A stretch of DNA of 34,592 nucleotides from the NCBI GenBank assembly GCA_003223215.1, contig QHYH01000205.1, positions 3,436 to 38,027 of the forward strand, in the 5' to 3' direction. Of the stretch, positions 1 to 34,592 are shown piece after piece. Every line of letters starts with the position of its first letter. Position 1 is the first letter of the stretch. The notes below the pieces were generated by a model that ran no database searches, was not told the DNA's origin, and saw nothing but the letters and a program-made list of their open reading frames with translations. A program made the position numbers and the translations under genes. The stretch is from Acidobacteriota bacterium (GTDB lineage Bacteria; Acidobacteriota; Terriglobia; Acidiferrales; UBA7541).

Positions 1-609
1 AAACTGTTGCGAGCCCCCTCGGGGTTGAAGCGAGTGCCATCCTCACCGCTTCGCCCCGAGGTGATTCGGCTTGTGATCGTGCTCTTGTTCACGACCGGAA
101 TTCGGCGTGGGGAGCTGCTGCGCCTGACCCTAGGCGACTACAACTGCCGGGACTTGACCTTGCTGATTCGAGAGTCGAAATTCCACAAGTCACGCCTGCT
201 CCCTCTCAACGATGATATTGCCGAGGAGATGGATCGCTATCTGCGCGCCCGAGCCCAGCGGAAACTTCCCATTTCCCCGGAAACGGCCCTCATCTCGAAC
301 GCCAACAAGGGTGGACGAGCTTACAGCGGCAGGTACCTGCAACTCTGTCTACGGTCCCTACTCCAACAATGCTCCATCTTCACGCCACAGGGGAAGCTGC
401 CGCGGATCCATGATGCTCGGCACAGCTTCGCCGTCAACGCACTGCTGCGCTGGTACCGAGAGGGCGCCGACGTCGGAGCCAAACTCCCTTTGTTGGCCAC
501 CTATATGGGGCACGTCGAGCCGCTCCGAACGGCCGCCAGCGAAAGATTCGCCCGGCACTATGGCGAGCTGGTTGTGGCCGTGCCGGGCCGGAAAGGAAGG
601 CAGCGATGA
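1..609 (+). CDS. RIT1 RitB, tyrosine recombinase, 5'-partial and lacking the catalytic Tyr
   Basis: This is the C-terminal catalytic half of a phage-integrase-family tyrosine recombinase; the frame is open from base 1, so the N-terminus lies outside the window. Visible active-site positions are Arg I in TGIRRGEL, a Lys in SKFHKSR, HxxR in HDARHSF and the His in YMGHVE. After MGHV the sequence jumps straight to EPLRTAASERFARHYG. The segment that holds the nucleophilic Tyr in relatives (for example GHVNLSGTQHYL in the RIT3 RitB of this window) is missing, which fits an in-frame deletion of a dozen or so residues. The protein may still bind DNA but should not cleave it. The stop overlaps the start of ritC by four bases, indicating translational coupling. 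Confidence 0.85.
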   Translation, partial: KLLRAPSGLKRVPSSPLRPEVIRLVIVLLFTTGIRRGELLRLTLGDYNCRDLTLLIRESKFHKSRLLPLNDDIAEEMDRYLRARAQRKLPISPETALISNANKGGRAYSGRYLQLCLRSLLQQCSIFTPQGKLPRIHDARHSFAVNALLRWYREGADVGAKLPLLATYMGHVEPLRTAASERFARHYGELVVAVPGRKGRQR

Positions 610-1619
610 AGAGGAAACTTCCCAACCTGCTAGGCGCCATACTTCGCGATTACTTCACCGACCACCTACCACGCCTTCGCGGGATAAGCCCGCACACCAT
701 CCACAGTTACCGCGACAGCCTTGTGCTGCTTCTGCGTTTTCTCTCTGCGCGCAGCAAGCGACCCGTGGCGGAACTCGACTTGAAGGATCTGGACCCACCG
801 GGAATCCTTACGTTTCTCTCTTACCTGGAGCAGGAACGTAAAAACGGAGCAGCAACACGAAACGTCCGGCTCTCCGCCATTCATGCCCTGTTTCGTTTCG
901 TGGCTTCGCGGAACCCAGAGCATCTGGACCTGGCGCAACGGGTTCTCGGCATCCCCTTCAAACGTGCACCGCAACGCGCCATCGATTACTTGGAGTATGA
1001 AGAGATCGAATCGATTCTGAAAGCGATCGATCGGACCAACCTGCAAGGAACCCGCGACTACGCTCTCCTGGCCACGATGTTCAATACCGGAGCCCGTGTG
1101 CAAGAGATCGCCGATCTACGGGCCTGTGACCTCCAACTGACCAAGCCCTTCCAAGTGAAACTGTTCGGTAAAGGGAAGAAAGAGCGCTACTGTCCGCTGT
1201 GGCCGCAAACCGCCGCGGTCTTGCGAGCTTTCGCGACGGAACGGAATCTGGATTTGCGGTCAGAAGTGTGCGTCTTTCTGAATCACCATGACCAACCCTT
1301 GACCCGGTTCGGTATCCGCTACATCCTTGCCCGGTGTCTTGCCCGTGCTTCCCGGGATGTTCCCAATCTCCGCAAGAAGCGGCTTCACCCTCATAGTATG
1401 AGACACAGCACGGCGGTAGCGCTGCTGAAGTCCGGGAACGACCTATCGACGATCGCCCACTATCTGGGGCATGCCAACCCGACCACGACGAATCGATACG
1501 CGAAAGTGGATCTGGAGATGAAACGTCGCGCGATCGCGCGGGTCAAACCAGTTCCGCGCCAGTCGCGCACACCATGGAGCAGAGACGCCACCATCCTCGA
1601 TTGGTTGGAGTCCCTTTAA
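606..1619 (+). CDS. RIT1 RitC, tyrosine recombinase (XerC-like)
   Basis: Full-length tyrosine recombinase of 337 residues. The N-terminal SAM-like core-binding domain (about 10-115, with HTIHSYRDSL) is followed by the catalytic domain. Active-site residues are visible: Arg in TGARVQEI, Lys in GKGKKERY, HxxR in HSMRH, His in LGHAN and the nucleophile in TTTNRYAK. The C-terminus ends in ILDWLESL, a tail also seen in the RitC proteins of RIT2 and RIT3 here. The ATG overlaps the ritB stop. It acts in the cytoplasm as the third subunit of the trio recombination complex; which subunit cleaves which strand is unknown. Confidence 0.93.
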   Translation: MKRKLPNLLGAILRDYFTDHLPRLRGISPHTIHSYRDSLVLLLRFLSARSKRPVAELDLKDLDPPGILTFLSYLEQERKNGAATRNVRLSAIHALFRFVASRNPEHLDLAQRVLGIPFKRAPQRAIDYLEYEEIESILKAIDRTNLQGTRDYALLATMFNTGARVQEIADLRACDLQLTKPFQVKLFGKGKKERYCPLWPQTAAVLRAFATERNLDLRSEVCVFLNHHDQPLTRFGIRYILARCLARASRDVPNLRKKRLHPHSMRHSTAVALLKSGNDLSTIAHYLGHANPTTTNRYAKVDLEMKRRAIARVKPVPRQSRTPWSRDATILDWLESL

Positions 1620-1680
1620 GTCCCAAGAAATGTGGAGCTGGGAACCCAGAGAACCGCGATTTGTGGGGCTTTCGCGTGCC

Positions 1681-1709
1681 AACTTCACATTACTGACAAC
1701 TTCACATTA
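1681..1709. repeat. Paired 12-bp direct repeats at the RIT1 right end
   Basis: AACTTCACATTA occurs at 1681-1692 and 1698-1709, separated by CTGAC. A diverged copy in the opposite orientation (ATGTGGAGCTGG) lies near 1630-1641. They abut the point where the primase frame breaks and probably are recombinase binding sites of the RIT1 end. Multi-repeat termini of this look also occur at IS21-family ends, but no istAB genes are present here. Confidence 0.6.
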
Positions 1710-2333
1710 GGAGCCGGGGAGGAACCGATGAGCGAAGGCCGCAGTGATGCTGCGGCCGTAGAGGTTGACGACGTGTCCACGCCGATGACAGGGGAAGATG
1801 ATGCGCTGATAGAAGGCGTCGCAGCCGTGTGCATTGATCAGACCGAGACGCCGTAGCAGATCGCAAGAATAGCCTTGAGCGGTGAGATGCCGGCGCAAAC
1901 TTCCGCCAGGGGCGTAGCCGATGCGCAGTTCTTGGATCGCGGTGGGATCGTACAGTCCGCGTTGCTTCAGATAGCAAAGCGCTTCGGGGTAGCGATCGAG
2001 TTGCTGTTGATAAAAAGCGGCGGCTTGCTCGAGCGCGGCGGTGGGATCGGCTGGAGGAGCACTGTGCTGCTGGAGGTAAGCGAGGCTTTGACGGAAGGAC
2101 AGCTGGCGGGACAACTGAACAAAGCGCAGGAGATCGCCGCCCTGACCACAACCGTGGCAGTAGAAGAGATTTTTGCGGGCGTTGACATAGAAGGAGGGAC
2201 GGGTTTCCGGGTGCAGGGGACAGAGTCCGACGAACTCGGGGCCATGACCAGCAGGCCGGAGGACCCAGTTCTGCTGCCGCAAATAATCGAGCAGTGAAAG
2301 GCGCTGTTTGAGTTTTTCGAGATCCTCGCCCAT
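1707..2333 (-). pseudogene. CHC2 zinc-finger DNA primase-like protein, truncated by RIT1
   Basis: The 208-residue product begins like DnaG-type primases. It has a CHC2 zinc finger (C38-x2-H41 and C59-x2-C62, in GLCPLHPE and FYCHGCGQGGD), then a helical linker and the start of the primase core (LYDPTAIQELRIGYAP, RIIFPCHRRGHVVNLYGRS). Frame and homology end at HRFLPGS, directly at the repeat-bearing RIT1 end, so the Toprim catalytic half is absent. Proteins of this kind that I recognise are mobile-element primases rather than the housekeeping DnaG. It reads in the same direction as the DUF6431-like gene 80 bp upstream, which suggests a two-gene module. If RIT1 inserted here, the missing C-terminus should lie left of the window. 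Confidence 0.8.
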
Positions 2334-2412
2334 GGCGCTGTCGCCTCTGGATGTGAACGTAGGCGAAGGGGGTCAGCATTCCCAGGCAAGGATGGTGGGT
2401 GGAAACATTTTC

Positions 2413-2868
2413 TCAGCAACGCAAAGGCCAGAGGATTTGCAGAACCGGACTCACCCAAGATAAAGGCCCGGCTTGAGGATCAGCCGGAGCAGCGGGTGCC
2501 AGCCAGTGAGTGATGCGGGCGAGCGTTTGGCGGAGAAAGGAAAGAGCTGGTTGGGAGCGATCCAGTCCGTGGGCCCAGCGGCGAAGCGTGGAAGAATCGG
2601 GCACGCGATTCGGGTCTTTGAGTGTAGGCGTGGCTTCTTCCCAGGAATAGCGCTCCACAAAGCGCCGTCGCAATCCCTGACAGCGCGCCAGCAAACTGTA
2701 GTGGGTGTATGGGAGAGAAAGCAGTGGAAGAAAGGTGAAGGTCTTCCCGCAACCAGTGCAGCGACCCCGACGGATCCCAATCCAGTCGTGATGCGCATCG
2801 TGGGCCTGCTTTCGGCGACGTCCATGCCCGATGATCAAATCGCGTCCACAAGCAGGGCATCGCCGCAC
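2413..2868 (-). CDS. DUF6431-like zinc-binding protein
   Basis: A small protein with two CxxC pairs near the N-terminus (CPAC at 4-7, CTGC at 37-40) around GHGRRRKQAHDAHHDWIGIRRG, followed by FLPLLSLPYTHYSLL. I recognise this as the DUF6431 type found beside mobile primases and recombinases; its function is unknown, and the paired Cys suggest nucleic-acid or zinc binding. The GTG at 2868 gives 151 residues. The frame stays open upstream to about 2950 (FIPLCVPAHKLETEWAES), with no ATG in that stretch, so the true start may be further upstream at an unusual codon. It is followed on the same strand by the truncated primase. Confidence 0.65.
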   Translation of the reverse strand: MRRCPACGRDLIIGHGRRRKQAHDAHHDWIGIRRGRCTGCGKTFTFLPLLSLPYTHYSLLARCQGLRRRFVERYSWEEATPTLKDPNRVPDSSTLRRWAHGLDRSQPALSFLRQTLARITHWLAPAAPADPQAGPLSWVSPVLQILWPLRC

Positions 2869-2953
2869 GATGTCGTCGGCGCAGCTCTCGGCCCACTCTG
2901 TTTCGAGCTTGTGTGCCGGGACGCAAAGTGGGATAAACAGAATCGTAACTCAT

Positions 2954-3010
2954 GGAGCTCTGCACTCCCCGGCGTTGACCTGCCAAGATCTGAGCCGGAA
3001 GCAGAGCTCC
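2954..3010. repeat. Perfect 10-bp inverted repeat (stem-loop) upstream of the DUF6431-like gene
   Basis: GGAGCTCTGC at 2954-2963 is exactly inverted as GCAGAGCTCC at 3001-3010, with a 37-nt loop. It could be the end of the primase/DUF6431 module or an operator; the sequence alone does not decide. From 3011 to 3182 I see no gene; that stretch should contain the promoter of the next gene. Confidence 0.5.
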
Positions 3011-3182
3011 TTCCGCCTTAAAAAAAATCCAACTGGAAGAGAATACCGCTTCTCGGCTATCGCTTTTCAGGGGTGTGATTCAAAAGATTGGCCGCTAATA
3101 AAGGACTTAGCAGGGAGAAACCACGAAACTCTTTGCCGAGAATTGTCGAGCGTGCCAATGGATTCGCGTATACAGTGCCCAT

Positions 3183-3805
3183 ATGCGCCCTATTTGTTTC
3201 GCAACGGTGCTAGGTCTCTCCCTTGCCCTTGCGGCGATAGCTCAGGATGTCGCGCACGAGCCCAAGGTCAGTAGCGAATCGTTGACCAAGGAACAGGTCA
3301 TCGTTTATCGCGCTGTCCTCCAGGATTTTCTAAAGGATTCTACGGACACGCTCAAGTTAGCAAACACGACCGAACCGATAGAGGAGACCGCTGGCCTTTT
3401 ACTCGCGGATGTCCCAAGACATCCTCGTCCCCCGTTCCCGACGCTTCGGCTTTGGTTGTACATCATATGGACTCTGCAGTGGCACTGAATTTAAAAATCG
3501 ACCTCGTTGACCCCCATCGTCAGGAAGAGAAAATCAAGAATGGTGACCCTGCAATCCTTATGAAGAAAGTCATCAACGACGGCGAAAGCGTACCACAAAA
3601 AGAAATAGATGATGCGACTGAACAGGCCGTTAAGAACGGGTTGTTCACGCTTTCTGAGATTATCTTCAACAAACAACATGACCGGGCCTTAGTTAGCTAC
3701 AGCTTTGTTTGCGGAGAGCTTTGCGGGCAGGGCCGCCTTCTGCTTCTCAAGAAAGTGGGAGGAAAGTGGAAGATTCACAAGACTTGCCAGGAGTGGCTTA
3801 GGTGA
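3183..3805 (+). pseudogene. Secreted hypothetical protein, frameshifted
   Basis: The first part (3183-about 3410) encodes a signal peptide (MRPICFATVLGLSLALAAIAQ) and a mature start with LTKEQVIVYRAVLQDFL. The second part, in another frame (open from about 3404, stop at 3805), continues with TSSSPVPDASAL and ends in TLSEIIFNKQHDRALVSYSF, two Cys and LLLKKVGGKWKIHKTC. The C-terminal pattern (HDRALVSYSF, then KVGGKWKI) looks like a beta-rich secreted domain common in soil bacteria. A single indel near 3395-3410 would join the parts. Function is unknown; no lipobox is visible. Confidence 0.65.
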
Positions 3806-3838
3806 GTCGCCTCGATAAACGACCGAAGCACCCGTCAA

Positions 3839-3912
3839 GTCCTGGTTAACGCGGTAATCGGAAACTTTAGGTCCTGGTACGGGACTTGTCCGATTATGCG
3901 AGTAACCAGGCA
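3839..3912. repeat. Dispersed palindromic repeat, copy K (hairpin form)
   Basis: The left arm, starting CCTGGTTAACGCGGTAATCG (3841-3862), pairs imperfectly with the right arm that includes TCCGATTATGCGAGTAACCA (3889-3910), around a 26-nt loop containing TCCTGGTAC. The same loop and arm words recur at 27055-27126. The copy lies between the two convergent genes at 3183-3805 and 3969-5360. Confidence 0.7.
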
Positions 3913-3968
3913 AATGGATTACTCCCCGACTAGCCAATGACGCGTGGCGTTAGATTAGCCGAAAGTCC

Positions 3969-5360
3969 CTAGCTGGAAAGTCGGGTGACTTGGCTGGTAA
4001 TCTGCACAGCGCCTTCGCCGCCAAGCAAACGACGGTTTAGCGCTCCACCCGCAAAAAGCATTTCTTCCATCGCGGCATCCACGGCCGACTGCGTCAGGAC
4101 ATTGCCATGCGAGGATTCGATCTGAAACTGGGCGCATCGGCGCATGAGTTCCTTAATGAATGCCCCACTGACACCCTTTGTACGACTAACAACCAGTTCC
4201 ATTAGTTCTTCAGAGATTTCCAGCCCACGAGCGTAGAGTTTCACTAGCTTCGCGCGGCCTTCCTCGTCAGGCAGCGGAAACTCAATCGCCTGATCAACGC
4301 GGCCGGGCCGGGAAACCAGGGCTGGCTCGATCTGCTCCGGACGATTCGTGGTCAGGATGAGCAAGACCTCGGCATCCTCTTGCAGACCGTCCATCTCGTT
4401 CAGCAGCTTGTTCAGAAGAACCTCCTCGCCTGGGCCGTGCATGTGCGTGCGTTCACGAGCAATGAGGTCCACGTCCTCAATGACCATCATGGACGGCTGC
4501 AGAAAACGCGCTAGCCGGAAATACTCCCCGAGCAGCCCGACTTGCTCTGCCGTCACGAGTAAGGTCGTATGGTTTTTCAATTGCGAAGCCAAATAATGAA
4601 TCGTATATGTCTTGCCCGTGCCCGGCGGTCCGTAGAACAAAATTCCCTTTCGCGTCTGGAACTGCAACGCCTTTAGCTGTTCTTTCGCCTTCATGAATGC
4701 GGCTACATTATGGTCGAGCACCTCAAGAGTTTTATCTGGCAGGATCACACTGTCGCGATTGATTTGGGCCAAACGGTGCACTTTGACCATGCTGCCGCCA
4801 CCCAATGGATCGATGTGGCCTTCCAGAGAAATGATCCGGCCTCGATACGTTCGGCCCTGGCCGACCAGAAGTTCGAGCTCGCGGAAAAACTCCTGTGAAA
4901 ACTGCGCCCCACGCTCTCCGGCCGGGACGGCAATTTCAACCTGCACGCCGGTGCGGAGCCCGAAGCGACCGCCCGGTGCCATCATGATCGCGAAAGGCAA
5001 ATCCTTATCGCGCGACAGCCATAAACCGTTCTTCAGACAGCGAACTGGAATCGCTTCGCCCACGTCGATCTCGTCGCGTTGAAGTGGACCGGCATCAATC
5101 GGGAAATAGGCTCCCGCCAATGTGTTCGCTAGCGCCGGTACCTCATGCTGATTGGGCGACAGGATTCCGAGAAGCTTTGTGCCGGTACGCGGTTTGAATA
5201 GATCCTCAAGCGCCGATTGGATATCGACCCTGGCTGTTATCGGAAACTGGCGCCCTGCCGTTGCGATTTCGCCGGGAGACACGCCGAAATGCCTGAGCAG
5301 AGTCTTGCGTAAGCGCGACCCTCCAACGGCTCCGTGACCGATAGAAAACGCGAATCCCAT
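3969..5360 (-). CDS. AAA+ ATPase (Cdc48/FtsH-like AAA module)
   Basis: The protein has 463 residues: an N-terminal domain of about 225 residues of unknown fold, then one AAA module. Walker A is GPPGTGKT (244-251), Walker B is MMVIEDVD (291-298), sensor 1 is TTNRPE (337-342) and the arginine finger region is SRPGR (350-354). It should hydrolyse ATP as a hexamer to remodel a protein substrate; no protease domain or membrane helix is present, so it is a stand-alone remodeller. The ATG at 5360 is the first in frame, but the frame is open 45 nt further upstream (ending in QWKTYHEGQ before the Met). A strong ribosome-binding site with ATG sits at 5458 in another frame, so the natural N-terminus is probably frameshifted. 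It is separated from the lipoprotein gene on the same strand by about 165 bp. Confidence 0.88.
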   Translation of the reverse strand: MGFAFSIGHGAVGGSRLRKTLLRHFGVSPGEIATAGRQFPITARVDIQSALEDLFKPRTGTKLLGILSPNQHEVPALANTLAGAYFPIDAGPLQRDEIDVGEAIPVRCLKNGLWLSRDKDLPFAIMMAPGGRFGLRTGVQVEIAVPAGERGAQFSQEFFRELELLVGQGRTYRGRIISLEGHIDPLGGGSMVKVHRLAQINRDSVILPDKTLEVLDHNVAAFMKAKEQLKALQFQTRKGILFYGPPGTGKTYTIHYLASQLKNHTTLLVTAEQVGLLGEYFRLARFLQPSMMVIEDVDLIARERTHMHGPGEEVLLNKLLNEMDGLQEDAEVLLILTTNRPEQIEPALVSRPGRVDQAIEFPLPDEEGRAKLVKLYARGLEISEELMELVVSRTKGVSGAFIKELMRRCAQFQIESSHGNVLTQSAVDAAMEEMLFAGGALNRRLLGGEGAVQITSQVTRLSS

Positions 5361-5472
5361 TTGGCCTTCATGATAGGTCTTCCATTGGTTGCCGCCAAGC
5401 GACAGTTACCGGTAACGACTACACGGGAGTTAGGCCGGCCTCCGTCGCTGGCAGTCATATAGCCCTCCTCAG
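5361..5472 (-). other. Probable lost N-terminus and ribosome-binding site of the AAA+ ATPase gene
   Basis: Reading the minus strand, GAGGAGGG lies four bases before an ATG at 5458, whose frame reads MTASDGGRPNSRVVVTGN and then runs out of frame with the ATPase. The ATPase frame itself begins after a TAA at about 5411 with LSLGGNQWKTYHEGQ. One indel near 5405-5412 would join them into a continuous protein. This could be a mutation or a base-call error. Confidence 0.5.
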
Positions 5473-5526
5473 AGGACCACAATCGAACGCTGACTCCCGA
5501 ATCGCAGGTAGGGTTTTTAAATAATC

Positions 5527-6711
5527 CTAGTTCTTCTCCCGGAGCGTAGCGAGCTGCTTTTGTATCGCCGCACGAGTGGTGTTGAACTTGACTCTGCCCA
5601 ACATGTTTTCAAGCGCTGGAATCATGCGGGCATCGTCGAGGTACTTGCCGTACGCGTTCAGGACCCAGTCGATTTGGTATTCGTCCACATCAGCAATATG
5701 AGTGATGATTGCCTCGCGTGCGGCTTGGAATTCCGGCGTACTGGTCTTGCCGCGCTGGGGCAAGGAGGTCAGTAGCGTAATAGCAGTGCTTGTTAGGTTG
5801 GCACCTTGTCGCAACGGAAGAGTTGCAGCGATGCGGCGCACGTAGTCGTCCTCGATTTGCTCGATCTGGGGTAGTGGGTTGGTCGAACCAGGATTGTAAG
5901 GCGATTCCAGACGAGACTTCAGAGCCACCGCCATGTGGAGCACCGCGCCGGGCTCAATCGGCTGTTGTGGATCGCTCATGGCCTGTTCGAGTGTGGAAAC
6001 GATCAGTGCCCGATTGCGTGCCACCCAAAGTCCGTACGAGACGTCCACCCCGAAGGGATAGAACTCTTTCGGGTGAAGATACAGCGAGAGTTTCACGTGG
6101 GTGGACGGGTCTCCCGTCAACCATTGAAGCTGGCTGGCGTGGTGCTGTGCCGCGCGAAGATCGGGCGCTGAACGAATCAGTGACTCAATATGTTTAGCGT
6201 TAGTGGCTTCATCCGTGTCATCCATCGGGACGGTATCAAAACTCACGTCATTGCTGGTAAGCGGACCAGCAGGCTTCGGATGCAGGAAATCGCCAATCGA
6301 AATCCGAGAGGTGACCACATGCACGGTGTAACGCCCAAGCTCGTCGAAGCGATACAAGGCGTTGAGGGGCAGCTCGATGGTAACCGGCCGGTCTGGCTGC
6401 AATTCATTTGACGTTTCGTAATCCGGGAAGTAGCGGCGTTCGCGGGAGTAGTCATCCAGCCAGGGATAAACGCCGTTCGCTGGAGATAGCACAACCTGAT
6501 CGACCGGTGAGGCAGGTTGCGTGGTGATTTCGTTGATCCGATAACCAGGCACTCTTGCTGTAAACGTAAGCTCAAGGGTGATCGGTTCCCCGCCACGGTA
6601 CGAATCCTTACCGTTTGCGAGCGACAACTGCACCTGGATATCAGGGTTTTGTTGGGGGCGTGCTCCACAAGCTGATAGCACTATCAATGTAAGACTGACA
6701 CCGCTTCGCAT
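5527..6711 (-). CDS. Putative lipoprotein, Ig-like N-terminal domain with helical C-terminal region
   Basis: From the ATG at 6711 the product has about 394 residues and starts with a lipoprotein signal (MRSGVSLTLIVLSACGA, lipobox LSAC), so it should be lipid-anchored outside the cytoplasm. Residues of about 25-160 look like a beta-sandwich (YRGGEPITLELTFTA, RPVTIELPLNALYRFDELGRYTVHVVTSR). The rest is helical and HEAT-like. The same arrangement occurs in the larger protein at 23308-25551, so the two are probably distant paralogues. An upstream TTG at 6792 would add 27 residues before the signal and is less likely. Function is unknown. Confidence 0.7.
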   Translation of the reverse strand: MRSGVSLTLIVLSACGARPQQNPDIQVQLSLANGKDSYRGGEPITLELTFTARVPGYRINEITTQPASPVDQVVLSPANGVYPWLDDYSRERRYFPDYETSNELQPDRPVTIELPLNALYRFDELGRYTVHVVTSRISIGDFLHPKPAGPLTSNDVSFDTVPMDDTDEATNAKHIESLIRSAPDLRAAQHHASQLQWLTGDPSTHVKLSLYLHPKEFYPFGVDVSYGLWVARNRALIVSTLEQAMSDPQQPIEPGAVLHMAVALKSRLESPYNPGSTNPLPQIEQIEDDYVRRIAATLPLRQGANLTSTAITLLTSLPQRGKTSTPEFQAAREAIITHIADVDEYQIDWVLNAYGKYLDDARMIPALENMLGRVKFNTTRAAIQKQLATLREKN

Positions 6712-6852
6712 CCACGCCACCGCTTTCACACCCACGACAGAAAACAATTGTCGCGCAAGAACTCTATTCCAGACAATGGGGTATGCTCTCAAGACGCTTG
6801 GAACGATCCCTCATTCGCAGTAACCACAATTGCTACTCGTCGCCCCAAAACC

Positions 6853-6885
6853 ACATGTCCGATTACGCCACTATACGTCCGTTGA
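6853..6885. repeat. Dispersed repeat, copy M (right-end type)
   Basis: ATGTCCGATTACGCCACTAT followed by ACGTCCG resembles the right ends of copies H and E. It lies in a gene-free stretch (6712-7023) just outside the IS1380 element; nothing else recognisable is seen there. Confidence 0.5.
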
Positions 6886-7023
6886 GAGGCAAGTGCTGCC
6901 TCGATAGCCTGAACCACCCCATGCGATTGGTGAGATATTCGCATCTTTGAAAATGCATCGATCGAACGAAACTGACTGCCCTTCGGGGCAGAAGAAAGCG
7001 CCCTTGGACGTCGTAGCGGACGT

Positions 7024-7043
7024 GTGTCACCTAAATTATGCAT
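7024..7043 (+). repeat. IS1380 terminal inverted repeat, left
   Basis: GTGTCACCTAAATTATGCAT is the inverted partner of the sequence at 12720-12739. Between this end and the transposase stop (7209) there is about 165 bp without genes. Confidence 0.8.
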
Positions 7044-7208
7044 AGATCTCGCCTGATCTGAGGTGCAAGCCGGAATTCCGACCTCATCAATGTTTTCTCT
7101 CCAGTGTGTTCAGCGTCGTTTGATTTGTTTTTTTCTCTAAGTCGCTCCCTGTCGTTTGTATCTCGTTGATTCCTTTCACTCGCCTGTGCATAGAAAGCTA
7201 TGCACAAC

Positions 7209-8327
7209 TTACAAGCGTAAAGCACTGGCCAGCACCGGCTGAAATTTCCCCTGACTCGAAGCGATGTTGCGCAAACGATCCATCAGTCGCTGGAACAATC
7301 CGCGCTCCGGATACTGATCGCTATAGCTAATGCCCACTCGCCCGGCGTGCCGCCAGATCTTGGCTGCTACAAAGAGAAAACGCAATCGCGCTGTCACCAA
7401 CGTCGTGTGCTTCAGATCATTGGCTTGCACCTTTTCTTCCCGGTTGAAGAGCAGCAGCCAGCAGTTCAGGTTGTAAGCCAGCATCGCCAACTGGAAATGC
7501 ACGCAGTTGGCAGCCCACTGCTCGGAAGGGTGCGCTGCCAATCCAGCGTCGTTGTTGGCTTCCTTGATCAAGTTCTCGGCACCGGCTCGCTGGTTATAAA
7601 CCCACACCAGCAGGTCGATGGGCCCCTTCATGTTCGTCACAAAGACTCGATAGATGTACTTCGGGGTATCAAACAGCTGATACTGCGGTTTGGGAGTCTC
7701 GTCCTTTTTCAGGTAGCGCAGAGCGATGAACCGATAGGCCTTCCCCCAACCCTCGGGCTGATACTGAAACTCGCATTGTTCATCGGCATCCGTCTTCGGC
7801 GAGGGCCTCCAGTGGGCCTTTTCTAGCTCTTCGAGCAAACGCGGGGTCTTGCGCGCCACGATGATTACGCTTGGACAGCATCCCAACAATAGAACCCAGC
7901 ATCAGCCCGTGCGAAAATTCTGCGCACGCAACGGGGCACGGCGGCAAAAACGGCCTCGAGATGGCGCGCAATCTGCGCTCCCGTGGGCCGATCTCCGTTG
8001 CGCAACTCACCGCCGATATATTCCCGGGTCTCGGCGACAAAGGTAAGAATCGGCTGGTAGCTCTTCTTTCCTTTATTCTTCGGGTTGTAGCTCTTGCGCG
8101 CCCCCATCTGCCGACCGTAGAGAGTGTGCACCGTCGTATCGGTATCGAGAGTAATCGAAGGCAGTCGTACGTTCGCTGCTTCCCAAACTCGTTCCCGCAG
8201 CAGGCGCTGCAGCTTCAACAGTTGCTGGGCGACGGTCACTGGCAAGGAGGTCAAGAAACGCCAGAAGGTACATTGCGGTGGTAACGTCCCCACCTGCAAG
8301 ATTCCCGTCAGCATCGGATCCTGGGCC
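7209..8327 (-). pseudogene. IS1380 transposase, catalytic and C-terminal part
   Basis: The minus strand from about 8327 reads QDPMLTGILQVGTLPPQCTF, then the DDE core: first Asp in ITLDTDTTVHT, second Asp in FARADAGFY. Near 7870-7885 the frame changes, and the protein continues as VIIVARKTPRLLEELEKAHW to the stop at 7209, including the likely catalytic Glu in RAGAENLIKEANND. Between AVQA and VIIVARKT a few residues expected in the family are absent, so a small deletion probably caused the shift. The N-terminal part lies beyond RIT2 at 12289-12651 and joins in frame at FVA|QDPM if RIT2 is removed. Confidence 0.88.
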
Positions 8328-8423
8328 ACGTATCTTGAGAAGAAAATTATCCAGAGTTCTTTTTCAAGGACGGCCTCAGAGCGCGTCCAGATGCACTGAG
8401 ATTCTTCTTTCTGCTCCCGATAA
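8324..8423 (-). repeat. RIT2 terminal inverted repeat, ritC side
   Basis: Starts at GGCCACGTATCTTGAGAAG and runs toward ritC. The outer 50 or so bases match the other RIT2 end (12160-12268) almost perfectly in inverted orientation. The inner 45 bases, including a TCTCA-TGC-TCTGGAC pattern, match imperfectly. Confidence 0.85.
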
Positions 8424-8432
8424 TAACGTGGC

Positions 8433-9443
8433 TCAAAGTGTCTCGAGGAATGCGAGCAGCTTCGGCGAAGCGCGCCAGTGGCGATGCCCCTGTTTCGCAA
8501 GGCCAGCTCGCTTCCAGAAGGCCTGGAGCGCATTGCGCTTCATTTTGAGGTTGGTCGCGATGTATCGGTTGGTCGTGGCAACCGATGCATGCCCGAGGTA
8601 ATCCCGAATAACGGAGACATCCATGCCCGCCTGCAATAGCCCTACCGCGCTCCCATGGCGCATCATGTGCGGTGTCACATGGCGACCCTGGAGGCTTGAC
8701 CGCGTTTCCGAAGCGCGCCGAACATACTTGCCCAGCAAGAAAGCGACGCCATCCCGAGTCAGGGGCGCACCGCGGGCGTTCAGGAATAGGGGTTTGTCGG
8801 TGGCACTGGTTTTCACTAGCCGACGGAGGGCCGCAGCCGTCTCCGGCCACAGTGGACAGAGACGCTCTTTGCCTCCCTTACCCAAAAGTCGAACCTGCCG
8901 GGGACGATCCAGTCGGAGCTGCCGAGGGTGGACACTGAGAGCTTCACTGACTCGAGCCCCAGTGTTGTACAGGAAAAGGAGCAAGGCTCGATCGCGCGCC
9001 GCAAGAGGTGTTCGCTCTTCTACGGCGGCGATGATGGCACGGGCCTCCTCTGGTTCCAGATAGCTGACGACGCGGGCGGCCGCCCGTTTGGAGGGAATCG
9101 CTAGGATGCGACCGTACTGATCAGCACGTGCGATATCGTGTCGGAGGAGGTGTTGGGCGAAGCTTCGGAGAGCCGCAAGACGAGAGTTCCGGGTCGTGGC
9201 AGAATTCCCCCGTTCGGTTTCGACATGGCCCAAGAAGCTGAGCACGGCTTCGGCCTGGATATCATTCAGACTCAGTTCTGTTATCGACCGGCGCTTCCGG
9301 TCGGCGAGGAATAAGAAAAAAAGCTTGAGTGCGTCACGATAAGCACGGATGGTATGGGCGCTGGCTCCTCGGACGCTTCCCAGATAATCGCGGAAGAAAC
9401 TCTGTACCAAAGCTAACAGGCTATCGTGGATTGATCGGGTCAT
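8433..9443 (-). CDS. RIT2 RitC, tyrosine recombinase
   Basis: From the ATG at 9443 the product has 336 residues, the usual RitC size. That start is preferred over one at 9500 because GAAGGTG precedes it closely. A core-binding domain (AHTIRAYRDALKLF) is followed by a complete catalytic set: Arg in TGARVSEA, Lys in GKGGKERL, HxxR in HMMRH, His in LGHAS, Tyr in TTNRYIA. The C-terminus ends LLAFLETL, like the WLxSL tails of the other two RitC proteins. It overlaps the end of ritB by 23 nt. It acts with RitA and RitB at the element ends. Confidence 0.94.
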   Translation of the reverse strand: MTRSIHDSLLALVQSFFRDYLGSVRGASAHTIRAYRDALKLFFLFLADRKRRSITELSLNDIQAEAVLSFLGHVETERGNSATTRNSRLAALRSFAQHLLRHDIARADQYGRILAIPSKRAAARVVSYLEPEEARAIIAAVEERTPLAARDRALLLFLYNTGARVSEALSVHPRQLRLDRPRQVRLLGKGGKERLCPLWPETAAALRRLVKTSATDKPLFLNARGAPLTRDGVAFLLGKYVRRASETRSSLQGRHVTPHMMRHGSAVGLLQAGMDVSVIRDYLGHASVATTNRYIATNLKMKRNALQAFWKRAGLAKQGHRHWRASPKLLAFLETL

Positions 9444-10410
9444 GATCACCTTCGTCTTCATTGGCATGCAGATACCGAAGCCGGAACCGATGACCGGCAA
9501 GACCCAACAACTCCGGGGTGACGGTCAGGTAGGTCTCCGTCCCTAGGATGTCGTCGTGGCCCATGTAGGTGGAAAGCCAGGGAAGGCGGGCGTGCAGGTC
9601 GACCCCTTGGCGATACCAGCGGGTCAACCGGTGGACCGCGAAGGTATGCCTCCAGTCATAGGGCCGCGGTCCCACCCGGCCGCGCGCGGGCTTCAAACCG
9701 GCTTTCTGAAAGAGTTTTCGTAAAGTCTCCCACGCCGTGTTCTTCGGCAGGGTTCGGTGGTTGGCGCCAACAAAGAAATGATCATCGGATTGTGCAGCAG
9801 CAAAGAGGCGCCGAGCGCGGAGATATATTTCCAGCTCTCTCGCTAGCGAGCGGTCAAAAGGTACCCATCGAGCCCGTCCCTTGAACGTCTCGACAAAAAG
9901 AACTCGCGCAGGGACGTCGACATCTCGCATCCGCAGGCGGAGGGCTTCCCCAAAACGCAGTCCGGTGCAGTAGAGGAGCAAGATCAGGGCTCGGTACAGG
10001 CGCGGGCGAAATGGTGGCCGAGCCAGTTTCTTCGTGAGTTTCAGCAGTTGATGAACTTCTTTCTTCGACAAGATGTAGGGCAAGAAGTCGGACTTGCCCG
10101 GCAACTGGGGCCAGCGCGGCTCCGACAGGGAGGAATGGGCGGGAAGCCTGTGAAGATAGCGGCAAAACTGCCGCACTATCGTGGCGTCTACCGAGACGCT
10201 AATGGCCTTGCGCTGGGGCTTGCTGGCCAGCCAAGCGAGAATCGCTTGATCGAGACGCCAGCTTCGGTGTTTTCGTGCATATTTTTTGAGAAACCGATCG
10301 AACTCCCTCAACGTGAATTCGCTTTGCGCATATCGATAGCCGAGGCTCCGCTTGAATCGGAGAAAACCCTGGAGTTCGCGCGACAAAGGACTGTGGAACT
10401 GGGCTGTCAT
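9421..10410 (-). CDS. RIT2 RitB, tyrosine recombinase
   Basis: 329 residues. An N-terminal core-binding domain (EFTLREFDRFLKKYA) is followed by a catalytic domain with Arg in TGLRFGEA, Lys in TFKGRARW, His in YMGHDD and Tyr in GTETYLTV. The usual HxxR His is replaced by Tyr (PYDWRHTFAV); this looks like a subfamily variation rather than damage, since the flanking motif is intact. RWYRQGVDLHARLPWLSTYMGH is the typical RitB stretch, also seen in RIT1 and RIT3. Its ATG overlaps the ritA stop by four bases, indicating coupled translation. Confidence 0.93.
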   Translation of the reverse strand: MTAQFHSPLSRELQGFLRFKRSLGYRYAQSEFTLREFDRFLKKYARKHRSWRLDQAILAWLASKPQRKAISVSVDATIVRQFCRYLHRLPAHSSLSEPRWPQLPGKSDFLPYILSKKEVHQLLKLTKKLARPPFRPRLYRALILLLYCTGLRFGEALRLRMRDVDVPARVLFVETFKGRARWVPFDRSLARELEIYLRARRLFAAAQSDDHFFVGANHRTLPKNTAWETLRKLFQKAGLKPARGRVGPRPYDWRHTFAVHRLTRWYRQGVDLHARLPWLSTYMGHDDILGTETYLTVTPELLGLAGHRFRLRYLHANEDEGDHDPINPR

Positions 10411-11663
10411 CGAGGCACCGGTAAAGCTACCTGGCGCAATCGCCGCAGGGCCACTCGGACGTACACGGAAGTAGAGGAAGGTCGGCGATGGCCCAAGATG
10501 TCGCCAACCACCTTCGGGTTGACGCCGGCATCGATCTGCCGAGTCGCGTGACTGTGGCGAAACACATGTGCACCAAGTACAAGTGCGTCGACTCCGGCTT
10601 GGCGAGCATAGAGACGGACGCGCTGACGGATGGCACTGCTGGTGAGTGGCGTGTAGGGTATTGTCGAGTTCAAGAAAATTCGCCGCGACTGGACGTGAGA
10701 TGGACGTTCTGCCTGAAGGTAGACAGCCAACGCCTTGGCCACTGGAGGCAATAGCGGCAGCTCAATTTCCGCTTTGGTTTTTGGGCGCCTCACATGCAAG
10801 ATCTCCGACTTCCAATCCACATCCTCCAGATCCAAACCCAATACTTCCGCCGCTCCCAGCCCATAGGTGGCCATCAGCAATAACCAGGCGAAATCCCGCT
10901 TGCCCGGCGGCTCCTTCTGCTTAATCGATCCGAGGAGGCGGCGTACGTCCCCCCACGGGAGCGCCCGGGGCGGTCGCTCAGCCCCGCGGATGCGCGGCGA
11001 AGCTACACAACTGGCCAAGTCGCAGCGTAACCGCTTGGTGGTGTAGAGAAATCGTAGGAATGCTCGCAAGGAACTACAGTAATCTGCGACCGTCCCTTTA
11101 GAAAGGCGTGCCGACAGACGACTCACGAATGTGTCGATGTCGGCCACACTGGCTTTAGAGACTGATTTGCTTCCACCCGGCAATAGAGCGAGGAAGACCT
11201 TCGCTGTCTCGATGTCTTGCTGAACAGTCTTTTCGGCAACTCCATAATGAGAGCAGCGGTACTGTCGGTAGGCTGCTAACAACGGCGTCAGTTTTGCAGG
11301 TGCTCTTGGCGGACGCCATTCCGAAACTGGGACCTGCAGCGCACATAGTGCCCAGGCCCAGGCGTGAAGGGCATGCTGAGCAACAAAACATGTGGACGGA
11401 GCGACTGGTCCTTTTGTGAGCGGGCCGACATAGGCATGCAGGAACCGTCTTAGTCCATCAAGGGTTAGTTGGGAGGTTTCTTCCAGGTGGCGTCGTCGGC
11501 AGTAGGCGCGGAATCGCCGGACCCAATAGAGGTAAATACCTACCACCCCATCGGAAATACGATTCTTTTTCCACAAACGGACTACCGCTTCTTCATGGTC
11601 TAAAGTGGAGCTGCCTGCAGTGCCGGGTTGACGGGCTTGCGCGGCTTTTTCGTTAGGGGACAT
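10407..11663 (-). CDS. RIT2 RitA, tyrosine recombinase with Arg I replaced
   Basis: 418 residues: a longer N-terminal region with two core-binding-like segments (about 35-115 and 135-220), then the catalytic domain. HxxR (HVFRHSHAT), the second His (LGHRRP), Lys (RPKTKAEI) and Tyr (STSVYVRV) are present. The segment that normally carries Arg I reads YGLGAAEVLGL, with Gly where RIT3 RitA has Arg (LGLRAGDI). Loss of Arg I normally cripples cleavage, so RitA may be mainly structural. The start overlaps the upstream Cys-rich gene by 11 nt and the stop overlaps ritB by four. Confidence 0.92.
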   Translation of the reverse strand: MSPNEKAAQARQPGTAGSSTLDHEEAVVRLWKKNRISDGVVGIYLYWVRRFRAYCRRRHLEETSQLTLDGLRRFLHAYVGPLTKGPVAPSTCFVAQHALHAWAWALCALQVPVSEWRPPRAPAKLTPLLAAYRQYRCSHYGVAEKTVQQDIETAKVFLALLPGGSKSVSKASVADIDTFVSRLSARLSKGTVADYCSSLRAFLRFLYTTKRLRCDLASCVASPRIRGAERPPRALPWGDVRRLLGSIKQKEPPGKRDFAWLLLMATYGLGAAEVLGLDLEDVDWKSEILHVRRPKTKAEIELPLLPPVAKALAVYLQAERPSHVQSRRIFLNSTIPYTPLTSSAIRQRVRLYARQAGVDALVLGAHVFRHSHATRQIDAGVNPKVVGDILGHRRPSSTSVYVRVALRRLRQVALPVPR

Positions 11664-12102
11664 GCTTTATCTCAGCAAGAGCGCCTATCCAGCGCGCTCG
11701 GCATCCGCAAATCTCGCACACGACCCAGCTCCACGCGCGTTCTGCTCCGGGCGAGAGCCAAGGTTTACTTGGTGGAGGAGCCTCGACGAGCTCTAGAGCC
11801 GGAGGCGCAGCAAGCCTCGCATAGGAGGAAGGATGTGAGGAAGCTTGATCTGTCACGCGGGCTTTCAAGCGTTGGAGATACTCGCGCTGGCGAATGCGAT
11901 GATCCTCACGCCCTTCGGCACCGAGACTCTGCTCATAACGGCGATTGGCTTTTTGACGCTGCAGGCGACGGGCTTCTCTCCAGCAGTTTGAGCTGCAATG
12001 TCGCTGGCCGCGATAACAGTGGCAGCAAATGTGAAACACCCTACCGCAGGGAGGATAGTGACAAACGAGCTGGTAAAAGACGGTGGAACAGGCAGTCAGC
12101 AC
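11653..12102 (-). CDS. Cys-rich accessory protein of RIT2
   Basis: 149 residues. The N-terminal 50 hold seven Cys after the first few residues (C14, C19, C26, C27, C29, C36, C40) in a pattern CxxxxC...CCxC...CxxxC, followed by a basic, helical segment (REARRLQRQKANRRYEQSL, DHRIRQREYLQRLKAR). It resembles a family of small putative zinc-binding proteins I associate with mobile elements; no function is established. Its stop overlaps ritA and it lies inside the RIT2 inverted repeats, so it is part of the element and probably co-translated with RitA. The first codon (GTG) is uncertain. It may be a DNA-binding or regulatory subunit; that is inference. Confidence 0.7.
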   Translation of the reverse strand: MLTACSTVFYQLVCHYPPCGRVFHICCHCYRGQRHCSSNCWREARRLQRQKANRRYEQSLGAEGREDHRIRQREYLQRLKARVTDQASSHPSSYARLAAPPALELVEAPPPSKPWLSPGAERAWSWVVCEICGCRARWIGALAEIKHVP

Positions 12103-12159
12103 GCACCTTAGTTTAGTTAGGAGGGGGCACTAGAGAACGTGGGCCGATCATGCCACAGA

Positions 12160-12268
12160 CGAAGAGCAATTATCTGGAGCACGAAGGCGGGTCTCACTGC
12201 GTCTGGACGGCCTCGAGGCCATCCTTGAAAAAGAACTCTGGATAATTTTCTTCTCAAGATACGTGGCC
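12160..12268 (+). repeat. RIT2 terminal inverted repeat, ritA side
   Basis: The inverted copy of 8324-8423: the outer part (12217-12268) ends CTTCTCAAGATACGTGGCC, and the inner part is diverged. It also encodes, by chance, a read-through tail to the truncated IS1380 transposase N-terminus. Confidence 0.85.
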
Positions 12269-12294
12269 TTATCAAGAGCTCGAGATAAGGCCAC
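12263..12294. repeat. 32-bp near-perfect palindrome at the RIT2 end
   Basis: GTGGCCTTATC at 12263-12273 is inverted as GATAAGGCCAC at 12284-12294 around AAGAGCTCGA. It spans the outer edge of the right inverted repeat and the flanking GGCCACG. It is best read as the linker that would sit between the two element ends in an excised circle. Confidence 0.75.
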
Positions 12295-12651
12295 GAAACG
12301 AAGATGGTTCAGCCGAGAGAAACCCACGTAGATGGCCAGCACCATCCCCAGCAAGAATTGGTAGATGGTCATCGCGCGCGGAATGCGGTGAATGGTCAGA
12401 GTTTCTTCAATCAGTTTCTTAAAGCCCAGCTTCTCCAACATGGTCGATACGGGGAATAGACCACCATACGGCGTAAGATTCTTGGCCCCGAAGTCAAAAG
12501 GCGTGGAAGCCGCAATTTTATAGGGCTCCGGACTATCTGCAGGAAAACCTTGTTTGGCGCGGGTTTTCTCGATATGCTGCTTTTCGTTCTTCACCATTTG
12601 GGTGACCCCTTGAGGTTGAGTTCGTAAAACCGGGAAGTTTCGCGAACTCAT
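12289..12651 (-). pseudogene. IS1380 transposase, N-terminal part
   Basis: Contains FDFGAKNLTPYGGLFPVSTM, LGFKKLIEETLTIHR, MTIYQFLLGMVLAIYVGFSR and LNHLRFVA, the typical start of IS1380 transposases. Genuine sequence ends at FVA, where RIT2 begins; the downstream frame runs through the RIT2 inverted repeat to 12148. The ATG may be at 12597 (MVKNEKQHIEK) rather than 12651. Confidence 0.85.
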
Positions 12652-12719
12652 TTTTACCCCATGTTTTTGGGGTCCCCAAATGGTTCTTTCAAATTAGAGC
12701 CCTACCGAAGCCCACCCCA

Positions 12720-12739
12720 GTGCATTATTCAGGTGTCAC
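12720..12739 (-). repeat. IS1380 terminal inverted repeat, right
   Basis: GTGCATTATTCAGGTGTCAC, inverted partner of 7024-7043. The next gene's probable start (12761) is only 21 bp away, so the IS has replaced that gene's upstream region. Confidence 0.8.
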
Positions 12740-12760
12740 AATTCGGCTCCCGAGTGGGTC

Positions 12761-12838
12761 ATGAGAAAAAAGACTGTTGGCACACGGAAATTGTTGTTTC
12801 TGATCTGCGTTTGCGTTCTTTTGGCAACTAGCGTGCCG
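12761..12838 (+). other. Detached signal-peptide segment of the propeller/TonB gene
   Basis: The ATG at 12761 reads MRKKTVGTRKLLFLICVCVL then LATSVP and a TAG: a clear export signal. The downstream frame (open from 12832, reading VGQEQTSPDWNSHDFSFRVLN) joins the 12904 reading frame. One indel around 12830-12840 has therefore separated the signal peptide from its protein. Confidence 0.65.
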
Positions 12839-12903
12839 TAGGCCAAGAACAGACTTCTCCGGACTGGAATAGCCATGACTTCTCGTTTCGCGTCCTGAAC
12901 ATA

Positions 12904-14112
12904 ATGAGTACCGGGCAACTGTTATGGGTGTGCGGGACGGACGAAACTGTCGCGGTTTCATCCGACAACGGCGCGCATTGGCAAGTGAAGCATCAGAAGG
13001 TAGACGGCGCTTTGCTATTGAATATTGATTTTGCAGACTCGAAATTCGGCTATGCAACAGGGACCGGTGGCCTCATTCTTGCCACCGTAGACGGCGGTGA
13101 AACATGGGTGCCACACTCTGGGACCAGTGAAACGATCTTGCAGGCTTCCTTTGCCGACCTACAGCATGGTCTTGTGAGGACGCCCACGTCACTGCTATTC
13201 ACGGTCGATGGTGGATTGCACTGGACAGCGGTATCTGTAGGGCAGAATGAGGAGGACATCAAGCACTTTCCATACACCTTCTCTTTAGTTGCCCTCGATG
13301 GCGTGCACATGGCAGCGATGCTGAAAGAGGGTGCTGCACAATATGAGTCTCAGGCCTTTGTATTTACGCAAGATTCAGGAAAGTCTTGGAATCTGCTGAA
13401 TATTCCGAACGTTACGCTGTACAGTTTCCTCCGTTCTGAAGCCCGGTATTGGGCTGTTGGGACTGAGGTGATACATAAGGACCAACCAGGGGGCGGATAT
13501 GCTGTACCCGTCGCTTTGTACTCCTCTGACGGACAGAAGTGGAACCATTCCACTAGTGATCTGTCAGGCTGCAAACTCGAAATGTGTACGGTATGCAATA
13601 CGCGAGGCTGTTTTTCCTCCAATGGTGTAATCTCACGAGTGTTCTTAGAAAAGCCAACTTACAGCGCGTTCCCCGCAACCAAAGAGCTGACCACAAAGTG
13701 GGCATCCACTGATTTCACAGTCTGTTTTGTGGGTAGTAACCTGTATTGCGCAGCCTTGAAAGAGTTAGCGCAAGCTCCGAGTAGTGCCGGCTCTCCGGTG
13801 CCGACAGTTGTCGCTCCTGGCCCATTAGGTGCTCCGATACCACAGGGACCCCGATGCATTGTTTGTGGTGTTGACCGGATTTTCATCGACAAGAAAGCGC
13901 AAGGGGCTTACACGATTAAACTCGTTCTTGGAGTCGGTAAGAACGGAACGGTGACAAGTGTCGAAGCTCAAGGTGCTCCGACCCCCGAGGTCAAGCGGCG
14001 AATCGAACAGCAAACTCAGCAGTGGATATTCGAACCGTACCTTAAAGACGGTGCCCCGATTAACGTGAAGCTAAACACCACCGTCAGTGTGAACGTTATA
14101 AAGCCTCGGTGA
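12904..14112 (+). CDS. Ycf48/BNR-like beta-propeller fused to a TonB C-terminal domain
   Basis: The 402 residues from the internal ATG contain repeated propeller blades of the Ycf48/BNR type (FGYATGTGGLILATVDGGETW, LLFTVDGGLHW, VFTQDSGKSW). After a Pro-rich linker (about 300-318) comes a segment with the pattern of a TonB C-terminal domain (GKNGTVTSVEAQGAP, IEQQTQQWIFEPYLKDGAPI, KLNTTVSVNV). An exported propeller with a TonB-like tail would act in the periplasm; the partner is unknown. The true start is probably 12761, with a signal peptide now out of frame, so expression as an exported protein is doubtful. The IS end lies just upstream. Confidence 0.75.
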   Translation: MSTGQLLWVCGTDETVAVSSDNGAHWQVKHQKVDGALLLNIDFADSKFGYATGTGGLILATVDGGETWVPHSGTSETILQASFADLQHGLVRTPTSLLFTVDGGLHWTAVSVGQNEEDIKHFPYTFSLVALDGVHMAAMLKEGAAQYESQAFVFTQDSGKSWNLLNIPNVTLYSFLRSEARYWAVGTEVIHKDQPGGGYAVPVALYSSDGQKWNHSTSDLSGCKLEMCTVCNTRGCFSSNGVISRVFLEKPTYSAFPATKELTTKWASTDFTVCFVGSNLYCAALKELAQAPSSAGSPVPTVVAPGPLGAPIPQGPRCIVCGVDRIFIDKKAQGAYTIKLVLGVGKNGTVTSVEAQGAPTPEVKRRIEQQTQQWIFEPYLKDGAPINVKLNTTVSVNVIKPR

Positions 14113-14136
14113 GGCGCTTTAAACCGCATTCTCCTA

Positions 14137-14197
14137 GATTTGAAATCCGTCGCGAAAGCGGGCCGGTCACTTCTACGAGTACGGCACGAATCAGGAG
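14137..14197. repeat. Dispersed repeat, copy A
   Basis: Reads TTGAAATCCGTCGCGAAAGC then GGCCGGTCACTTCTACGAG and CGGCACGAATCAGGA, matching the body of copies C, D, F and G. It lies 25 bp after the propeller gene stop. Confidence 0.65.
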
Positions 14198-14291
14198 CTA
14201 GCGGGCTCATTCCTCAAGAATGCATTATCTACAAGGACATCCTACAATGCACGCAGGTTATTACTGACGATCAAATACTGGAGAAATTGTC

Positions 14292-14648
14292 GTGACGAAA
14301 GATGAAGCTTTGAAGCTGGCCGAGCATTGGATTGCCGCCTGGAACGCTCATAATCTGGAATTGATCATGTCGCACTATGAAGATGCAATCGAGTTGACTT
14401 CGCCGGTTGCAGCACAACTGCTGGGGACGCCTGCGGGGAAGGTGAACGGAAAGGCGAATTTGAGAGCTTACTTTCAAAAAGGGATGGAGGCCTATCCGGA
14501 ACTGCATTTTCGCCTTGAGGACATATTCTTGGGTGTAAGCAGCGTGGTGCTCTTGTACACAAATCAAAAGGGGACACGCACAGCAGAGTTCATGGAGTTA
14601 TCGGCGATTGGAAAGGTAGCACGGGTTGTGGCGAACTACAGTGCTTAG
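14292..14648 (+). CDS. SnoaL-like / NTF2-like fold protein
   Basis: 118 residues with the typical start of this fold: MTKDEALKLAEHWIAAWNAH, then SHYEDAIELTSPVAAQLLG, NGKANLRAYFQKGMEAYPEL and a final strand pair (VVLLYTNQKGTRTAEFMEL, KVARVVANYSA). Members include polyketide cyclases, isomerases and many small soluble proteins of unknown activity; no catalytic assignment is possible. The start is GTG at 14292. It stands alone between repeat-bearing spacers. Confidence 0.85.
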   Translation: MTKDEALKLAEHWIAAWNAHNLELIMSHYEDAIELTSPVAAQLLGTPAGKVNGKANLRAYFQKGMEAYPELHFRLEDIFLGVSSVVLLYTNQKGTRTAEFMELSAIGKVARVVANYSA

Positions 14649-15246
14649 CAAGCGTGATCCGCCTACGCCAGAGTGAACTTCACCGACTCTGCGGCCTTGT
14701 TTCGCACACCGCTTGTCTGGGTTCATCCTCTGCTGGGATCAGTTGGACGATCCGACGGTTTGGGCACTGCAAGGCGAAAGGTCGCAGAGTTCCTCGACGC
14801 CTGGATGAACCGTAGTGCTTCCTGGTAAACGCCGAAGTCCCGGTGCTTTGTCGCTCATGGTGTGAAGGCGATTTTCGTCTACCTGTGGCCTGACCGCATT
14901 CCTATCGTTGCGAATTGGGGTCAACTCCTGAGATACAGCGATCGCGTCCATGTGGAATCCACAGCGAAAGGCACCAGTCAAATGGACGGGAAACGCCGCG
15001 CGGGGGTTAGCCCATAGACTCCTGGCCGACAACGGCGGTAGGGCCTGTTTCATATCAGAGGTTCATCCCTATGGGCGTGGGTAAAGGTTTCTTTAGGTGC
15101 CTCCAAGGTACCTGCTAGGCGATTGAAAGCAGCAAATGGAAAAACTGAACGAGGAACTTCGGAACTTCAGCGGCGCGATTCTACGTGACAATGCCAAAAA
15201 GACGCCCTAAACTGGCCTGGAACGCGATGGCCGCACTAGAGACCAC
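14649..15246. other. 600-bp stretch without a gene
   Basis: No coding region with recognisable features is seen on either strand. It holds repeat copy B (14934-15000), and CTGGTAAACGCCGAAGTCCC near 14822, which resembles the left arm of repeat copies K and L. The last 50 bp should contain the promoter and ribosome-binding site of the antitoxin gene. Confidence 0.5.
14934..15000. repeat. Dispersed repeat, copy B
   Basis: Contains ATACAGCGATCGCG, TGTGGAATCCACAGCGAAAG, CCAGTCAAATGGACGGGAAA and CGCCGCG, aligned with copy C over more than 60 bases. Confidence 0.7.
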
Positions 15247-15498
15247 ATGACACTCAAGGCGAAAGACCTCTCTCCCGATCAGAAGATGGTTATCGAAAGC
15301 TTGCTCGGGCGCTCCATTGCCGAGAACGAGGAGATCAGTATCCGCGCAACGACCTCACCTTCTGTCCCTGAGTGGCTTCAGACCTCTTGGAAAAGCGCGC
15401 AAGAGCAGGGACTGGATCAGCTCTCCGTGGAAGAGATTGATGCGGAGATAGCGGCGGCGCGGAAAGCGCGCCGTGAACGTCGGCCCTCGGAGCAATGA
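15247..15498 (+). CDS. Putative antitoxin of a PIN-type toxin
   Basis: An 83-residue acidic/basic protein whose C-terminal part (EQGLDQLSVEEIDAEIAAAR then KARRERR) is the pattern I recognise in antitoxins paired with PIN_3 toxins. The N-terminus (LSPDQKMVIESLLGRSIAENE) could be the DNA-binding or dimerisation part. The stop overlaps the toxin ATG by four bases, the classical antitoxin-toxin order. It would bind and neutralise the PIN ribonuclease and probably represses its own promoter. The gene itself is intact. Confidence 0.75.
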   Translation: MTLKAKDLSPDQKMVIESLLGRSIAENEEISIRATTSPSVPEWLQTSWKSAQEQGLDQLSVEEIDAEIAAARKARRERRPSEQ

Positions 15499-15899
15499 TT
15501 CGGGTCGTCCTCGACACCAATATTTTGATTTCCGCGTTGCTGCAACCCCAGGGTTTGCCCGCTCGGACCTTTGTGATGGTGCTTGCCGGGACCACAGCAC
15601 AGCTTTGCGTCAGCGGCGATGTATATGCCGAATATGAAGAAGTCATCCGGCGTCCCAAGTTTAACCGCAGCGAGGTGATCATCGACCATGCGCTGCGCGC
15701 TATCCGACAGAATGGATTTTGGGTCAAGCCGTCCGAAAGGGTGCATGCCTGCTCTGATCCCGATGACGACATTTTCCTGGAGTGCGCCTAGGCCGCACAC
15801 GCCAACTACCTCGTGACCGGCAATCTTAAGGATTTTCCTGTGAAATGGGCCGACACCCAGATTGTAACCGCTCGCCAGTTCCTCGAGGCCACGATGTGA
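15495..15899 (+). pseudogene. PIN-domain toxin with a premature amber stop
   Basis: The reading frame from 15495 encodes a PIN-domain ribonuclease of the putative toxin-antitoxin PIN family: first acidic residue in VVLDTNILISAL (D7), VYAEYEEVIRRPKF, and SDPDDDIFLECA. At 15789-15791 a TAG replaces the codon after ECA. Beyond it the same frame continues without interruption as AAHANYLVTGNLKDF and ends in REGION-like ARQFLEATM at 15899. Family members usually have Glu at the stopped position, so a single G-to-T change explains it. The truncated 98-residue product lacks the last acidic residue (in NLKDF), so the toxin should be inactive. Confidence 0.88.
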
Positions 15900-16180
15900 C
15901 TCCTTAACCTGCCTACCGTTATTGGCGTCCACGAGAACCCGGTTTTAGGGGAAACCCGGCACATCAGCGGTTTCCTTTTTTTGATAGCCTTTGGATTTAT
16001 TATCGAATTAAGCCCGAAAAAACAACATTACGACGAATACGAACAGGAATCCGGCGCGGTCGCTCATTTGCACGCAAAATAGTTTGCTACGAACGCCTCA
16101 ACTGTTAACAGCTAGATCCCGTCCACAAGTCGCCCAAGTTGTCACATTCTCATGGGCCAGCCGTCGGGAGGCGGCCAACC

Positions 16181-17146
16181 ATGAGGAGCAAAAGCAAGAA
16201 ACGGAAACCGGCTTGGCGGAGAACCAAGCTCGGCCTTCCGGATCTGGATCACGCGAAAGCGGCTGTGCTTGCTAGCTTGCATTCTCCGGAATCGCAGCGC
16301 AGCTATCGGCATGCGATTGACGAGTTTGTTGGATGGTATTGTTCAGAGCCTCGCTTGTCCTTCAACAAGACGGTTGTCACCCGTTACCGGATTCACCTCG
16401 AAGATCGCCGGCTGGCCCCGGGAACCACGAATGTGAGACTCGCAGCCGTGCGCAGGCTGGCCGACGAGGCGGCTGATGCCGGCTTGCTGAGCCCAGAACT
16501 TGCGGCCGGTATTCGCAGGGTAAAGGGATCCAAGAGATTGGGTGTTCGATTAGGGAATTGGTTAACCGCAGAACAGGCCCGCTCCCTCTGGCAGCTCCCG
16601 AACGCCGGAACGCTAAAAAGCAAGCGGGATCGAGCGATTCTGGCAGTTTTACTAGGCTGCGGGCTTCGTCGTAGAGAACTGTCCGACCTTACGCTCGACC
16701 ATCTCCAGCGTCGCGAAGATCACTGGGTCATTATTGATCTGGTCGGAAAGGGGCGTCACATTCGGACCGTTCCCGTTCCTGAATGGGTGAAGCGAACAAT
16801 CGACGATTGGCTAGCAGAAGCTGGTGTCACGAACGGCAGATTGTTCCGGCCTGTTTGCAGAGCAGGAACCGTTTGGGGCGAGGGAATAACGGAAAAAGTG
16901 GTCTGGCATGTCGTGAAGGAGTACGCCGCGAAGATTGGAGTGTCGAAACTTGCACCACATGATTTGAGGAGGTCGTGTGCCCGGCTCTGCCATGAGGCTG
17001 GTGGAGAGTTAGAACAGATTCAGTTCCTACTGGGACATGTGTCCGTGCAGACTACTGAAAAATACTATGTGCGGAAAGTGGATATGTGCCGTGGGTGTCG
17101 TAAGTCGCCTGTTGTCAACGGGCGCGCTTGGCTGGACTCAGCATAA
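16181..17146 (+). CDS. Solitary tyrosine recombinase/integrase
   Basis: 321 residues from the ATG at 16181, chosen because GGGAGG lies eight bases upstream; an earlier in-frame ATG at 16139 has no such site. The N-terminal core-binding domain (SPESQRSYRHAIDEFVGWYC) is followed by the catalytic domain: Arg in GCGLRRREL, Lys in LVGKGRHI, HxxR in HDLRRSCA, His in LLGHVS and Tyr in TTEKYY. All five positions are present, so it should be active. It resembles integrases of small integrative elements, not Rit proteins. The preceding 15900-16180 has no gene. It converges on RIT3, 63 bp away. Confidence 0.92.
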   Translation: MRSKSKKRKPAWRRTKLGLPDLDHAKAAVLASLHSPESQRSYRHAIDEFVGWYCSEPRLSFNKTVVTRYRIHLEDRRLAPGTTNVRLAAVRRLADEAADAGLLSPELAAGIRRVKGSKRLGVRLGNWLTAEQARSLWQLPNAGTLKSKRDRAILAVLLGCGLRRRELSDLTLDHLQRREDHWVIIDLVGKGRHIRTVPVPEWVKRTIDDWLAEAGVTNGRLFRPVCRAGTVWGEGITEKVVWHVVKEYAAKIGVSKLAPHDLRRSCARLCHEAGGELEQIQFLLGHVSVQTTEKYYVRKVDMCRGCRKSPVVNGRAWLDSA

Positions 17147-17209
17147 TATCCTCGGTTGACTGGTGGAGGTCGGGTCGCGGTTGCCATACACGCGTGTCCT
17201 GAGGAAGGG

Positions 17210-18220
17210 TTACAAGGAATGGAGCCAGTCAAGAAGGTCCTTGTTCTGCTTCCAGCAGGGGATCGTCTGGACTAACGAAGGCTCACTGATTTTTTCCAGT
17301 GCGTTTCGCTTCATCTCCAGATTTGCCCTCGCGTAAATCTGAGTGGTTTTAGCATCCACGTGGCCGAGGAAGTCGCGGATCATGTCGAGAGAGACTCTGC
17401 TCTGCAACAGGTGCATACCCTTTGTATGTCTCAGCGTGTGGGGGCTTACGGTTCGGTTTAAACTCGGACACTTGCTTCGTGAAAGAACGAAGTATTTGTG
17501 AAGGATGTAGCGAACTCCGGAACGGGTCAGTCGCTCGTGGCGCGCGTTGTGGAAAAGAGGCTTGTCGAACTGTTCGGGATGATCGAGGTGGTTTTCCTGC
17601 ATGTGACTCCGTAGAAGCTGAACTGTGTTTGCCATCAAAGGCACAGCGCGCATTTTGCGCCCCTTTCCCAGAAGGCGAATCTGCGCGGGTGGATCCAAAC
17701 GCACGTCTCCGACGGAGAGATCGACCAACTCCTGAACACGCGCTCCCGTGTCGTAAAGTACGCTCAGCAAGACCGCATCTCTTCGACCCTCTGGCGTGCG
17801 GAGATCTGGCTGCGCCAGTATCTCCGCCAACTCTTCTTTGGAAAGGTAGCTGACGGTTGGGCGAGTGTGTCTCCGCAGCGGGATCGCGAGGATTTTTTGA
17901 CACTCATGCATACGGGTCGGCTCTTCCGCCTGAACATATCGGAAGAATGCATGCAGGGCCGCAAGCCGTTGATTTCGTGTGCGGGGTGAAGACTTTCTTT
18001 CCCGCTCCAGGTAGTCCAGGAACGCTTCGACAAACGAAACGTCGATCTGTTCGAGACGTAATTTTTCCAGAGCGATTCCCTGCACATCACGGCAGAATCG
18101 GAGAAGGAGAGTGAACACGTCGCGGTATGCCTTGATAGTGTTCGGACTGACATTCCGCTGGGCGGCCAGATAGTGCGTCAAAAAGCTCGTGACGTGAACG
18201 GAGAAATCGGTCGGTTTCAT
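17210..18220 (-). CDS. RIT3 RitC, tyrosine recombinase
   Basis: 336 residues. A core-binding domain (SPNTIKAYRDVFTLLLRFC) and an intact catalytic set: Arg in TGARVQEL, Lys in GKGRKMRA, HxxR in HTLRH, His in LGHVD, Tyr in TTQIYARA. The end LLDWLHSL matches the C-terminal tails of RIT1 and RIT2 RitC. The ATG overlaps the ritB stop (ATGA). It is closer in sequence to RIT1 RitC than to RIT2 RitC by eye (TGARVQEL, RSGVRYIL). Confidence 0.94.
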   Translation of the reverse strand: MKPTDFSVHVTSFLTHYLAAQRNVSPNTIKAYRDVFTLLLRFCRDVQGIALEKLRLEQIDVSFVEAFLDYLERERKSSPRTRNQRLAALHAFFRYVQAEEPTRMHECQKILAIPLRRHTRPTVSYLSKEELAEILAQPDLRTPEGRRDAVLLSVLYDTGARVQELVDLSVGDVRLDPPAQIRLLGKGRKMRAVPLMANTVQLLRSHMQENHLDHPEQFDKPLFHNARHERLTRSGVRYILHKYFVLSRSKCPSLNRTVSPHTLRHTKGMHLLQSRVSLDMIRDFLGHVDAKTTQIYARANLEMKRNALEKISEPSLVQTIPCWKQNKDLLDWLHSL

Positions 18221-19197
18221 CGCTCGACCCTCCGCGGAATGACGTCACCAAAGGCTGCGCCCGCTCGTGCCGTAATCTCGGGAAAAAGTTCGGCGGTAAG
18301 ATGAAGGTAATGCTGAGTCCCGGAAAGATTCACATGCCCGAGGTAGGTCGCCAGAAGAGGAAGTTTGGCATTCAGATCCTCACCGTCTTGGTACCACCGT
18401 CGTAAGGCCTGAACAGCAAATTGGTGACGTGCGTCGTGGATCCTGGGCCCCTTGCCTCGGCCGCCGTGAGAAATTCCACACTGCAGCAACAGTTGACGAA
18501 ACAGCGTGTAAACGGTGCGTAAGCTGAAGGGCCCTCCATTTGGTCTCGGGAAGAAGATTGCATCGGGCGGGCGTTTTTCAAAATGGGCAGCGTACTTTCG
18601 CAAGCGGTTTACGAGGGGCAAGGCGGGGGGAACCAAGCGATCTTTGCGGAATTTCGCCTGGCGTACCGTGATGATGCCTTGATTCAGATCGACGTCTCGA
18701 ATGCGTAGTTTCAGCACTTCTCCGGCACGGAACCCGCAGCCATACAGGAGCCGAAAAACTTCCGGCATAATAAGATGCCGCAAAGGCGAACGCGCCGTAG
18801 GCTCGAGGGCGTCCACGGCCCGGAAGAACTTTCGAAGCTCTTCGTCAGTCAGCATTCTGGGCACGAAAGTTGATCGGTTTCGAGTTGCTAATGTGAAATC
18901 GGGCACATACGCGGAATGGCCGAGCCGCAACAAAAAGCGAGAGAATTGCCGAGTGACAGTGATCCTTTGCTGGTGGGTTGCCGCACTTTCGTGGGCTTTC
19001 TTTGCTAACCATTTCCGGGCGACAGAGCCAGGTAACTCTTGGATCGTGAGTCCCTCCTGCACCAAAAAGTCGTCGAGGCGCCGCAAGATTCGAGTCGCTT
19101 CATGATAGGCGTACCCACAGGCATGCTTTTCTTGAAGAAATTTCTCCATGCAAGGAGTTAGAACGCTTTGGAACCTGTTGGATGAATCAGCTGGCAT
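18217..19197 (-). CDS. RIT3 RitB, tyrosine recombinase
   Basis: 326 residues with intact active site: Arg in GCGFRAGEVL, Lys in QAKFRKDR, HxxR in HDARHQF, His in YLGHVN and Tyr in GTQHYLHL. It is similar to the truncated RIT1 RitB (PRIHDARHxFAV, KLPLLATYxGHV), and serves as the reference showing that the RIT1 copy has lost its Tyr segment. Its start overlaps ritA by 11 nt and its stop overlaps ritC by four. Confidence 0.94.
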   Translation of the reverse strand: MPADSSNRFQSVLTPCMEKFLQEKHACGYAYHEATRILRRLDDFLVQEGLTIQELPGSVARKWLAKKAHESAATHQQRITVTRQFSRFLLRLGHSAYVPDFTLATRNRSTFVPRMLTDEELRKFFRAVDALEPTARSPLRHLIMPEVFRLLYGCGFRAGEVLKLRIRDVDLNQGIITVRQAKFRKDRLVPPALPLVNRLRKYAAHFEKRPPDAIFFPRPNGGPFSLRTVYTLFRQLLLQCGISHGGRGKGPRIHDARHQFAVQALRRWYQDGEDLNAKLPLLATYLGHVNLSGTQHYLHLTAELFPEITARAGAAFGDVIPRRVER

Positions 19198-20443
19198 GAT
19201 TCACCTCGTCTAGATTCAATGCCACACCCCGCAAAGCTTCTACATCCGCCTTGGCGTAGATACGTGTTGATTCCAAACTGGTATGACCTAAGATCTCCGC
19301 GATGGTCGGAAGCGGCGTCCCCTTTTCTAGAAGCCGAGTCGCTAAAGTATGGCGAAGCGAATGGAGACCGCGCTTTTGTGGGCTCCGAAAGGTGATCCTC
19401 GCTAGCAGGCGCCAATACTTAACAATGTGGTGCAGATGGTTGTTTTCCCTGAAAGGATCAAACGGCGGGTTCACCTTGAGAAATACCTCTCGGTGTGTCG
19501 TTTGGGGACGGCCCGACTTCAAGTAGTCAATCAGAGCCTCACCGACCTCGCTGGTCAAAGGCAGAGTCAATGGCGTGCTTGTCTTCGCTTGCGTGATTTC
19601 TATGGTCGACTCCGCCCAACGCAGGTTATCCAGTTTGAGTGTGCGAATATCCCCAGCACGCAATCCCAAGCGGCATGCCAGTAAGAGGATGGCGTAATCT
19701 CGCTTCCCTTTTGCAGAACTGCGATCGACCGCACCCAGAAGCCGGACGATGAGTTCCTGATCCCACACCGAAGGAATCGTTGCATCTCTGGGAGCACGGA
19801 TTTTCGGCAACTCCGCACTGAGATCTTTTTGCAGAATCCCACGCATGGTGAGGAACCGGAGAAAAGAACGCACATACGATACAAGTCCCCTAACCGTCCC
19901 TGGCCTCAAGTGATCTCTACAGGACACGAACTCGGACAGATCCGCCGCCTGAATTTGGTCCAGTGTCCGCGCTTTCCTGGAATGGAGAAAATCTAAGAAG
20001 ATTGTCAGTTCTGTGGTACACCGCTGAAGGGTCGATGGTCGAAGATGGAGCCGATCCTCACAATACTGCTCGTAATCACGAAGTGTGTGCTGCATGGTCG
20101 GGACAAGATGGATTGCCTGCACCTCCGTCACTGCTCGTTGAATGCGCCCGGTCGTACCGAACTCGGCAAGCACCTTTACGCTGAACGCCACATGCCGACG
20201 CCTGCCATCGCCCGGCCCATCCACCTGCTCATCCCTGACGCGATACTCCTCCAAAAAGCGTGCCACCAAATCCGCTGAAAATTCGTTTCCCAGGTTCTTC
20301 TGGTGGGAAAATTCGATGAGGTGTTCCCAGATTGCTCGATACCGATTCCGTGATCTCCTGCTGTAGCCCAGCCGTTCGATTTCGACCACAGCGTCAGCGA
20401 CGAGTCGCCCCAGCTGCAAGTTTTCCGAATGGGTTTCTTCCAT
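19187..20443 (-). CDS. RIT3 RitA, tyrosine recombinase
   Basis: 418 residues with the long N-terminal region typical of RitA, and a complete catalytic set: Arg in LGLRAGDI, Lys in QAKTSTPL, HxxR in HSLRH, His in LGHTS, Tyr in TRIYAKAD. GAGGAGG lies about eight bases before the ATG at 20443. It keeps Arg I, unlike RitA of RIT2, and is only distantly similar to it, so the two elements are of different lineages. Confidence 0.94.
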   Translation of the reverse strand: MEETHSENLQLGRLVADAVVEIERLGYSRRSRNRYRAIWEHLIEFSHQKNLGNEFSADLVARFLEEYRVRDEQVDGPGDGRRRHVAFSVKVLAEFGTTGRIQRAVTEVQAIHLVPTMQHTLRDYEQYCEDRLHLRPSTLQRCTTELTIFLDFLHSRKARTLDQIQAADLSEFVSCRDHLRPGTVRGLVSYVRSFLRFLTMRGILQKDLSAELPKIRAPRDATIPSVWDQELIVRLLGAVDRSSAKGKRDYAILLLACRLGLRAGDIRTLKLDNLRWAESTIEITQAKTSTPLTLPLTSEVGEALIDYLKSGRPQTTHREVFLKVNPPFDPFRENNHLHHIVKYWRLLARITFRSPQKRGLHSLRHTLATRLLEKGTPLPTIAEILGHTSLESTRIYAKADVEALRGVALNLDEVNHAS

Positions 20444-20502
20444 GACGAACCTCCTCTGTAACGTGCGGCTCCATGGCCACCGAGGAGTGCATCATGAAAT
20501 CT

Positions 20503-20605
20503 TATGTGCTGTAATCCAACAGGAATGAATTGACCGGCAAGCACTTACAGCAGCAACTCTACATAACGTCCCACGGCGCATACATCATATGTGCTGCAGT
20601 ACATA
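20503..20605. repeat. Iterated TATGTGCTG motifs and an 18-bp near-palindrome upstream of RIT3 ritA
   Basis: TATGTGCTG occurs at 20503-20511 and again within TATGTGCTGCAGTACATA (20588-20605, one mismatched pair). TGCTGTAA (20507-20514) is inverted as TTACAGCA (20545-20552). The arrangement suggests recombinase binding sites at the element end. Confidence 0.55.
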
Positions 20606-20874
20606 TAAAATATCTTGGCTGCAAACAGCGGCTCCGCGGAGCAGTGAACGACCGGATTGGAATTGAGCCAGAGTCTTGAAATCCTGAAATCCTGAAATCC
20701 AATTATCACTCCCAGCCAGACCATTTTCTGATTGGTCTGTCGATTTCCACGATCTGACCATATTATCGGCACGCCATGAACAACTCGCACCGCTATGACA
20801 AACTCCCAAACTCCGGGGCCGGGCGACAGAGTAAAAGCCAATAGACACGTCCATGTAGGGTACAGGCCAGCACT

Positions 20875-20900
20875 TCTCCGCGAACGCCACTTACCAGGAC
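20875..20900. repeat. Dispersed repeat, copy I (right end)
   Basis: Reads CTTCTCCGCGAACGCCACTT then ACCAGGAC, the common 3' end of the family. Confidence 0.6.
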
Positions 20901-20936
20901 TTAGCCAACGGTGAAGTATTTTCGTAAACTCTATTC

Positions 20937-21260
20937 ATGACGTTCACTAAACGGCTTCGCGACGGAGTATGTCGCGGAGAAATCACTTGCAGTGTGCGAA
21001 TCTGGACGCGTCCCCACGTCAGAGTAGGCGGGCGGTATCGTATGGAGGAAGGCGAGATTCAGGTCGATTCGATTCAACCAATAGGGTTTCCAGATATTAC
21101 TCCCGAACTGGCGCGCGAGTCTGGGTTCCTTGGCGTTTTGGACCTGCTCAAAGTCGCGAAACACAGTCGAGGTGAGAATATTTATTTAATCCGATTCCAC
21201 TACGTGCGACCGCGTGCCAAGCGAATAGGTCAGCGTAAGTCAAAAGCACATGTCCAGTAA
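20937..21260 (+). CDS. ASCH-domain (PUA-like) protein
   Basis: 107 residues: MTFTKRLRDGVCRGEITCSV, RIWTRPHVRVGGRYRM, then IQVDSIQPIGFPDITPELAR and ENIYLIRFHYV. This matches small stand-alone ASCH proteins, a beta-barrel fold thought to bind RNA or modified nucleosides; the exact ligand is unknown. The last three codons (HVQ and TAA) lie inside repeat copy J, so the repeat may have supplied the 3' end. The C-terminal RPRAKRIGQRKSKAHVQ is basic. Confidence 0.8.
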   Translation: MTFTKRLRDGVCRGEITCSVRIWTRPHVRVGGRYRMEEGEIQVDSIQPIGFPDITPELARESGFLGVLDLLKVAKHSRGENIYLIRFHYVRPRAKRIGQRKSKAHVQ

Positions 21261-21278
21261 CGCGACATTACCAGGCAG
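21249..21278. repeat. Dispersed repeat, copy J, overlapping the ASCH gene stop
   Basis: ATGTCCAGTAACGCGACATT then ACCAGGCAGTA. The TAA within it ends the ASCH gene. Confidence 0.6.
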
Positions 21279-21347
21279 TAGCACGTTCGGAGGTGGCTCA
21301 AGATACTATCCTTGCCACGCGCGTCCCTCTGCGGCGAGGTCATCTCA

Positions 21348-21881
21348 ATGCGACTGAAATCTGCGGTGGTTTTCTTCGCAGGTATGTGTTTGTTTGCAGC
21401 GAATCAAGTGCTCGCTGCGTCGCCAAAAGATAGATGCGCTCTTCCTCCGAGCCTGCGTGACGAAATCTCAAAAACATATCCTCGTGCAAGACCTGTAAGC
21501 CTGGCCGATTTGGATGATTATGCTCGAAAACAGTACCGAAAAGACTTCGGTACTCGGTGCCCTGGTTTGGTCAGAGTGAACTTCTATGGTGACGGGAAGC
21601 CAACGTGGGCCTTGCTTTTGGTCGCAAAGGAAGGCCCGAAGCAAAAACCCGAACTGGTTGTGGCCCATCAACTGGGGAACGCCTGGGATATTCGCTCATT
21701 GGACACCGCAGATGGGGCGGTAGCCGTCTGGAGCGAGGGGCCTGGCAAGTATGAGGGCACGTACGAGGGCAAGCTGATTCGAGCTAAGAATCCTGCCATC
21801 CTAATTGCGGACTATGGGTCGTTTACCATCCTTTACGCTTGGACAGGCAAAGAGGTGGAAAAGATTTGGCTTTCGGATTGA
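21348..21881 (+). CDS. Secreted hypothetical protein
   Basis: From ATG 21348 the product has 177 residues and a clean signal peptide (MRLKSAVVFFAGMCLFAANQ then VLAAS). The mature part contains RCALPPSLRDEISKTYPRAR, CPGLVRVNFYGDGKPTWALL and a final beta segment (NPAILIADYGSFTILYAWTG). The start 36 nt earlier is less likely because it would bury the signal. I do not recognise the family beyond its secreted, beta-rich character. Repeat copy C follows. Confidence 0.75.
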   Translation: MRLKSAVVFFAGMCLFAANQVLAASPKDRCALPPSLRDEISKTYPRARPVSLADLDDYARKQYRKDFGTRCPGLVRVNFYGDGKPTWALLLVAKEGPKQKPELVVAHQLGNAWDIRSLDTADGAVAVWSEGPGKYEGTYEGKLIRAKNPAILIADYGSFTILYAWTGKEVEKIWLSD

Positions 21882-21922
21882 GGGGCGTCAACTTCATTTT
21901 CGCTGTGGAACTTCCTAGTGCT

Positions 21923-22000
21923 TGATAAACAGCGATCGCGGACAAGTGGAATCCGTAGCGAAAGCTGGCCGGTCAAATAGACGGCTTCGCCACTTACCAG
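21923..22000. repeat. Dispersed repeat, copy C (near full length)
   Basis: Contains TTGATAAACAGCGATCGCGG, GTGGAATCCGTAGCGAAAGC, GGCCGGTCAAATAGACGGC and TCGCCACTTACCAG. It is the best copy for defining the body of the family. Confidence 0.75.
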
Positions 22001-22113
22001 ATGGCCCTGCTGGCGAATCGTGATAAATTCCGTTCGGTCGTGGTCTTGCGCCCTGCAACGAAGCACGCACACTCGCGTGATGAGGGAACCAAACTCCTGA
22101 CGGAGGTGTCTCA

Positions 22114-22872
22114 ATGAATGTGCGGATGCGTTCCATGTCGGTCCTGCCGGTTGTTTTGCCGTTTTTCCTTGTTGCTGCCCTCACCCACTCGCTCAGTTTT
22201 GCAACTGTTGCTCAAAATCGGGCGCAAAAGGAATCTGCTTCCTTCAAGAATGTCGAAGAGACCGTGTCGAAACTCTTGTCGGTGCCGGTATACACGGCGT
22301 CAGACGAAAAGCTTCTCAACGAGGCAGGTGATGGGGCCGCCCTTGCAATCACGAGAATCGTGGGCGAGCAAGAAATGAACTCGCCTGAAACAGGAAAGCG
22401 AATACTTCTCATCCTGCACTTGGCGTTTGAGGTCCCCCAATCCATCATCGAGCGGAACAAGACCCCGAAGGCAGCACTGCGTTTGCTCGACCAGTTGGAG
22501 CATACCGATTACGGGCGGCAGCCCAACCTAATCGGCAATGCACGATTTGAAATCAAGCACAATTCATCCACCGGGTGGCCTCTGGAGCCTGTAACTCTAC
22601 CCGGAGAGCCTGTCATTGATTGGGGGCACACTCAGTGGGTAGGCAACGTGCTCGCTTGGATTGCCACTATTAAGCCCGGGATGACGCGAAGCGACCTGCT
22701 GCGCGTGTTCACCACAGAGGGCGGCTTGTCTACGCGGACGCACAGGACCTACGTGCTGAAACAATGTCCGACTATCAAAGTTGACGTAGAGTTCTCAATT
22801 TCAGGGAACGAAGCGGAAGACAAAATCACCCAAATCTCACGGCCCTATTTAGACTACGGCCATTACGATTAG
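22114..22872 (+). CDS. Secreted hypothetical protein
   Basis: 252 residues; GGAGGTG lies seven bases before the ATG. A signal peptide (VLPVVLPFFLVAALTHSLSF) is followed by a helical region (about 45-130) and a C-terminal region with IATIKPGMTRSDLLRVFTTE, GLSTRTHRTYVLKQC and ISRPYLDYGHYD. The MTRSDL...F stretch resembles the SmpA/BamE-type start of small outer-membrane assembly domains, but the similarity is weak. Its function is unknown; it should act outside the cytoplasm. Repeat copy D begins eight bases after the stop. Confidence 0.75.
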   Translation: MNVRMRSMSVLPVVLPFFLVAALTHSLSFATVAQNRAQKESASFKNVEETVSKLLSVPVYTASDEKLLNEAGDGAALAITRIVGEQEMNSPETGKRILLILHLAFEVPQSIIERNKTPKAALRLLDQLEHTDYGRQPNLIGNARFEIKHNSSTGWPLEPVTLPGEPVIDWGHTQWVGNVLAWIATIKPGMTRSDLLRVFTTEGGLSTRTHRTYVLKQCPTIKVDVEFSISGNEAEDKITQISRPYLDYGHYD

Positions 22873-22880
22873 ACCTTGCC

Positions 22881-22952
22881 CAATCCTAGGTCCATATGGA
22901 ATCCGCCGCGAAAGGCTGCCGGTCAATTGGACGAGAACGCCACATTACTGGC
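22881..22952. repeat. Dispersed repeat, copy D
   Basis: TATGGAATCCGCCGCGAAAG, GCTGCCGGTCAATTGGACGA, then GAACGCCACATTACTGGCC. Confidence 0.75.
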
Positions 22953-22987
22953 CAATCGTGATGCCCGCTCGATGCGTGACGGGGAAA

Positions 22988-23188
22988 TCAGGAATAGCGA
23001 CATACCCAAGCAAAAACCAGGAACCACGCAAACGCAGTTCCCATTAGAAACCAGAAGACGATGGCCCTAAGCGGGACCACGCGATACGTATCATGAATGG
23101 TGATGTCCAACCCTAGGCTTGTGTGTAACCAAAACCGGAGAACAAAAGCTATTGCCACCAGCACGCCTATTCCGACCAGATGCTTCAT
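22988..23188 (-). CDS. Small two-helix membrane protein with an HDTY motif
   Basis: 66 residues from ATG 23188, with GGAGGG six bases upstream. Two hydrophobic segments (about 3-22 and 38-62) flank LDITIHDTYRVVPLR. The HDTY-VV sequence resembles a short loop of haem-copper oxidase subunit I, but the rest of that protein is absent, so function cannot be inferred. It lies alone, divergent from the large secreted protein at 23308. Confidence 0.7.
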   Translation of the reverse strand: MKHLVGIGVLVAIAFVLRFWLHTSLGLDITIHDTYRVVPLRAIVFWFLMGTAFAWFLVFAWVCRYS

Positions 23189-23238
23189 CCGGACCCTCCG
23201 CAGAAGAGGAATGTTACGTCCGTGCTGAGCAAAAAGGA

Positions 23239-23268
23239 ACATCTCCGATTACGCCACTTACCAGGCAC
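23239..23268. repeat. Dispersed repeat, copy H (right end)
   Basis: ACATCTCCGATTACGCCACT then TACCAGGCAC, 40 bp upstream of the next start. Confidence 0.6.
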
Positions 23269-23307
23269 AAGTACACGCTCTGCCAAAGCGGACTACAATG
23301 TGTCGTG

Positions 23308-25551
23308 ATGCGCCGAGTCGCCGTCATCGCGATACCGCTAGCCGGCACAGCCGTCTTCGCTGCGCCTCCAGAACCGTGCTCGCTCGCCTCGACAGTCACA
23401 GATGCTAAAGTTACGATCGCCATTCCGGACGGCCAGACACTTTTTCGAGAGGGCGAGATCATTCCGCTGGCGCTGTCGTTTACTTCCACAGCGGACAAAC
23501 GCTACTGGGCCGACAACCGCAATTATGACCGCAGCGGTCGGCTGACCATCGAGACCTACTGCGTCGAACCCGCGGCGCGGGATCCGCTCGCCGATTATTT
23601 CCGCGCTGGCGCCTTTATGGGAGGCGGATTAGGCAACACGCAACAGCTTTCCGAAAAACCATTCACCGCGACCGCCGAGTTGAATGAGTGGAGACAACCT
23701 GGGCCGGGACACTATCGGCTGTACGTCGTGAGCTATCGCGTGTGGCGTCCACCGGACCCGGGCGAAGCGACTCCGTACGGCCACGTGTCGCTAACTCTGC
23801 GCTCGAACACGATTGAGTTCGAAATAATCAAAGGGGGTGCCGATTGGGGCGACAAGCAATTGCAGGACGCCACCGCGGCCTACCAGAACGCGGCTGATGA
23901 CGAGCAGCGAAAAGCAGCGCGCAAACTGCGGTTTCTGAACACGAAGCCATCGGTGGAAACACTCGCAAAACTGTTCTGGGGTTTGAACGACCAACCTGGA
24001 GGGTGGGACCTGATGTTCGGGCTTTTCGGCTCGCCTTACCGTGCGGAGGCGATTGCGGCCATGCAGCGCGAAATCAACAATCCCGTCCATACGATCACGC
24101 AAGATTTTCTGCGTGCGCTCACGAAGTTGCAAATCAACGCCGATATCTCATGGGACCCGCCAGCGTATGATTCCGCGCATCCGGAAGTTTCGCAGGAGTA
24201 TTGGCACAAAAGGCAGACGCATGAACGCGAGCTGATGCAGGCGGCGATCGCGCCAACCGTAGCGGCTCTCCCGCAGAAAACGGGCCGCGCTCACGCCCTG
24301 ACAGTGCAGGCACTCGCCGAGTCCTCTGATCTGCTCGATGCCTCGACCGCATCGCAAATTCGCAAAGAGCTGATCGCTGCGTGGGGAGACCTGCCGGAAA
24401 AGACGAAGCAGGAGTTGATCCAGTATCGTTGGCCGCTCATTGCTGGGCCGGACATGTTGCCCATCCTTAAAGAATTTGTATCGCGCCCGGCGCCCCCCTT
24501 CCGCACCATGGACGCCATGGCCCGCGATGCCGCGATCCAACATATCTATGAACTCGACGCCGCCAAAGGACGGTCGCTGATTCTTCGCGACTTGCGTGAC
24601 CCCAGGGCCCAGCCCTCCATTTCGCTGGTCAAACTGCTATCCACCGATGAGCTCCGGCCAATCTTTCAGGACGCCGTCGGACGGATCGAGAAAAACGACG
24701 CGCGTGAACTGGACTATCACCTAGTCGAGCTGTTTGGAGACGAGTTGGCACTCGCCGGAATGAAGACCGTGTTCAACGACCACCTCGGTCAATGGGGGTG
24801 CGATCCGCAGACGGCCATGTTGCGCTACTTCCTCAGACTCGAACCGGAATTCGGCGTGAAGGCGGTGGAAGCTTCGCTCGCCGCCAGGAAAGTGACTGGC
24901 TGCTATCACTTCCTGTTGCAGGAATTGGGAGACGCTCTGCCGAAGGTCGAGCCACTAGCGATTAGCGCGCTCAACGACACTGACCTCGAAGTCGCAAACG
25001 ATGCCGCGCTGGCCTTAGGACGTTGGGGCACGGCAAGCGCAGAGACGGCACTGTGGACACGGCTCAAGCGCTTTCATCAGGAATGGCAAGGGCGTGAAGG
25101 CGACTTGCGCGCGACGCCCCCTTACACTGATCCGATTGCGCGCGCGACGGCGCTGGAGAGCACGCTCGTGAACTCCATCGCCACAGGGACAAACTGGATC
25201 TGCGACCCCGAAAAACTCGCGCAACTGAGCGCGCTAGCTTCGCCCCGACAGCAGATACAAGTCGCAACATGGAGTAAGCAATGGGCGCAGGGCCAAGCCT
25301 TGATCCTCCCCAACTGGTATCCCGAGGACCGCTTGAGCTTCGGGGTGCTGCAGTATTCGAATTTGGACGAACAACAGTGCATGGCAAAGCTGTCGCAGAT
25401 GCCGCGCGGGATGAAATTGTACTTTCAGATCTGGAAGCCGGGACAGATTTCGCCACCGGTGAGCATGGAAAAGCAGGAAGCAGTGTTTCAGGTGTTGCGC
25501 AGACATGCTGCGCAATTCGGGGTAACAATTGAAGAAAAGAGCGATCTTTAG
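23308..25551 (+). CDS. Large secreted protein, Ig-like domain plus HEAT-like helical repeats
   Basis: 747 residues from ATG 23308, chosen because a signal peptide follows at once (MRRVAVIAIPLAGTAVFAAP). An earlier in-frame start at 23119 would run through repeat copy H. Residues of about 30-175 form a beta-sandwich-like domain (LFREGEIIPLALSFTST, GHYRLYVVSYRVW). Residues of about 180-650 are helical repeats (ALTVQALAESSDLLDA, ISALNDTDLEVANDAALALG), followed by a short C-terminal alpha/beta part. Its N-terminal layout matches the lipoprotein at 5527-6711. It may be a scaffold or binding protein at the cell surface; no enzymatic motif is seen. Confidence 0.75.
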   Translation: MRRVAVIAIPLAGTAVFAAPPEPCSLASTVTDAKVTIAIPDGQTLFREGEIIPLALSFTSTADKRYWADNRNYDRSGRLTIETYCVEPAARDPLADYFRAGAFMGGGLGNTQQLSEKPFTATAELNEWRQPGPGHYRLYVVSYRVWRPPDPGEATPYGHVSLTLRSNTIEFEIIKGGADWGDKQLQDATAAYQNAADDEQRKAARKLRFLNTKPSVETLAKLFWGLNDQPGGWDLMFGLFGSPYRAEAIAAMQREINNPVHTITQDFLRALTKLQINADISWDPPAYDSAHPEVSQEYWHKRQTHERELMQAAIAPTVAALPQKTGRAHALTVQALAESSDLLDASTASQIRKELIAAWGDLPEKTKQELIQYRWPLIAGPDMLPILKEFVSRPAPPFRTMDAMARDAAIQHIYELDAAKGRSLILRDLRDPRAQPSISLVKLLSTDELRPIFQDAVGRIEKNDARELDYHLVELFGDELALAGMKTVFNDHLGQWGCDPQTAMLRYFLRLEPEFGVKAVEASLAARKVTGCYHFLLQELGDALPKVEPLAISALNDTDLEVANDAALALGRWGTASAETALWTRLKRFHQEWQGREGDLRATPPYTDPIARATALESTLVNSIATGTNWICDPEKLAQLSALASPRQQIQVATWSKQWAQGQALILPNWYPEDRLSFGVLQYSNLDEQQCMAKLSQMPRGMKLYFQIWKPGQISPPVSMEKQEAVFQVLRRHAAQFGVTIEEKSDL

Positions 25552-25627
25552 CTTCCGCGGAAAATTGCAGATCAGAAGGACAAGTCCTGATTACAACGTT
25601 CGCGGAGATGTGAACTCACCCTCAAAC

Positions 25628-25670
25628 ACTGGCGGGTCATTTGGACGAGAACGCCACTATGCGTCCGCTG
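25628..25670. repeat. Dispersed repeat, copy E (right half)
   Basis: ACTGGCGGGTCATTTGGACG then AGAACGCCACTATGCGTCCG. Confidence 0.65.
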
Positions 25671-25730
25671 ACACGGGGCTAAGAGTTGTTTTCGCAAGCG
25701 ATGTGGGGAAAGTGGGACTAAAATGTGGCT

Positions 25731-26195
25731 ATGCCGAGTGACGCTGCAAACAAAGCAACGAGGCGGGAGTGGCGCGAACTTGGCTTCTTCTATGACCGTG
25801 ACGACCAGACCAGGGTGTGGAAGCTGACGAGTTCTCGGGCAGGCTTATTGGGTTTTCGAGACGCCCTCCTCTCATACGTGGCTGATCCTCGCAACGCATT
25901 GAAGTCGGAACACGAGCACTACGGCCCGTATTCTTACCTTGAGGTTATGACTTGGCCGGAAGCTGGGTTCGATGCTCACGCGATTCGCGGTCCGCTGGCG
26001 GATCTGACGCGGCTAGCGAAACTCATCGAAGCCAAACTTGCCACAGCGCGTCCTGGCTCGTCTCTGCTAATCAAGGAGGAGTTCGCACCTGATAGTCCGT
26101 ATGGTCTCGTCCTCGATTTGCGGGAAGACGGATTCGATCCCGCAACGGCAGACCCTCTTCTCCCTGCCGAAGACGGCTCTCATCTGGACGTATGA
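25731..26195 (+). CDS. Hypothetical cytoplasmic protein
   Basis: 154 residues from ATG 25731; a GTG two codons earlier is possible. No signal peptide or membrane segment. Landmarks are REWRELGFFYDRDDQTRVWK, FRDALLSYVADPRNALKSEH then EHYGPYSYLEVMTW, and HAIRGPLADLTRLAKLIEAK. I recognise the sequence type from soil bacteria but no function. The size and absence of catalytic motifs would fit an immunity protein, which is only a guess. Confidence 0.75.
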   Translation: MPSDAANKATRREWRELGFFYDRDDQTRVWKLTSSRAGLLGFRDALLSYVADPRNALKSEHEHYGPYSYLEVMTWPEAGFDAHAIRGPLADLTRLAKLIEAKLATARPGSSLLIKEEFAPDSPYGLVLDLREDGFDPATADPLLPAEDGSHLDV

Positions 26196-26239
26196 CGCCG
26201 CTCGCGTATTTGTGGATTTTGACTTTGCCGAGTACCCGA

Positions 26240-26305
26240 CATAACCAGATGGAATCTGTCGCGAAAGGCCACCGGTCAAATAGAAGAGAACGCCACAAAT
26301 CAGGC
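26240..26305. repeat. Dispersed repeat, copy F
   Basis: ATAACCAGATGGAATCTGTC, GCGAAAGGCCACCGGTCAAA, TAGAAGAGAACGCCACAAAT, CAGGC. It separates the convergent genes at 25731-26195 and parE and ends three bases before the parE stop codon. Confidence 0.75.
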
Positions 26306-26307
26306 AA

Positions 26308-26628
26308 TCACTCAGAAAACAAGCTTTCGAGATCACGAGCACCGTGAACTACACGCAGAACGAGAATCTTACGCTCGCTCGACTGATAGAAGATCAAGTG
26401 TTTGGCGAAACCTGCGACCGGCATGCGGCGGGTGCCACGAAGTTCGTCTGCCGTGAAGCTACAGCGTGGCCCAATTCTCGGACGTTGAGCAATCCGCAAC
26501 AGCGTGGCAGTGACCGCCTCTTCCCAACGTTGCGCCAGACTCCGATCTGCTTGAGCTTTGTACCAATCAGACTGCTCCAAAATATCTGCAATCGCTGCAT
26601 CACTGAAAGCAACCCGCAGTTTTTTCAC
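26308..26628 (-). CDS. parE: RelE/ParE-family toxin
   Basis: 106 residues with the ParE/RelE fold signature: VAFSDAAIADILEQSDWYKA, SLAQRWEEAVTATLLRIAQR, RMPVAGFAKHLIFYQSSE and ILVLRVVHGARDLESLF. ParE members poison DNA gyrase; RelE members cleave mRNA. The ParD-like partner favours the ParE branch. GTG start overlapping the antitoxin stop (GTGA). The gene appears intact, in contrast to the PIN toxin nearby. Confidence 0.88.
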   Translation of the reverse strand: MKKLRVAFSDAAIADILEQSDWYKAQADRSLAQRWEEAVTATLLRIAQRPRIGPRCSFTADELRGTRRMPVAGFAKHLIFYQSSERKILVLRVVHGARDLESLFSE

Positions 26629-26876
26629 GCGCGCCGAGCCCGTTCACGTAGCGCCGAGATCAACCCCTTCTTGCGGATCTGGCTGATCGATACTTCAATC
26701 TTCGGTCCCTTTGCAGCGGCGAGCAGCTCTTGTTCGAGATTGGTCATCCGACGCTCTTTGTCTTGGCGAATTAATTCTCGGATGTATTCGCTCGGTGTGC
26801 CCCAATCTCCGGTTGCAACTTGGCCCTCCACGTAGGCCTTAAGGACTTCGGGAAGTGAGATGTTTAGAGAGGTCAT
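26625..26876 (-). CDS. parD: ParD-family antitoxin
   Basis: 83 residues from ATG 26876 (GAAGG eight bases upstream); an ATG at 26882 adds two residues. The ribbon-helix-helix start MTSLNISLPEVLKAYVEGQV then GDWGTPSEYIRELIRQDKER is typical of ParD, and the disordered C-terminal tail should wrap ParE. The operator-like palindrome lies immediately upstream, so the pair is probably autoregulated. Confidence 0.88.
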   Translation of the reverse strand: MTSLNISLPEVLKAYVEGQVATGDWGTPSEYIRELIRQDKERRMTNLEQELLAAAKGPKIEVSISQIRKKGLISALRERARRA

Positions 26877-26883
26877 TGGCATA

Positions 26884-26910
26884 CCTTCATTTTATGTCAT
26901 GTTATGAAGG
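26884..26910. promoter_or_regulatory. Probable ParD operator, 27-bp palindrome
   Basis: CCTTCAT (26884-26890) and ATGAAGG (26904-26910) are perfect inverted arms, with a further inverted pair ATG/CAT around the central base. It abuts the parD start on the minus strand and overlaps the position expected for the promoter or start of transcription, fitting ribbon-helix-helix repressor binding. Confidence 0.7.
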
Positions 26911-27054
26911 GTTCGTCAAGGCCGTGTACAGCCACGCCGCCACTGCAAACACAAGCGAGACAAGAACCCCGACAATCCAGCGTGGTCTCTTGGGAGCTTC
27001 TCCCTAACGAGAGAGGTCTCAGCTCGATTGCGGAATACCGGTCACTCGACCTAA

Positions 27055-27126
27055 GTCCCGGTAAACAGCGTAATCGGAAAAGTAAAGTCCTGGTACGGAA
27101 GATGTCCGGTAACGCGCTTTACAGCA
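27055..27126. repeat. Dispersed repeat, copy L (hairpin form)
   Basis: GTCCCGGTAAACAGCGTAAT then CGGAAAAGTAAAGTCCTGG and TACGGAAGATGTCCGGTAAC, closely parallel to copy K. It lies in the 260-bp spacer between parD and the convergent-side DUF4386 gene end; nothing else is seen there. Confidence 0.65.
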
Positions 27127-27143
27127 CTAAGACTTATCGGGCC

Positions 27144-27857
27144 CTAGGCGGCCGCCAACGATGAGGCTGCGGCACCCAGCGGTTGCGGCTTAGCGCCCTT
27201 GATCAGGAGCCACAGCATGATCGCCAGCTCTCCGAGCATGGCGGGGAAGGCGCTGTTAAAGACCCTCGCCTCGTATTGCGGCCACAATAAGCCCGTGAAG
27301 CTGACGGCCAGATAGGCGAAGCAGTTGATGATCAGCCAGACGCCCAGGACCCGGGGAAGGAAGCGTGACCGGTACACCAGCAGGCCGAAGGGAAAGAGCC
27401 ATAGGCCCCAAAAGATCTCGTTGGCAACGACGCCGCCGTGATGCAGGCGGAGGAACAGCATGGCGAGGGCGTCGCGCTGCGGTTTGTCGAACACGGAGAG
27501 GAAATCGGCGCCACGCACGAGCAGGAGGGCAGCGACGTCGTTCAGCGTGTTGAGGAAGTAGATTGGCGTCACCATCAGACTCCCCAGGATCACCATCAGT
27601 CGAGCGAGGTCCTGGTCCACTCCCTTGAGCAGCCGGTACAGAGCCAGGGTGAGGAAGATAGCCATGGTCCCGGTGAGCAGGTCGCCGACGATTCCCAGAC
27701 GGAAGAGCAACTCGTGCGCGGCGATGTTGTTGGCCGTCGCGGTCGCGTTCCCATGCACGAACAGTTTGCTGGGAATATAGATGAGGCGGAGAGGGGCCGC
27801 TAAGAGGAGCAGGTACAGGAATCCGGCGACTCTCCCTGGGTTGCGGGTTGAGCTCAT
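27144..27857 (-). CDS. DUF4386-family membrane protein
   Basis: 237 residues with about six hydrophobic segments, starting GRVAGFLYLLLLAAPLRLIY, with FRLGIVGDLLTGTMAIFLTL, HHGGVVANEIFWGLWLFPFG and LPRVLGVWLIINCFAYLAVS. This is the recognised layout of DUF4386 proteins, inner-membrane proteins of unknown function common in soil bacteria. AGGGAGGG precedes the ATG. A single-gene unit. Confidence 0.9.
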   Translation of the reverse strand: MSSTRNPGRVAGFLYLLLLAAPLRLIYIPSKLFVHGNATATANNIAAHELLFRLGIVGDLLTGTMAIFLTLALYRLLKGVDQDLARLMVILGSLMVTPIYFLNTLNDVAALLLVRGADFLSVFDKPQRDALAMLFLRLHHGGVVANEIFWGLWLFPFGLLVYRSRFLPRVLGVWLIINCFAYLAVSFTGLLWPQYEARVFNSAFPAMLGELAIMLWLLIKGAKPQPLGAAASSLAAA

Positions 27858-28023
27858 GTTCCCTCCCTGGTTGTAAGGGGCCTAGCGTAAGGGTCTACCA
27901 GAGATACGCCTAAGACTATCAAGAAGTTTCGCCATACGAGCAAACGCGGTTGGCCTGGGCACTCGGCGGGCGGCTTCTGCCTTTCACGCTTCGAGTCACG
28001 ACGATTGCATCTCAACGCCTGAT

Positions 28024-28102
28024 TAACGTGCTAACAGCGTAATCGTAGACTTGAAATCCATCGTGAATGGCTGCCGGTCACATGGACGAGAACTTACCAG
28101 GC
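28024..28102. repeat. Dispersed repeat, copy G (longest)
   Basis: TAACGTGCTAACAGCGTAAT, TTGAAATCCATCGTGAATGG, CTGCCGGTCACATGGACGAG, AACTTACCAGGC. It combines the left arm of the K/L type with the body of the C/D/F type, linking the two subtypes. The rest of 27858-28153 has no gene. Confidence 0.75.
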
Positions 28103-28153
28103 ATTGACAGCACGATGGGCTGGCTGAGCCTGCTACGTTTCTCCCTTGCGAGA

Positions 28154-30056
28154 TTATTGCAACTTTGCGTATTCCGTTTTTGCAGCGATGAGAATGGGGA
28201 TGTCTGGGTCGGCGTCTTTCCACAGCCTCAGAAAATACTGATATGCTGCGCGCGCCTTGGCGGTGTCGCCTTGGAGCGCGTATGCGCGGCCAAGTTGGAG
28301 ATGGGCCAGCGCGCCCAGCGGGACGGCCCACACGATGCCAGGGTGATCAATAATCTTTTGGAATTCCGCGGCGGCAGCGCTGCCGTTCCGCTGTACGAGA
28401 TAGGCCTGCCCGCGTGTGTAGATCGGATTCAGAAACCCGAAAGTGCCCAATTCATAGGGGCTCACGATTCGCAGCAGGTCGATCGCTTTATCAGGGTTAT
28501 GAAGGTCCAACGCAACGTTGGCACGGATCATCGGGAGCCAGTATTTCTGTACGCTAGTGTCAAGAGGAAGCTGCCTGTTCAATTCGTCGGCCAGCTTCTC
28601 TGCTCCCGTGACATCACCTGCCAGCGCGAGGGCTTGCGCCGCCCACATTGGGACAGTACCTTTCGAGGTCAGCCTCAATGCCTCCCGTGCATCCGCCCGG
28701 GCTTGCCGCGCGTCGCCGAAGTATCCTTCGTTCATGGCCGTGGCTACCCAAGTGGTGGCACCCTCCTCCCTAGCACCATTTCGTTCGGCAGCTTCTCCTT
28801 CTTGCCGCGCAAGTCCACGCGACTTGCTCCTCCGTCCTCCGTCCTTGGTATGCCGCAGCGACGACCTCGCAGAACCACAGAGAGGATTCCGCACCGGGTT
28901 TGCCCGCGACACTCGCAACCAGCCGGTCCATCTCACGCTCGTCGCCCCTTAGGAAGGCCAACTGGTAGCGGATCCCAAGCAACTCCTCGCTTTCCAGCTT
29001 GCGCTCTTCTGCCTGCTTGACCACGGCCGCCGCTTCATCCACACGGTTGAGAGAAAAATATGAAAATGAGGCAACGACGTAGTTGTCCTGGTTTTCCGGC
29101 TCCAGGCGTAGTGCTTGGCGTGCCTCCTCCAGCGCCTCTTCATACTTACCGAAGGCTGCGTTGAGCGTTGCCAAATTGTTGTAAGGTACCCAGTCCCGCG
29201 GATAGGTCTGTTGCCATAGCTCGTAGACCTGGGATGCCTTCTCCAGTTCGCCTGTCCCATGGTCGTAATAGTGGGCCACGATATAAAGCCGCTCCCACTC
29301 GGTCACCTTGTCTCGCAGCCCGTAGGCTTTGTGCATGTTCTCGGCTGCCAAAGCATTCTCGTTAAGATTCCAGTGGACCATCGCTACACGGGCGTGGGCC
29401 ATGGCAAAGTGCGGGTCCAGCTCCACTGCACGCTGGAAGAACGGAAGGGAAGCGGTTACACCCTTCTCAAAAAAAGTCTTCATCCCCAGGCTATAGGCCT
29501 TTAGAGCGTCCAGCGACGACGTGGTCGCTAGCTCCACGGGGGCGCCGTACTTCTGAATCGTGGCCAGTGACTCGCCCAGCTTTTTTCGCATCCTGGTTGC
29601 AGATTCACCCAGCGCCCTGAGCACGTGCTCCCGGGTATCCGCTTCCACCTGTTCGCTGGCCAGTTCGTCTCCGGTCTGGCAGTTCAACGCATTTAGCCCG
29701 ATGACGTAGTGCGTGCCCAAGCTCGAAATTGTGCCAATCAAAAACGCCTTGCTGCCCGCTCGCTGGCAGACTTCGCGAGTTACCTCCCGGGTCAGCCGTT
29801 CGTCCTTCGACCGTTTCATCATCTGCAAAACATCGCTTGCCTTCTGGTCGGAGAGGATATTCAGGAAAGGCGACTGCTCAAGTTGCACGCGCAATCCCTG
29901 TTTCAGCGTGTCGTCAAAGGCGGAATCGCCTGTGGTGTTGACGAAATCAGCGAGAACGATGGTGTCTTTCTCTGTGAGGCGCAGTCTTTTCCAGCGAAGA
30001 TAGAAGCTTGCGATGCTTGCTCCAGCAACAAGAAGTACCGCAGCAACAGCGAACAA
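28154..30056 (-). pseudogene. TPR receptor half of a Ser/Thr kinase, kinase domain missing and frameshifted
   Basis: The first part (30056 to about 28820) starts with a transmembrane helix (VAAVLLVAGASIASFYL). It continues as the extracellular region seen in acidobacterial Ser/Thr-kinase receptors: LTEKDTIVLADFVNTTGDSA, LEQSPFLNILSDQK, REVCQRAGSKAFLIGTISSL, then TPR repeats. The second part (about 28830-28154) continues in another frame with ATAMNEGYFGDARQARADAR and more TPRs. The shift falls at the tandem GGACGGAGGACGGAGGAG (about 28830-28847), pointing to replication slippage. Just upstream of the membrane helix the frame meets a TGA, and no kinase domain is found, so the gene is also 5'-deleted. 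Confidence 0.82.
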
Positions 30057-30090
30057 GATTTTCCGGCAGACTTGTCAAGCATCAAATCGC

Positions 30091-30129
30091 GTAATGAGAG
30101 TACTCACGCTCGAAGAGAACACGAACCGA
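30091..30129. repeat. Segment shared with 34046-34083
   Basis: GTAATGAGAGTACTCACGCT then CGAAGAGAACACGAAC matches GTAATGATAGTACCAAGGCT then CGAAGAGAGCCGAAC. In both places the minus strand continues to TTTGATGC. Possibly a shared regulatory region or remnant. Confidence 0.5.
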
Positions 30130-30263
30130 ACTGATCAACGTGGCCTGAACTGACGGCGCCTCTCGGAATTGCGGGTGGATCACGGGCAAAGGCTGTCGTT
30201 GCGGGTGGGAAACCCCATCGAAATTCCCGTCAATGGTCCAGAAGTTGTCCCGAACGTGTGGAG

Positions 30264-30542
30264 TCAATCAAAAGAGTCCGGAGCTAAGCTTGGAGGAGAA
30301 GGAAATCCTCGCGCGTGACTTGATCGGCGTTCTTGCCGCGCTCGGTGAAACGTCTTCCGAGCGTGGTTGCCTTTTGAGTGGGTCGGGGTTCTTGCAAGCG
30401 AAGCCAGGCGTTCGAGCCACTCGTAGGCATAAGACGCGGTTTCCTGGTCTTGTACCTCGTCGTTCGTTACGCGCGTCTGAACCCGGAACATGCCGTGCAT
30501 CCGATTGCTGCAGCCAAAACGGCCAGGACTCCTTTTCTCATG
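30264..30542 (-). pseudogene. Degenerate secreted-protein gene
   Basis: On the minus strand an ATG at about 30542 reads MRKGVLAVLAAAIGCTACSG then FRRA and stops. An overlapping frame continues as TRVTNDEVQDQETASYAYEW then LERLAS to a stop at 30264. Together they look like an export signal and a mature part separated by an indel. Family unknown. The remainder of 30057-30604 shows no gene. Confidence 0.4.
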
Positions 30543-30604
30543 CTTGTTCACTCCTCTCCCGTCACAACCTTTTCAATGCTGCTGGGCTTCAGTCTGGTCC
30601 GTGA

Positions 30605-31183
30605 TTATTGGAGTGACAGCGGAGGCCCGCCCACTCGCTTCCCTTTGAGGTGGAAATCGACATCGACATGGTCAGCGATTTTAATAAACGGGATACCCTT
30701 GTTCATCCCATAGTCCTTACGGTTGAACACCATTTTTCCTTTGAGCTCGCCCGAGCCAGTGCCTTTTCCGGAAACTGTCAAAGTCAGTTTTTCAGGGTTT
30801 GATACGCCGCGGATGGTGAAGTCGCCATCCACTTCATAGGTTTCGTGGCCGGTCTGGACTATCTTGGTGGATACAAATGTGATTTCCGGATAATTCTTGG
30901 CGTCGAAGAAGTCGTTGCCTTTCAGCTTGCGGTTCTTCATGCCGCTTCCGGTATCTACGCTGTCAGCGTAGATTTTGATCACGAGAGCGCCCGTTATTTC
31001 GTCAGGTGAGAGGAAGGTTAAAGAGGCCTCCCACTTGTCGAATTTTCCCGCAATGGCCACCGACGACTTCACGTGAAACTTAATCGAGCTGTGCACCGGT
31101 GTGACCTCGAATATGGGACCTTGCGCTCGGCTCAGCGGCGAAAACATAGCGAATACTAGGAGACAGAGGATTATAGGTCGCAT
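30605..31183 (-). CDS. YceI-family protein
   Basis: 192 residues from ATG 31183, preceded by AGGAGTG. A signal peptide (MRPIILCLLVFAMFSPLSRA) is followed by the YceI lipocalin-like barrel: FEVTPVHSSIKFHVKSSV, ALVIKIYADSVDTGSGMKNR then KLKGNDFFDAKNYPEITF, DGDFTIRGVSNPEKLTLTV and MNKGIPFIKIADHVDVDFHL. YceI proteins bind polyisoprenoid-type lipids in the periplasm. The gene looks intact and is single. Confidence 0.93.
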   Translation of the reverse strand: MRPIILCLLVFAMFSPLSRAQGPIFEVTPVHSSIKFHVKSSVAIAGKFDKWEASLTFLSPDEITGALVIKIYADSVDTGSGMKNRKLKGNDFFDAKNYPEITFVSTKIVQTGHETYEVDGDFTIRGVSNPEKLTLTVSGKGTGSGELKGKMVFNRKDYGMNKGIPFIKIADHVDVDFHLKGKRVGGPPLSLQ

Positions 31184-31424
31184 GCGCACTCCTGTGAGCA
31201 ATTTCGATTTTGGCAGGTACCGAGGACAGTAGGTACAAATATAAGAATTCACCGACGCGCTGCCAAGCCCGTAACACCACGATTCTGCTGAAAACCCTCT
31301 TGGAGGGGACCTGGTAATTTTGACAGTGGGATCTTGCGCCGCCTGGCTTCAGTATTCCAGCCGAATGCGGATGCCACTTAAGCGCATGGACGTTCGAGTC
31401 CCAAAACTGAAAGGAGTGACAGCT

Positions 31425-32357
31425 ATGCAGCGAGTGATTGGAGTGAGGCTCGTGGGGGTGCTCTTGCCAGCATTGATGTTCGCCATCGGTACCCGCGGCG
31501 ACGAGGTCAAGGGAATGATCATGGCCCGTTCGGGAGATACGATGATCGTGACCGGCTCGGGTGGGAGAACGACGGTGGTTCTGAACACGAACACAAGAGT
31601 CAAGGACGACAAGGGGCTTTTCGGCCTCGACAAGCAGGAGATGGCCGACACGATTTTGATTCCGGGGCTGAAGGTGAAAGTGGAAGGATCGTCCGATAGC
31701 GAGGGCAAGTTTGTGGCCGAGACGATAACTGTTGACGGGGACGACCTAGAAACGTCTGCGATGATCGAGGCGGGCTTGCATCCTACCGCGGAGCAGGTCG
31801 CTGCCAACGTTGTAGCCATCGAAGGCAACAAAAAAGGCATCGCGGCCAATCAGCAGAACATCGCGGCGAATCAACAGGCGATTGCGGGCAACAAGGAGGC
31901 TATCGCTTCCCACTCTCACCAGATCCAAAAGAACATTAATGACATCCAGGAGAACACTGATCGCTTCAACCGGCTCGACGACTACGATGTGAAGGCTGAG
32001 GCAACCGTAAAATTCAAAGTGAGCAGCTCCACGATCTCGAATGAGGACAAGGAGGAGCTGAAAAAGTTGGCGGAAACGGCCACCGGCCTTAACGGGTACA
32101 TCGTTGAGGTGAAGGGCTTCGCCGACTCGACAGGCAGAGCGGCCATGAATGAGAAATTGAGTGAAGATCGCGCCAAGGCCGTAGTCGGCTATTTGATGAG
32201 GGAGTGCACCGTGCCGGTGTGGCGTATCGTGGCACCGGGCGCAATGGGCGAATTCCAGCCGGCGGCCACGAACGAGAATGCTGCTGGGCGGGGCGAGAAC
32301 CGTCGGGTTGAGGTCAAGGTCCTCATCAATAAGGGAATCGCAAGCAGCCAAAGATAG
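31425..32357 (+). CDS. DUF5666-like / OmpA-family protein
   Basis: 310 residues from ATG 31425, with AAGGAGTG upstream. A signal peptide (VIGVRLVGVLLPALMFAIGT) is followed by a small beta domain of DUF5666 type (EVKGMIMARSGDTMIVTGSG, KVKVEGSSDSEGKFVAETIT). Next comes a coiled-coil repeat (AANQQNIAANQQAIAGNKEA), then a peptidoglycan-binding OmpA-C domain (YIVEVKGFADSTGRAAMNEK, LSEDRAKAVVGYLM, GRGENRRVEVKVL). It should link the outer membrane or periplasm to the cell wall. A stem-loop follows at 32417. Confidence 0.9.
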   Translation: MQRVIGVRLVGVLLPALMFAIGTRGDEVKGMIMARSGDTMIVTGSGGRTTVVLNTNTRVKDDKGLFGLDKQEMADTILIPGLKVKVEGSSDSEGKFVAETITVDGDDLETSAMIEAGLHPTAEQVAANVVAIEGNKKGIAANQQNIAANQQAIAGNKEAIASHSHQIQKNINDIQENTDRFNRLDDYDVKAEATVKFKVSSSTISNEDKEELKKLAETATGLNGYIVEVKGFADSTGRAAMNEKLSEDRAKAVVGYLMRECTVPVWRIVAPGAMGEFQPAATNENAAGRGENRRVEVKVLINKGIASSQR

Positions 32358-32416
32358 ACTCAGAGCAGTGGGCGGATGCATGCTCACACGCTGCTTTTAC
32401 CAGGTGGGCCGAAGAG

Positions 32417-32438
32417 CCTCGGCGTTTTTAGGCCGAGG
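32417..32438 (+). terminator. Stem-loop after the OmpA-family gene
   Basis: CCTCGGC and GCCGAGG form a perfect 7-bp stem around GTTTTTAG, 60 bp after the stop. A T-rich stretch follows only after about 15 bases, so it is a weak candidate intrinsic terminator. Confidence 0.5.
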
Positions 32439-32608
32439 ATATAAGGCCCCTCTTTCTTTTCCTTCCGAACTGCTCTCTATTTCTGTCCGAACGACCTATG
32501 GGCGGGCAGCCCAAAAGTAAAGCCTCTTCGTGGTCCTCCGCTGAAGTAGGGCGGTTGTGGGAGGAACCCACCGAAGCCATCTCGGGAAAACAAACCGAGA
32601 GGCCGTAG

Positions 32609-33032
32609 GAGTCCTCGCCGCTTGCGGCGGGGAGGATTTCAACTCCTGTAGCGGCGCGTGGGCGTTCGGCGGCCCCTTCCGCCACCGAAGTCCTTCCCAA
32701 CTCGGTTTTCATCACACCAATGAACGGGTTTGAAAACTACCTGGCGGCTGCATTCGAGAGAAAGAAAGTTCCGCTGACTGTAGTGGCCGACCAAGCGCGG
32801 GCGGCCTATGTAATTATGGGGACGTCCGAGGGAAAAAAGCCAGGAGCGATGAAGATGCTTGTCTTTGGTCAAATTCATGCCGATAACGCTGCAAGCATTC
32901 AAATGGTTGACCAGAGAACCAGCGCAGTGGTCTTTGCCTATGCCGTCAACAAAAAAGAACACCTTGCATGGGGACCAAACTACGGCTGAGGCATGTGCAA
33001 AACACCTGAAAGAGAAGTTGGAGAAACAGTAG
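32609..33032 (+). pseudogene. Remnant of a small conserved protein, frameshifted at an A run
   Basis: One frame runs from about 32609 (after a TAG) through VLPNSVFITPMNGFENYLAA, VPLTVVADQARAAYVIMGTS and DNAASIQMVDQRTSAVVFAY to a premature stop at 32989. At the six-A run near 32951-32956 a one-base shift gives KNTLHGDQTTAEACAKHLKE then KLEKQ and a stop at 33032, which fits the family end much better. No start codon with a ribosome-binding site is found upstream, so the 5' part is also damaged. The preceding 32439-32608 has no gene. Confidence 0.6.
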
Positions 33033-33113
33033 ACTCTCCACTCCCCAAAACAGCGGAACGTGTCAAGTCACGCAATCCCCGGATGGGTTTTTGGGCAGAC
33101 ATCCCGAGCAGCG

Positions 33114-33323
33114 TTATTCGCTCGCAGCGGCCTCGCCTTTCATAAGGAGGCACAACTGGTCCTCTGGGATCGCAAATTCGGTGTTGCCACACCTCAGGCA
33201 AACTATTAGCTCCGGAAAGACCCACACGACCGGTTTGTCGAGATTTTTCAGTCCAGGAGAGTGGATGGCGATCTCTGCAGTGAACTTGCTCTGCTGGTCT
33301 GATGCGCACGCCTTACATGTCAC
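33114..33323 (-). CDS. Small zinc-ribbon protein
   Basis: 69 residues with two CxxC pairs (CKAC at 3-6, CLRC at 42-45) around HSPGLKNLDKPVVWVFPELI, a strand-rich zinc-ribbon layout. GTG start with GGGAGA seven bases before. I recognise this as a conserved acidobacterial-type small protein without a known role. It stands alone. Confidence 0.7.
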   Translation of the reverse strand: MTCKACASDQQSKFTAEIAIHSPGLKNLDKPVVWVFPELIVCLRCGNTEFAIPEDQLCLLMKGEAAASE

Positions 33324-33484
33324 GGTTCGTTCTCCCTGTCACCGCATGTCTACGACGGAGCGACAGAGTACAACGTTAAGAACCGTTATGTAAATACGAT
33401 TCTATATGCTTTGGAAACATGCCGCTGAACAGGGCAGCTCCCTGCGGAGTAATCTTCCAAATCCAGCTTGTCCAGTAAGCGCGC

Positions 33485-33919
33485 TCAACAAAACGTGATG
33501 CCAGCGACTACTTGTGGCGTCTCTGCTGTGCCGCAACAATAGATTCGGCGCGGCCTAGGCCGATGACGACTGGTTCCAGGCTTTCGAATATCAATCCTTC
33601 TTGACATGCCACCCTCTACGACCCCGGGGAGTTCGGAGCCGCGGCGTTCCAGTCTCGCGTCCCCACGTGCGCCAGTTCCCTTAGAATGCGGGCGGCCAGC
33701 CCCCTCCTGAATCGTGAACTTCGCATTGAACAATTGAGCTCCAAATTCGATCAACTGTTCTCGCGGAATGGTGAATTCGTCGCCGTCCTGTAGGTGTACA
33801 GGTACCGCCACTTCGCGCCCGATTTGTGAACTGCGGCTTTGCCCCAAAGCCACAATCCCAATGGTTAACGGAGATACGGCAGCAAGCCATAGACATTTCC
33901 GTCGCAGAGTTTTCGTCAT
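33485..33919 (-). pseudogene. Exported protein remnant, frameshifted
   Basis: The N-terminus MTKTLRRKCLWLAAVSPLTI then GIVALGQ is an export signal. The mature start (DEFTIPREQLIEFGAQLFNA then KFTIQEGAGRP and KGTGA) resembles proteins that continue into a CxxCH haem-binding region, but here no CxxCH follows. After about residue 85 the frame becomes low-complexity and Arg-rich. Another frame reads CQEGLIFESLEPVVIGLGRA and ends near 33510, suggesting at least one shift or an internal deletion. Confidence 0.55.
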
Positions 33920-34397
33920 GAGGCCACCCTTAATCGTTGTTCATCGCTCTTCCGACCATGCGTAAATTTCCGCGACAGAGCGTACCGATACGAAAGAAAA
34001 AGATCGTAAAATTCGCATCAAACACGAATTCAAGTGCGAATTCAAGTAATGATAGTACCAAGGCTCGAAGAGAGCCGAACGGATTGTCGTGAAGGCTGCC
34101 CGGCAAGCATGCGACATCAACTGACATTGACACGTTGACAGCTAAGTAGGGACAGATTAGTATGCACGACCGCAAGTCTAGCCCGTCGGACGACCATGTC
34201 CCCATTCGTCCCGTGCACCTTTATTTTTGATCTCTCCTTGGAGGCTCTTATGAACATTTCGGCCAGCAAGGGAAACGACAGCGCTCAAATGCATTGACCC
34301 TCCTCCCTCGGATTAACGTTGATCCACCCATTCAGAGCAAGTGGAGAAGGATTTTTTCTTCCAGGTAGCTTTTCGGTTTGAGAAGGGGCTGGGGGAT
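33920..34397. other. 480-bp stretch without a gene
   Basis: It contains the segment shared with 30091-30129 (here 34046-34083) and two tandem-like copies of TTCAAGTGCGAATTCAAGT-type words near 34030-34047. No supported gene on either strand. Confidence 0.45.
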
Positions 34398-34592
34398 TTA
34401 TTCGGGGGGAAGTGGCAGCGGGATTTGAGGATGCCATCGGAGCACTTCATTCCAATCGTGTAGGCAGGGGCGGAGACGTCGGACTCTGGGATAGCGAGCC
34501 ATCATCTGCCGAGCCAGATTCTCTCCGGTGCCGTCGGCATCAAAGCCGCAGTAGACGATATAGCCCTGAGCCAGGAGTGCAGAGAGCCAGCG
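34398..34592 (-). CDS. Toprim-domain primase-like protein, C-terminal fragment
   Basis: The minus strand is open from the window edge to a TAA at 34398-34400 and encodes 64 residues. YIVYCGFDADGTGENLARQM contains the Toprim DxD (FDADGTG), followed by RVRRLRPCLHDWNEVL, as in DUF3991/Toprim proteins of mobile elements. The start lies right of the window. It is not the continuation of the primase at 1707-2333, which lacks this half, but is the same functional class. Confidence 0.7.
   Translation of the reverse strand, partial: RWLSALLAQGYIVYCGFDADGTGENLARQMMARYPRVRRLRPCLHDWNEVLRWHPQIPLPLPPE

Follow-up and report, generated by a model that had tools for sequence, protein, structure and literature searches.

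Based on sequence comparison, we conclude that the cysteine-rich gene directly upstream of ritA in the RIT2 element did not originate as part of a RIT; it would be a 5' accessory gene of IS21-type elements that was captured, with its leader, by an ancestor of RIT2. The element is located in a window of 34,592 nucleotides, the whole stretch of Acidobacteriota DNA that was analyzed.

RIT2 occupies positions 8324-12295 (minus strand) and contains three adjacent, co-oriented tyrosine recombinase genes with short overlaps: ritA (10407-11663; PF00589, 1.6e-25), ritB (9421-10410; PF00589, 2.9e-20) and ritC (8433-9500; PF00589, 2.4e-32; start codon uncertain), all on the minus strand. The overlap is 4 nt for ritA/ritB and depends on the choice of the ritC start for ritB/ritC. 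The terminal inverted arms are 54 nt long and 98% complementary, and are found at 8324-8377 (plus strand, ritC side) and 12215-12268 (minus strand, side of the cysteine-rich gene), with 27 more bases, including a second core-like site, up to 12295. A heptamer, GGCCACG, is present at both ends of the element (8324-8330 and 12289-12295). At the end next to the cysteine-rich gene (12260-12295) a core-like site occurs twice, as CGTGGCC and, in the opposite orientation, as GGCCACG; on the ritC side only one was seen. The target is an IS1380-family transposase gene, with its 5' part at 12296-12651 (minus strand; NF033539, 2.7e-09, below cut-off) and its 3' part at 7865-8323 (minus strand; PF13701, 5.1e-15). 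When the flanks outside 8324-12295 are joined and the heptamer is counted once, a single open IS1380-family transposase frame results, which places the cysteine-rich gene inside the RIT insertion.

RIT elements are described as three overlapping genes of ~3,500 bp, with a case of insertion into the transposase gene of another transposon; a 28-9 bp inverted repeat and a palindrome were all that was judged convincing there (PMC3414803). RIT2 shares the adjacent overlapping tyrosine recombinases A, B, and C and the discrete insertion, with inverted ends, into another gene, in this case also a transposase gene. It differs in its length of 3,972 bases and in carrying a fourth gene, on the 5' side and probably derived from IS21, and we therefore class it as a RIT variant. 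No match to istA or istB was found within the window, so that RIT2 as a whole does not qualify as an IS21 element; it has three tyrosine recombinases instead. Nor does it qualify as a gamma-mobile-trio, as RitC, which scored highest of the three recombinases against GmtY, reached 21.9 bits where the NCBI cut-off is 340.

The cysteine-rich gene (11653-12102, minus strand) starts with GTG and encodes a protein of 149 amino acids. It shares 11 nt with ritA and lies between the two inverted arms. The preliminary description of this DNA was correct in proposing a real gene on the same strand as ritA and inside the inverted repeats. Homologues at 48 other loci, the retention of the eight family cysteines and the open frame at the equivalent place in a second RIT copy (L003) indicate that the reading frame is more than a chance occurrence. 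An antisense open reading frame of 162 amino acids was rejected as a gene; it is interrupted by stops at the corresponding place in L003. The conserved cysteines form two sets (C14, C19, C26, C29, C36, C40 and C129, C132), all of which are present in the window copy. The second set, an additional CxxC close to the C-terminus, was missed in the preliminary description, which had proposed a cysteine-rich protein with a basic helical tail. The cysteines are confirmed; the basic helices, in a moderate-confidence model, are central (residues 41-59 and 62-87) rather than a tail.

The gene is found at the matching place in one further RIT. A scan of the genome collection for relatives returned two loci, L003 and L004, the first of which is an Acidobacteria MAG (the G540 matches represent the same DNA and were counted once). 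L003 is 82% identical to RIT2 over ~3.8 kb of DNA, and the cysteine-rich proteins are 74% identical. As in RIT2, the gene overlaps ritA by 11 nt and lies inside the element, with RIT end sequences at both outer sides, beyond the gene. The L003 flanks, which were not joined, have the appearance of a single interrupted gene with no relation to IS1380. The same position inside the ends of an insertion into a different target gene indicates that the gene travels with this RIT lineage. The L003 recombinase genes are frameshifted, which may reflect either decay or an assembly error, and its cysteine-rich protein lacks one conserved cysteine (C26 to R).

To the extent that two separate insertions with the same ritA overlap can be taken as membership, the gene belongs to RIT2, as had been claimed, and the constraint on its N-terminal half agrees with this. 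Between the window and L003, dN/dS for the N-terminal 90 codons is 0.27, comparable to ritA and ritB (both 0.26; ritC 0.18), versus 0.70 for the C-terminal 59 codons and 0.41 for the gene as a whole. For this gene alone the differences over the three codon positions (23/20/31) are not significant (p=0.27). In five pairs of IS21 loci dN/dS of the cysteine-rich gene ranges from 0.17 to 0.35.

Within RIT elements in general, the gene is rare. Of the 24 distinct RitA loci compared, each with 500 bp or more of upstream DNA and some with only part of the trio, two have it inside the element, the window and L003; the weaker RitA matches L070, L071, and L072 were left out of this count. The preliminary description had proposed to score how often homologues lie directly upstream of a ritA of the YGLGAAEV type; L074 carries this motif and lacks the gene. 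The other nearest RitA relatives with upstream DNA, L194 (motif YGLGAGEV) and the partial L076, lack it as well. No such gene is present within 1 kb upstream of the RIT3 ritA (19190-20491), as had been noted before, or of the RIT1 ritA on the window's contig. Four RITs on plasmids (L093-L096), from four plasmid records examined out of 49, likewise have none. The window also contains a partial CHC2/Toprim primase-like gene related to that of L004, preceded by a DUF6431 gene (1702-2379 and 2413-2868, minus strand); the rest of the primase is matched at 1309-1785 of contig C234, with RIT1 between and two recombinase frames beyond, which suggests that an element with a primase and two recombinases has been interrupted by RIT1.

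The family is found mainly outside RITs. With the window protein or a 17-row alignment as query, the genomes with a match numbered 6/89 for the taxonomic family, 13/297 and 23/396 for the phylum, and 16/220 for the class, in overlapping sets that also contain the genome of the window. Pooling the distinct matches and adding L003, L004, and L138, a locus on a viral contig, gives 49 loci, the window's locus included. Each was assigned by same-strand profile matches up to 1.6 kb downstream, in the order RIT (RitA without istA), primase, istA/istB, any tyrosine recombinase. By this rule 32 loci precede istA/istB (several of these are broken copies), two a RIT trio, two a CHC2-primase/recombinase element (L004 and L039) and one another recombinase. 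In the remaining 12 nothing was recognized, in four of them with a contig end within 1.6 kb. These counts (32/49 IS21, 2/49 RIT) led us to reject exclusive RIT membership, and they argue against an added recombinase subunit integral to RIT elements. The preliminary description had itself named a homologue survey as the test of that proposal, and the homologues proved to lie mainly away from RITs.

Several loci deserve separate mention. L185, counted among those with nothing recognized, is followed at a distance of 857 bases by a gene with an integrase domain, which escaped the profile. In L185 (758-5241) and L188 (3764-9341) the cysteine-rich genes are close to large tyrosine-recombinase-like genes. 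Those of L188 are GmtY/GmtZ-like, with scores far under the cut-off, and the gene perhaps precedes a gamma-mobile-trio-like element there; L185 has a gene that resembles, by eye, one located after istB in IS21 copies. Capture and nested insertion could not be told apart in L185 and L188, and neither was counted as a capture. A second member of the family in the window's own genome (L021, 8432-9001, contig C145) has no recognized transposition gene within 1.6 kb downstream. In L190 (4148-5779, minus strand) the gene and istA form an in-frame fusion, to which we attach little weight as the IstA C-terminus looks broken. In L016 an extra gene without a confident Pfam match is located 3' of istB (62-478, minus strand), and similar ones are seen by eye in L014.

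In a group of IS21 (istA/istB) elements, the cysteine-rich family forms the first gene and is often coupled to istA; in one example, L017, both NF033546 and NF038214 score above cut-off. The spacing between the gene and istA, for which start codons were chosen by the analyst, is -14 to +14 nt in 14 of the 23 IS21 loci examined; in L020, L046, and L137 istA is farther away, by 0.7 to 1.2 kb. Three of four IS21 loci tested (L016, L019, L036) have perfect terminal repeats of 43-45 nt that enclose the gene, and no terminal repeats were seen in the fourth, L038, which is on a short contig. When the L036 IstA was used as query against the 89 genomes of the family, all six matches at E <= 1e-80 (in four genomes) were at loci with the cysteine-rich gene; as this query is itself linked to such a gene, the result shows only that close relatives keep it. 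The single locus in the viral collection, L138, adjoins istA/istB, and a tblastn search of plasmids with three family members gave no match.

Phylogenetic analysis associates the RIT copies with a specific group of IS21 genes. In an unrooted tree of 33 rows, from which rows with a profile E above 1e-20 were left out and L131, L138, and L047 were removed, the two RIT genes pair at 100/99 and form a set with the IS21-linked L013, L036, and L184, also at 100/99, with inner forks at 94/89 and 86/80. An earlier unrooted tree of 31 rows without L184 agrees (92/95 and 89/83).

The DNA upstream of the gene points to the same relatives. In L003 it matches the interior of the IS21 leader of L036 (155 bp, 72%, 2e-15) and L013 (92 bp, 84%, 6e-22), and the match starts within the IS21 terminal repeat. 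The leader contains an 11-bp hairpin, of which all 11 pairs are present in L003. Over 19 aligned leaders, 86.6% of cells are paired, versus about 50% or less when slid, and cells changed on both sides number 28 versus 9.7 in shuffles. The number of further pair types, one of five covariation measures, was no better than shuffled (16 vs 15.4). In L188 and L189 the hairpin is poorly formed or missing, and Rfam at the gathering threshold reported only a tRNA across five loci. In the window ~54 nt of the leader is left (12103-12156, minus strand) and the hairpin is lost. This remnant aligns with the leaders of L003 and L013 with a score of 38, against shuffled maxima of 24 and 26 (0/300 shuffles each); the alignment with the L036 leader is not significant (9/300 shuffles).

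The junction with the following gene is likewise comparable, with a stop/start overlap of 14 nt between the cysteine-rich gene and istA in L013 and L036 and of 11 nt in both RITs. Sequence relationship, a shared leader (in the window a remnant only) and stop/start coupling to the first transposition gene thus assign the window gene to the IS21 5' accessory family. While relationship, leader and position can be read directly from the sequences compared, a transfer from IS21 to RIT is the simplest direction that we infer from the unrooted trees, the leader and the distribution, with two RIT copies known.

Neither Pfam nor NCBIfam gave a convincing match for any scanned member of the 5' gene family, the window protein included, and PHROGs likewise contains no convincing family for the window protein. 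In PHROGs, one unnamed family was matched weakly by 4 of 17 members (best 4.1e-05) and two more unnamed families by two members and one member. A structure model shows strands within residues 6-37, the helices at 41-59 and 62-87, a low-confidence stretch at 89-122 and a strand at 135-146. This model is weak (4 sequences, mean pLDDT 69.7, pTM 0.51), too weak to judge the fold, and gave no useful fold match (best Foldseek E 1.6, best VIA-align Z 3.6); a profile search of PDB sequences gave none. The two conserved cysteine sets and the basic helices between them make it most likely that the protein binds zinc and nucleic acid. We predict an accessory or regulatory nucleic-acid-binding protein, co-expressed with the first recombinase. 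Since one family precedes both DDE and tyrosine recombinase genes, a RIT-specific catalytic role is unlikely, and the loss of most of the leader from the window copy weakens the case for regulation through the leader.

The explanation that we favor as reasonably probable, taken as a whole, is that the captured IS21 5' gene now acts as a general accessory or regulator inside RIT ends. The gene, part of its leader and the coupled start junction would have been acquired by an ancestor shared by RIT2 and the L003 element, and since then the gene would have been carried between RIT ends. L184 may illustrate how such a capture begins: a different RIT trio (25-3530) has inserted there into the istA of an IS21 element with the cysteine-rich gene. 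As the stop of the cysteine-rich gene overlaps the RitA start much as it overlaps the IstA start in the closest IS21 relatives, translation of the main recombinase is probably coupled to that of the cysteine-rich protein. The protein itself would then be a general accessory or regulator of whichever element encodes it, with no role as a RIT-specific recombinase subunit, and may set the expression of the first recombinase or bind the DNA or the leader of the element.

A serious rival, though in our estimate rather unlikely, is that the capture was accidental and that the gene has been kept since RitA needs the ribosomes from its frame, the protein itself doing little. The conserved 11-nt overlap, the relaxed C-terminal part and weak constraint on the whole gene, the missing cysteine in L003 and the 22 of 24 RitA loci without the gene inside the element are all in line with this, but the N-terminal 90 codons are constrained like ritA and ritB, and the window copy retains its eight cysteines. 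That the protein is an integral RIT recombinase subunit, working directly with RitA, RitB, and RitC, appears improbable. The location inside the ends in two insertions, co-oriented with and overlapping ritA, would fit such a role, and the title of PMC5385486 refers to four genes essential for recombination in GInts. Like RIT2, GInts have an operon in which a small fourth gene accompanies three tyrosine recombinases; however, by the descriptions on which this comparison relies, ginD is the last gene of ginABCD and is said to resemble TnpC (PMC5385486), whereas the RIT2 gene is cysteine-rich and precedes ritA, so that RIT2 does not have the GInt layout. The predominance of IS21 DDE transposases as partners and the many RitA loci without the gene also argue against this reading. 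Trio elements in C. metallidurans are described with a fourth, putative regulatory gene as well, of the TetR family (PMC2864759), in contrast to the cysteine-rich, probably IS21-derived gene of RIT2; this comparison, too, relies on the description. Finally, the RIT could simply adjoin an IS21 remnant through nested insertion, as is the case in L184, where the gene is located outside the RIT ends, 337 bases from the nearer one. In both the window and L003, by contrast, the gene is enclosed by the RIT end sequences, the window flanks form one open frame and those of L003, though unjoined, look like one split gene, and this already disfavored possibility can be considered very remote.

Within the favored reading of a captured general accessory gene, one may tentatively go further and regard the leader and the gene as a portable control cassette for transposons of unrelated chemistry, the protein recognizing its own leader or host machinery, although we hold this more doubtful than the capture explanation itself. 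The gene is found before DDE IS21 transposases, a RIT trio and the CHC2-primase/recombinase elements; the leader of L039 carries the IS21-type leader motif, and that of L004 does not align there. Because it precedes both DDE and tyrosine recombinase systems, its role is likely to be general, such as expression control or recognition of the element or the host. Transposon accessory genes are usually seen as part of one transposition machine; if a portable cassette exists, the cysteine-rich protein would serve whichever transposase gene is located downstream of it. In the literature searched, which was partial and mostly without subscription papers, we recognized no description of a cysteine-rich gene before istA. 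The results point to a 5' accessory gene of IS21 elements for which the libraries searched contain no family model, and its presence in RIT2 would provide a specific example of mobile elements with unrelated mechanisms exchanging a gene.
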